Under the pieces are notes generated by a model. That model saw only the letters and a program-made list of their open reading frames with translations, did no database searches and was not told where the DNA came from. DNA of 48,045 bases, from positions 1 to 48,045 of the forward strand of contig JAAYVF010000003.1 in assembly GCA_012517325.1 (NCBI GenBank), in the 5' to 3' direction. Of the stretch, positions 1 to 48,045 are shown piece after piece (within the stretch, counting starts at the first letter, position 1; each line of letters starts with the position of its first letter). A program made the translations under genes and the position numbers. The DNA is from Myxococcales bacterium (GTDB lineage Bacteria; Lernaellota; Lernaellaia; Lernaellales; Lernaellaceae).

Positions 1-85
1 GGGGCAGCTGCCCCTCCAGGACGCAGACCAGCAACCTCATCCGCTGTAACTCCTTGGGAGTCATCGAAATCATGTCCTTCTTCAT
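1..85 (-). CDS. Transposase N-terminus, ISNCY/ISDol1-like (partial, runs off window)
   Basis: Reading the minus strand from an ATG at 85-83 gives about 28 codons that run off the left edge. The peptide contains the stretch MTPKELQRMRLLVCVLEGQL. This resembles the usual N-terminus of ISNCY-family integrase-type transposases (pattern PKELQR-R---VLEG-L), where a helix-turn-helix domain follows directly. The rest of the gene lies outside the window, so the DDE domain cannot be checked. A later in-frame ATG (73-71 or 64-62) could be the true start because no clear ribosome binding site is visible. The tandem repeat at 87-138 fits the terminus of the same element. The family call rests on a short peptide and is moderate. 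Confidence 0.55.
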   Translation of the reverse strand, partial: MKKDMISMTPKELQRMRLLVCVLEGQLP

Positions 86-86
86 G

Positions 87-138
87 GGGGACATAATCGC
101 TAAGCAGTTACAGGGGACAAAGTCGCTAAGCTAATACA
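87..138. repeat. Two 26-bp tandem repeats at an insertion-sequence end
   Basis: Two adjacent 26-bp units (87-112 and 113-138) share the core GGGGACA-(T/A)A(A/G)TCGCTAAGC. Read on the minus strand the outer edge starts TGTATTAGC, a TG-type end followed by two copies of TTAGCGA--TGTCCCC. Multiple short terminal repeats immediately outside a transposase start codon are typical of transposase-binding sites. The element end is therefore placed near 138. The other end and any target duplication lie outside the window. Confidence 0.6.
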
Positions 139-154
139 GCGATTGAACCGCATC

Positions 155-183
155 TTGACAGTCCACACCCCGGCCGACACAAT
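155..183 (+). promoter_or_regulatory. Sigma-70-like promoter for the 212 lipoprotein gene
   Basis: A perfect -35 TTGACA at 155-160 is followed, after a 17-bp spacer, by CACAAT at 178-183 (4 of 6 matches to TATAAT). The predicted start is near 190, about 22 nt before the ATG at 212. The promoter begins only 17 bp beyond the insertion-sequence end. Confidence 0.5.
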
Positions 184-211
184 CCCTCGGTATATTGTTG
201 ACGGAGAATCC

Positions 212-1675
212 ATGGGCCGTTTGTTCAACCTCATCTTTTGTTTATTCGCCATTGCCGTCGCCTTGACCGGCCTCCCAGCCTGTCATGGCGAATCCAAGGG
301 CCCGCCGGACGAAGATACACCGGCCGACGATTCCGTCTCTTTCGACGGTTCCATCTATTTTTCCGGAACCTGGCTCGGTCAGGCCGGCACCTATGAATTG
401 AACCTCGACACCCGCGAAGCCAAATTGCTGTCTTCCGTCGTGGGCGTTTTCATGCAGACCGCCGGCGCGACCGATGCGATCCTGCTGCTCACCGCTCAGA
501 ACGAAGCCGTGATCCTCCGGCCCTCCGACGGCCAGATCATTCCCCTGACCACCACGACCAACGCCTATCTGGCGCCGAACGGCCGCAAATATTTCTATCA
601 CGACCCGGAATCCAATACGCTGTACGAAAGCCACGTCGATGCGACCGGTGGCCGCTCCTTCGCGGCGGACGGCCGCTACGGCGCCCACTCGCCGGACCTG
701 GAGCGCGTCGCCTATCTGAACAACCAGGGGGTCGTGCTGACCGACGCGGACAACACCTCGCCGACCCAGGTGGATTTCACCGGCCTGGTCAAACCCGACG
801 AGACGTTCATCGTGCCGGAAAGCGGCGATTACTTCCCGCGGTGGTCGCCCGACGGCGAACGCGTCGTGGTGTCGGTGATGGTGGCCAACGCGGACGGCAG
901 CTTCAACCGGGGGTTGGCGATCGTGACCGACCGCGCCGGCGTTTTGCAATTTTACCTGGCCAACAGCCCGACCGAACCGGCGTGGTCGGCCGACGGCAAA
1001 TTGCTTTATTACATTTCGGAAAAAACCATCTACGCCTGGGATTTCGACGCGGAGCAGAACCTTTACATCGACGGCGGCAGCAACACCGTCAACAGCAAGA
1101 TCCGCCTGAATCGAAAAGGCAATTACCTGGGCTTCGTGCGCCTGGCCAGTGACGGCCGCACCGGCGCCCAGGTCTACGACCAGGCCGACGGCGCCTCGAC
1201 GATCATCGTGCCGTCCGCCAACAACGGCGCTTCCTCGCTCGATTGGCCGCGCCAGTCTTATTGCACCGCCGGCGGCAATGCCGCCCCCACCCTGACCAAG
1301 GTGGAAGTGCTGGTGGATGGCGTGGTCCAGGAAAATCCGCAAGTGACGCCGCCGAGCGTCGCGGTACTGCGCCTTTACCTGTCGGACGGTGATTGCAACC
1401 TGCGGCACGGCGTCGCCTTGTACCAGACCGGCGACAACATCCGGCGCCCGGTTTCGCTCAACCTTCCCGCCGACGCCGGCTGCAACAACCAGACCACCGA
1501 TCTGCCCGCGCCGGTCCTGGCGCCGGGAACGTACGAGATCAGCCTGACGGTCGAGGATATCTGCGGTTCGGCGAGCGGGCCGGCGACTTTTCCGTTGACC
1601 TATTTGGAAGCCGCGGATGATGATGACGACAACGACGATAACGATAACGACAACGACAACGATACGACGCCGTAG
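212..1675 (+). CDS. Lipoprotein with TolB/PD40-type beta-propeller and Asp/Asn-rich C-terminal tail
   Basis: 487-aa predicted exported lipoprotein. The ATG at 212 is preferred over the upstream in-frame TTG at 143 because ACGGAG sits just before it and because it starts a signal peptide ending in a lipobox-like LPAC (Cys24). The middle has repeats of the WSPDG/WSADG type (FPRWSPDGERVVV, EPAWSADGKLLYY) typical of TolB/PD40 propeller blades. From about residue 350 a separate Cys-containing Ig-like domain follows. The protein ends in a run of about 16 Asp/Asn residues. No enzyme motif is seen, so a binding or scaffold role at the envelope is inferred. It stands alone behind its own promoter, next to an IS end. 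Confidence 0.75.
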   Translation: MGRLFNLIFCLFAIAVALTGLPACHGESKGPPDEDTPADDSVSFDGSIYFSGTWLGQAGTYELNLDTREAKLLSSVVGVFMQTAGATDAILLLTAQNEAVILRPSDGQIIPLTTTTNAYLAPNGRKYFYHDPESNTLYESHVDATGGRSFAADGRYGAHSPDLERVAYLNNQGVVLTDADNTSPTQVDFTGLVKPDETFIVPESGDYFPRWSPDGERVVVSVMVANADGSFNRGLAIVTDRAGVLQFYLANSPTEPAWSADGKLLYYISEKTIYAWDFDAEQNLYIDGGSNTVNSKIRLNRKGNYLGFVRLASDGRTGAQVYDQADGASTIIVPSANNGASSLDWPRQSYCTAGGNAAPTLTKVEVLVDGVVQENPQVTPPSVAVLRLYLSDGDCNLRHGVALYQTGDNIRRPVSLNLPADAGCNNQTTDLPAPVLAPGTYEISLTVEDICGSASGPATFPLTYLEAADDDDDNDDNDNDNDNDTTP

Positions 1676-1775
1676 GGCGACGCGATTTTCACATTAAAAT
1701 TTTGCAGCCTTTTCATCGGGTCAAAACAGTGAAATATTGGCCATTATTCAAGTTCATGACGTGTCGGAGTTTAAT

Positions 1776-4679
1776 ATGACCGAGCTGAACGAAAAACGGA
1801 CGAATTATCGCAAGGCCAAGCTGGCGAAGCAGGATTTGACCAACCTGGATTTGCGCCAGGCCGACCTGACCGGCGCCAATTTGCGCAAAGCCAAGCTGGC
1901 CGGGATGAATCTGGAAAACGCCATTTTGGAAAAAGCGGATTTGCTGGACGCCGACCTGAACGGGACGACTCTCTTGCGGACCAATCTGCGCGGTTCGTCC
2001 ATTCGCGGCACGTGGGTGAAAGTCCAGGCCGATTGCGCGGATTTTTCCGGCGTCCTGGCGCAAAAATGGCAGTTGGTCGACTGTCGCTTCTCGCACGTCA
2101 ATTTTTCGCAACTCAACACCCGGCGGGTGGAATTTAAAAACTGCACTTTCGAGGCCTGCGACTTCACCCGCGCCAACGCCCCCGACGCCGTGCTGACCAA
2201 TTGCCGGCTGATCGATTGCACCATCGATCAGGCCGATTTTTCCTGTCTGGTGATCAACCAAACCGAGTTTCAACACGTCAGCCTCAAACAGGCCGATTTT
2301 TCGGGAATGATCGCCGAGCAGAGCGCCTTCCGCGATTGCGACCTGACGCGCGCCCTGTTCATCGCCAGCGAAGTGAAGCAGTTCACGCTGGAAAACAATC
2401 CCTACACCAAGGCCGATTTCCGCCACGTCAATGGGCTGACCGAGGACCAGCAGGCAAAGATCCTCGCCGCCGGCGGCCGCATCAGCAAACGCCGTCTGCG
2501 GAAGTGGATCAAATCGATTTGGCAAACTCCGAAAGGCAAGGCCGCCATCATCGCGGTTTTCGCGTTGATCGTCTTCTTTTACTACAACGCCACGAACAAC
2601 CCTTCTTCCTGGCGCGAAGAAAAATTAATCCGTCACGCCAACGAGGCGAGCGGCAAAGGCGATTACGACCAAGCGCTGAAGTATTACAAAATTCTGCTGA
2701 TGCGACAGAAAAAGGATGAAAACGATCAGGCGGTTTTCCGCACGCAAATCGATATCGCGCATCTTGACGCGGCAAAGAAGGATTTCACCAACGCGTTCGC
2801 CTCGCTCCGCGAGGCTTTGACCGTGCCCAACATCGGGGAGATGGAACGCCGCAACGCGATGCTGGAAATTCTGCAGCTCTACCTGGCCAAACAGGACATG
2901 GCGGGATTTTTTGCCGAGTTGGAAAAAATGATGGCCGCCCAAACCGTTTCCGATCAAATGTTCGAATTATTAAACCAGGTCATCGGCCTCACCAAGGATC
3001 CGCAACAGTTGCAATCCATCTTGGCGTTGTTGGATAAACACGGCAGTACCGCCGCCCCGGCCGACAAATTCCAATTCCTTTTCTATCGGGCATTGACCCT
3101 CCACGAAATGCGGCAAGATACGGAGGCGGAAAACCTCCTGCTGGCGTTGGAACAGGAGCCCGCGATTCCGCCGCTTCTGCTACGGCGTTCAATGATGACG
3201 CGCGCCAATATTAAAGAACTCAGCCAACAGATTGACGACGCCCGCGCCATTTACGCCCGCCTGCGCGAGCTTTTTCCGGACGCCGTGCAGGAAAACGATT
3301 ACGCTAAAATCAACGAAGCCAACCTGCTGGCCTCGCAAGGAAAATTTGCCGAAGCCGAAAAATTGTATCAGGAAATCATCAGCCATACCGTCTCTCCCGA
3401 AATCGAGAATTCCACGAAAATGAGCCTGGCGATCGTTTACAGCAACCTGCGGAAATTCGATCAGGCCCACGGGCTCATCGACGAAGCGCTCAAATACTTC
3501 AAATCGGACCAACCGCAATATCAGGAAGCGCGCATCCGGCAGGCGACGATTTACGCCGATGAAGGCAAGAACGACAAAGCCATTTCCTTGCTTCAGGAAT
3601 TCCTGCTTTGGACGACCAATAAAAACTACGCCGCCTGGGCCAAAAGAGAGTTGAGCAATATTTACCGCCGACTCGGCCGGTACGAAGACGCCTACGCTCT
3701 GTTGCGCGAAATCGCCGACAACCCCAACGCCCCGGAAACCAAGGTCGCCTTGCTGGAAGAATACGCGACCATGTTGATCGAAGGCAACGAAGTGGACCGC
3801 GCCACCAACGCCATTACCCAGGCTTTGACGATCGCGACCGGCGATCAGCAAATCAATCTGAAACGGCGGCTGTACGAATTGCAAAAACAAAGCGGCAAAA
3901 TCGCCGAGGCGACGATCACCTTGAACGAGTTGACCGCGTTGCCGCCGCCGGATAAGGAACTTCACCTTTGGGCGTTGCTGGAGCAATCGAATCTGGAACG
4001 AATCAACAACAATCTGCCCAAAGCCAACAAATGGTTGCAGGAGATTCTCGCGATCAACTGGGCGCCGGGACAGACTCCCCTGAATTTCGCGATGACGACC
4101 AGAGCGCAGGACCCGGAAGGGATCAACCTGGCCAACAAGCTCTACGAAAAAATCATCGCGCTCGAGCCGGAAAAAAGTTATCTCGGCGGAACCGCCCGCC
4201 TGGTCCTCGCCGAACGCCTGGCCGACGAGGCGATCGCCAGAAAAACCGCGCCGAGTTCCCGCCTGGAGGAACTGTTGTCGGGGGTGATTCAGGCCAACAC
4301 CGACATCAACCTCGTCATCCAAGCCTACGATTTGCTGGCCAGGCCTTATCTGGCCAATGGTGACTATTCCCGCGCCCTGCAGTGGTACCAGAAAATGGAA
4401 CAGAACCGGTCCAACGACCGCCTGGCCATCGTCGCGAAATTGGGCCAGGCCACCGTCTACGCGGCGCAGCAACAGACGGACAAGGCGCTGGATCTGCTGG
4501 CCACCGCCCAAGCGACCTGTATCGATGCGATGGACTGCTGCCGCATCGGCACCGAGCAACTGCGCATTTTGAAAAAAGCCCGGAAAACCGACGAAATCAA
4601 AAAAATGAACGACTTCCTTCGCAACAAATATTTCGATTGCTGGGCTTCGCAGAATCAGGATCTGGTGGTCAATCCCTAG
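1776..4679 (+). CDS. Pentapeptide-repeat / transmembrane / TPR protein
   Basis: 967-aa protein of unknown function. The ATG at 1776 has GGAG about 6 nt upstream, better than the TTG at 1737. Residues about 10-215 are pentapeptide repeats (A(D/N)LXX units such as ADLTGANLRKAKLAGMNL) expected to form a right-handed quadrilateral helix. A basic patch (KRRLRK) precedes one membrane span at about 255-271 (AAIIAVFALIVFFYY). The remaining roughly 690 residues are TPR-like helical repeats (for example GDYDQALKYYKILL and GKFAEAEKLYQEII). The positive-inside rule places the pentapeptide helix in the cytoplasm and the TPR solenoid outside, suggesting a trans-membrane scaffold. There is no catalytic signature. 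It is followed by a hairpin-rich terminator region shared with the convergent gene. Confidence 0.8.
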   Translation: MTELNEKRTNYRKAKLAKQDLTNLDLRQADLTGANLRKAKLAGMNLENAILEKADLLDADLNGTTLLRTNLRGSSIRGTWVKVQADCADFSGVLAQKWQLVDCRFSHVNFSQLNTRRVEFKNCTFEACDFTRANAPDAVLTNCRLIDCTIDQADFSCLVINQTEFQHVSLKQADFSGMIAEQSAFRDCDLTRALFIASEVKQFTLENNPYTKADFRHVNGLTEDQQAKILAAGGRISKRRLRKWIKSIWQTPKGKAAIIAVFALIVFFYYNATNNPSSWREEKLIRHANEASGKGDYDQALKYYKILLMRQKKDENDQAVFRTQIDIAHLDAAKKDFTNAFASLREALTVPNIGEMERRNAMLEILQLYLAKQDMAGFFAELEKMMAAQTVSDQMFELLNQVIGLTKDPQQLQSILALLDKHGSTAAPADKFQFLFYRALTLHEMRQDTEAENLLLALEQEPAIPPLLLRRSMMTRANIKELSQQIDDARAIYARLRELFPDAVQENDYAKINEANLLASQGKFAEAEKLYQEIISHTVSPEIENSTKMSLAIVYSNLRKFDQAHGLIDEALKYFKSDQPQYQEARIRQATIYADEGKNDKAISLLQEFLLWTTNKNYAAWAKRELSNIYRRLGRYEDAYALLREIADNPNAPETKVALLEEYATMLIEGNEVDRATNAITQALTIATGDQQINLKRRLYELQKQSGKIAEATITLNELTALPPPDKELHLWALLEQSNLERINNNLPKANKWLQEILAINWAPGQTPLNFAMTTRAQDPEGINLANKLYEKIIALEPEKSYLGGTARLVLAERLADEAIARKTAPSSRLEELLSGVIQANTDINLVIQAYDLLARPYLANGDYSRALQWYQKMEQNRSNDRLAIVAKLGQATVYAAQQQTDKALDLLATAQATCIDAMDCCRIGTEQLRILKKARKTDEIKKMNDFLRNKYFDCWASQNQDLVVNP

Positions 4680-4681
4680 CA

Positions 4682-4804
4682 GGCTGTTGAAAAAAGCCGT
4701 CCTGGCCTTTTTCAACCGCGCTCAACAAAAAGCGTGGTTTTTATTTCGCTTCATTTTCGGCAACTTCGGAAGTTGCCGAAAATGGCGATCCATCCATGGA
4801 TCGC
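4682..4804. repeat. Hairpin-rich intergenic element (REP/MITE-like)
   Basis: Between two convergent genes lie successive inverted repeats: 4686-4694 with 4708-4716 (GTTGAAAAA/TTTTTCAAC), a perfect 15-bp stem with a 3-nt loop at 4752-4784 (CATTTTCGGCAACTT and its complement), and a 9-bp stem at 4785-4804 (GCGATCCAT). The first arm TGTTGAAAAA also recurs inverted near the end of the region (TTTTTCAACA, 4815-4824), giving the whole 4682-4830 block inverted termini like a MITE or REP array. No coding frame is evident. Confidence 0.55.
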
Positions 4805-4806
4805 AC

Positions 4807-4830
4807 GCCGGGTGTTTTTCAACACCCGGC
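4807..4830. terminator. Hairpin terminator between convergent genes
   Basis: A 10-bp perfect stem (GCCGGGTGTT at 4807-4816 with AACACCCGGC at 4821-4830) encloses a TTTC loop directly after the 3' end of the minus-strand GT-C gene. There is no long T tail on either strand. It probably acts for both converging transcripts. Confidence 0.5.
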
Positions 4831-4837
4831 TAGCCGG

Positions 4838-6601
4838 CTATTGTTTGGCCGGACGAACCTCGGCCATCGCCAGATGACCCGCCACGAATTGCCGTAGCGC
4901 CGCCGCGCTGTCGGGAGGCACCAGGGCGCCGACGTCGATGCGGCTCGCTTCCGCGCAGAGCGGATGATCGGGGTGGCCGGCCCAGATGTTGCCCGTGCAT
5001 CCGCCGAGGATCAACCAGGGCTGCAAGCCGGACGGCGCCCGGCGAACCAAGGCATCCAATTCCTCGACCGGCAGTTGCCGCCCTTCGTAAAGCCCGACGC
5101 CGATGCCGAACCAGCAGTAAGGCAGCAAGGGATCGGGTTGTGCCGCGCATTTGTCGACAGCGATATTCAACTGCCGCGCATGGTCCAAGCCATATTTGAT
5201 CCCGGCCCCGAAAACAAAGCTCTGCAACGCCGGCCCGGACAGCCGCCTTTCGATCTGCTGAATCCGTTCGTGCTCGGCGCCCCATTTGATGCCGATTTCC
5301 ATGTAAATCACGTCGCGATCGTAGGCATTGCTCTTCAATCGCTCGGCCTGCGGACGGACTGGGGTCAACAAGCCGGCATAGGCGACCGCGCCCAGACCGA
5401 GCAAGCCGACGAGCGCCGCCAGGGCGGGATAGCGCCAGCGTCCGGGCCACGCCGCGCCGACCGCCAGGCCGCCGGCCAACAGCAGCATGGGATAAAGAAT
5501 GAAAATATGCGCGTGGCTCTCCGGATCCAACAGGCCCCATTCCGGGGCCAATAAACCGTAATCGCTGAAACTGAAAACCACCGAGTAAAGCAGGACGAAA
5601 CCGATGGGGAACATCGCCCCGAACGCCGCATCCGCTTCGACCCGCCTGGAACCGGGCAGCAGAGCCCGGCCCATTTCGGCTAGCTTGCGCCTATAAAAGG
5701 CGATCGACATCCCGAACAGGAACAGAGCGAGAATCAGATATCCGTAAGACAAAAACTGGATCGCCGGAACGGAAAAACCGTGAAAATGAAGCCCGGAGGC
5801 CAGGTCGTTGGTCCACAAATGCCAAAGCCGGCCGAAGCCCGACGCCAACCGCCGCCCCAGGCCGGTGGACTTGCCGACGGCGTCGGTCAACCGCCCCAGG
5901 CCGCGCCAGTCGTGGGTGAGGTTGTACAAAAACCAGGGTAAAAGCCCGACGAGCGCCCCCGCCAACACCGCCATTCCATGACGGAACCCCGCCCCGGCGG
6001 GCCGCGCCAGCCACCACAAAACGAGCAGCCAGAGAACCGTGACGGCGAAACCGTAATGGATCCACACGCCGAGGCCGAAAAACACCCCGTGCAGGAGGTA
6101 ATCGCGGATGGTCTGACGCGGAGCCGCGAGCTGCCGGAAAACCAGCAGAAACGCCGCCAATGACAGCATGGCGTTTTCCGCGTAGTTGCCCCACGGCAGC
6201 AGGCCGATCTGCAACACGGCGGCCGGCGGCAGCAGAAACAGCGCTCCCGTCGCCAGTCCGCCGGGCCATCCCGTCCGCCGCCAGGCGAACCAGGAGGCGA
6301 ACAGCGCCATCAATACCGTCGTGGTCAGCGCCACGCCCTTCAGCGCCAGGTAGGTTTTTCCGAACAGCAGGAAATACGGAATCGTCAGCAAGCCGAACAA
6401 CAGGGTGCCGCCCTCGTAATCGCCCGGTTGATATTCAAGCAGGGGCAATTCGGGCCCGGCCATGATCAGCGCGGCGATCGAGCCGGTTTTGTATTCCTCT
6501 TCGTCGTAAACGTACTCACTGTAGTAGAGCAGCGGCAGGCGGTCGGCCAGCACGGCCAAGACCAGCAACAAAGCCAGCAGCAGCCCGATCCGGCGATTCA
6601 T
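4838..6601 (-). CDS. GT-C fold membrane glycosyltransferase-like protein (PMT/ArnT-like)
   Basis: 587-aa polytopic membrane protein. The start at 6601 (MNRRIGLLLA) is chosen because its ATGA overlaps the stop of the upstream lipoprotein gene, implying translational coupling. A first membrane helix (about 5-25) is followed by an acidic loop with D33EEE36, the position and type of the catalytic Asp/Glu loop in GT39/GT83-like GT-C transferases that use polyprenyl-phosphate sugars. About ten further hydrophobic helices follow. The last 150 residues form a mostly soluble, presumably periplasmic domain with several Cys. The family is called from topology and the acidic loop, not from a full motif set, and donor and acceptor are unknown. 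Coupling to a surface lipoprotein suggests a cell-envelope role. Confidence 0.65.
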   Translation of the reverse strand: MNRRIGLLLALLLVLAVLADRLPLLYYSEYVYDEEEYKTGSIAALIMAGPELPLLEYQPGDYEGGTLLFGLLTIPYFLLFGKTYLALKGVALTTTVLMALFASWFAWRRTGWPGGLATGALFLLPPAAVLQIGLLPWGNYAENAMLSLAAFLLVFRQLAAPRQTIRDYLLHGVFFGLGVWIHYGFAVTVLWLLVLWWLARPAGAGFRHGMAVLAGALVGLLPWFLYNLTHDWRGLGRLTDAVGKSTGLGRRLASGFGRLWHLWTNDLASGLHFHGFSVPAIQFLSYGYLILALFLFGMSIAFYRRKLAEMGRALLPGSRRVEADAAFGAMFPIGFVLLYSVVFSFSDYGLLAPEWGLLDPESHAHIFILYPMLLLAGGLAVGAAWPGRWRYPALAALVGLLGLGAVAYAGLLTPVRPQAERLKSNAYDRDVIYMEIGIKWGAEHERIQQIERRLSGPALQSFVFGAGIKYGLDHARQLNIAVDKCAAQPDPLLPYCWFGIGVGLYEGRQLPVEELDALVRRAPSGLQPWLILGGCTGNIWAGHPDHPLCAEASRIDVGALVPPDSAAALRQFVAGHLAMAEVRPAKQ

Positions 6602-8100
6602 GGCAACGGCACCACTTGCCCGCCGATCGAGCCGGATTCGAAAACGATCGTCCCTTGCCGGTTGCCGGCGCAATCGCCGCCGATCACCCGGCCGTAATCG
6701 GAACCTTCAATGAAGGAAATGCCGCGGAAATTGCCCGTCGCTTTCGCCCGCACCGCCAGGCAATCGTCGCTGTCGTACAAAAACAAGAACCCGTCGACGC
6801 CGTTGTCGATCGCGGTCGAATCGAGCACGACCGTCCGCGGGCTGGAACGGACGCTGACGCCTTGAAAACGGCAGCGTTCGGCGCGGCAGCCAGAAATCAA
6901 TCCGGCAGGCGAGTAATAGAAAAAGAAACCGTGCCGATCGCAAAATTCCGCTCGGCAATCGAGAAACGAAACGCGCCGGGCGCCTTCGGCATCGAATCCC
7001 GAGTCGGGAGCGAAGCGAACGTCGATCCCCTGGATCCAAACGTCGTGCGCCCCGTTCACGACCAACGCGTCCTCGGCATAAGCCAGCTCAACGGTCTTGG
7101 GCAAAGAGGCCGGGCCGAGATCCAAAACCACTTCCTTTTTCTCGGCGTCCCACCAACAAGTGTTTGGTTTCAGTTCACCCGGATTCGCGACCGCGGCGAG
7201 GATCTCGACTTGATCCGGGGCCGCCGGCAGAAAAGCGCCGAACACCTGCCGTTCGGCCTTCGCCCGCCAGCGGCTGTCAGCCTGTTTTTGCCAAGCCGCC
7301 GCGGTGATCGCAGTGGTCGGTGATAGAACCGGCCGCGGCCGACCGGGCCAGGCCAGGAGGCGGGTCGGCCGGCGCGGATCGCCGGAAAGAGCGGCGGGGA
7401 TCGCGACCGCTTCGCGGATCGGCTCGTCCTTCACTCCGGCCAACCACAAAGTTCCGCCCGGCGAAAGCGCCGTCAACCCACGTTGGATGGTCCGAAACGG
7501 TTTCTGTGCCGAGCCGTCGCCCTCGTCGGCTCCGGCGGTCGGATCGACGTATACCGCCGTCGCGGGCTGCTTTTCCTCGAAAACCGCCTCGCGCGGCGCG
7601 GTGATTTTCCACGATTCGTCGAGCCGCCCGGCCTCCGCCAGGGCGCGGGCGACCGCCAGCGAAACTCGCTCGTCGTTCTGGTCGGCCATTTCGACGAGCG
7701 CCGGCGCGACCCGGCCGTCGAGATGCGTCGCCAGCGCTTCCACGACCGCCAACCGGACCTCGACCGACGGATCCTCGCGCGCCGCGAGCAGGGCTTCAGC
7801 GGCCGTCGGCCCACCGATCCGGCCCAGCGCATAGGCGGCGATTTCCCGCACCCGCGGATCGCGATCGTTTTGCAAATGGCGGATCAGCGACTCGCGCGCC
7901 GCTTCCACGCGGTGCACCCCCAGCTTGAGGGCCGCCAGGCGGCGCTCGACATCGCGATCGTCGTCGGGGTAATCCAAGGTCGCCAACCAGGCGCCGCTTT
8001 CCTTCGGCGGGGCCGGCCGCGCCGCCGGTCCGCCGGGCGAGCCGGACGAGCAAGCCAGCAGTATCCCGGCCAGAAACAAAATCAAGAGATTGCGTTGCAT
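6598..8100 (-). CDS. Lipoprotein with HEAT repeats and right-handed beta-helix domain
   Basis: 500-aa lipoprotein. The ATG at 8100 begins a signal peptide with lipobox LLAC (Cys17); upstream in-frame extension is only the antisense of a neighbouring Asp-rich tract. Residues about 45-150 are HEAT-like helical repeats (for example DRDPRVREIAAYALGRIGG and DPSVEVRLAVVEALATHL). Residues from about 175 match the entry of secreted parallel beta-helix proteins (YVDPTAGADEGDGSAQKPFRTIQ), followed by repetitive short strands to the C-terminus. Such beta-helices bind or cleave polysaccharides, but no catalytic set is identifiable. The stop overlaps the start of the downstream GT-C gene by ATGA, so the two are co-expressed; a joint role in surface polysaccharide is inferred. 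Confidence 0.75.
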   Translation of the reverse strand: MQRNLLILFLAGILLACSSGSPGGPAARPAPPKESGAWLATLDYPDDDRDVERRLAALKLGVHRVEAARESLIRHLQNDRDPRVREIAAYALGRIGGPTAAEALLAAREDPSVEVRLAVVEALATHLDGRVAPALVEMADQNDERVSLAVARALAEAGRLDESWKITAPREAVFEEKQPATAVYVDPTAGADEGDGSAQKPFRTIQRGLTALSPGGTLWLAGVKDEPIREAVAIPAALSGDPRRPTRLLAWPGRPRPVLSPTTAITAAAWQKQADSRWRAKAERQVFGAFLPAAPDQVEILAAVANPGELKPNTCWWDAEKKEVVLDLGPASLPKTVELAYAEDALVVNGAHDVWIQGIDVRFAPDSGFDAEGARRVSFLDCRAEFCDRHGFFFYYSPAGLISGCRAERCRFQGVSVRSSPRTVVLDSTAIDNGVDGFLFLYDSDDCLAVRAKATGNFRGISFIEGSDYGRVIGGDCAGNRQGTIVFESGSIGGQVVPLP

Positions 8101-8142
8101 CGGGGCAGTGTAGCATCGTCGGCGGCAAAACCAAAACCCAAC

Positions 8143-8172
8143 TTGACAGGATCGGGCGGCCCCTCGTACGCT
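8143..8172 (+). promoter_or_regulatory. Probable sigma-70 promoter for the 8205 lipoprotein-rsmI unit
   Basis: Perfect TTGACA at 8143-8148, an 18-bp spacer, then TACGCT at 8167-8172 (3 of 6 matches to TATAAT). It lies in the 104-bp divergent gap between the minus-strand HEAT lipoprotein and the plus-strand lipoprotein. A strong ribosome binding site (AAGGAAGGAG) follows at about 8190-8199. Confidence 0.45.
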
Positions 8173-8204
8173 CTGGAGTGGTTTTTTAAGGAAGGAGACC
8201 CCCC

Positions 8205-9089
8205 ATGAAAGCGAATTGGCTGTGGTTATTGCTGGGCTTGGCCCTGGTTTTCGGTTTGGCGATGGCTTGCGGCGGCGGCGATGACGACGATGACGACGAC
8301 AATGCCGCCGGCGATGACGATAACAACACCGACGACGACAGCGGCGACGACGATGACGACAACGACGACAACGACGATTCCGGCGACGACGATCTGGGCG
8401 TGCAAAACGCCACGCAGAGCGAATGCCTGGATGACGCCGAAGGGAAGGACGACATCTGGGATCCGATGGAAGATCCAATCGACGTCGTGCAAGTGGCCTG
8501 GGACAGCGGCGTTCTGCAGATCGAGGATCTTTTCGCCTACGCCAATTGCGGTTTTGAACTCGAAGTGGCGGTCGCGTTGGAAGACGACGTAATCACCGTC
8601 ACTGAAAACGACATCGGGACGCCGGCCGATTGCATGTGCCCCTTCAATTTGAATTACGAAATCACCGGCATCCCCGCCGGCGACTACACCCTGCGGATCG
8701 AGCGCACCAGCCTGAAGGAAAAGGCCGGTTCGGAAATCTTCGAATTCGCTCTGACGCTCGGCGCCGACAATTTCAAATGGTACGTGCCCTACGTCGAGTT
8801 GTTCTCCGCCGGCGACACCGCAACGCAGCCCTTCCAGGCGCGGATCGCGGCCTGCTACCTCTATCACCTGGCCGACCAGCGATTCTACGTTTCCGGCAGC
8901 GGCAACATGTATCACGTCTTCGCCTACGATTGGTACAACCTGGACCAGCCGGGCGAAGCCGATCCGAATTGCCAGATGCCGGTCCTGGTGGATATCGGCA
9001 ACCTGGGTGCCGGTTCTTATTATTTCGGCGCGCCCTCTTACCACGATGACGAATGGTCGATGCTGACCTTCGAAGCCGACATCGAATAA
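8205..9089 (+). CDS. Asp-rich lipoprotein of unknown function
   Basis: 294-aa lipoprotein. The ATG at 8205 follows a strong Shine-Dalgarno (AAGGAAGGAG). The signal peptide ends in AMAC (Cys22). Immediately after the Cys come GGG and a roughly 45-residue run dominated by Asp and Asn (residues about 26-70). The remaining 220 residues form a globular domain with paired Cys and many aromatic/acidic residues; no family is recognised. The acidic tract directly after the lipidated Cys is the same arrangement as in the 33976 gene on the other strand. The stop is 4 bp before rsmI, so the two are probably co-transcribed although no functional link is evident. Confidence 0.8.
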   Translation: MKANWLWLLLGLALVFGLAMACGGGDDDDDDDNAAGDDDNNTDDDSGDDDDDNDDNDDSGDDDLGVQNATQSECLDDAEGKDDIWDPMEDPIDVVQVAWDSGVLQIEDLFAYANCGFELEVAVALEDDVITVTENDIGTPADCMCPFNLNYEITGIPAGDYTLRIERTSLKEKAGSEIFEFALTLGADNFKWYVPYVELFSAGDTATQPFQARIAACYLYHLADQRFYVSGSGNMYHVFAYDWYNLDQPGEADPNCQMPVLVDIGNLGAGSYYFGAPSYHDDEWSMLTFEADIE

Positions 9090-9093
9090 CGAA

Positions 9094-9933
9094 ATGCCGT
9101 ATCCGGGCAAATTGACGCTGGTTGCCACGCCGATCGGCAACCTGGGCGATTTGACTGTCCGCGCGCGGGACGCGTTGGCCGGTGCCGATCTGATCGTCGC
9201 CGAGGACACCCGCCGCACCGGGAGACTGCTGCAGCACCTGGCGCTCGACAAACCCCTGCTCTCCTTTTTCGAGGGAAATCAAAAAAGCCGCACGGGCCAG
9301 ATCCTGGCCGAATTGCGCGCCGGCCGGCAAATCGCCCTGGTCACCGACGCCGGCAGTCCGGTGATTTCCGATCCGGGTTATGAACTCGTGTACGCCTGCC
9401 TGGCCGAGGAAATCGCCGTCGAGGCGCTGCCCGGCCCGTGCGCGGCGATCATGGCGCTGCAGCTTTCCGGGCTGCCGCCGGACCGCATTGTGTTCGACGG
9501 CTTTCTGCCGCGCAAAGGCCCGGCGCGCCGCGACCGGCTCGAATCGTATCGTCGTCTGGAAGGCACGGTCGTCCTTTACGAGTCGCCCAATCGGTTGACG
9601 GAGACCCTGCAAGACCTGCTCGACGCGCTGGGTGACGTTTCCTGCGCGGTGCTGCGCGAAATGACCAAGCTGCACGAGGAGGCGGTGCGCGGCCCCGTCA
9701 GTTACGTACTGGAACGCTTCGCCGGGCGGGAAGAAATCCTCGGCGAGGTGACCATCGTCTTTCGGTTGCCCAAGCCGCTGCCGGCCGAATTGGGTCAGGC
9801 CATCGCCGGCGCCCGGCGGCTCAAACACGATCTGGGATTCAAAACCAAGGACGCGGCGACGGCGGCGGCGCTGTTCACCGGGGTCGATAAAAAGGCCGTC
9901 TACCGCGCACTGACGGAGGATGAACCGGAATGA
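9094..9933 (+). CDS. rsmI: 16S rRNA (cytidine1402-2'-O)-methyltransferase RsmI
   Basis: 279-aa protein of the SAM-dependent tetrapyrrole-methylase fold. It carries the diagnostic N-terminus LTLVATPIGNLGDLTVRA, the AEDTRRT segment, the VTDAGSPVISDPG motif and the ALPGPCA(A/S) turn. RsmI 2'-O-methylates C1402 of 16S rRNA in the decoding centre. Length is normal for the family (about 275-290). The ATG at 9094 lies 4 bp after the upstream lipoprotein stop with no strong ribosome binding site, suggesting reinitiation. Its TGA overlaps the ATG of the next small gene (ATGA). Confidence 0.95.
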   Translation: MPYPGKLTLVATPIGNLGDLTVRARDALAGADLIVAEDTRRTGRLLQHLALDKPLLSFFEGNQKSRTGQILAELRAGRQIALVTDAGSPVISDPGYELVYACLAEEIAVEALPGPCAAIMALQLSGLPPDRIVFDGFLPRKGPARRDRLESYRRLEGTVVLYESPNRLTETLQDLLDALGDVSCAVLREMTKLHEEAVRGPVSYVLERFAGREEILGEVTIVFRLPKPLPAELGQAIAGARRLKHDLGFKTKDAATAAALFTGVDKKAVYRALTEDEPE

Positions 9934-10106
9934 GCGACGAAGAGATTCGCGCCAAAGTAAGGGAAAAAGCGATCGAAAACCGATTGCCCTGCCGGGTGGC
10001 GCTGGCACTGGCGGACGAACTGGGCGTGCCTCCCAAGCGGATCGGCGACGCGGCCAACGCGGAAAAAATCAAGATCGCCGCCTGCCAGCTCGGCTGTTTT
10101 AAATAA
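9930..10106 (+). CDS. 58-aa HTH-like small protein with C-terminal CQLGCF
   Basis: 58-residue protein translated from an ATG that overlaps the rsmI stop (ATGA). The sequence is mostly helical: MSDEEIRAKVREKAI, then a segment with LPCRVALALADELGV, then PPKRIGDAANAEKIKI, ending in AACQLGCFK. The spacing of helices resembles a small helix-turn-helix fold. The three Cys (21, 52, 56), with the last two as CQLGC, could bind a metal or form a redox pair. I recall similar short proteins ending in C-LGCF in deltaproteobacterial genomes but no assigned function. Strict coupling to rsmI indicates it is expressed with it. Confidence 0.7.
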   Translation: MSDEEIRAKVREKAIENRLPCRVALALADELGVPPKRIGDAANAEKIKIAACQLGCFK

Positions 10107-10109
10107 ACA

Positions 10110-10160
10110 GCCGTCCCCGCCGGCTGGCGGGAACGGCGGCGGCGTTTCCAGGGAAAACGC
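10110..10160. terminator. Bidirectional hairpins between convergent genes
   Basis: A 12-bp stem with one mismatch (GCCGTCCCCGCC at 10110-10121 with GGCGGGAACGGC at 10126-10137) is followed by a smaller stem (GCGTTT at 10142-10147, AAACGC at 10155-10160). They fill the gap between the rsmI unit and the convergent 45-aa gene. No long T tract is present. Confidence 0.5.
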
Positions 10161-10297
10161 TATTTGGCCTCGGCCGTTTCCTTATGGATCGGGAACGGTG
10201 GCGTCACGCCCTTGGCGTCCCGGCGCTTGCGCGCTTTGGCCTGGTCGCGATCCCGCCGCTTGCGTTTCATCACGGTCATCTTGGTATTCGAAGCCAT
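10160..10297 (-). CDS. 45-aa highly basic small protein
   Basis: A 45-codon gene from ATG at 10297 to TAG at 10160. AGGAGG lies 6 nt before the start and a near-consensus promoter lies upstream (10342-10370). The protein is strongly basic in the middle (MKRKRRDRDQAKARKRR) and ends in VTPPFPIHKETAEAK. The composition suggests binding to RNA, DNA or the ribosome, but no family is recognised with confidence. A promoter this good for so small a gene suggests high expression. It is convergent with the rsmI unit and divergent from xseB-dxs. Confidence 0.75.
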   Translation of the reverse strand: MASNTKMTVMKRKRRDRDQAKARKRRDAKGVTPPFPIHKETAEAK

Positions 10298-10341
10298 CGC
10301 AAACCTCCTGAATAACCTACCCGCTTTCGCGTGGAGCGCGT

Positions 10342-10370
10342 TATATACTGCAATTGAAAAAGGCTGTCAA
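10342..10370 (-). promoter_or_regulatory. Near-consensus sigma-70 promoter for the 45-aa basic protein
   Basis: On the minus strand a perfect TTGACA (10370-10365) is separated by exactly 17 bp from TATATA (10347-10342; 5 of 6 matches). The predicted start is about 38 nt before the ATG at 10297. This is among the best promoter matches in the window. Confidence 0.7.
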
Positions 10371-10537
10371 ACGCCGTCACTCCGCGAAAACCCGGTAAAA
10401 AAACGAAAAATCATCCGGCCGCGCACCTTTTTCGCCCGGAGAGACCCCTCCCCGCCCGCTTCGTGATTGACCCTGCCGGGCGACGATGACAATATGTTTT
10501 TTCGTCTGAACTTTCGCTTCCGAAAATGGAGGCCTGC
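10371..10537. other. Divergent intergenic region upstream of xseB
   Basis: About 170 bp between the basic-protein promoter and xseB. A TTGACC at 10467-10472 could be a -35 for the xseB-dxs operon, but the sequence 17 bp on (CAATAT) is a poor -10. No riboswitch-like structure was recognised. Confidence 0.3.
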
Positions 10538-10822
10538 ATGGTGCGAAAAGCGAAAAGCGGGATGGAATCCTTCGAGGAACGCCTGGCGCGGTTGGAAGAG
10601 TTGGTCACCCGCCTCGAAACGGGCAATCTGCCGCTGGAAAACGCGGTCGACACCTTCGAGGAAGGGATGAAACTCTCGCAATCCCTGGCGGCGACCCTGC
10701 AAACCGCCGAAAAGCGGGTCGAGGTGCTGTTGGCCGGCGAGAACGGCCAGGTCGTCGCCAAACCGCTCGAAATCGAAACGACCGACGACGAGGACGACGC
10801 CGACGAGGAGCAGAATCGTTGA
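10538..10822 (+). CDS. xseB: Exodeoxyribonuclease VII small subunit
   Basis: 94-aa protein. GGAGG at 10528-10532 sets the start at 10538 rather than the in-frame ATG at 10526. The core SFEERLARLEELVTRLETG followed by LPLENAVDTFEEGMKLSQ is the hallmark of XseB, a short two-helix coiled-coil protein that binds XseA to form the ssDNA exonuclease VII. The C-terminus has an acidic tail (ETTDDEDDADEEQ). The stop overlaps the dxs start (TTGA). xseA is not in this window; xseB linked to isoprenoid genes is a common arrangement in bacteria. Confidence 0.92.
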   Translation: MVRKAKSGMESFEERLARLEELVTRLETGNLPLENAVDTFEEGMKLSQSLAATLQTAEKRVEVLLAGENGQVVAKPLEIETTDDEDDADEEQNR

Positions 10823-12708
10823 CCAATCTTCTTACGCGCATCCAATCGCCCGCCGATCTGAAAACGCTGAATCCCGATGAATTGACGGAGTTGGCGCGGG
10901 AAATCCGCACGGCGATTCTGGCCACCGTCTGCGAAACCGGCGGACATCTGGCGTCCAACCTGGGAACGGTGGAACTGACCCTGGCCATGCATTATGTGTT
11001 CGACAGCCCCCAGGACAGCATCATTTGGGACGTCGGCCATCAGGCCTATACCCACAAATTGCTGACCGGCCGGCGCGACCGCTTCGGGACGCTGCGGCAG
11101 CTCGACGGCATCTCCGGTTTTCCCAATCCGGCCGAAAGCGAGCACGATAAATTCATGGTCGGGCACAGCGGCACCTCGATCAGCTCCGGCGTCGGCCTGG
11201 TGGAGGGCAATCACCTGGCGGGGCGCGACGACCGCAAGGTCGTGGTGGTGATCGGCGACGGCTCGATGACCGCCGGCATGTCGTACGAGGGCCTCAACCA
11301 TGCCGGGCAACTCAGCCGCAACATCATCATCGTGCTCAACGACAACGAAATGAGCATCAGCCCCAACGTCGGCGCGTTGTCGGGCTACCTGAGCCGGCGT
11401 TATCTGAGCCGCGCCGGCGAGGCGATCCGCCGCCGCCTCAAGCTGTTTTTGAAGGGCATCCCGATCGTCGGCGAGGACATGTACCACACGGCGCACCGGA
11501 TGGAAGAGGCGATCAAGGCCTTTCTGGCGCCCGGTTTTCTGTTCGAAGCGCTGGGCTTCCGCTACGTGGGGCCGCTCGACGGCCACAATCTCGACCTGCT
11601 GATCAGCACCTTCCACAACGTCAACCGCGCCACCGAGCCGGTGCTGGTGCACGTGCAGACGGTCAAGGGCAAGGGTTATCCGCCGGCGGAAACGAACCCC
11701 GATAAGTTCCACGGCGTCGGCGTCTTCGACCTGGCGAGCGGCCAGGCGAAAAGCAAGGCCGGCGGCCCGCCGAGTTACACCGAGGTGTTCGCCGACACGA
11801 TGGTCCGGCTGGGCCGCGAAAACCCGCGGATCGTGGCGATCACCGCCGCCATGCCCAGCGGGACGGGCCTGGAAAAATTCGCCGCGCAGTTCCCCGACCG
11901 CTCTTACGACGTCGGCATCTCGGAACAACACGGCATCACCTTCGCGGCCGGCCTGGCCAAGGCGGAATTTCAGCCCATCGCCGCGATCTACAGCACTTTC
12001 CTGCAGCGCGCCTACGACCAGATCGTCCACGACGTCTGCCTGCAAAAACTGCCGGTCGTTCTGGCCCTCGACCGCGGCGGCCTGGTCGGCGACGACGGCC
12101 CGACGCACCACGGCGTTTTCGATCTGTGCTACCTGCGCCACATTCCCGAGATCGTGCTGATGGCCGCCAGCGACGAGGCGGAACTGGTCGACATGCTGGC
12201 CAGCGCCTTCGCCTACCGGCGGCCCGTCGCGGTGCGGTATCCGCGCGGCGCCGGCGCCGGCGTGCCGCTGCCCGATCCGCCGCGGATTCTGGAACTGGGC
12301 AAGGGTGAATTGAAAAAACCGGGAAACGACGCCGTCATCGTCGCGATCGGCAACCGCGTTTATCCGGCCCTGGAGGCCGCCGCCATCCTGGCGAAGGAGG
12401 GCCTCGACGCCGCGGTCATCAACGCCCGCTTCGTCAAGCCGCTCGACGGCGAGTTGATCGCGGAATGGGCCGCGAAGACCCGGCGCGTGGTCACGGTGGA
12501 GGAAGGCAGCGGTTTGGGCGGCTTCGGTTCGGCGGTGCTCGAGCTCTTGTCGGCGCGCGGTCTCGCCGACGTGAAAACGCGCCTCGTGGCGCTGCCCGAT
12601 CGGTTCATCGAACACGGCGCGCCGGAGGCGTTGCGCCGCCGCACCGGCATCGACGTCGCCGGCATCGTCGCCGCCGTGCGCGAACTCGGCCGCGCCGACG
12701 CGCCATGA
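10819..12708 (+). CDS. dxs: 1-deoxy-D-xylulose-5-phosphate synthase
   Basis: 629-aa thiamine-diphosphate enzyme condensing pyruvate and glyceraldehyde-3-phosphate, the first step of the MEP isoprenoid pathway. The TTG at 10819 overlaps the xseB stop and opens with the usual NLLTRIQSPADLKTL. Visible motifs are WDVGHQAYTHKLLTGR, the ThDP-binding GDGSMTAGMSYEGLNHAG with NDNEMSIS, the conserved DG-GPTHHG region (DDGPTHHGVFD) and the C-terminal transketolase domain. Length is typical (620-640). The stop overlaps the tlyA start (ATGA). Confidence 0.96.
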   Translation: MTNLLTRIQSPADLKTLNPDELTELAREIRTAILATVCETGGHLASNLGTVELTLAMHYVFDSPQDSIIWDVGHQAYTHKLLTGRRDRFGTLRQLDGISGFPNPAESEHDKFMVGHSGTSISSGVGLVEGNHLAGRDDRKVVVVIGDGSMTAGMSYEGLNHAGQLSRNIIIVLNDNEMSISPNVGALSGYLSRRYLSRAGEAIRRRLKLFLKGIPIVGEDMYHTAHRMEEAIKAFLAPGFLFEALGFRYVGPLDGHNLDLLISTFHNVNRATEPVLVHVQTVKGKGYPPAETNPDKFHGVGVFDLASGQAKSKAGGPPSYTEVFADTMVRLGRENPRIVAITAAMPSGTGLEKFAAQFPDRSYDVGISEQHGITFAAGLAKAEFQPIAAIYSTFLQRAYDQIVHDVCLQKLPVVLALDRGGLVGDDGPTHHGVFDLCYLRHIPEIVLMAASDEAELVDMLASAFAYRRPVAVRYPRGAGAGVPLPDPPRILELGKGELKKPGNDAVIVAIGNRVYPALEAAAILAKEGLDAAVINARFVKPLDGELIAEWAAKTRRVVTVEEGSGLGGFGSAVLELLSARGLADVKTRLVALPDRFIEHGAPEALRRRTGIDVAGIVAAVRELGRADAP

Positions 12709-13451
12709 CCGCCAAGGTCCGCCTCGATCAACTGCTGTTCGACCGCGGCCTGGCGCCCTCACGCGAGAAGGCCAAGGCGCTGATCATGGCCGGCCTCGTG
12801 CTCGTCAACGACCGCCCGGAAACCAAAGCCGGCTCCCCGACCGATCCGGCCGCCGCGATTCGCCTCAAGGACGAGGGCAGCCGCTACGTCAGCCGCGGCG
12901 GCGACAAGCTCGTCGGCGCGCTCGCGGCGTTCCCCTTGCCGCTCGCCGGCGGCCGCTTTCTCGACATCGGCCAATCGACGGGCGGTTTCACCGACGCACT
13001 GCTGGAGCACGGCGCGGCGGCCGTCACCGGGGTGGATGTCGGCTACGGGCAACTGGCGATGAAATTGCGGCGCGACCCGCGCGTAACCTGCATCGAACGC
13101 TGGAACGCGCGCGACCTGCCGGCCGATTTTTTCGCGGGCGCGCTCTTCGACGGCGCGGTGATCGACGTGAGTTTCATTTCGCTCACCCTGATTCTGCCCG
13201 GCGTGGCGGCGCATGTGCGGCCGGGCGGATTCCTGCTGGCGCTGGTGAAACCGCAGTTCGAGGCCGGGCGGGCGCAAGTCGGCAAGGGCGGCGTCGTGAA
13301 GGATCCGCTGATCATCGCCGCCTGCGTCGAAAAAGTCGCCGCCGGCGCGGCGACGCTCGGCCTGGTCGACCGGGGCCGCGTGCCCTCGCCGATCACGGGC
13401 CCCAAGGGCAACCAGGAAATATTTCTTTGGCTGGAGAAACCGGCGGGATGA
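12705..13451 (+). CDS. tlyA: TlyA-family rRNA (cytidine-2'-O)-methyltransferase
   Basis: 248-aa protein starting at the ATG overlapping the dxs stop. Residues about 4-60 form an S4 RNA-binding domain (RLDQLLFDRGLAPSREKAKA). From about 80 comes an FtsJ/RrmJ-like Rossmann methyltransferase (FLDIGQSTGGFTDALLEHG, then GVDVGYGQLAMKLR and LVKPQFEAG). TlyA enzymes 2'-O-methylate rRNA cytidines; the name hemolysin A is historic. The dxs-tlyA neighbourhood is widespread. Its stop overlaps the next start by ATGA. Confidence 0.92.
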   Translation: MTAKVRLDQLLFDRGLAPSREKAKALIMAGLVLVNDRPETKAGSPTDPAAAIRLKDEGSRYVSRGGDKLVGALAAFPLPLAGGRFLDIGQSTGGFTDALLEHGAAAVTGVDVGYGQLAMKLRRDPRVTCIERWNARDLPADFFAGALFDGAVIDVSFISLTLILPGVAAHVRPGGFLLALVKPQFEAGRAQVGKGGVVKDPLIIAACVEKVAAGAATLGLVDRGRVPSPITGPKGNQEIFLWLEKPAG

Positions 13452-14581
13452 CGGCGCGCTTTTTACATACGGCCGACTGGCACCTGGGCCACGCCTTCGC
13501 CTCTTTCGGCGAAGCGGCCGCGCGGCGGCGTGAGGATCAGCGGCAGGCGATCGCCCGCCTGGTGGATCTGGCGATCGCCGAAAAAGTCCATGCCTTTCTC
13601 ATCGCCGGCGACCTGTTCGATTCCACCCGGCCCGACGGCGCCGCGCTGGGCGTGGCGCGGCAGGCGCTGGACCGGCTCGCCGCGGCCGGCATCCCCGCGT
13701 TCGCCGTGGCGGGAACACACGATTACCTGGGCCTCGAAAACGGGCGGCCCGTGCTGGCCCACGAGAACCTGCACTGGTTCGACGCGCCTGCCTGCGACAA
13801 GCCGGTCAAAACCGGCCCCGCCGAAAACCCGCTGTGGCTGTACGGCCTCTCGGCCCTGCCCGGCAAACCGGCCGACCTGGACTCGCTGAAATCGCGCGGC
13901 GCCGAAGGGACGCACGTCGCGTTGTTGCACGCCACCGTGCTGGCGCAGACCGGTTTGGCGGTGGAACACAAAGACTTGCCGGTCACGCCGCCCCAACTCG
14001 CGAATCTGCAACTCGACTACGTCGCGCTCGGTCACTTTCACACGTTCGCCGAAATCCGCTTCACCGGCCGGCTCGTCGGCTGCTATCCCGGCACCCCGGA
14101 AAGCCTGCGTTTCGGCGAGACCGGGCCGCGCCTGGCCTTGCTCGTCACCGCCGACCGGGACGGCGTGCATGTCTTTCCCCACGCCGTCGGCAGCGGCGTC
14201 TGTGCCGCGGCGGCCCTCGACTGCGCCGGCTCGGCCGACGAGGCCGCCCTCGTCCACGCCATCGAGGCGCACGGCGGCGCGAACGTGTACGCGCGGTTGC
14301 GCCTGCAGGGGCTGATCGACGAGCCGCTCGATCCGGAAGCCTTGCACGCCCGCACCGCCGACCGCTTCGCCTATCTCGAACTGGTCGACGAAACCGATTT
14401 GTCGGCCAGTCACCGGCTGGCCGATCTGGCCCGCGAACCCTCGGTGCGCGGCCACGCCATTTCGCTGTTGTTGCGCCACCTCGAAGGCGAAACCGATCCG
14501 CGGCAGCGCCGGCTCGCGCAACGCGCCCTCGCCCACCTGGTGCTGGAATTCGACCGCCATCGCTCCGGGGGCGCGGCATGA
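13448..14581 (+). CDS. SbcD/YhaO-like metallophosphoesterase exonuclease subunit
   Basis: 377-aa protein with the Mre11/SbcD calcineurin-like phosphoesterase motifs in order: FLHTADWHLGH, AGDLFDS, AGTHD (GNHD replaced by GTHD), LLHAT and LGHFH. These coordinate two metal ions for nuclease activity. The ATG at 13448 overlaps the tlyA stop. The next gene is a Rad50/SbcC-like ATPase, overlapped by ATGA, so the pair should form an SbcCD- or YhaO-YhaN-type DNA end-processing complex. The Asn of GNHD, usually a metal/phosphate ligand, is Thr here, which may weaken activity; other motifs look intact. Confidence 0.85.
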   Translation: MTARFLHTADWHLGHAFASFGEAAARRREDQRQAIARLVDLAIAEKVHAFLIAGDLFDSTRPDGAALGVARQALDRLAAAGIPAFAVAGTHDYLGLENGRPVLAHENLHWFDAPACDKPVKTGPAENPLWLYGLSALPGKPADLDSLKSRGAEGTHVALLHATVLAQTGLAVEHKDLPVTPPQLANLQLDYVALGHFHTFAEIRFTGRLVGCYPGTPESLRFGETGPRLALLVTADRDGVHVFPHAVGSGVCAAAALDCAGSADEAALVHAIEAHGGANVYARLRLQGLIDEPLDPEALHARTADRFAYLELVDETDLSASHRLADLAREPSVRGHAISLLLRHLEGETDPRQRRLAQRALAHLVLEFDRHRSGGAA

Positions 14582-16710
14582 TTTACCTGGCCAAACTCCG
14601 CCTGGACCAACTGGGCCCCTTCGAGCAACGGGAAGTGGAATTCGGCCCCGGCCTCAATATCGTCGTCGGCCCCAACGAAGCGGGTAAATCGACCATCGCC
14701 TGGACGATCCTGGCGGTGCTCGTCGGCGACGCCGAGGCGGAGCGCCGCCATCATCGGCCGCACCAGGGATCGTTCGGCGCCGCGGTGCGGCTGGAAACCG
14801 ACGCGGAATCGTGGATCGTCGATCGGGATTTCGCCTCGCACGAGGTGAAAATTTCGCAGGTGCGGGACGGCCGCGCCGAGGAAAAATTCCGCGCGGTCGT
14901 TTCCCCCAAGGGCCGCAGCGCCAACGTGCAAGCCTTCCGCCAGATTATCGGTTCGCTGTTCGCCCTGCCCGATCCGCAACTCCTGCCGCCCCTGCTCGGC
15001 GGCAACCTGGAGCGCGTCCTGCCGGCCGAGGCCGCCGAACGTATCCGGCAGATACTTTCGGGACGGTTGCTGCACGATCACGCCCAGGTGGCCAAGAGCC
15101 TCCAGGACAAGTATTTCGCCCTGACGAAGGTCAACCCGGCGGGCCGCAAACGAGTTAAAAACGGCCGGCTGGAAAACGTCGAGGAACGGATCGCCGAGGC
15201 GCGGCGGATGCTGGAACAGGCGCACCGCTCGGCCGAGGAATGGCGCAAGGCCGAGCAGGGATTCACGGCGGCCGCGCAGCGGCTGGCGGCGATCGAAAAC
15301 GAAATGCGCGCCGCCAACCAAAAAATCGACCGGCTGGGCGCCCTGCTCGAGCTCGACGAGAAGCTCGACACCCTGCGGGAAAAAGCGCGCAACCTGGACG
15401 TCGATCAGCAGCGCTGGCGCGACCTGGAAGCCCGCGAAAACGAGTGCCGGCGCGAATTGCAGGCGCACGCCGCAGTCGACTCCCTGACCGCCGGCCAGAT
15501 TCAGAACCTGCGGCGCAAACGCAGCCTCCTGGCCTCCGCCGCCGAACGCGAGGAAAAGCGCCGGGAATTGACCGATCAAACCCAACTGCAAAGCGCCGGC
15601 GACCTGGCCTGGAAATTGATCGCCACCGGGCTCGCCGCGGCGCTGGGCGCGGCCGGCATTTTCCTGTTGCCGTCCTGGCGGCCGACCGTGGCGGCGGTGA
15701 GCGGATTGTTCGTGCTGGTTTTTCTGGGCCTCGCCCTGCGGACCTGGCTCGGCCGGCTGACCGCCGGAAAAATTCTGCAGGCGCGCCTCGCCGATCTGGC
15801 GGCCGACCGCGACCAGGCGTTGGCCGAAGCCGGTAACCTGGCGATCGGCGCCGGTTTCGATCACCTGCATCTGGGTGAACTTGAGGACGTGCTGCGTCGC
15901 CTGGAAATCGTGCAACAGTTGCGCCATCAGCTCGAAACCCTGGCTTCGCAGAAGGAGATTTTGCCGTCGGCCGAAAACCTGGCCGAGGCGCAAAAGCGGT
16001 TGCGGGCCGAGGAAGAGCGCCTGCAGGACGAAAAGAAATCGCGGCAAGCGGCCCCGCCGGCGATCGCCGCTTACGACACCGATCAACTCGGCGCCCTGGT
16101 CGCGCGGTTGACGGCGCTGGAATCGGCGCAGGAAAAGGCCCGGACGGAACGCGACGAAGCGCTGGCCTGGCTGGCGCAGTGCCAGGGGCGGCTCGACAAC
16201 CCCACGGCCTGGGAAGAAGCCTTGCAGGATTACGAAGCCGAGCGCGAATACCTCAAACAGGAAAGTGAAGCGCTGTGGCTCGCTCTGGAAACCCTGGATC
16301 GCGCCCGCGACGAATTCATGGGCGAGGATCTGATCCGCCTCGCCGCGACGACCCAACGCCTGTTCGACCTGCTGGTCGCCGACAACCGGCGTCGCGTGGC
16401 CGTCGACCAGAACCTGTCGCCGCTGCTGACCGATCGCGAGGCGACCTTCGACCTGGACCTGCTTTCCCGCGCGACCGGCGATCAATTGCTGCTCTGCTGC
16501 CGGTTGGCGCTGCTCGATCACCTGACCGGCGACCGGCGGGCGCCACTGTGGCTCGACGACGCGGCGGTCGGTTACGATCGCGAACGCCGCGCCCGGCTGC
16601 TGGAATTGCTGGCGCGCATCGCCGACGAGCGCCAGATCATTCTGTTCACGCCCGACGAGGCGCTGGTCGCGGCGGCCGGCGATCGCGCCCGCGTGATCGC
16701 GCTGCCCTGA
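14578..16710 (+). CDS. SbcC/Rad50/YhaN-like AAA ATPase with mid-protein membrane segment
   Basis: 710-aa ATPase starting at the ATG overlapping the nuclease stop. The N-terminus has an SMC/Rad50-type head (LDQLGPFEQREVEFGPGLN) with Walker A GPNEAGKST at about residue 36. Two long helical coiled-coil stretches (about 190-310 and 400-580) flank a hydrophobic region at about 341-400 with two probable membrane spans (LIATGLAAALGAAGIFL and VAAVSGLFVLVFLGLAL). The C-terminal head has a Walker-B-like LWLDDAAVGYDRERR. A hydrophobic insertion in the coil is characteristic of YhaN-type proteins rather than SbcC, implying membrane association. A Rad50-like role with the preceding nuclease is expected. 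Confidence 0.85.
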   Translation: MIYLAKLRLDQLGPFEQREVEFGPGLNIVVGPNEAGKSTIAWTILAVLVGDAEAERRHHRPHQGSFGAAVRLETDAESWIVDRDFASHEVKISQVRDGRAEEKFRAVVSPKGRSANVQAFRQIIGSLFALPDPQLLPPLLGGNLERVLPAEAAERIRQILSGRLLHDHAQVAKSLQDKYFALTKVNPAGRKRVKNGRLENVEERIAEARRMLEQAHRSAEEWRKAEQGFTAAAQRLAAIENEMRAANQKIDRLGALLELDEKLDTLREKARNLDVDQQRWRDLEARENECRRELQAHAAVDSLTAGQIQNLRRKRSLLASAAEREEKRRELTDQTQLQSAGDLAWKLIATGLAAALGAAGIFLLPSWRPTVAAVSGLFVLVFLGLALRTWLGRLTAGKILQARLADLAADRDQALAEAGNLAIGAGFDHLHLGELEDVLRRLEIVQQLRHQLETLASQKEILPSAENLAEAQKRLRAEEERLQDEKKSRQAAPPAIAAYDTDQLGALVARLTALESAQEKARTERDEALAWLAQCQGRLDNPTAWEEALQDYEAEREYLKQESEALWLALETLDRARDEFMGEDLIRLAATTQRLFDLLVADNRRRVAVDQNLSPLLTDREATFDLDLLSRATGDQLLLCCRLALLDHLTGDRRAPLWLDDAAVGYDRERRARLLELLARIADERQIILFTPDEALVAAAGDRARVIALP

Positions 16711-16731
16711 GCAAACGGAGGAACGGCACCC

Positions 16732-17748
16732 GTGAGCGAACCGAAAAAGGTCCGCGCCTTATCGATGTTTTCCGGCGGTCTGGACTCGCTGCTGGCCACC
16801 CGTCTGCTGGCAAATCTGGGCGTGGAGGTTCTGGCGCTGCATTTCACCGCGCCGTTCATCGACCCGCACCCCGCCGCCGGGAAAGGAAACCGCGCCGCGC
16901 AGTGGGCCGAACGGCTCGGCGTGCCGCTGCGGATCGTCGATGTCTGGCCGGGCTTTCTCGAAATCATCCGGGCGCCGCGTTACGGCCACGGGAAAAACCT
17001 GAATCCTTGCGTCGATTGCAAGATTCACCTGCTGGCCCGGGCGCGGGAAATCATGACCGGCGAAGGATTCGATTTCGTGTTTACCGGCGAGGTCCTCGGA
17101 CAGCGGCCGATGAGCCAGCAATTGCCGAGCTTGCAGATCATCGCGCAGCAGTCCGGGCTGGCGGATCGTTTGCTGCGTCCGCTGTCGGCCAAGCTGCTGG
17201 AACCGACTCGGCCGGAACTCGAGGGCCTGGTGGACCGCGACAAGCTGCTCGCCTTTTCCGGCCGCGGCCGTAAACCGCAGTTGGCGCTGGCCACCGAGCT
17301 GGGCATCGCCGATCCGCCGGGATCGGCCGGCGGCTGCCTGTTGACCGACCACGTTTACAGCCAACGGCTGCGGCACTTGCTGGCGTTGAAAACCGCGATC
17401 GGCCACGACGACCTGTACCTGCTCAACGTCGGCCGCCACCTGGCGCTGCCCGGCGGGGCCAAGGTGATCGTCAGCCGCAACGAGCAGGAAAACCACGCGA
17501 TCCAGCGGCACCAGGCGGCCGGGACGGTCCTGTTGGAACCGCTCGAATGGCCGGGACCGACGGCGCTGCTGGTCGGCTCGGCCGACCCGGCGTCGCTGGA
17601 AACCGCCGCCGCCCTGATGAAGCGGTGGGGCAAACCGCCCGCCGAAGCGCGCGTTTCGGCGCGCTTTTTGAGCGACCGTTCAGAACGCGTTTTGGCGACC
17701 GCGCTTGAACTGGATGAAACGGCGATTCGCGCCATGCAAATCCTATAA
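16732..17748 (+). CDS. ThiI/MnmA-like PP-loop tRNA thiolation-family protein
   Basis: 338-aa protein. A GTG start at 16732 lies 10 nt after GGAGG, 21 bp beyond the YhaN-like gene. The N-terminal ATP-pyrophosphatase (PP-loop) motif is FSGGLDSLLATRLL. A CVDCKIH motif at about residue 92 and GEVLGQRPMSQ follow, as in archaeal-type ThiI/tRNA thiouridylase-like proteins. The C-terminal third (LPGGAKVIVSRNEQEN and LEPLEWPGPTALLVG) resembles the DUF814/NFACT-R-like domain found in this subfamily. Such proteins adenylate a tRNA uridine for sulfur transfer. The exact position modified is not deducible. It is the last gene of the xseB-dxs operon. Confidence 0.75.
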   Translation: MSEPKKVRALSMFSGGLDSLLATRLLANLGVEVLALHFTAPFIDPHPAAGKGNRAAQWAERLGVPLRIVDVWPGFLEIIRAPRYGHGKNLNPCVDCKIHLLARAREIMTGEGFDFVFTGEVLGQRPMSQQLPSLQIIAQQSGLADRLLRPLSAKLLEPTRPELEGLVDRDKLLAFSGRGRKPQLALATELGIADPPGSAGGCLLTDHVYSQRLRHLLALKTAIGHDDLYLLNVGRHLALPGGAKVIVSRNEQENHAIQRHQAAGTVLLEPLEWPGPTALLVGSADPASLETAAALMKRWGKPPAEARVSARFLSDRSERVLATALELDETAIRAMQIL

Positions 17749-17860
17749 TATCGAAAAATAAAGCAATTTCCTCGAACCGTTGTTTTCCGCGCACCGCTGT
17801 TTTGTCACGAAGAACCGGAGTCTCAATAAAAAATCGTTGCCTTTGTTTTCTAATAAATAC

Positions 17861-17889
17861 TTTATTAATTGCCGGCATTTTGCTATAAT
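17861..17889 (+). promoter_or_regulatory. Extended -10 promoter for the HD-GYP regulator
   Basis: A perfect TATAAT at 17884-17889 is preceded by TGC, giving the extended -10 form TGnTATAAT. The -35 position (TTTATT at 17861-17866, 17-bp spacer) is weak, as is usual for extended -10 promoters. The predicted start is about 20 nt before the ATG at 17915. The surrounding 17750-17890 stretch is unusually AT-rich. Confidence 0.65.
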
Positions 17890-17914
17890 GGTGGTTTGTG
17901 AGGTGATTGGCACG

Positions 17915-18940
17915 ATGCATTTGAACGCAAACATCTTGGTGATCGAGCCAGAATCCTATGTCCGCGAAGCCATCACGGATGTGTTGGGTTCCGCCGGTTA
18001 TACGATTTTCGAAACCGCCACCTCCGCCGAGGCCCGCCGGGTCCTGCACGAGGAAGAAATCGACCTGATGCTGACCGACGTCGGCCTGACCAACTCCGCC
18101 GGCCTGGAAATGCTCAACTACGTGCAGCAGGGCCGTTTCGGCCTCGATGTCATCGTGCTGACCTCCTACACCGACATCGACAACGTGCGCCGGATCATCG
18201 ACAGCGGCGCGTACGACCTGATCGCCAAGCCGGTGCACGCCTACGATCTGCTGCTGTCGGTCAAGCGCGCCATGGAAAAGCGCCGCCTGATGCTCCGCAA
18301 CAAAGAGCTGCAATCGAACATGGAGAAGAAGATCAAGGAAAAGATGCTCTCCCTGCGGCTGCACACCCAGGAAAAGCAGCAACTGCTCATCTCCACCATC
18401 CGTTCGCTGGTCAGCACGCTGGAAGCGAAAGACAAATACACCGAAGGCCACAGCCGGCGCGTCGCCGACGACGTGATGAACATGGCCGAGGCCGTGGGAC
18501 TCAACGCCGGCGAGGTCGAGGAACTGCACCTGGCCGGCCTGTTCCACGACATCGGCAAGATCGGCATCAGCGAAATGGTGCTCAATAAAAAAGGCCAGTT
18601 GCTGGCCGAGGAATACGAGCTGATCAAAAAACACCCGCTGATCAGCCAGAAGATCATCGAGCAGGTGCCGCAATTCAAGCGGTTGTCGCGCATCGTGCGC
18701 GCCCACCACGAATCCTTCGACGGCGCCGGCTACCCCGACGGCATCAAGGGCGAGGAGATCCCGCTGGGCGCCCGCATCATGGCCGTTTGCGACGCCTTCG
18801 ACGCGATGACCTCCGACCGCTCCTACCGCCAGGCCCTCGATCCGGAACGCGCGATGAACATCGTCGAGCGCAACGCCGGCTCGCAATTCGATCCCGAACT
18901 GGTGAAGCTGTTCCTCAAGGTGAAGGGCTTCAAGAACTGA
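17915..18940 (+). CDS. Response regulator with HD-GYP cyclic-di-GMP phosphodiesterase domain
   Basis: 341-aa two-domain regulator. The ATG at 17915 is preferred because the longer frame from 17780 would span the promoter. Residues 5-120 are a receiver domain with phospho-acceptor Asp55 (LMLTDVG), Thr83 and Lys105 (AKPVHAYD). The acidic pocket is Glu11-Pro-Glu13 rather than the common Asp-Asp. A helical coiled linker (about 118-160) leads to the HD-GYP domain with H211D212 (LFHDIGKIG), HH264-265 and GYPDG (272-276), all present, so it should hydrolyse cyclic-di-GMP. No sensor kinase is adjacent. It ends just before a convergent CPBP gene. Confidence 0.92.
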   Translation: MHLNANILVIEPESYVREAITDVLGSAGYTIFETATSAEARRVLHEEEIDLMLTDVGLTNSAGLEMLNYVQQGRFGLDVIVLTSYTDIDNVRRIIDSGAYDLIAKPVHAYDLLLSVKRAMEKRRLMLRNKELQSNMEKKIKEKMLSLRLHTQEKQQLLISTIRSLVSTLEAKDKYTEGHSRRVADDVMNMAEAVGLNAGEVEELHLAGLFHDIGKIGISEMVLNKKGQLLAEEYELIKKHPLISQKIIEQVPQFKRLSRIVRAHHESFDGAGYPDGIKGEEIPLGARIMAVCDAFDAMTSDRSYRQALDPERAMNIVERNAGSQFDPELVKLFLKVKGFKN

Positions 18941-18944
18941 TCCC

Positions 18945-18959
18945 GGCGCCGTCGGCGCC
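18945..18959. terminator. Small hairpin in convergent gap
   Basis: Perfect 6-bp stem GGCGCC/GGCGCC with a 3-nt loop fills the 19-bp gap between the HD-GYP gene and the convergent CPBP protease gene. It is short and has no T tract, so termination is plausible but unproven. Confidence 0.3.
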
Positions 18960-19643
18960 TCAGACTCCGCCATCCAGCACGTAGATCGCCAGATTGGCCA
19001 GCGTGTGCAGCACGATGGGCGCGGCAATCGTGCCCGTGCGCGCCCGCAAAAAACCGAAAAGCAGGCCGGGAAAAAAGACGCTCAGCCGATACAGGCGCGG
19101 TTCGGCGGCCAGGTGCGCGACCGCGAAACAGGCGCTCGCCGCGAGAATCGCCGCGCCGTCCGCGCCGATCAGCGGCCGCGACCGCGCCGGCCAGGCGCGG
19201 CTGAACAGCGTTTGCAGGTAACCGCGAAAAAACACCTCTTCGGGCAGCGCGACGGCCACCAATTGCACCGGCAGGCGGGTGAGCAATCCCAGGTCGAAGC
19301 GCCAGACGGGCGGGCGGTGGCCGGCGACCCGCCAAAACAGCCAGGCGCCCAGCAGAAAAAGCGGCAACGTCACCGCCGCGGCGCCGAAACCCCAACGCAG
19401 ACCGAGGCGCCAATTCCGGGTGGTGAGGCCGAAATCGGCGGCGTTGCGCCCCGAGTAAACGATCAGGCCGAGCGGCAACCAGAGCAGCAGATTGGGGACC
19501 AGCAGGCCGGCGGCGGTTTTCCAGAGCGGCGCCAAGCGGCCGCCGGCGTAAAACAGGGCGATCAACGCCGGCGCGGCGGCGGCGACGATCAAGGCTTCCC
19601 GGGCCGGCCGGGCCGTCAGCCAGCGCATGGCGCGCGATTCCAT
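18960..19643 (-). CDS. CPBP (CAAX/Abi-type) membrane protease
   Basis: 227-aa membrane protein, last gene of the radical-SAM cluster. The ATG at 19643 is preceded by GAGGTGAGC and lies 20 bp after the radical SAM stop. About six hydrophobic helices are visible. The CPBP signature is present: PEEVFFRGYL (motif 1, EExxxR), CFAVAHL (motif 2, FxxxH) and HTLAN (motif 3). CPBP proteases cleave prenylated proteins, process leader peptides or act as immunity factors. In this context it might mature or protect against the cluster's product, which is inference. Confidence 0.8.
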   Translation of the reverse strand: MESRAMRWLTARPAREALIVAAAAPALIALFYAGGRLAPLWKTAAGLLVPNLLLWLPLGLIVYSGRNAADFGLTTRNWRLGLRWGFGAAAVTLPLFLLGAWLFWRVAGHRPPVWRFDLGLLTRLPVQLVAVALPEEVFFRGYLQTLFSRAWPARSRPLIGADGAAILAASACFAVAHLAAEPRLYRLSVFFPGLLFGFLRARTGTIAAPIVLHTLANLAIYVLDGGV

Positions 19644-19663
19644 CAAGCTCACCTCGCCCCGCG

Positions 19664-20761
19664 TCAAATCTTGCAGCAACGGGCGCAGCCGGGCATCAGC
19701 CCTTCCTTCAGCGTCGCCCGGAATTGGCGATACAGCTCGTTGTTCCAGATCGCCGTCAACGGCTCCGTCTTCACGTTGCCGAGCCGCACGTACAGGAACT
19801 GGCAGGGATACACGTCGCCTTGTGCGTTCAAAAACGTGCTGCGCCAGATGAAAAGGCAGCGGCGGTCCAGGCGCGCGTTTTCGCTGTACCAGCGACGGAT
19901 TTCGGCGTCGTTCAAGACGGGCTTGGTCAGCACGCGGTGCCCGGACGGCGTCTGGAGAAATTCGATCAGCGGCGCGAATGCGCCCGTTTCCGGCTCCCAC
20001 TGGTGCGAAAGAATTTGGATCGGCGTCTCCGGGAACCGCGCGGCCCAGAAGCGCTCCTGCGCGGCGAGTTCCGCGGCGGTGAGAAAATTCAGGTGCGACA
20101 GCCGGACCGACAGCGGCTCGATGGCCGCCGTATCCGCGATGAACTGCGGCAAATCGCGGACGCTCGCGGGCGACAAGACGTAGTTCACCATCGCCGTCGA
20201 GCGCGCCTTCTGCGCGGCCCACAACCGCAGGGCCGCCAGCGAGCGGTCGTACGCGCCCGGCAGGCCGACGGCACGATCGTGGGTTTCGCGCGCGCCGTGA
20301 AAACTGACCATAAACGCGTCCAGGCCCAGGCCGGCGAGCCGCTCGACGGCGGCGACGGTCACCAGCGTGCCGTTCGTGACCAGCCCGACGGGCAGCCCGT
20401 GGCCCTTGAAACTTTCGACGATCGCCACCAGATCCGGGCGGGTGAAGGGCTCGCCGCCGGAAATGAAGATGCCCGGCCGGTACGGCGCCCAGTCGGCCGC
20501 CAATCGCTGGTATTGTTCGAGCGTCAGTTCGTCGGCGAGCGGCACGCGGTTTTCGTGATTGAAGCAGTACGGGCATTGCAGATTGCAGCGCGTCGTCACG
20601 TTGAGGTTGAGGACGAACGGAAAGGCGTTGGCGCGGCCGCCGCGTCGGGCCAGTTGGGCCGGCAGGATCAGCAAATCGCCGATCGTCCGCGCCAGCGGAA
20701 AGAAGGGGCGGAAGTTTCGCAGATTGGTGAGCTGCGACTCCAATTTCGTCCAGAGACTCAC
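19664..20761 (-). CDS. Stand-alone radical SAM / SPASM-like enzyme
   Basis: 365-aa enzyme. The GTG at 20761 is chosen because it overlaps the upstream stop (GTGA) and has GGAGG 7-11 nt before it. The radical SAM cluster motif is CNLQCPYC (Cys59, 63, 66), followed by ISGGEPFTRPDL and LVTNGTL. The C-terminus has further Cys residues (RRCLFIW, DVYPCQFLY, PGCARCCKI) and the phrase LGNVKTEPLTAIWNNE, typical of SPASM/twitch auxiliary Fe-S domains used in peptide or sugar modification. Unlike the two upstream fusions it lacks the NNxCLxCW pattern, so it is a distinct subfamily. Substrate unknown. Confidence 0.88.
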   Translation of the reverse strand: MSLWTKLESQLTNLRNFRPFFPLARTIGDLLILPAQLARRGGRANAFPFVLNLNVTTRCNLQCPYCFNHENRVPLADELTLEQYQRLAADWAPYRPGIFISGGEPFTRPDLVAIVESFKGHGLPVGLVTNGTLVTVAAVERLAGLGLDAFMVSFHGARETHDRAVGLPGAYDRSLAALRLWAAQKARSTAMVNYVLSPASVRDLPQFIADTAAIEPLSVRLSHLNFLTAAELAAQERFWAARFPETPIQILSHQWEPETGAFAPLIEFLQTPSGHRVLTKPVLNDAEIRRWYSENARLDRRCLFIWRSTFLNAQGDVYPCQFLYVRLGNVKTEPLTAIWNNELYRQFRATLKEGLMPGCARCCKI

Positions 20762-23430
20762 CCGTCCTCCTGGCCGACGATCCACCGTCGCAGTTGAGCC
20801 TTTTCATCCGCCGTGAGCGCCGTCAGGCGCCGGTGAAATTCGCGGTTGTGCATCAGGTTGTCGCAGGTGCGGTGACAGCCGATCGCCGCGAAGTACGGAT
20901 GCCGTTTCGATTCGTGCGCGGCCATCCGGCGGAATTCGCGGTAGGGTTCGCCGTGCCAGATTTCCGCGAATGATCGTTCGCCCAGCCGTCCCAAAGGCAA
21001 ATTCACCCCACGGCAGCAGGGCGCCACTTCGCCGGTCGGCAACACCCGCGCGAACATCCAGCCCACGTAGCAGGGAATCTCCTCGACCGCCTCGCGATCG
21101 TACTCGCCGCGTGCCGCGCCCAGCGCGCGCAGGCGCCGCCGGAAGCCGCCCCAGTTGTCGAGGCGGAACCGTTCGCCGGCGGCCGCCAATTCCGCGGCGC
21201 GCCGCTCGATTTCGTCGAGATGGCCTTCGAGAACCTTCAGGTGCGGTGGCGTCAGCAACAGGCCGTCGGTCCGCAAGTGCACCGAATCGACGAGCGTGAA
21301 GTAAGCCCCGTCGGCGCCGACGCGCCGGGCGAAGTCGAACATCTCGCGGGTTTCCTGGTAGTTCATCGAAAACAGCACGTTCGCCAGAATGACCTCGGCC
21401 CCCGGCCCCTTCAGCGAGCAATAGAGCCGCAGCAGGCGCTCGATCCGCGCAAACGTCGCCTCGGTCTTGTTCGGATGGCTGCGGCTGTAGACCGCCGGCG
21501 TCCCCGCCCACAGACTGACGGTGAGCTCGTCGAGCCCGGCCGCCGCGAGGCGCCGCACGCCCGCTTCGTCGATCGCGCTGAAATTGGTGGTCAGCGCGCC
21601 GATCATGCCGTGACGCTTGATCGCCTCGACCGCCTCGAAAATCGCCGGATGCAAAAGCGGCTCGCCGCCGCCGGTCAGGCGGACGCGGCGCGTGCCGAGC
21701 GCGGCCAGTTCGTCGATCAGGCCCAGCAGCAGCGGCGCGGGCATCTGCCGCCGGTGCCAGTTTTCCGGCGGGCCGAACTCGCCCAACAGCGGCGAGTTGG
21801 TCCAACACGGCAGGCAGTTGTTGTTGCAGCGGTTGGTCGGATCGATGACCACCTGCTCCGGGCCGACGAATGCGCGTTCGCCGTCCAGCGCCCCGGCCAG
21901 ATCGCGATGGTCGTCGAGAAATTTTTTAAACTCGGGCGCGTGCCGTTCCGCGGCCGTTTCGCTGCGCGGCGCGGCGGTCGCGCGAAGGCAATACGACTCG
22001 ATCGGCGCGCCGCGGGAAACGAAGCGGTAGCGTACGGCCGCGCCGACCGGCACGGGCAATTCGGCCCGCCAACGGCGCGTCGCCGGGTCATAGGCCATCG
22101 CCGCCGTTTGCTCCGCGCCCTCGCCGACCGCGTAATACACCGTCACCTCGCGCGTCTCCGGAATCGCCGCCAGGTATTCGACCGGCAACCGGCCGGCGGC
22201 CAAGGCGTCGACAAACGAACCGCATTCCGCGTCGCCGTAGGTCCGCCCCGTGGCGGCGCTTCGCATCGTCCATTGTTTTTCCGCCGGCAAGCCGGCCAGC
22301 ACGTAATCGGCGAACAGGGCAAAGCCGAGCGCCAGGCCGTCGTCGCTCGCCGCCGGCTGAATGAAAATGTTTTGAAAGCCGGTTTGCGCGAGGATCTTTT
22401 GATTGGCCACGCTGTTGAGCCCGACGCCGCCCGCCACGCACAGGTTCGGGCTTTGCGTCTGGTCGAACAAGTGCGCCGCCACGTGCACCAGCGCTTCCTC
22501 GAGCCGGTGTTGCAGCGACCAGGCGAATTGCTGGTCGCGCGCGGTGATCGGCTCGTCGGGGGCGCGCGCGGCGCCGAATGTTTCGAACCACCGCGGCGCG
22601 AGACGGGACAGCGAAACCGGGTCCTCCAGCACGCGGTCGCCCGACCAGAAGCGCAGCCAGTCTGGATTCAGCCGCAAACCGCCGCCGTTTTCCAGCGTAA
22701 GGATTGCGGCGAACGCCGCGTCGAATTCGTTCGGCCCGCCGTAGCCCGCCAGACCCATCAGGCTGCCTTCCTCCATGCTGAGAAAATGCGCGCCGATGGC
22801 GTACAAATAGCCGAGGCTGGATTCGGCGAGCCGGCTCTCGAGGCCCACCAGCACTTCGCCGCGTACGAAGTGCCCGAGGGTCAGACTCTCGGCCGGATAA
22901 TTGCGGGCGTCCGCGGCCGGTTCGGCGGCCAGCAGGTCGGCCGCCGTCGGATGCCGGCGCGCCGCCGAATAGCCGCGCGCGCGAAACGCCAGGTCGCCCG
23001 GCACGAAACCCCAACGGCCGCGATCCGGCACCAGCGGCGCGATGCCGCCCGAGGCGTCGACCGTCAGCACCGCCGCTTCGTCGAACGGGCTGGGCAGAAA
23101 CGCGCCGGCGGCGTGTCCCAGGTGATGATCGAGCAAGACGATCCGCGCCGGATCGGGAAAATCAGGGAACAGCGCGATCGGCGGATGTCCGGCAGGCGGA
23201 TAATAATACGCCGTGTCGGCCGCGATGAGGTCGACATCCGCCAGGGCGATGCCGGCCTCGGCCAGCACGTAGTTTAGGGCGCGGCGCAGGCTGTTGCGCG
23301 GGTCGCCGCGCCGCACACGGCACAGGCGTTCCTCGTTGATCGCCGCCACCGGCCGACCGTCGGCCAGCAGGGACACCGCGCTGTCGTGGTCGCTGACCAC
23401 GGCGCCGAGCACGTACCGCGGCTTACTCAT
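20758..23430 (-). CDS. Carbamoyltransferase N-domain fused to radical SAM/SPASM domain
   Basis: 890-aa fusion. Residues 1 to about 375 are the Kae1/TobZ-like N-terminal domain of NodU/CmcH/TobZ O-carbamoyltransferases: start VVSDHDSAVSLLADGRPVAA, metal-site DHHLGHAAGAF (101-111), ATP-binding GGVGLNSVANQ (334-344). The usual C-terminal carbamoyltransferase domain is missing here and is encoded by the gene just upstream. Residues about 425-485 resemble a small beta-sandwich/carbohydrate-binding-type module (VYYAVGEGAE, WRAELPVPVGAAVRYRF). From about 515 comes a radical SAM domain with C535NNNC539LPC542W, TGGGEP (586-591) and C-terminal auxiliary Cys (787, 805, 806, 852, 856). The start overlaps the C-domain gene by 8 nt. 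It should transfer a carbamoyl group and carry out a radical step on the same or a related substrate. Confidence 0.85.
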   Translation of the reverse strand: MSKPRYVLGAVVSDHDSAVSLLADGRPVAAINEERLCRVRRGDPRNSLRRALNYVLAEAGIALADVDLIAADTAYYYPPAGHPPIALFPDFPDPARIVLLDHHLGHAAGAFLPSPFDEAAVLTVDASGGIAPLVPDRGRWGFVPGDLAFRARGYSAARRHPTAADLLAAEPAADARNYPAESLTLGHFVRGEVLVGLESRLAESSLGYLYAIGAHFLSMEEGSLMGLAGYGGPNEFDAAFAAILTLENGGGLRLNPDWLRFWSGDRVLEDPVSLSRLAPRWFETFGAARAPDEPITARDQQFAWSLQHRLEEALVHVAAHLFDQTQSPNLCVAGGVGLNSVANQKILAQTGFQNIFIQPAASDDGLALGFALFADYVLAGLPAEKQWTMRSAATGRTYGDAECGSFVDALAAGRLPVEYLAAIPETREVTVYYAVGEGAEQTAAMAYDPATRRWRAELPVPVGAAVRYRFVSRGAPIESYCLRATAAPRSETAAERHAPEFKKFLDDHRDLAGALDGERAFVGPEQVVIDPTNRCNNNCLPCWTNSPLLGEFGPPENWHRRQMPAPLLLGLIDELAALGTRRVRLTGGGEPLLHPAIFEAVEAIKRHGMIGALTTNFSAIDEAGVRRLAAAGLDELTVSLWAGTPAVYSRSHPNKTEATFARIERLLRLYCSLKGPGAEVILANVLFSMNYQETREMFDFARRVGADGAYFTLVDSVHLRTDGLLLTPPHLKVLEGHLDEIERRAAELAAAGERFRLDNWGGFRRRLRALGAARGEYDREAVEEIPCYVGWMFARVLPTGEVAPCCRGVNLPLGRLGERSFAEIWHGEPYREFRRMAAHESKRHPYFAAIGCHRTCDNLMHNREFHRRLTALTADEKAQLRRWIVGQEDG

Positions 23431-24049
23431 GGCCGTCCGCCTTGGTCACCAGCAGCGGGCCGACGGCCAGCGCGTCGACCGCCGTCGTCGCGAAACACTG
23501 GTAGGCGTCCAGCGGCGTTTCGACGATCGGCTCGCCGTGATCGTTGAAACTGGTGTTGAGCAGGATCGGCACGCCGGTCAGGGCATGCCATTTTTCGAGC
23601 AGCGTCCGGAAGGGTCCCTCGCCCGGCGCGACGGTTTGCACGCGCGCGGTGCCGTCGGCGTGCACGATGGCCGGCACCACGGCGCGTTTTTCAGGCCGGA
23701 CCGGCGCGACCAAAAGCATGAACGGGCTGGGCGCGGTCAGTTCGAACCACTCGGCAAGCCGCTCGATCAGCACGGCGGGCGCGTAGGGCCGGAACCACTG
23801 GCGGTGCTTGACGGTTTCGTTCAAGCGGTCGTGCATCCGCGGATCGCGTGGGTCGGCCAGGATACTCCGGCAGCCGAGCGCGCGCGGGCCGAACTCGGCG
23901 CCGCCCTGAAACCAGCCGACGATCCGCCCGGCGTCGAGCAGGCACGCCACGCGGTCGGCCAGGTCCGCCGGCCGTTCCACCCGCAACGGAAGGTTGGGCA
24001 CGCGCCAGCCGCGTCCGGCGCGGTCGTCGGAGTAGATAAAGTCGCTCAT
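23423..24049 (-). CDS. Detached C-terminal domain of a NodU/TobZ-type carbamoyltransferase
   Basis: 208-aa protein consisting almost solely of the carbamoyltransferase C-terminal domain: GRIVGWFQGGAEFGPRALG, CRSILADPRDPRMHDRLN, KHRQWFRPYAPAVL and LNTSFNDHGEPIVETP are all characteristic. In the standard enzyme this YrdC-like domain, which makes carbamoyl-adenylate, follows the Kae1-like domain in one chain. Here it has its own ATG (24049, overlapping the upstream stop by ATGA) and precedes the N-domain gene, an inverted order. The 8-nt overlap with the N-domain gene suggests equimolar synthesis and a two-chain enzyme. All recognisable motifs are retained, so it should be functional. Confidence 0.88.
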   Translation of the reverse strand: MSDFIYSDDRAGRGWRVPNLPLRVERPADLADRVACLLDAGRIVGWFQGGAEFGPRALGCRSILADPRDPRMHDRLNETVKHRQWFRPYAPAVLIERLAEWFELTAPSPFMLLVAPVRPEKRAVVPAIVHADGTARVQTVAPGEGPFRTLLEKWHALTGVPILLNTSFNDHGEPIVETPLDAYQCFATTAVDALAVGPLLVTKADGHE

Positions 24050-26559
24050 CGTCCCGCCCGTCCGACGGCCAGGCCGCGCGCCCGCAGCCAGACCGCCGCG
24101 CCCTTCAGCACGGCGCGTTGCAGCGGCGTCATCGCCCGGTAACGCCCGACCAGATGTTCGATGCGGCCCAGGTCATCGCACGATTTGTAGCAGCCCACCG
24201 CCGCCGCGGGGTCGTTGCCGAGGTTGGCGAACCACGGCCCGCGTTTTTCCAGCACGTTCGTCCGGCGCCGCCAATCGGCCTGCCGTTCGCCGGCCCACAA
24301 ATCGCGAAACCGCGTCGTCGCCAGATTTCCGGCCGGAATGCGATGCGCCTTCAGGCATTGGTTGACGTTGCCGTCGGCCAGCACCCGCGCGAACTGCCAG
24401 CCCACCGTGCAGGGCATCGCGTCGATGATCGTCTTGTCGTGCTCGCCGGTCGTCGTGTGCGCGCCGGAAATGCGGCGCAGAAACTGCTCGTACTTGAACA
24501 GGTGCGGCGCGCCCGGCCCTTCGGCCGCCACCTCGGCGCGCACGCGCTGCGCCTCTTCGTAAAGCCACCGGCGCTGCTCCTCGTCGAGCAGCAGGGTGTC
24601 GGTGCGCTCGGGAATGACGTCGAGCACGGTGAATTCCACGCTTTCCGACCGCGTGCGCCGCGCCAGGTCGACCATCGCCCGCAGTTCGCGGTAATTCAGG
24701 TTGTTGAGGACGTGGTAAATCTTGATGTACGGCACCTGTCGCTTGCCGCCGTTGAGCAGCCGCAGCATGGCCTCGATCCGGTGGTAGGTTTCCTCGGTCT
24801 TGTTCGGGTGCAGGAGGCTGTACATCTCGGGCGACCCCGCCCAAACCGAAACCGTCAGGTAGTCGACGCGCTGCTCGATCAGAAAGCGCACCGTATCCTC
24901 GTCGACGAGCGTGAAGTTGGTGTTGATGTTGCACACCAGGCCGCGCTTTTTAATTTCGGTGATGATCGCGCGGATGTCCGGGTGGCAGAACGGCTCGCCG
25001 CCGCCCGCGAGGTACACTTCCTTGCTGCCCAGCGCCGTCATGTCGTCGAGCAGGTCGATGATCCGCGGCAGCGGCAGCGTCGCCTCGCGCTGCGGGCTGG
25101 GCAGCGCCTTGTCCAGCAGCAACGGGCTGTTGCACCAGCAGGCCAGGCAGTCGTTGTTACAGCGGTTGGTCGGGTCGATCTGCACCGTGTGCGGCCCGAC
25201 GAAGCTGCGCTCGCCGTCGAGCACTCCGACGATGTCGAGGTTGGCCAGCACGAAATCGTTCAGGCGCCGGAAGGGATCTTCCGGCTGATCGAGCGGCCCG
25301 GCGGCGACCGTTGGCGGCTCGCCCGGCATGGCGCGATAGTCGGGGATGGCTAGCTCAGGGCTTTTTTTTTTCGGCTCGTCGATCTTCCAGAACAGCCAGC
25401 GGCGTTCGTGCAACGCGACTTCGTAGGCCAGCAGGAGGTTTTCGGCGGTGGCGCCCCAGTTGTACTGCGATTCGGCGCGGCGGCGGGCCTTGGCGCCCAG
25501 TTCGCGAACCAGCGCCGGATCGCCCAGCAGGCGCTCGATGCCCTCGGCCAGTTCCGTCGGGTTGCCCGGCGCGACCAGCAGGCCGGCGTCGCCCAGCATC
25601 CGCGGCACCTCGCCGACCCGGCTGGCGACCACCGCTTTGCCCGCCGCCATGTATTCGGCGATTTTCAGCGGGCTCTTGGTGCGGGTTTGCGCGTTGTCCT
25701 CGAAGCAGGCGACCACCGCGTCGGCCGCCGCGAGGTACTCGGGAATTTCCTGGTGGTTGACCGCGCCGGTGAAAACGATGCGGTTGCCGATGCGCAGTTG
25801 TTCGGTCAGTTGAAACAGTTCGCCGAACCGGTCGCCGCCGCCGACCACGACGAAGGTCGCCGGCGAGCCGCGCTCGATCAGCGCCTTGGCGGCGTGCAAA
25901 AACAGCTCGAGGTATTGCGCGCCGTGCAACTGGCCGAGGTAGAGCACGACCGGCCCCTCGAGGTGATGCAGCGCCCGCACGCGCTCGCCGGAAATATCGG
26001 GGCGGAAATGATCGAGGTCGGCGCCGACCGGCGCGGCGAACAACCGCTGCTCGGGGACGCCCAGCGCCAGCGCCCGCTCCTTCAGGGCTTCCGAGGCGAC
26101 GCTGACGGTATCGACCAGGCGCGGCAGAATTTTCTCGAAGGTATTGATGGACCAGCCGACGATCCGGTTGTTGGGATTGTAGTTGAAAATGCCGTATTCC
26201 CAATCGTCCCAATCGTAGTGCACGGGCTTGCCCAGGCGGTAACCGGCCCAGATCGCCGGGACGCTGACGTGCGGAAAACACTTCTGAAAATGAATGACGT
26301 CGGCCCACCGCGCGAACTCGTGGGCGCTGCGCATCTTGGCCACCAGCGCCAGTTGGTAGCGGTAGGCGGGGATGGTCGTGAACGGGAAATCCTGCCGCTG
26401 GGTCGCTTCCTCCAGCGGGATTCGCGGATCGAGCAGATGGTAGATCAGCCGCACGTGATGGCCGCGTTTGACGAACTCCGTCGCCAGGTAGGTGATGCGG
26501 ACCGTCCACGGCTCCGAATCGGAGTACACGTCGTGTGGATGGAACATCAGGATGTTCAT
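24046..26559 (-). CDS. Glycosyltransferase family 4 fused to radical SAM/SPASM domain
   Basis: 837-aa fusion. Residues 1 to about 390 form a GT-B fold GT4 enzyme: N-terminus MNILMFHPHDVYSDSEP, PVGADLDHFRP, LYLGQLHGAQYLELF, then SPLKIAEYMAAGKAVVAS carrying the E-x7-E type donor region. A linker (about 391-440) contains three Lys encoded by ten consecutive A's (complement of 25362-25371). The radical SAM domain has C467NNDC471LAC474W, a GGGEP motif (about 519-523) and auxiliary Cys at 717, 735, 790 and 794. The segment LDGERSFVGP plus DPTNRCNND is closely similar to the carbamoyltransferase fusion, so the radical SAM halves are paralogues. The start abuts the upstream stop. It probably glycosylates and oxidatively modifies one substrate. 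Confidence 0.85.
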   Translation of the reverse strand: MNILMFHPHDVYSDSEPWTVRITYLATEFVKRGHHVRLIYHLLDPRIPLEEATQRQDFPFTTIPAYRYQLALVAKMRSAHEFARWADVIHFQKCFPHVSVPAIWAGYRLGKPVHYDWDDWEYGIFNYNPNNRIVGWSINTFEKILPRLVDTVSVASEALKERALALGVPEQRLFAAPVGADLDHFRPDISGERVRALHHLEGPVVLYLGQLHGAQYLELFLHAAKALIERGSPATFVVVGGGDRFGELFQLTEQLRIGNRIVFTGAVNHQEIPEYLAAADAVVACFEDNAQTRTKSPLKIAEYMAAGKAVVASRVGEVPRMLGDAGLLVAPGNPTELAEGIERLLGDPALVRELGAKARRRAESQYNWGATAENLLLAYEVALHERRWLFWKIDEPKKKSPELAIPDYRAMPGEPPTVAAGPLDQPEDPFRRLNDFVLANLDIVGVLDGERSFVGPHTVQIDPTNRCNNDCLACWCNSPLLLDKALPSPQREATLPLPRIIDLLDDMTALGSKEVYLAGGGEPFCHPDIRAIITEIKKRGLVCNINTNFTLVDEDTVRFLIEQRVDYLTVSVWAGSPEMYSLLHPNKTEETYHRIEAMLRLLNGGKRQVPYIKIYHVLNNLNYRELRAMVDLARRTRSESVEFTVLDVIPERTDTLLLDEEQRRWLYEEAQRVRAEVAAEGPGAPHLFKYEQFLRRISGAHTTTGEHDKTIIDAMPCTVGWQFARVLADGNVNQCLKAHRIPAGNLATTRFRDLWAGERQADWRRRTNVLEKRGPWFANLGNDPAAAVGCYKSCDDLGRIEHLVGRYRAMTPLQRAVLKGAAVWLRARGLAVGRAGR
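25362..25371 (-). promoter_or_regulatory. A10 homopolymer slippage-prone site in the GT/radical SAM linker
   Basis: The coding strand has ten consecutive A's (codons for Lys397-399 and part of Ser400) in a GC-rich gene. In frame the reading continues into the radical SAM domain. Adding one A (or losing two) gives a TGA two codons after the run; losing one gives a TAG three codons after it. Transcriptional or ribosomal slippage would thus release a 401-402 aa stand-alone glycosyltransferase. The run is seen directly; its use as a recoding site is inference. Confidence 0.45.
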
Positions 26560-27354
26560 CTACGTCCCCGGAAACACTTTCACGCCGGCGCGCTTTTCGT
26601 AGCGTTTCATGTACACGTTGGTGATCAGGTTGACCGCGAACAGCACGCCCAGCGCGGGAAGCTGCCACAGCCAGCGGCGCAATCGCCAATGCAGGCACCG
26701 CCACCGTTTCAGGCCGGAATCGCCGACGAAATCGGCGAGCCGCCGCTCCTGCCAACCCGTCCGCCGCCGCAGTTGCGCGGCCTCGCCGGCGAGATCGCGC
26801 GCCTGGCGCTGGGTTTTTTGCAGGTCGCCGCGCAGCCGGTCGGCTTCCGCCAGGCGTTCGGTCAGGGCGCGGCGCGCGTTTTCGGCCTCGGCCTGGGCTT
26901 CGCGCCACGCGTTTTCCATCGCCTGCAGTCGTTGCGCCTGCCGCGCGATCTTGTCGGCCAGTTCGCCGAACCGCTTTTCGGCGCCGTCGACGTAATGCTC
27001 TTTCTCGTGGACCGCCCGCTCCAATTCGACCAGCTTGGCGGCCATTCCGGCGCTCAGTTCGTCGCGCTCGCTTTCCATGGCCTGCCGGTCGGCGCGAGCC
27101 TGCCGAATATCGTTTTGCAGCGCGGCCAGCCGTGTCTCGGCCTCTTCCGCCCGCCGGCGGGTTTCGGCCAGGTCGCTTTCGGTTATGGCCAGCGCGGCGC
27201 GCAACTCCGTCGCGCGGCTCTCGTCGGCCGCGGCCAGAGTGTCGAGTTTTTCGCCGAGGCGCCGGATCTCGGCGACGAGCTCCTGCTCGTGCGCCGAAGG
27301 GTTCCGGTCGCCGTTTTCTCCGTTTGCCACGCTTGGTTCCAACCCGTCCATCAT
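26560..27354 (-). CDS. Coiled-coil protein with C-terminal membrane segment
   Basis: 264 aa if the ATG at 27354 is used; a TTG at 27393 or ATG at 27351 are alternatives. Residues about 20-190 form a near-continuous charged coiled coil (heptad-like ELVAEIRRLGEKLDTL, ESERDELSAGMAAKLVELE). A basic stretch (WRCLHWRLRRWLW) then precedes a single hydrophobic span (LPALGVLFAVNLITNVY) and a basic tail. It resembles tail-anchored scaffold or chain-length-regulator-like proteins, but no defined family is recognised. It is the first gene of the cluster, abutting the GT/radical SAM gene, and may anchor those soluble enzymes at the membrane (inference). Its promoter places the start of transcription almost at the ATG. 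Confidence 0.65.
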   Translation of the reverse strand: MMDGLEPSVANGENGDRNPSAHEQELVAEIRRLGEKLDTLAAADESRATELRAALAITESDLAETRRRAEEAETRLAALQNDIRQARADRQAMESERDELSAGMAAKLVELERAVHEKEHYVDGAEKRFGELADKIARQAQRLQAMENAWREAQAEAENARRALTERLAEADRLRGDLQKTQRQARDLAGEAAQLRRRTGWQERRLADFVGDSGLKRWRCLHWRLRRWLWQLPALGVLFAVNLITNVYMKRYEKRAGVKVFPGT

Positions 27355-27364
27355 TGGTCCGGGG

Positions 27365-27393
27365 ATTCTATGCCAAATAGACCGGTCCCGCAA
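27365..27393 (-). promoter_or_regulatory. Promoter for the radical SAM/carbamoyltransferase cluster
   Basis: On the minus strand TTGCGG (27393-27388) is followed by a 17-bp spacer and TAGAAT (27370-27365, 5 of 6 matches). Transcription would begin near 27358, only a few nt before the ATG at 27354, so the first message may be leaderless or use a later start. It lies downstream of the fad operon terminator, making the cluster an independent unit. Confidence 0.5.
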
Positions 27394-27449
27394 ATCCGCC
27401 GCCGGATCATCGCCCGCCTTCGACGAGCGAAAAATCGGGCCGCCGGATG

Positions 27450-27479
27450 AAAAAAGGGCCGCTCCCCGCGGAGCGGCCC
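27450..27479 (-). terminator. Rho-independent terminator of the fadN-fadA operon
   Basis: On the minus strand a perfect 10-bp GC-rich stem (arms 27479-27470 and 27465-27456, 4-nt loop) is followed at once by six T's (complement of 27450-27455). It lies 20 nt after the thiolase stop and is the clearest intrinsic terminator in the window. Confidence 0.9.
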
Positions 27480-27498
27480 CGGAATCGTCGATCGTCGC

Positions 27499-28737
27499 TT
27501 AGCCTTTGTACTGCAGGTTCTCGAGCAAACCGGCCGCGCCCATGCCGCCGCCGATGCACATCGAAACGATGCCGTACTTCAGGTTGTTGTCGATCATGTG
27601 ATAGATGATCTGCGTGGAGAGCTTCGCGCCGGTGCAGCCGAGCGGGTGGCCCAACGCGATCGCGCCGCCATTCGGGTTGACGCGCGGGTCGTTTTCGATG
27701 CCCAGCTCGCGGCAGCAATAGATGGCCTGCGAAGCGAACGCCTCGTTGATCTCGAACACGCCGATATCATTGAGGGTGAGTTCTTTTTCGCCCTTGGCCT
27801 TGCGCAGCTTGTTGACCGATTTCATCAATTCCGGAATCGCCAACGCCGGACCGATGCCCATGTAATCCGGATCGAAACCGACGACCCGGTAGCCCACCAT
27901 CCGCGCCATCGGCTTGATGCCCTTGGCGTCGGCGACTTCCTTGGCCATCAAGACCAGGGCGGCGGCGCCGTCGCTCATCTGCGAGGCGTTGCCGGCCGTG
28001 ACCGAACCCATGCCCTGGGTTTCGGGGTAGGTGGATTTCGGATTGGCGAAGGCCGGTTTCAGGCCCGCCAGGCCTTCGTAGGTCGAGTCACCGCGGGGGC
28101 CTTCATCGACTTCGAAGGTGAATTCCTTCACGCCGCCTTTGCCGTTGTAGATCTTGGTTTTCAAGGGCACGATTTGCGCCTTGAAGCGTCCTTCGGCGAC
28201 GGCCTTGGCGGCCTTCAAATTCGACTCGAGCCCGAATTTGTCCTGGTCCTCGCGGCTGACATTGTACTTTTTCGCGACGTTCTCGGCCGTTTGGCCCATG
28301 CCGACGTAAGCCTTGTGATACTTTTCGGCGAGTTTCAGGTTCGGCACGATCTTGTTGCCGCCCATGGGGATCATCGACATGGTTTCGGCGCCGCCGGCGA
28401 CGCCGATGTCAATCATGCCGCTGGCGATGTCGTTGTGGAGAATCCACATCGACTGGATGCCGGAGCAGCAATAGCGGTTAATGGTGAAGGCCGGCATTTC
28501 ATCCGGCAGGTCGGCGCAGTGGACGGCCTGGCGGGCAAGGTTCATGCCTTGCTCGCCTTCGGGCATCGCGCAACCGAAGATGACATCCTGGACTTCCTTC
28601 GGATCGATACCGGCGCGTTTGATCGCCTCGGCGAGAACCACGCCGGCCATGTCGTCAGGCCGCGTATGAACTAGATTTCCGCGTTTGGCCTTGCCCACGG
28701 CGGTGCGGCAAGCGGAAACGATAACGACTTCTCTCAT
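27499..28737 (-). CDS. fadA: Acetyl-CoA acyltransferase (thiolase)
   Basis: 412-aa thiolase of the degradative type, cleaving 3-ketoacyl-CoA with CoA in beta-oxidation. Visible motifs: nucleophile Cys90 in [17 protein letters not shown], the His of [17 protein letters not shown], and the second catalytic Cys in [11 protein letters not shown]. Length is slightly longer than typical (about 390-400). It follows the fadN-like gene by 20 bp in the same operon and ends at a strong terminator. A biosynthetic acetoacetyl-CoA role is less likely given the partner. Confidence 0.93.
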
Positions 28738-28757
28738 GGTTCGCTTCCTCCCGTCTG

Positions 28758-31148
<2,391 letters not shown>

Positions 31149-31296
31149 GCGAAGCTACCTCCTTTTGATTTATCACAATCAGGATAGAAATACTTATTTT
31201 GATACAAACAAAGGCGGCCAAAACGTGCCGTGACGCCTGGCTGTCCTGTCGTAGACTGGCGAGAGCGGATGCTCGGCAAAGTATCCTCTCGATTCG

Positions 31297-31325
31297 ATTT
31301 TATGAATGAGTGCTCATTCAACCAG
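31297..31325 (-). promoter_or_regulatory. Possible fadN promoter overlapping the operator
   Basis: On the minus strand TAAAAT (31302-31297) matches 5 of 6 of the -10 consensus. The 17-bp spacer is almost exactly the palindromic operator. The -35 position reads CTGGTT and is poor. A repressor on the palindrome would block RNA polymerase directly. Confidence 0.35.
31303..31320. promoter_or_regulatory. FadR(TetR)-type operator TGAATGAGTGCTCATTCA
   Basis: An 18-bp palindrome with perfect 8-bp arms (TGAATGAG / CTCATTCA) and a TG centre. It matches the TGAATGA-N4-TCATTCA box bound by the TetR-family fatty-acid regulator FadR of Bacillus and Thermus, which is released by long-chain acyl-CoA. Its position about 150 bp upstream of fadN fits control of the fadN-fadA operon. 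No fadR gene is in the window. Confidence 0.65.
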
Positions 31326-31600
31326 ATTCTCGCAAAAGCCGCAAGAAAAAAATCCTGCTCGACTTTTCGTAGAGATCCCCGGAACCCCGACGGGTCGCCG
31401 CACGGCCTTGGCCAATGACGCGGCACCCCCTCAATTCAATATCTGACTGATGAACGCACCATATTCTTTACGGGTTGCGAAACGTATTGTAGCTGACGCC
31501 AAACAAACTGCAACCCACTTCGAAGAAAAAAATGGCTTGCCTTCGTTTTATTCCAAATCAATCAACACCATGCTGGAATTACATCTTGCTTTCGGATGGA

Positions 31601-33976
31601 TCAATCGATGCTGGCCGCCCGACCTTTGCCCTTTTCCAAATCCTCCAGTGGAATTTGCAAATGCCAGGCGGCGCCGTCGCCCTCATAGACCAGGTGCACG
31701 AGGCCGGCGGCATCGATGGTCATCGCCAGGTCTTGAACCCCGTATTGGAAACCGCGATCCACCGTCGTCAGCCGCCAGGTCAGTCCGGTCTTCACCGCCA
31801 CGATGATGCTGTTGTACTGGGTCTGTTTGACGAACGCCACCACCGGCGTCTCCGTTGGCGACAGAGCGATCGCCGTGCGTTGGTATTGATTGATCCCATC
31901 GGGAATGTTCGTGCGAACCCACTCGCCGTTGCCGGCGATCAGATCGCCCGTCGACATCAGCGTCCCGAAAAAATCCGTCGTATAGGAAACGTAAACCGTG
32001 CCGTCCGCCTTGCGAACCGCGTCGTTGTGGCTGCCCATGCGACGCATCGACGAGATTTCCGGGTCCGGCACCTCGATGGATTCGTGGTTCCAATTGACTC
32101 CAGGCTCACCCGGGTAGAAATAAAACAACGCTTCGTAGTCGACGTCACCGTAAATCGAGTAGCAATGCCACGTGCCCATGATGCCGGGCGTGTTGTCGTC
32201 GGCGAAGAGCAGCGAAACCGAGAAATCCGAGCCTTCGTTCCACCATTGGACGGTTTCGGCCACCCATTCCGGCCCCTTGGTGTAAATCAGCGCGCTATAA
32301 TCCGCAAAGGGGATGGATTCATCGCGGCCGACCGCCGCGACGGCCGGGTTGCCCTCGTTGTCCAAAGCCAGGTCGTAATAGACGAACTCGCCTGGTTCAG
32401 ACGTCGACAACGAACGGGGTTGCCAGTCGCCATCGCGGTTGGTCGCGTAGGTCAGCATGAAACCCCAATAAGCCAGGTGCGCCGCGCCGTCTTCGTCCAC
32501 CACCACCGCCGGCGCCATGCCGTGAGCGTCCACCCAAGAGAAATTCCAAACGGCGGCGCCGCGTCGCGCCAGCCATACTTCCTGGGCGTCGGCTTTGATG
32601 CTCTGCACGCCGACGAAAGGACGGCCATTGCCGTTCAAGGCGATTCCGCCGGCGACCGCCTCGCCCGAATCGTCGATCGGCAACTCCCGCCATTTCTGTT
32701 CGGTTTGTTGGAGTAGGTAAACGCTTCCTTCATCCGAATCGGGATAAAGAATCGTGCTGTTTTCACCGGAAATGTCGATGGCGCTATATTGATATATTTT
32801 TCTCTGGCTTTCGACCGACTCCACATCCCATTGGATATCTCCTTGGATCGCCTTCCAGAGATTATCGGCGTCAACATCATTAAAGAGGATTACACAGTGG
32901 TTCTCTTCATTTATCTCTAATACCGGGATTGAGCTGCGGAGCCCTCCCAAATCAATAGTTTTCAAACTCCAACCTAATTCATTTTTTATTGCAAGACAGT
33001 TTGGTTCATCACCATAAAAGAATAGGTAAACAACATCATCAGGCCCTACGGTAATTGCCTGTCCATTGTTCAATTGCCCATCAACCGCTGTTTCAACAAT
33101 CCAGCCATCAACTGTTTTTGTAGCGTAAGTCAGCTTCCGGAAAATCAGAGAATAAACTAGATGCGGCCGATTCTGGGAATCCAATGCCAAACGTGGTCGA
33201 CATTTTGCGGTGAGGTCTCCCGAATCCACCTCTTCGACCACCCAAGCACCCGAGCGATTGGTGGCATAAAGCGCTTTGTCTTTGTAAACGTCCGGTAAAA
33301 ACGCCGCGTGCAAATAACCCTCGCTATCCGCCTTGAAATCGAATTCGTACAAACCCGTACTCGGCCAATAGGCGTAATCGGCCACCTTTTCGAATTGCCA
33401 TTCGCCGCCGACCTTTCGCGCCACGGCCAACCGATCGTTGACGATATCCTGAAACAAAATGTTCAATTCGCCGTCCGGCTTCACCGCCACCGCCGGCAGG
33501 ACGGCGCCGTGCGCCACCAAATCGCGCGAAACGATCGCGCCGTCCTTGACGTAGGTGACGAACAGCGTCCGGCCCTTGATAAACGCCGCCGCCAGCGTGC
33601 CGTCCGCCAACCGCCCGACGCTCAACCCGTTTTCCCCCGGCACGCCGCCCGCGATCATCTCGATCCGTTTTCGCCCGTCGTCGTAATAAACCAGCGATTC
33701 CGACGGCGAGGTCGTGTCGTCGTTGTCATTATTGTCGTCGTTATCATTATCGTCATTATTGTCGTTATCGTCGTTATCATCGTTATCGTCATCGTCACTA
33801 TCGTCATCGATGCTATCATTATCGTCATTGTCGTCGTTATCGTTATTGTCGTTATTGTCATCATCGCCGCCGGAATCGTCGTCATCGCCGCAAAGGCAGG
33901 AGGAAAGGATAAGGGAGGAAAAAATGACCAAAAGAACCGATAAAATAGGCGTCTTATCCGACAAAATCGCTTGCAT
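31601..33976 (-). CDS. Large Asp-rich lipoprotein with repeated beta-propeller-like domain
   Basis: 791-aa lipoprotein. The signal peptide ends in LSSC (Cys27) and a stretch of about 55 residues made almost wholly of Asp, Asn and Ser follows at once. The rest consists of repeated units of about 45-50 residues with the pattern A-D--G--H-A(A/V) and TYA-----W---V (for example VDEDGAAHLAYWG and DAAGLVHLVYEG), resembling BNR/sialidase-like or exo-alpha propeller repeats. No catalytic motif was identified. GGGTGAG lies upstream of the ATG at 33976. Residues about 255-419 are encoded by noticeably AT-richer DNA than the flanks, hinting at a mosaic origin. Probable surface-exposed binding protein. 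Confidence 0.75.
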   Translation of the reverse strand: MQAILSDKTPILSVLLVIFSSLILSSCLCGDDDDSGGDDDNNDNNDNDDNDDNDSIDDDSDDDDNDDNDDNDNNDDNDNDDNNDNDDTTSPSESLVYYDDGRKRIEMIAGGVPGENGLSVGRLADGTLAAAFIKGRTLFVTYVKDGAIVSRDLVAHGAVLPAVAVKPDGELNILFQDIVNDRLAVARKVGGEWQFEKVADYAYWPSTGLYEFDFKADSEGYLHAAFLPDVYKDKALYATNRSGAWVVEEVDSGDLTAKCRPRLALDSQNRPHLVYSLIFRKLTYATKTVDGWIVETAVDGQLNNGQAITVGPDDVVYLFFYGDEPNCLAIKNELGWSLKTIDLGGLRSSIPVLEINEENHCVILFNDVDADNLWKAIQGDIQWDVESVESQRKIYQYSAIDISGENSTILYPDSDEGSVYLLQQTEQKWRELPIDDSGEAVAGGIALNGNGRPFVGVQSIKADAQEVWLARRGAAVWNFSWVDAHGMAPAVVVDEDGAAHLAYWGFMLTYATNRDGDWQPRSLSTSEPGEFVYYDLALDNEGNPAVAAVGRDESIPFADYSALIYTKGPEWVAETVQWWNEGSDFSVSLLFADDNTPGIMGTWHCYSIYGDVDYEALFYFYPGEPGVNWNHESIEVPDPEISSMRRMGSHNDAVRKADGTVYVSYTTDFFGTLMSTGDLIAGNGEWVRTNIPDGINQYQRTAIALSPTETPVVAFVKQTQYNSIIVAVKTGLTWRLTTVDRGFQYGVQDLAMTIDAAGLVHLVYEGDGAAWHLQIPLEDLEKGKGRAASID

Positions 33977-34000
33977 TAGAATCTCACCCTTGTTCGATTA

Positions 34001-34037
34001 CCCGCCTTCGCGATACATGGTGCATCGCGAAGGCGGG
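34001..34037. terminator. Perfect 14-bp hairpin
   Basis: CCCGCCTTCGCGAT (34001-34014) and its exact complement (34024-34037) enclose a 9-nt loop between two minus-strand genes. It lies just after the stop of the small secreted protein gene and may end its transcript, though no T tract follows. It sits about 25 bp upstream of the ATG of the Asp-rich lipoprotein and could also affect that gene's leader. Confidence 0.5.
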
Positions 34038-34053
34038 ATCGGGTCGTTTCGTC

Positions 34054-34404
34054 TTACAAAGCGCTCAACAAACCTGTCTCCAAATCCGACTCGGTTGCGG
34101 GAATCGTCGAATTGCAAAGGCAACTGTCATCCTCTGAAATCCGGCTCTCGCCAGAAATTGTTATGAGGATCTTTTCTGCTTCGCCGAGGCAGACCGTCAC
34201 GCTGGAGTCCACCTGGCGGAATTCGATCTCGATTTCACCCGCTTGGTCGAGCAGATCGTACTCCGCCTCCGTTTCCGGTACGAAAAGCCATTGCCCGATC
34301 AATTCCCGGGGAATATTCGAGGTGGTCTCTCCCCCGATACCGGCCCCGACAGCGAAAGCCAGCGGAACAAAAAAACCGAGAATAGCGATGAACAGTTTCC
34401 TCAT
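34054..34404 (-). CDS. Small secreted protein of unknown function
   Basis: 116-aa protein. AAAGGAG lies 8 nt before the ATG at 34404. A Sec-type signal peptide (MRKLFIAILGFFVPLAFAVG) ends near AFA-VG with no lipobox Cys. The mature part of about 95 residues is acidic, with IPRELIGQWLFVPETEAEYD and the Cys-containing DDSCLCNSTIP. Several bacterial lipocalin-like or DUF-type secreted proteins begin with a similar GxW motif (LIGQWLF), but the match is too weak to assign. It is oriented with the downstream Asp-rich lipoprotein, separated by a strong hairpin. Confidence 0.65.
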   Translation of the reverse strand: MRKLFIAILGFFVPLAFAVGAGIGGETTSNIPRELIGQWLFVPETEAEYDLLDQAGEIEIEFRQVDSSVTVCLGEAEKILITISGESRISEDDSCLCNSTIPATESDLETGLLSAL

Positions 34405-34884
34405 GACGCTTTCTCCTTTCTACTCCAGATGAACGGCGTTCACGGCCGATAAACCCTTACGTCAATGTCGCGTTGCCTATTTTTATCGGGAGGGTAAAAA
34501 GAGTTTCTTTTTGGCGTTTCGCTTGCCGGTTATTGGGATTGCTTTTGCTTTGGAATATCCGCACCCAGACTGGGCACAATGTGAAACAATAGCAGCGATT
34601 GCGGGCTTGTACTCACCCTCGATGCTCGACATAACCGCTCCTCGTCCCAGTGGCGGCAAAGAATCATCCAGTTGTTTTCTTAATAAATCAGTCTCCCGGG
34701 AAACACAAGTACTTTATTGTATTCAATTCATTCGATCTGCCTGGGGCAATGCCATCAATCCGCAAACTCATGATTTGCGCCAGCCCAAGTTAACTCCGCA
34801 GCCCCTTGCAGGGCCCGGCATTCTTCATTAGTGTTCTGGACTTGAAGGTCGGAGAAATGATCCGGCCGGTTGGAGGAGTCGGAA
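34405..34884. other. AT-richer intergenic region with possible tiny ORF
   Basis: About 480 bp between divergent genes, visibly richer in A and T than the surroundings. It contains a possible 49-codon minus-strand ORF (34483-34632) and the ribosome binding site of the 34885 gene (GGAGGAG at 34872-34878). No clear promoter pair or structured RNA was recognised. Confidence 0.4.
34483..34632 (-). CDS. Possible 49-aa small protein (low confidence)
   Basis: A 49-codon frame on the minus strand begins at ATG 34632 with GAGGAGCGGTT directly upstream, a good ribosome binding site. It ends at TAA 34483-34485. The peptide starts MSSIEGEYKPAIAAIVSHCA and ends in a basic patch (KRNAKKKLFLPSR), with two Cys. 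Codon use (GGT, ATA, TTA, TCT) differs from the genome's GC-rich preference, so it is either a recent acquisition, a remnant or chance. Confidence 0.25.
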   Translation of the reverse strand: MSSIEGEYKPAIAAIVSHCAQSGCGYSKAKAIPITGKRNAKKKLFLPSR

Positions 34885-35922
34885 GTGAAGCGAATTTTCG
34901 CGCTGTTTTTCGCGCTTTGCCTGGCCTTGGGGATGGCCCTGGCGGCTTTTATCTCTTGCCAGGATATGGAAGAGGCCGATATTCCGCCGCCCGGAACCGA
35001 GACTGACGACGACAGCAGTGGCGGCGATACCTGGTCCTGCGACATCTCACCCCAGGGCACCGTCGATCTGGCTTATACCCCGGATTGCGGCACCCTGCCC
35101 GACTGGGCCACGGAATTTTCGATCACCGGCCTGCGCGGCACGGCAGCCGTCATGGCCGACGGCGAGCGCTATCGCCTCCGCGGCCATTACAATTTCCCGG
35201 ATAAACCGAAGGGGAAATTGGAGCCGTCGATCGAATGCCCCAGCGGCTCGAATTATCAGAAATGCAGCTATCCGTTCGACGAAAGCAGCGGCGATTTCGA
35301 GTTGCGCTGGCAGGTCGAAAACTGCCCCGATCTCAAGCACCCGACGACCATCACCATCAACCTTTACGACGAAAGCACCCGGCTCACGGTGCCGTTTTGC
35401 AACGTTTATCTCGGTGAACTCCCGGCCGCCGACGACGACTCCGCGTCCGACGACGACGACGGCTGGACTTGCGACATCCCCAACGACGGGTTGAGTCCCG
35501 TGCCGTACACCATCACCTGCACCGATCCGTACATCAATGGAAACGAGATTACCGTCGCCAGCCTGAACGGCACGGCGGACACCCTGGAAAAAGGCGCGCG
35601 CTTCGAGATTCAAGGCCAGTTGGACCTGACGACCATCAAGGCCGGCAAGGTCGAATTGACGATCGGCTGCCCGAACGGTTCAACCTACCGCAAATGCAGT
35701 TGGCCGTTCATCGAGCCGTCCGGCGATTTCACCCTGCGGCTGGAAGTGACCGACTGCGTGCCGCTGGATCACCCGAACGAAATCACCCTCAACATCTGGA
35801 ACGCCGCCGACACGGAAACCATGGCGTTTTGCCACATCCTCCTCGGCGAAACCGCCGATGACGACAGTGCCGACGACGACGCCACCATCACGCCAGCGGG
35901 AGTCGCGCCGAAGCAGCACTAG
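34885..35922 (+). CDS. Lipoprotein with tandemly duplicated Cys-rich domain
   Basis: 345-aa lipoprotein. The GTG at 34885 follows GGAGGAG by 6 nt and starts a signal peptide with lipobox FISC (Cys25); the upstream TTG at 34870 is rejected. After a short acidic linker come two homologous domains of about 125 residues (about 49-180 and about 193-330). Both begin W(S/T)CDI and share the pattern (S/N)GS-Y-KCS(Y/W)PF followed by SGDF-LR-(Q/E)V--C and end with FC---LGE. An Asp-rich linker (DDDSASDDDD) separates them and another acidic stretch follows. The even Cys pattern suggests disulphide-stabilised beta-sandwiches. Function unknown. Confidence 0.75.
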   Translation: MKRIFALFFALCLALGMALAAFISCQDMEEADIPPPGTETDDDSSGGDTWSCDISPQGTVDLAYTPDCGTLPDWATEFSITGLRGTAAVMADGERYRLRGHYNFPDKPKGKLEPSIECPSGSNYQKCSYPFDESSGDFELRWQVENCPDLKHPTTITINLYDESTRLTVPFCNVYLGELPAADDDSASDDDDGWTCDIPNDGLSPVPYTITCTDPYINGNEITVASLNGTADTLEKGARFEIQGQLDLTTIKAGKVELTIGCPNGSTYRKCSWPFIEPSGDFTLRLEVTDCVPLDHPNEITLNIWNAADTETMAFCHILLGETADDDSADDDATITPAGVAPKQH

Positions 35923-35932
35923 GACCAGCATC

Positions 35933-36553
35933 ATGACCAAGGCCGAACGCTTTCACATCCACCCGGAAAATCCGCAACAACGATTGATCGACAAGGTCGT
36001 GGAGGTGCTCAAGCGCGGCGGGCTCATCGCCCACCCCACCGATACCACCTACGCCCTGGGCGTGGCGCTCGACAACAAGCAGGGCATCGAAACGCTGTAT
36101 CGCATCAAGGGCAAGGATCTGAAGCGGCCGCTGTCGATTTTGTGCTGCGATCTGTCGAACGTTTCGGAATACGCGCAGGTGGACGACGTGGCCTATCGCC
36201 TGCTGCGGCGCCTGCTGCCCGGCCCGTACACGATGATCCTGCCCGCCACCAAGGCGGCGCCGCGCATCGCGCAGACCCCCCGCAAGGAAGTCGGCTTGCG
36301 CGTGCCCGCCGACAACATCCTGCGGGCGATCGGCGAAAAGCTGGGGATGCCGCTGGTCAGCACGAGTTGCTCGGTGGCCGACGGCGAACTGCTGGCCGAC
36401 CCCGACGACATCATGCGGTACTACGGCCATCAGCTCGACATCGTGATCGACGCGGGCTTCATCTACCCCGAGCCCAGCACGATCCTCTCGTTCATGAGCG
36501 GCCGCCCCGAACTCATCCGCCAGGGAAAAGGGCCGATCCAGGACGAACTCTAG
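35933..36553 (+). CDS. Sua5/YciO/YrdC-family protein (threonylcarbamoyl-AMP synthase-like)
   Basis: 206-aa protein from the ATG at 35933 (GGA upstream), 10 bp after the lipoprotein stop. It shows the YrdC fold motifs GGLIAHPTDTTYALGV, IKGKDLKRPLSIL, LLPGPYTMILPATK and VGLRVPADN, then PLVSTSCSVADGE. These bind RNA/ATP and carbamoyl-AMP-type intermediates in t6A synthesis. Length and the missing C-terminal Sua5 domain place it with YciO/YrdC-type stand-alone proteins, where YciO activity is weaker. The 3' end overlaps the convergent plsC-like gene by 4 nt (CTAG). Confidence 0.85.
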   Translation: MTKAERFHIHPENPQQRLIDKVVEVLKRGGLIAHPTDTTYALGVALDNKQGIETLYRIKGKDLKRPLSILCCDLSNVSEYAQVDDVAYRLLRRLLPGPYTMILPATKAAPRIAQTPRKEVGLRVPADNILRAIGEKLGMPLVSTSCSVADGELLADPDDIMRYYGHQLDIVIDAGFIYPEPSTILSFMSGRPELIRQGKGPIQDEL

Positions 36554-37263
36554 TCGCCGCTGCCCGCCGCCAGATCATCCCACAGAATTTTTCGCACCCG
36601 CGCGCGCAATTCGTCGGGCGTCAGGCCGGCGGGCGAAAATGGCGGATGAAAGCGGACCCGCGCCTCGCCGGGCGTGAAGCGCAGCCGTTTGGGCGGCAGA
36701 ATCCGGCGCGTGCCCTCGATGCTCACCGGCAGGATCGGCAAGCCGGATTCGACGGCGATGACGAACGCGCCCAGCTTGAAATCGCCGAGCGTGCCGGCGC
36801 GTTGGCGAATTCCCTCCGGGAAAACGCACAAGCTGCGGCCGGCGGCTCGCAAGCGTTCGAGGTGCGGCCGGATTTTTTCCAATTGGCCGCCGGCGCGTTC
36901 GCGCTCGACGGGAATGTGGCCGGTCAGACGCATCGCCCAGCCGAATACCGGGATTTTGAACAAAACGACCTTGGCCAGCATCCGCAACGGCACCGGGCAG
37001 GTCAGGTAGAGCGCGACCGTATCCAGATGGCTGCGATGATTGGCCACCACCACGTAATTTTGCCGCGCGTCGACGTTGTCCAGGCCGCTCGCCGCGACGC
37101 GCATCCCGCCGGCGCTCGCCACCGCGCGGCACCAGCGGCGGGTCACGCGGTCGATCACCGGCCCGGTGAATCCCAGCAACGCCGCCAGCAACGCCAGATC
37201 GCCCCAGACCAGGGTCGCCCAAATGATCCGCGCCAGAGCGAAAGTGTTGCGGCAGGCGTTCAT
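36550..37263 (-). CDS. 1-acyl-sn-glycerol-3-phosphate acyltransferase (PlsC-like)
   Basis: 237-aa membrane-associated acyltransferase. The ATG at 37263 is 4 bp after the RlmD-like stop. A hydrophobic N-terminal helix (about 13-35) is followed by the catalytic NHRSHLD (HX4D), the glycerol-phosphate-binding VFPEGIRQRAG (FPEG motif) and ILPVSIEGTRR. This set is diagnostic for PlsC, which makes phosphatidic acid from lysophosphatidic acid. It could instead acylate another lipid. It is probably co-transcribed with the rRNA methyltransferase gene. Confidence 0.88.
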   Translation of the reverse strand: MNACRNTFALARIIWATLVWGDLALLAALLGFTGPVIDRVTRRWCRAVASAGGMRVAASGLDNVDARQNYVVVANHRSHLDTVALYLTCPVPLRMLAKVVLFKIPVFGWAMRLTGHIPVERERAGGQLEKIRPHLERLRAAGRSLCVFPEGIRQRAGTLGDFKLGAFVIAVESGLPILPVSIEGTRRILPPKRLRFTPGEARVRFHPPFSPAGLTPDELRARVRKILWDDLAAGSGD

Positions 37264-37267
37264 CGGC

Positions 37268-38548
37268 TCAACGCTCCAGAATGGCGCAGGTTTCCAGGTG
37301 GAAGGTCTGGGGAAACATGTCGAAGGCGCGAACAATCCGCAGGGCGTAGCCGAATTTGGCCAGCGCCTCGAGGTCGGCGACGAGCGTCAGCGGCTCGCAG
37401 GAAACATAAGCGATCCGCGCGGGGCGCAAGGTGCCGAGCAACCGGACGCCCTCTTCCCCGATGCCGTCGCGCGGCGGATCGAGCAGCACCAGTTCGTATT
37501 TGCGGCGCTGAACGACCAGTTGGCGCAGGGTCGCGATCACCTCGCCGGCGATGAATTGGGCATTGCTCGCCCCCGCCGCTTCGATATTGCGCCGGCCGAA
37601 TTCCGCCCCGCGCGGCCACTCGACCGCCGTCACCTCGCCGGCCGCCCGCGCCAGCGGCACGGTGAAGTTGCCGATACCGGCGTACAGTTCGAGAACCCGG
37701 TCGTTTTTGCCGGGCGCGAGTTCGCCGAGCGCGAAAGCGATCAGCTTCTCGTTCACTTCCGGATTGACCTGGGTGAAACAATCGGGCGCGAAGAGCCGTT
37801 CCTCGCCGCCGACGCGCCACCGGCAAACGGCGTTCGCGGCCACCGCGAAACGATCGCCTTGCCATTCGAACCAATCGCGCGGCGAATTGATTTCCAGCGG
37901 ATCGTAAAACGGATGCAGAAAAAGCCGGCCGGTCGCCGGATCGAGGACGCCCTTGATCTTGAGCGGATAGGTCGAACCGACGTGAAGCGGCATCGCCTGC
38001 CGATAAGCCGCCGCCGCTGCGAACAACTTTTCCTCCAGCGGCTGGCGCATCAGGTGGCAGGACCGCAAGGGCACGACCGCGTTGCTGCGCCGTCGCTGCA
38101 TGCCGAACGAGCCGTCCGCGCCCAGCGTCAGCACGCTCCGCATGCGGTAACGGCATTCCAATGGCGACGCTTCGGGAGGCGCAAGTTTTTCGTGCGGCAG
38201 CCCGCGGCGGCGGAGAATGTACCGGAGGATTTCCTGTTTGGCGGCCAATTGAGCCGGATAATCCAGGTGCATCAACTGGCAACCGCCGCATTCGGCGTAA
38301 TGCGGACACGGCGGCAAAACGCGCGCCGGCCCGGCGGCCAGCAATTCGGTCAGATCGGCTTCGACATAACGCTTCCGGGCCTGAATCACGACGGCGCGGA
38401 CCCGGTCGCCCGGCGCGGTCGCCTCGACGAAAAAGGCGATCTGGTCGTAGCGCGGCCGCACCGCCGAACCTTTTCCCTTGCCGTTTGGGGCCACGGTCTC
38501 GATCAGAATTTCCACGGTTTCGCCGACCGCGGGCAACGGCAGGGGCAT
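37268..38548 (-). CDS. RlmD/RumA-like 23S rRNA (uracil-5-)-methyltransferase
   Basis: 426-aa TrmA/RlmD-family enzyme. Order: N-terminal TRAM-like domain (about 5-60), Fe-S cysteines (PPCPHYAECGGCQL and a later RSCHL), then the SAM-binding VLELYAGIGNFTVPLA, LLDPPRDG and the nucleophile region YVSCEPLTL. In characterised members the last motif reads SCNP; here Asn is replaced by Glu next to the catalytic Cys. GGAGAAG lies before the ATG at 38548. It methylates a uridine at C5 in 23S rRNA, but which position (1939 or 747) cannot be told. Confidence 0.88.
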   Translation of the reverse strand: MPLPLPAVGETVEILIETVAPNGKGKGSAVRPRYDQIAFFVEATAPGDRVRAVVIQARKRYVEADLTELLAAGPARVLPPCPHYAECGGCQLMHLDYPAQLAAKQEILRYILRRRGLPHEKLAPPEASPLECRYRMRSVLTLGADGSFGMQRRRSNAVVPLRSCHLMRQPLEEKLFAAAAAYRQAMPLHVGSTYPLKIKGVLDPATGRLFLHPFYDPLEINSPRDWFEWQGDRFAVAANAVCRWRVGGEERLFAPDCFTQVNPEVNEKLIAFALGELAPGKNDRVLELYAGIGNFTVPLARAAGEVTAVEWPRGAEFGRRNIEAAGASNAQFIAGEVIATLRQLVVQRRKYELVLLDPPRDGIGEEGVRLLGTLRPARIAYVSCEPLTLVADLEALAKFGYALRIVRAFDMFPQTFHLETCAILER

Positions 38549-38640
38549 CGCCTTCTCCTTTCGGCGGCCATTCTAGAAACCGCTTTTCCGGCCCGCAAGC
38601 GTACTTGTCCGAAAACGCGGGCGACGCTAGGCTGGAGACC

Positions 38641-39942
38641 ATGTTGCGCCAAATGATCGCCCTTGTTTTGCTAGTGGCCGTCGCCTTGATGGCGAGTGGC
38701 TGCTTCGACGTCGACACCGAGGTGAAGGTGCTGCCCGACGGCAGCGGCTTCGTCACCGTGTGGGTGCGCATGACGACGCGCCTGGCGGCCATCGGCACGG
38801 CGGCCCGCGGCTCCAGCCTGGCGGCGGAAAAGGTCGCCCTCCTGCGCCGCCTAGACGAGATTTTTTACGAGCGGGAAGGCGTCCGGCTGGTGGATCGCAA
38901 CATCGTCGAGGAGGCCGATTCGCAGGTGTTGCGCTATCGATATTCGTTCGACGACGCCGCGGCCTTGAACCGTTTCTGGGCCGACGCCGAAAACGCCAAA
39001 CAGGACGTGACCATCAGCGGCGCCAAGTTGGATCTGGTGCGGACCGGCGCCGACTGCGGCGCCTCGTTCGACGCCACGGTGTCTTTCACGCCTCGTCCGC
39101 TGGAGCAGATTCTCGAGATCGGGACCGCCGTCTTCGGCAAACAGGCGCCCGAGACCAAAACGCAACTGGCGGAGGAATATTACAAAGGTCGCTTCCGGTT
39201 GCGCCTCGTTCTGCCCGGGCAGACCGCCGGGGCCGACGCCGATCAGGTCGATACCGCCGGCCGGCCGATCTGGCAGAAAAGCCTCTATGACCTGCTGCGT
39301 AACGGCCTGGTCGCCAAAGCCGCCTCGCGGCTCGATTGCGACGGCAACACCGCCCGCCCCGCCGCGCACGACGAAAGCTTTCCGGCGCCCGCCGAAACGA
39401 TTTCCGACGGCCCGCGGCCGACCATGGCCGAGGTGCTCGAAGCGCTCAACGGCCTGGGCGATCTGGTGACGATGGAAATCCGGGCCGACGTCGATAAGAA
39501 AAGCAGCCTGCGTCTGACCTACCGGATCGACAGCCGGGTCGATCAGCCGGTGCAGAATCTTCTGCTGGCCATGCTCGCGCCCCTGTCGACCCTGGCCGAG
39601 GATTGGGAGTGGCAAAGCAGTCGCGACAAGGACGGTTTCCTGCGCCTGACGCTGCGCACGAAAAAGCCGCTGCGGTTGGATCAAACCGGCAGTGGTTTTC
39701 TGTTCGCCGGGCGCGACGGCAATCACTTCACCTTCCGCCTGAAACTGCCGCCGCTGGTGCTGGCCCGCGCCGCGCGCGGCCCCGACGATCCGGGGCCGGT
39801 CATGGTCAAGGTCCGCGTGAAAATGCCGCGCCGGATCGCCCAAGCCAACGCGACCTTCGTGGAAGGCCAATCCGCCCGCTGGGTCCTCACCCAACGCGAT
39901 CTGGTCGAACCGGTGGTGCTGGAAGCGATCAGCGAACCCTGA
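38641..39942 (+). CDS. Lipoprotein of unknown function
   Basis: 433-aa lipoprotein. The ATG at 38641 follows GGAGA and opens a signal peptide with lipobox MASGC (Cys21). The mature N-terminus reads CFDVDTEVKVLPDGSGFVTV, a start shared by many small bacterial lipoproteins of the LppM-like type (VDT--V-ADGSG). Further regions are alpha/beta with no catalytic motif, including a Thr/Leu-rich C-terminal beta segment (FLRLTLRTKKPLRL). No transmembrane helix beyond the signal is evident. It is monocistronic, converging on the methyltransferase gene with a 7-bp gap. Confidence 0.7.
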   Translation: MLRQMIALVLLVAVALMASGCFDVDTEVKVLPDGSGFVTVWVRMTTRLAAIGTAARGSSLAAEKVALLRRLDEIFYEREGVRLVDRNIVEEADSQVLRYRYSFDDAAALNRFWADAENAKQDVTISGAKLDLVRTGADCGASFDATVSFTPRPLEQILEIGTAVFGKQAPETKTQLAEEYYKGRFRLRLVLPGQTAGADADQVDTAGRPIWQKSLYDLLRNGLVAKAASRLDCDGNTARPAAHDESFPAPAETISDGPRPTMAEVLEALNGLGDLVTMEIRADVDKKSSLRLTYRIDSRVDQPVQNLLLAMLAPLSTLAEDWEWQSSRDKDGFLRLTLRTKKPLRLDQTGSGFLFAGRDGNHFTFRLKLPPLVLARAARGPDDPGPVMVKVRVKMPRRIAQANATFVEGQSARWVLTQRDLVEPVVLEAISEP

Positions 39943-39949
39943 CCCGTGC

Positions 39950-40723
39950 CTACAGTGACCGCCGTTCGCCCCCGGCCAACTGCGCCGCCGTGTGGATGAC
40001 CGTCTGCAACGCCATGTCGGTCGGATCCAGAATCATCGCGCCGACGCCGTGGGCCACGGCCATGGCCGCGAAAACGCGATTGACGGTACGCCGTTTCACC
40101 ATGCCGTAGGAAATATTCGACAACCCGATCACCGTTTCGGCCGCCGGAAAGTGACGGCGCAGCGAGGCGATCGTTTCCAGGGTCACCGCGGCGCCCTCCG
40201 GGTTCGCGGTCAGCGGCTGAACAATGGCATCGAAGTACAAGCGATCCGGCGGTAATCCGGCGTCGGCGGCCCGGCGATAAATCTGTTCGCACATTTCGAG
40301 CCGGCGGCACACGTTGGGCGGCACGCCTTGATCGTCCATCGCCAGGGCGATCACCCCGGCGTTATGGGCCATCGCCAGATCCAGCATGGCTTCCAGCCGG
40401 GCCGGCGCGGCGGTAAGGGAATTGAGCAGCAAGCGTCGCCGGCCCGCCAGGTGAGCGGCGGCGCGGCGAAGGATTTCCGGATCGGGACAATCGAGACAGA
40501 GCGGCTGTTGGCCGGCAATCAACGCGCGGTCGATCAGCCACTTCAGGTCGTCGGCCACCCGGCGGCCCGGCTCGTTGCCGCAACCCGCGTGCAGATCGAG
40601 ATAGTGGCAGCCGGCCCGCGTCTGGCGGTCGATCAAGTCGTCGATGAAAGAGGCGTCGCGCTCCGCGACCGCCCACTGGACGGCCTGAATGCCGACATTG
40701 ATTTTTTCGCCGATCAGGATCAT
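39950..40723 (-). CDS. Methyltetrahydrofolate methyltransferase-like (pterin-binding) protein
   Basis: 257-aa DHPS-like TIM barrel. The start MILIGEKINVGIQAVQWAV at 40723 matches AcsE/MeTr-type methyltransferases, whose GE-IN motif begins the barrel. Further features are LDLHAGCGNEPGRR, PLCLDCPDPEILRRA, LLLNSLTAAPARL, a pterin-site-like GLSNISYGM and late ILDPTD. Such enzymes move the methyl group of methyl-H4folate to a corrinoid protein in the Wood-Ljungdahl pathway or in demethylation. No corrinoid protein or CO dehydrogenase gene is next to it, so the partner is unknown. Divergent from the DUF169-like gene. Confidence 0.82.
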   Translation of the reverse strand: MILIGEKINVGIQAVQWAVAERDASFIDDLIDRQTRAGCHYLDLHAGCGNEPGRRVADDLKWLIDRALIAGQQPLCLDCPDPEILRRAAAHLAGRRRLLLNSLTAAPARLEAMLDLAMAHNAGVIALAMDDQGVPPNVCRRLEMCEQIYRRAADAGLPPDRLYFDAIVQPLTANPEGAAVTLETIASLRRHFPAAETVIGLSNISYGMVKRRTVNRVFAAMAVAHGVGAMILDPTDMALQTVIHTAAQLAGGERRSL

Positions 40724-40828
40724 CGCCGCCTTCCCGACGCGCAACCTTCGCTGGTGGTGATATCTGATTTATCGTCCATTTTCGGGGGCCGCTTTATAGC
40801 GGAGGCAATTTTTGTTATTTTTATCGCC

Positions 40829-41605
40829 ATGAAACACACCGATGATCTCCATCAACTGCCGTTGCCGCCGCTGGGTGTGACGATTTTCCGTCACAAACCA
40901 CAATGGGCGGGCGAAATCGCCGATTTCGCGGGCCTTAGTTTTTGCCGGGCCGTGGCCGAAGCGACCGCCGGAGCGGAGCTTTGGGTCGACGGCGGTTCGA
41001 TTCACGTCTGCCAGTGGTCGCCCGTCGGCCTGGGCTTGCGCGAGCCGGTCGCCCAATTCCAAAAAGATCTGTCCCCGCGCCTGCCGTTCGGCATCGCCGG
41101 ATTCCGCCTGGCGCCGCTGGATCGCCAGCGCGCCGGAGTAACGCCGGACGTGGTTCTGGTGCGCGGGCCGGCGACGATCATCCGGGTCATGGCGGAAAAA
41201 GCCGGGTGGGACCGGGCGGCCTGGGAATTCGCCGCCGAGGACAATCTGGCTCGCAGCGCGCTTTTTCCGATGAAATCGCAGCGGGACGGCAAGGGACCGT
41301 TTTTTCTGAAATCGGTCAATCGTGTTTTGGGTTCGCTGGATAAGGTGCCCGGTTGGGAAGCCTGCACGGCATTCGCCTTCCGGAATCGCGGCATCTCGGC
41401 GGGCTTCGAAGCGATCATCAAGCGGTATTTATCGAGCATGTCGGTCTGCCGCAATTCGGTGGTCATCCCCTATTTAACCGGCAAATTCAACATTTCCTAT
41501 TTTTGCGCCGGCGGCATTTCCTGGGGCGGCAATTACCCGTTCCACGTCACTTCCGGCTGGCCTTCCGCACTGTGGCCGGAGGTGTCCTCAATCCTTTCCT
41601 GGTGA
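40829..41605 (+). CDS. DUF169-like protein
   Basis: 258-aa soluble protein. The start ATG at 40829 lacks a good ribosome binding site (GGAGG is about 25 nt upstream), so a different start is possible. The pattern PPLGVTIF, FCRAVAEATAGAELW, PDVVLVRGPATIIRVM, SVCRNSVVIPYLTGKFNISYF and final GGISWGGNYPFHVTSGWP matches DUF169 proteins (COG2043), which often sit near C1 or corrinoid genes. Conserved Cys residues (about 39, 61, 209 and 228) may bind a metal. Function unknown. It shares a 105-bp divergent gap with the methyltransferase gene, and its 3' end overlaps deoC by 18 nt. Confidence 0.6.
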   Translation: MKHTDDLHQLPLPPLGVTIFRHKPQWAGEIADFAGLSFCRAVAEATAGAELWVDGGSIHVCQWSPVGLGLREPVAQFQKDLSPRLPFGIAGFRLAPLDRQRAGVTPDVVLVRGPATIIRVMAEKAGWDRAAWEFAAEDNLARSALFPMKSQRDGKGPFFLKSVNRVLGSLDKVPGWEACTAFAFRNRGISAGFEAIIKRYLSSMSVCRNSVVIPYLTGKFNISYFCAGGISWGGNYPFHVTSGWPSALWPEVSSILSW

Positions 41606-42346
41606 AACCGGTTTCAATAACGAGCTTTCACCGAGGCGGATTTTCAGCGGGTCGAGCGCCCCGCCCGGCGCACCCGTCGCCGCCTCCAGAAGTTCGCCCA
41701 GATTGTTCGCGGTAACCCCGCCGGAAATCTTGATGCCGCCCGCGAACGATTCGCGCATCAGGCGCAGGGCGTGAACCGTCGCGCCGCCGCGGCCGAAACC
41801 GGTGCTGGTTTTGACGAAGTCGGCGCCGGCCTCGCCGCACAGCCGGCAGGCCCGGCGGATTTCGTCGTCGGTCAATTCGCAAACCTCGAGGATCACCTTC
41901 AGCCGGGCGCGATAACCGGCGGTCGCCGCGCGCAGCGCCGTCAGATCATTCGCGACGCTTCGCTCGTCGCCGTTTTTCAAATCGCGCCACCGCAAGACGG
42001 TGTCGATCTCCGTCGCCCCATGGTCGAGCGCCCAACGCGTTTCCTGCAACTTGAGCGCCGACGGATTCCGGTCGCCGAGCGGAAAACCGACCGTGGCCGC
42101 GACTTGGATCGCCAAGCGATTCTCCGCGGCCAGACGGCGGATCGTTGGTTCGACTTCGTCGTGCCGGACGCAAATCGCGTAAGGCGGCGCGGGCAAAGTG
42201 AAGGTCTGCCGCAGAAAATCGTCCCAAGCGGTTTCGTAGGCCGCCAGCGGATCGGCGGCCTGCCCGCGAAAGGCTTCCGGCCGCGCCAGAAACGTATGAT
42301 CGCAGATGCACGCCACGTCGGCGGGGGTCAAGGCGCGATAATCCAC
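41588..42346 (-). CDS. deoC: Deoxyribose-phosphate aldolase
   Basis: 252 aa from the GTG at 42346 (AAGGGA upstream); a TTG at 42403 would add 19 residues. DeoC converts 2-deoxyribose-5-phosphate to acetaldehyde and glyceraldehyde-3-phosphate. Visible motifs: start ICDHTFL, VGFPLG, the Asp of GATEIDTVL, Schiff-base Lys in ADFVKTSTGFGRGGAT and the second Lys in IKISGGV. The terminal phosphate-binding residues are present. The gene overlaps the DUF169-like gene tail-to-tail by 18 nt. Confidence 0.92.
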   Translation of the reverse strand: MDYRALTPADVACICDHTFLARPEAFRGQAADPLAAYETAWDDFLRQTFTLPAPPYAICVRHDEVEPTIRRLAAENRLAIQVAATVGFPLGDRNPSALKLQETRWALDHGATEIDTVLRWRDLKNGDERSVANDLTALRAATAGYRARLKVILEVCELTDDEIRRACRLCGEAGADFVKTSTGFGRGGATVHALRLMRESFAGGIKISGGVTANNLGELLEAATGAPGGALDPLKIRLGESSLLKPVSPGKD

Positions 42347-42431
42347 TTTTGTTCCCTTACCCGCGGCAATGCCGCAACCGGCGCCGCAAAAACGAACCGA
42401 CAACGAATCCGTTCTTGCGGAAACGGGCGAA

Positions 42432-43028
42432 TCAATCCTTTTTCTCGGTCGCCACTTGCAGCTTGAACAAGTAATTCAGAGAACGCGTGTCGTTTTCGCC
42501 GTCACATCGGACGCAAGCTTGAAATTCAAGGTTCCAATCGGTCAGGTATGGTTTGAGAAATACCTGCGCATCGCCGAGCGTGGCCAGGTTATGCCACCAA
42601 TCGGCTTCGGACGCATCGATGGTCGGCCAGTCCAGTTCCACTTCGCCGTCCGCGTCGGCCAGATAAGCCGTGCAATTAAATCCGCCCGTCTCGACCGGCG
42701 TCCAGGCGGCGTCACTGTAGGCTTGAAAAACCGTCCAGAGCCAGATCTGTTCGAAGTCTTCCGGTCCGGCGTCGGCTCCCAGTTTGTCCAGTTCGTTGAC
42801 AATGGACGTGGTCACGCAGGCGGGCTGCCCGCCGTCCGCCGGGTAGTCCACAACGATCGGGTCCAATTCCAGGTAGGCGATTCCATCGATGAAAAATTCG
42901 TCGAGCACCGATTCGACCACGTCCTCGGCCGCATCCTCCACCTCATCCTCGAAACAACTGCAACCCGGCGCCAGAACAACGGCACTCGCGGCCATGAGAA
43001 AACAGAACATCCATAAATAATTATTCAT
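42432..43028 (-). CDS. Small lipoprotein of unknown function
   Basis: 198-aa lipoprotein from the ATG at 43028, which has AGGAGGG 6 nt upstream and a good promoter. The signal peptide ends LAPGC (Cys23); the following CSCFEDEVEDAAEDVVES is acidic. The mature part has several Cys (ACVTTS, FNCTAYL, ACVRCDG) and is rich in Trp and acidic residues. No family is recognised. The longer upstream frame reaching 43202 is only open reading frame without a better start. Confidence 0.75.
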   Translation of the reverse strand: MNNYLWMFCFLMAASAVVLAPGCSCFEDEVEDAAEDVVESVLDEFFIDGIAYLELDPIVVDYPADGGQPACVTTSIVNELDKLGADAGPEDFEQIWLWTVFQAYSDAAWTPVETGGFNCTAYLADADGEVELDWPTIDASEADWWHNLATLGDAQVFLKPYLTDWNLEFQACVRCDGENDTRSLNYLFKLQVATEKKD

Positions 43029-43118
43029 TCGCGCCCTCCTACTCGTGAAAACACCGTTCTGCCGATTGGCGGCGGAAACCATCGCGATCCGGTTGCAAAT
43101 TCGAGGATGTACGAAAAA

Positions 43119-43147
43119 ATAACACCAGTTTGGCCAAATAAAGTCAA
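43119..43147 (-). promoter_or_regulatory. Sigma-70 promoter of the 43028 lipoprotein gene
   Basis: On the minus strand TTGACT (43147-43142, 5 of 6 matches) is followed, after a 17-bp spacer, by TGTTAT (43124-43119, 4 of 6). The predicted start is about 85 nt before the ATG at 43028. Confidence 0.55.
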
Positions 43148-43211
43148 CTGGAATCGGGCGCCAAGCGGGCCGGGAACGGCGCGCTTCACCCATGAAACCC
43201 AAAAATGCGGG

Positions 43212-45329
43212 TTACGACTCGATGAGCGGCGAACTCTTCCCGTTTTCCACGGTCAGTTCCTGAATCGTGGCGAGTTGATGTTCGTCGGGACGAGCGCTCG
43301 TGCCGTTTTGCTTGAGTTTTTCACGGTAGCGCCGCAGGGCCGGAGCCATGATTTCGCCGATCAGCGTGCGGTAATCCATGCCGGCGCTCTGGGCGATCAG
43401 GCACAGGTCCGACCACCCGGGCGTCAGGCCGGGCAGCGGGTTGCACTCGATGAAATACGGCTTGCCGACCCGGTTGAGCCGCAGGTCGATGCGGGCCACG
43501 TCGCGGCAACCGAGCAGAATGAAGGCGTTTCGGGCGACGCGCTCCAACTCGCGCAGCAGCTTGGCGTCGACGTTCGCTGGGGTGTCGTAGCGGATTTCCT
43601 TGTTTTCGCTGAGCTTGTGCTCGAAGGTATAAACCGGATGCCGCGCCTCGGGATTGAGGTAGACGATTTCCATCGGCGGCAGCACCTTCGGCCGCGTTTC
43701 GCCCAGGAGCCCGAGGGTGAATTCGCGGCCCGGCAGATACTCCTCGACCAGCATCGGCTGTTTGTACTTGGCCAGCAGCACGGCCGCCAATTCGCGCAGG
43801 CGATCCTCGTTTTCGACGACGCTGTCGGGCATGACGCCCTTCGAGCTGCCCTCGGCAATCGGCTTGATCAGCACGGGGAAGCTCATGTCCTTCGGGAACC
43901 GTTCCTTCGCGGTGCGCATGACGAAGAACTTGGGCGTCGGCACGCCCGCCTGGATCAGGATTTTTTTCGACAGCGCTTTATCGAGGGTCAATGACAGCGT
44001 GGCCGGATCGGAGCCGGTGTACGGAATGGCCAGCAGTTCGAGAATGGACGGCACCTGGGATTCGCGGTTGCGGCCGATGATGCCCTCGGCGATGTTGAAC
44101 ACCAGGTCGACCTGGGCCGCCGTGATCAGCGAGGCGAATTCGGGCGTCGCCTCGACGTAAACCACGTCGTGGCCGTAGGAAGCGATGGCGTCGCCGAGCG
44201 CCTGGACGGTCTTGGGCGAATCGTACTCGGCTTCGCTGTCGTCGTCGTCGGCCTGTTTGGGAACGATGCGCTTGAGGTTGTAGGTGACCGCGACGCGCAG
44301 CGGCCGGCGACGGATTTTCGATTTGCTCTTGGAGACTTTGATGCCCTGGCGTTCGGCGGCGCTGCGGATCACCGTTTCCAGCACGCCGTCGATGTCCTTG
44401 ACGCCCACTTGTTTGGCCGACAGATAAATGCCGGCGCCCGCGTCGAGGCTGGGCAGCGCGTTGACTTCGATGAAGTAGATGCGGCCGTCGGGCATGACGC
44501 GGTAGTCGATGCGGCCCAGATCGCGGACGCTGAGCAGCGAATAGATTTTCTTGGAGTAGCGCAGCAGTTGGTCCATCTGGGCCGGGGTCAGCACCGCCGG
44601 GCACTTGACCGAAACCGCGTTGCTGGCGAACTGCTTCAGGGTGAAGTCGTAGATGTTGTACTTGCGTTCGCTCATCGCCGAGGTCTCGAAATGGTACTCC
44701 GCCGGCGGCAGCACGCCGCTGGTTTTCGGCGACGATTTTTCGAGAAAGGCCACCGTCACGTCGCGGCCGGGGATGAATTCCTCGATCAGCACGCCGGCCG
44801 GGTAGCGCAGCAGCAACTCGCGCACCTTGTCGTACAGCATGTCCGGGTAATCGATGACCGAATCCTGGCTGATGCCCTTGGAACTGCCTTCGAAATTCGG
44901 CTTGACCAGCACCGGATAGCGCAGTTCCGGCGGGGTCCAGTTGCGCATGTCGTCGATGAACACCCATTGCGGCGTCGGAATGCCGTAGCTGGCGACAAGG
45001 TACTTGGTGAGTTGCTTGTCGAGCGTGACCGTGCAGGTATAGGCGTCCGAGCCGGTGTACGGCAGATTGATCTGGTCGAACAGTCCCGGATAAAACGCTT
45101 CGCGGTAGCGCCCGAAGCGCCCCTCGGCGGTGTTGAAGACCAAGGCCGGATTCAAGGCTTCGAGCCGGGCGACGACGCGGGACGCCGGGCCGGACACCTC
45201 GACCAATTCGACTTCATGGCCCAACCGTTCCAGCGATTCGCTGATCGCCCGGATGGTTTCCGGCCGGTCGAATTCGGCCTCTTCCTCGGTCTGGCTGACT
45301 TGCAAGTTGTGGGTGAATGCGATCTTCAT
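43212..45329 (-). CDS. Tandem double D-alanine-D-alanine-ligase-like ATP-grasp protein
   Basis: 705-aa protein made of two Ddl-like ATP-grasp modules in one chain (about 1-335 and 345-675). Module 1 has FNTAEGRFGRYREA, LPYTGSDAYTCTVTLDKQ, KPNFEGSSKGIS, LIEEFIPGRDVTV and RIDYRVMPDGRIYFIEVNAL. Module 2 has FNIAEGIIGRNRES, IPYTGSDPATLSLTLDKA, KPIAEGSSKGVM, LVEEYLPGREFTL and RIDLRLN with FIECNPLPGLTPG. Each keeps the ATP-grasp Lys and the E-x-N metal ligands, so both could be active. Classical Ddl is a single module of about 310-360 aa acting as a dimer. The ATG follows AAGGGAAAA. The tandem form could link three amino acids or act as a pseudo-dimer; the substrate is not predictable. Confidence 0.87.
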   Translation of the reverse strand: MKIAFTHNLQVSQTEEEAEFDRPETIRAISESLERLGHEVELVEVSGPASRVVARLEALNPALVFNTAEGRFGRYREAFYPGLFDQINLPYTGSDAYTCTVTLDKQLTKYLVASYGIPTPQWVFIDDMRNWTPPELRYPVLVKPNFEGSSKGISQDSVIDYPDMLYDKVRELLLRYPAGVLIEEFIPGRDVTVAFLEKSSPKTSGVLPPAEYHFETSAMSERKYNIYDFTLKQFASNAVSVKCPAVLTPAQMDQLLRYSKKIYSLLSVRDLGRIDYRVMPDGRIYFIEVNALPSLDAGAGIYLSAKQVGVKDIDGVLETVIRSAAERQGIKVSKSKSKIRRRPLRVAVTYNLKRIVPKQADDDDSEAEYDSPKTVQALGDAIASYGHDVVYVEATPEFASLITAAQVDLVFNIAEGIIGRNRESQVPSILELLAIPYTGSDPATLSLTLDKALSKKILIQAGVPTPKFFVMRTAKERFPKDMSFPVLIKPIAEGSSKGVMPDSVVENEDRLRELAAVLLAKYKQPMLVEEYLPGREFTLGLLGETRPKVLPPMEIVYLNPEARHPVYTFEHKLSENKEIRYDTPANVDAKLLRELERVARNAFILLGCRDVARIDLRLNRVGKPYFIECNPLPGLTPGWSDLCLIAQSAGMDYRTLIGEIMAPALRRYREKLKQNGTSARPDEHQLATIQELTVENGKSSPLIES

Positions 45330-45831
45330 TTTTCCCTTCTCTCTGATTCAATCGGAAACGCGCCCGCAGGCCATGCTTTTCGTTGCACGCATCACAACCG
45401 GACGATTAGTTCAAGCCACTTTTTCGAAGGTTGGCGCAGGAGGAAGGGTCGGGCCGGGTCCGGGCACACCAAGGGGGGGTCATCGCCTTCGGTCGATGTT
45501 TCGTTGGACGCAAAAGCCGGTTTTTGTCTCGTGATCAATTGCTTTCGCTTTCGGGAAATCGGTTGACCTTAACAAGGACCACCCGCGTTCCCCGCCAACA
45601 TATAATTTTTTTCCCCCCAGTCAATCAAAAATCACGGTCCTCATCATTTTTTCCGCGCGCGCCGTCATGGGTCCGCGGCGACCCGTCATTTTCATCGACC
45701 GACCGATCCGGTTTTCCCGGGCGAGTTTGTCTTTTTTTGAGAATTCCACTATGCTCGGTCGACTTTGGTGAAGAAGCTTGATTGTCCCATTCCGGACAAA
45801 AGCACGATACAAACCGCTCAAGGAGTCAGTG
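45330..45831. other. Intergenic region between divergent ddl-like and C25 peptidase genes
   Basis: About 500 bp without a convincing gene. It contains a promoter for the peptidase (45727-45755), a G7 run at about 45473-45479 and stretches of T. A perfect TATAAT at 45601-45606 has no acceptable -35 at the right distance. No structured RNA was recognised. Confidence 0.45.
45727..45755 (+). promoter_or_regulatory. Sigma-70-like promoter for the C25 peptidase gene
   Basis: TTGTCT (45727-45732, 4 of 6), 17-bp spacer, TATGCT (45750-45755, 4 of 6). The predicted leader is about 70 nt, ending in AAGGAG 7 nt before the ATG at 45832. Confidence 0.5.
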
Positions 45832-48045
45832 ATGCGGCATTCCACTCACTTGCTGTTCTCCCTCATTCTCTTTTTTGCCCTGATCGCCACGGCCCAGGCC
45901 GAAACCCACTGGATTCGGTTCGACGGCACCATGGCCGATCAAAACGCGAAAATCGTCATCCAGGACAATTCGAAAAGCGACTTCGAATTCCGGATGCATT
46001 TACCGGGGTTGCGGGTCCGCGACATCGTCGTGGACGGCGCCGATTGGCAGGATCTGGATTTCGGCCAAAGCACCCGCCAGGCCAATCCCGGCGATCCGGC
46101 CGTCCCCGTGTTTTCGCGCTGGATCGCGCTGCCCCAGGGCGCCGCGCCGCAAATCGAAGTGACCTTGAGCAACGCCACGGTGATCGAAAACGTCAATTGC
46201 GCGCCCGCCCAGGCGCCGTACGCCGATTGCTACGGCGAACCCGATCCGGAGTTCGCCCGCAACGAAAAAATCTACGACAAAAACGCCTGGTGGCCGGAAA
46301 AGCCCTATCGCGTCGAAGGCCCCTATGTCATTCGCGGCCTGCGGATGTTTTTGTTGCAGATCTACCCGGTTCAAATCAATCCGGTGACGCTGCAAGCCCG
46401 CGCCTACGCCGACGCGGTCGTGCACGTCGGGTTCTCCGGCTCGAAAGGCCGCTTCTTCGACCGTCATCAGGCGGCCAGTTTCCAGGCGATTTACGAACAA
46501 GCGATGAACCGGATGGCCTTCGCCGATGAAACGCCGCCGGCCGCGACCGGCAAGAGCCCGAACGGCGCCGAATACGTCATCCTGACCGACCCGGCCTTCG
46601 TCGATCCCGCCCAGGATCTGGCCGACTGGAAAATTCTGCAGGGCTACGACACCGAAATCTACACCACCGATGAAGTCGGCACGACGGCGGCCGCGATCAA
46701 GGCCTGGGTGCAGGAAGCCTACGACACCTGGGATCCCGCGCCGGAATTCGTCCTGTTCATCGGCGACTCCGAACACATCACCCCGACCTACGACGATCCG
46801 TACATCGCATCCGACCTGTACTACTTCACCGTCGACGGTTCGGACATCTTCGCCGACATCGCCTACGCCCGCATCACCGCCGACACCGTCGAAGAACTGC
46901 AAAAGCACATCACCGACATTATCAACTACCAGCGCTATCCGATCGTCGACAGCGCCTTCTACACCAACTCGTATCACGCCGCCTACTTCCAGCATCAGGG
47001 CGGCGGTTACGAGGAACGGCGGTTCCTGCGCACCACCGAGGAAACCTACCAGTGGTTCAACCAGTACATGGCCGACAGCCCGTTCACCCCGCACCGCATC
47101 TACGTGACCGAGGCGGCGGTGACCCCGCGCTTCTGGAACCAGGATGTCTACCTGTGGACGGCGAGCTGGTGGACCTATTCGACGGTGGACATCGTGCCGG
47201 AATTGCTGCGCGCCAACGGGTTCGCCTGGAACGGCGGCGCCTCGGACATCACCGCGGCGGTCAACGGCGGCACCTCGTTCCTGACCCACCGCGATCACGG
47301 CGACACCGACGGCTGGTCGGACCCGGCGTTCGTCACCAACCAGGTGCTCGCGCTCACCAACGGCGACAAGCAGCCGATCGTCTGGTCGATCAACTGCCTG
47401 ACCGGCTATTTCGACAACGACGACAAGAACGGCGAATGCTTTTCGGAAGCGTGGGAACGGAACGTGAACGGCGGCGCGGTCGGCGTTCTCGCCTCGACGC
47501 GCGTCAGCTACTCGGGTATCAACGACCGCATGTTCTGGGGCTGGCTCGATTCGATGTGGCCGGAATTCATCCCCGAATACCCGACCGGCACCAACAACTC
47601 GCCCGAATGGCGGGCCAGCCTGCTGATGCTGTACGGCAAGCTTTACATGGATACCTGCTACCCCGGCGACGCCTACGCCACCGAAGGCATCGAGGAATTT
47701 CATTGGTTCGGCGACCCGACCCAGGAACTGTACGCGGGCGAGCCGCAGACCTTCACCGTTTCGCATCTGCCGATCGTGCCGATGGGCGCGACCGGCTTTG
47801 ACGTGGAAGTCAACGCCGACGACGCCCGGGTCGCCCTGGTGCAAAACGGCCTGATTCTCGGCAAAGCCTACAGCGCCGGCGGCGCCGCGCACATCGAATT
47901 CGACGGCCCGATCGGCGACATGACCGACGTTCACCTGACCATCACCCGCCGCAATTACCGGCCTTACGAAACCGACATCATGGTCGGCGCCACTTCGGAC
48001 GGCATCGTCGCCCTGAACCGCGTCGCCTACTCCGAAAGCGACACC
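45832..48045 (+). CDS. Gingipain-like C25 family cysteine peptidase (partial, 3' end outside window)
   Basis: At least 738 codons remain open to the window edge. The ATG at 45832 has AAGGAG upstream and a Sec signal peptide with cleavage near AQA-E24. Residues about 25-220 look like the C25 propeptide (LPGLRVRDIVVDGADW, AVPVFSRWIALPQG). The peptidase domain follows (AEYVILTDPAF, FVLFIGDSEHI) with a candidate catalytic His489 in THRDHGDTDGW and Cys522 in SINCLTGYFD, spaced as in gingipains and their relatives. A beta-rich Ig-like domain starts near residue 640 (FTVSHLPIVPMGATGFDVEV). Secreted C25 peptidases usually also carry C-terminal sorting domains; these would lie beyond the window. Likely extracellular proteolysis. 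Confidence 0.85.
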   Translation, partial: MRHSTHLLFSLILFFALIATAQAETHWIRFDGTMADQNAKIVIQDNSKSDFEFRMHLPGLRVRDIVVDGADWQDLDFGQSTRQANPGDPAVPVFSRWIALPQGAAPQIEVTLSNATVIENVNCAPAQAPYADCYGEPDPEFARNEKIYDKNAWWPEKPYRVEGPYVIRGLRMFLLQIYPVQINPVTLQARAYADAVVHVGFSGSKGRFFDRHQAASFQAIYEQAMNRMAFADETPPAATGKSPNGAEYVILTDPAFVDPAQDLADWKILQGYDTEIYTTDEVGTTAAAIKAWVQEAYDTWDPAPEFVLFIGDSEHITPTYDDPYIASDLYYFTVDGSDIFADIAYARITADTVEELQKHITDIINYQRYPIVDSAFYTNSYHAAYFQHQGGGYEERRFLRTTEETYQWFNQYMADSPFTPHRIYVTEAAVTPRFWNQDVYLWTASWWTYSTVDIVPELLRANGFAWNGGASDITAAVNGGTSFLTHRDHGDTDGWSDPAFVTNQVLALTNGDKQPIVWSINCLTGYFDNDDKNGECFSEAWERNVNGGAVGVLASTRVSYSGINDRMFWGWLDSMWPEFIPEYPTGTNNSPEWRASLLMLYGKLYMDTCYPGDAYATEGIEEFHWFGDPTQELYAGEPQTFTVSHLPIVPMGATGFDVEVNADDARVALVQNGLILGKAYSAGGAAHIEFDGPIGDMTDVHLTITRRNYRPYETDIMVGATSDGIVALNRVAYSESDT

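Follow-up and report, generated by a model that had tools for sequence, protein, structure and literature searches.

A conserved Lernaellota gene cluster in which a glycosyltransferase and a split carbamoyltransferase are fused to paired radical SAM domains, with a probable role in surface-glycan biosynthesis

Radical SAM (rSAM) enzymes carry out hard chemistry on unreactive carbons, and to our knowledge nearly all of those that have been studied are single enzymes. Three of the nearest relatives of the rSAM domains described here act on sugars or cyclitols (BtrN, BlsE and DesII), and several others act on peptides. Other described systems close to our locus include the GT4 glycosyltransferases and the NodU/TobZ-type carbamoyltransferases (CT), in which the HHxxHA, Asp and C-domain motif residues form the metal and carbamoyl-phosphate site. 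The window, by which we mean the whole stretch of DNA analysed, is the complete contig C3 (48,045 bases) of a 5.25-Mb genome (G000), and contains a six-gene operon on the minus strand (27393-18960) in which each gene either abuts the next or shares 4-8 bp with it.

The operon begins with P0001 (26560..27393), a coiled-coil protein with a C-terminal membrane segment and a conserved tail, for which Pfam returns coiled-coil matches only. It continues with P0002 (24046..26559), in which a GT4 domain is joined through a linker to a type A rSAM domain with a one-cluster SPASM/twitch region (Pfam, AlphaFold, Cys alignment); P0003 (23423..24049), a lone CT C-domain (Pfam, alignment); P0004 (20758..23430), a CT N-domain followed by a beta-rich linker and a type B rSAM domain with SPASM/twitch (Pfam, AlphaFold, Cys alignment); and P0005 (19664..20785), a stand-alone rSAM/SPASM enzyme (rSAM3; Pfam Radical_SAM and SPASM). 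The last gene (18960..19652) encodes a 230-aa intramembrane protease of the CPBP type that belongs to the myxosortase core family (Pfam, Rce1-like, 1e-18; NCBIfam, Mrt_core, 118.3 bits against a cut-off of 100, with no full-length equivalog model at cut-off). All six lie on the minus strand; throughout, A denotes the GT4-linked and B the CT-linked rSAM domain. Every domain that an earlier note on this DNA had named scores above its Pfam curated cut-off, and the coordinates given there are correct overall, except that one open reading frame (18960-20807) had merged the CPBP gene with an overlapping frame. The start of P0005 is more likely the GTG at 20761, because its homologues begin at xSLWTKL.

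In P0002 the GT4 domain, of the 'HPHD' family, spans residues 1-385, a disordered linker about 390-426, and rSAM-A 434-837 (Glyco_trans_1_4, 3e-28; Radical_SAM, 5e-18; SPASM, 9e-7). The AlphaFold model consists of two ordered domains without a fixed relative orientation, with a linker pLDDT below 50. The GT4 part has both the GT4 Pfam domains and a GT-B fold (TM to target about 0.8), and its best NCBIfam match is TIGR04063. Upstream of it, P0001 ends in the tail motif ..N.[TS]N.YM...(I/V)FPG[TM] and corresponds by homology to the C-terminal region of an 818-aa GT-coiled-coil protein encoded in genome G001; homologues also sit upstream of GT4-A in L084, L086, L096, L097, L098 and L107. P0001 represents a shortened version of a GT-coiled-coil-membrane protein which regularly stands upstream as a partner. 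The idea that it might be a complete and specific membrane tether is weakened, since a GT domain forms part of its homologues; what matches this domain best in the window genome is a separate GT-coiled-coil protein on contig C122.

The proposal that two different enzymes are each fused to related rSAM/SPASM domains is confirmed both by Pfam and by the identity of the two halves (39-42%; BLASTP E=1e-86), which have in common, exactly as had been noted, the motifs LDGER(S/A)FVGP, DPTNRCNN-CL-CW and NSPLL. Both have the CxxxCxxC motif in a partial TIM barrel (Pfam, structure model, alignment) and auxiliary Fe-S cysteines beyond the barrel. Among the type A domains aligned, C717, C735, C790 and C794 are present in 23/23 and CxxxCxxC in 22/23; among those of type B, three radical cysteines and five auxiliary-domain cysteines, including C787, C805, C852 and C856, are present in 23/23. 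The four auxiliary cysteines of each type are enough for one auxiliary cluster, and not for the full two-cluster SPASM set. The AlphaFold model of rSAM-B (pLDDT 93.4) has SkfB, DesII, SuiB and BlsE as its nearest folds, with anSME also among the neighbours, while the best solved relatives by profile are BtrN (auxiliary domain), MoaA and BlsE. By sequence only the auxiliary domain of BtrN is matched, and by fold the TM to target is 0.64, short of the whole-enzyme homology expected of a BtrN-type dehydrogenase, and all NCBIfam matches of the rSAM domains fall far below cut-off. Since the fold neighbours include both sugar-active and peptide-active enzymes, the fold alone cannot decide the substrate.

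P0004 consists of a CT N-domain (residues 1-415), a small beta-rich linker with a weak CBM_56 hint (416-480) and rSAM-B (503-890), with Pfam E-values of 4e-40 for Carbam_trans_N, 3e-15 for Radical_SAM and 3e-11 for SPASM; P0003 matches Carbam_trans_C at 4e-66. Residues 1-372 of P0004 align with the N-domains of TobZ and GdmN, and P0003 with TobZ 390-573, confirming that a NodU/TobZ-type enzyme is split here and that its missing C-domain is the product of a separate gene; Carbam_trans_N and Carbam_trans_C are thus both present, on two polypeptides. The HHLGHA sequence (HHxxHA), D125 and the ASDDG region of P0004 align with GdmN and show little or no variation across five genomes, and the P0003 motifs E.GPRALG.RS and VK.R.W.RP.AP align with TobZ. 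Within the window genome, the full-length CT nearest to both halves is the same enzyme on contig C41 (59% identity for C, 35% for N), as would fit the splitting of a single ancestral CT; the C-then-N order could stem from a tandem duplication followed by loss of the outer domains.

The cluster is shared by a whole phylum, GTDB FEN-1099, or Candidatus Lernaellota (PMC11382960). The full-length relatives recovered by our genome scan come from fen_1099 and FR-FEN-1099 MAGs, and the GT4/CT cluster is present in 7/7 Lernaellota genomes (7 genera, 3 families). The order GT4-A, CT_C, CT_N-B is identical in all seven, so that the P0003-type gene always lies separately between the two fusions, which recur at 50-75% identity; we can therefore reject the possibility that they are assembly artefacts. 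An rSAM3 orthologue follows CT_N-B in 6/7 and was not found beside the cluster in G005. Two of the genomes have incomplete or frameshifted copies: in G002 a contig end leaves just the C-terminal portion of P0002, together with a frameshifted P0004, and in G006 frameshifts in both P0002 and P0004 break the gene calls. The CPBP protease, which the earlier note listed as part of the operon, is peripheral: among the cluster loci examined it occurs only in the window genome and in G001.

Outside Lernaellota, a survey built on two exact peptide patterns yielded 21 loci, of which 20 are informative and one (L116) is cut at a contig end. A and B are fused or adjacent in 20/20 informative loci. In the 14 fused ones, from Omnitrophota, Calescamantes and Caldisericota records, a third rSAM domain (type C) usually stands in front (C-A-B); in the other 6, from Wallbacteria, Cloacimonadota, UBP17, CSMAG_2299 and Gpa_5, a GT4-A fusion is directly followed by a free B, the fusion gene being interrupted in one case (L112). 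The GT4 domains that accompany A/B are of one subfamily, and their fusion to A is seen in Lernaellota as well as in the six loci of the adjacent type. Relatives at E<=1e-60 were found in 49 of a sample of 285 Omnitrophota genomes, in 7/40 genomes of the GTDB phylum into which the Wallbacteria, Cloacimonadota and UBP17 records fall, and in 3/7 Calescibacterota genomes. The type-C rSAM at L109:8930-13252 and its relatives have additional conserved cysteines (C296, C327, C330, C337), which suggests a second auxiliary cluster. In MAG Gpa_5 (L107:17416-19788) a B12-binding rSAM unit is fused to a GT2, beside genes for GT4-A, B and D-E-E-C, where D stands for a SPASM-rSAM and E for a B12-binding rSAM unit.

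The CT fusion is absent from all 21 outside loci, and at E<=1e-60 no match reached the CT_N part in the 40 genomes of the Wallbacteria group or the 7 of Calescibacterota. In 13 genomes of other phyla that were checked, CT C-domains occur on other contigs in ordinary-looking frames, mostly of 530-630 aa (with one short and one 849-aa exception), and the A/B locus has no linked CT. Carbamoylation accordingly does not belong to the ancestral pathway, and its addition in Lernaellota is the history we favour.

The listing of the cluster's contents in the earlier note is accurate for the genes it named; the pathway, however, exceeds the window. In four of the seven genomes (G003-G006) the operon runs on into a second CT, of full length, behind which lies a giant protein. 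The corresponding genes of the window genome are on another contig (C64; L033:6305-14823), where a CT orthologous to that of G003-G006 (55% over 560 aa) precedes a ~2,270-aa protein that contains five rSAM domains, a SPASM-rSAM and four B12-rSAM units, each carrying CxxxCxxC. The combination of D and four E units beside the second CT occurs in 7/7 genomes, mostly as a single polypeptide of about 2,300-2,500 aa (the frame is broken in G006); boundaries of the E units are those of locally built profiles. A protein with two or three E units and a terminal type-C rSAM is present in 6/7 genomes, and in the window genome is a 1,544-aa protein with two (C74; L030:5636-10270). A 912-aa double rSAM/SPASM protein (C5; L029:8529-11267), whose first half is of type A and whose second half is more distant, has homologues in five other genomes of the phylum. 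The window genome also encodes several adjoining rSAM genes with long N-terminal extensions (C85; L032:7767-14421) and a 1,088-aa fusion of a methyltransferase, a GT2 and a GT4 (C13; L031:2591-5857). Proteins with long Asp/Asn-rich low-complexity stretches (DDDNDDND) occur at 31601-33976 of the window and at L138:13302-16001.

From the module set, the fusions, their co-conservation and the catalytic motifs we infer a product and a series of reactions: we believe, with a probability of roughly 0.6, that the operon belongs to a conserved pathway for the assembly and tailoring of a glycan of the cell surface, either a polysaccharide or a glycolipid, with an unusually large rSAM set. The recurring neighbours, namely GTs, ABC polysaccharide exporters, epimerases and B12-rSAM proteins, favour a surface glycan. 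ABC2_membrane and ABC_tran genes, with TagH and galactan Wzt/Wzm as best NCBIfam matches, adjoin C-A-B or A-B; Wzc and Wza lie beside the E-E-C protein of the window genome; two NDP-sugar epimerase/dehydratases stand between B and rSAM3 in G003; and we count on the same side the constant second CT, as well as the presence of sugar-active enzymes among the closest relatives of known structure, namely BtrN and BlsE when judged by sequence and DesII and BlsE when judged by fold. On the other side, none of the enzymes has a close relative that is characterised, the folds include those of SkfB, SuiB and anSME, in the window genome the operon adjoins fatty-acid genes and not other polysaccharide genes, and the A/B locus lacks a linked CT in the other phyla checked.

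According to this scheme, the GT4 of P0002 would transfer a sugar, and the tethered rSAM-A, with one [4Fe-4S] radical cluster and one auxiliary cluster, would act on the same carbohydrate. P0003 and the N-domain of P0004 would assemble into one TobZ-like O-carbamoyltransferase, delivering a carbamoyl group next to rSAM-B. Because A and B are adjacent or fused in every informative lineage, the two may be expected to act on one intermediate, one step after the other. For the tandem B12-rSAM proteins, whose genes lie elsewhere in the same genome, C-methylation or a comparable modification is the probable role, and the finished glycan would leave by ordinary polysaccharide machinery, of the Wza/Wzc type here and of the Wzm/Wzt type in Omnitrophota and Calescibacterota. 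The earlier note's reading of successive glycosylation, carbamoylation and radical chemistry on one substrate is in this way supported as far as the enzyme modules go, while the succession of steps on a glycan is put forward as a proposal.

Some of the same evidence could be read differently. The B12-rSAM units match, below cut-off, the hopanoid and ladderane-type B12-rSAM families, and the fold neighbours of the GT4 include the lipid mannosyltransferases PimA and PimB, as would be expected if B12-rSAM enzymes alkylated or cyclised a lipid, or a lipid-linked small molecule, whose head group were then decorated by the GT4 and the CT. We consider this unlikely, as the surroundings of the loci examined show no recurring genes for lipid biosynthesis and the Wzm/Wzt- and Wza/Wzc-type genes indicate glycan export. 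A RiPP pathway, in which the rSAM/SPASM and B12-rSAM enzymes would modify a precursor peptide that is later glycosylated and carbamoylated, seems to us somewhat less likely still. SPASM domains are typical of peptide maturases, and SkfB, SuiB and anSME are among the nearest folds; the model that gives the B12-rSAM unit of L109 its highest score, still below cut-off, is the RiPP C-methyltransferase TIGR03975, and a myxosortase-like protease is adjacent in two genomes. That protease, however, is not conserved with the cluster, across phyla the neighbouring genes encode polysaccharide transporters, GTs and epimerases, and the operon, whose largest gap is 11 bp, has no room for a precursor gene and contains none, as had been noted before.

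A tree of 66 rSAM domains (23 of type A, 23 of type B) bears on the origin of the pair. The A and B groups each fall on one side of a branch (100/100 and 100/97) and the labelled groups are recovered in all bootstrap samples, although the B clade itself is weaker (93/84) and long branches make it uncertain where several distant paralogues belong; the sister group of A is type C. Both clades also hold Omnitrophota, Wallbacteria/Cloacimonadota and Calescibacterota members, and the A and B domains of the window each group with their Lernaellota orthologues. A recent duplication within the cluster, with fusions peculiar to one genome or assembly, as the 39-42% identity and common motifs might suggest, is refuted by the recurrence of the fusions in 7 genera and by the two separate cross-phylum clades, and we give it almost no weight. 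A and B are instead an old pair, whose separation, judging from the tree, predates the present fusions of these phyla, acquired by descent or transfer.

Returning to the surface-glycan reading, the rSAM set that recurs, differently joined, in several uncultured phyla probably makes an unusual surface sugar. Lernaellota keep polypeptides with up to five rSAM domains and hybrids in which two transferases are joined to rSAM domains, and in other candidate phyla these modules persist, fused in other ways; as parts that are joined now in one way and now in another strongly indicate successive steps, a multi-step radical pathway can be predicted, whose product is probably a surface sugar of uncultured anaerobes and for which defined proteins are available for testing. 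A more tentative possibility, which we hold as a conjecture with less than even odds, is that of a previously undescribed, assembly-line-like glycan biosynthesis, in which ancestral rSAM modules (A, B, C, SPASM-D and repeated B12-rSAM E) have been recombined into different megaproteins in each phylum and carry out successive radical reactions on one tethered intermediate, covalently coupled in Lernaellota to glycosyl and carbamoyl transfer. In the open-licence literature we found no description of such fusions or loci, and we know of no described Wzm/Wzt or Wza/Wzc locus with eight or more rSAM domains.

The comparison with known systems can be drawn module by module. The GT4 of P0002 has the GT-B fold in common with XrtA/PEP-CTERM stp3, MshA, BshA and PimA, but belongs to a distinct subfamily starting with ILM(I/V/L)HPHD and, in Lernaellota and in the Wallbacteria-type loci, is tethered by a disordered linker to an rSAM domain. 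Relative to TobZ, GdmN and NodU (PF02543 and PF16861), both domains and the HHxxHA and Asp positions are kept, whereas here they are divided between two genes, C before N, and the N-domain is fused to an rSAM domain, from which the beta-rich linker separates it, and not to its own C-domain. The CxxxCxxC motif and the C-x17-C ... C-x3-C auxiliary set align with the auxiliary domain of BtrN, yet identity to BtrN, BlsE and DesII is low, even though the latter two are among the nearest folds of rSAM-B, and the domains here are fused to GT4 or CT_N, as an A/B pair. B12-binding rSAM C-methyltransferases have the same B12-binding and rSAM domains, which here are repeated two to four times along one chain, often with a SPASM-rSAM at its head or a type-C rSAM at its end. 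Finally, the transporter types are those of Wzm/Wzt and Wza/Wzc surface-polysaccharide loci, but they stand beside rSAM modules, and the module set around them comprises at least eight rSAM domains.
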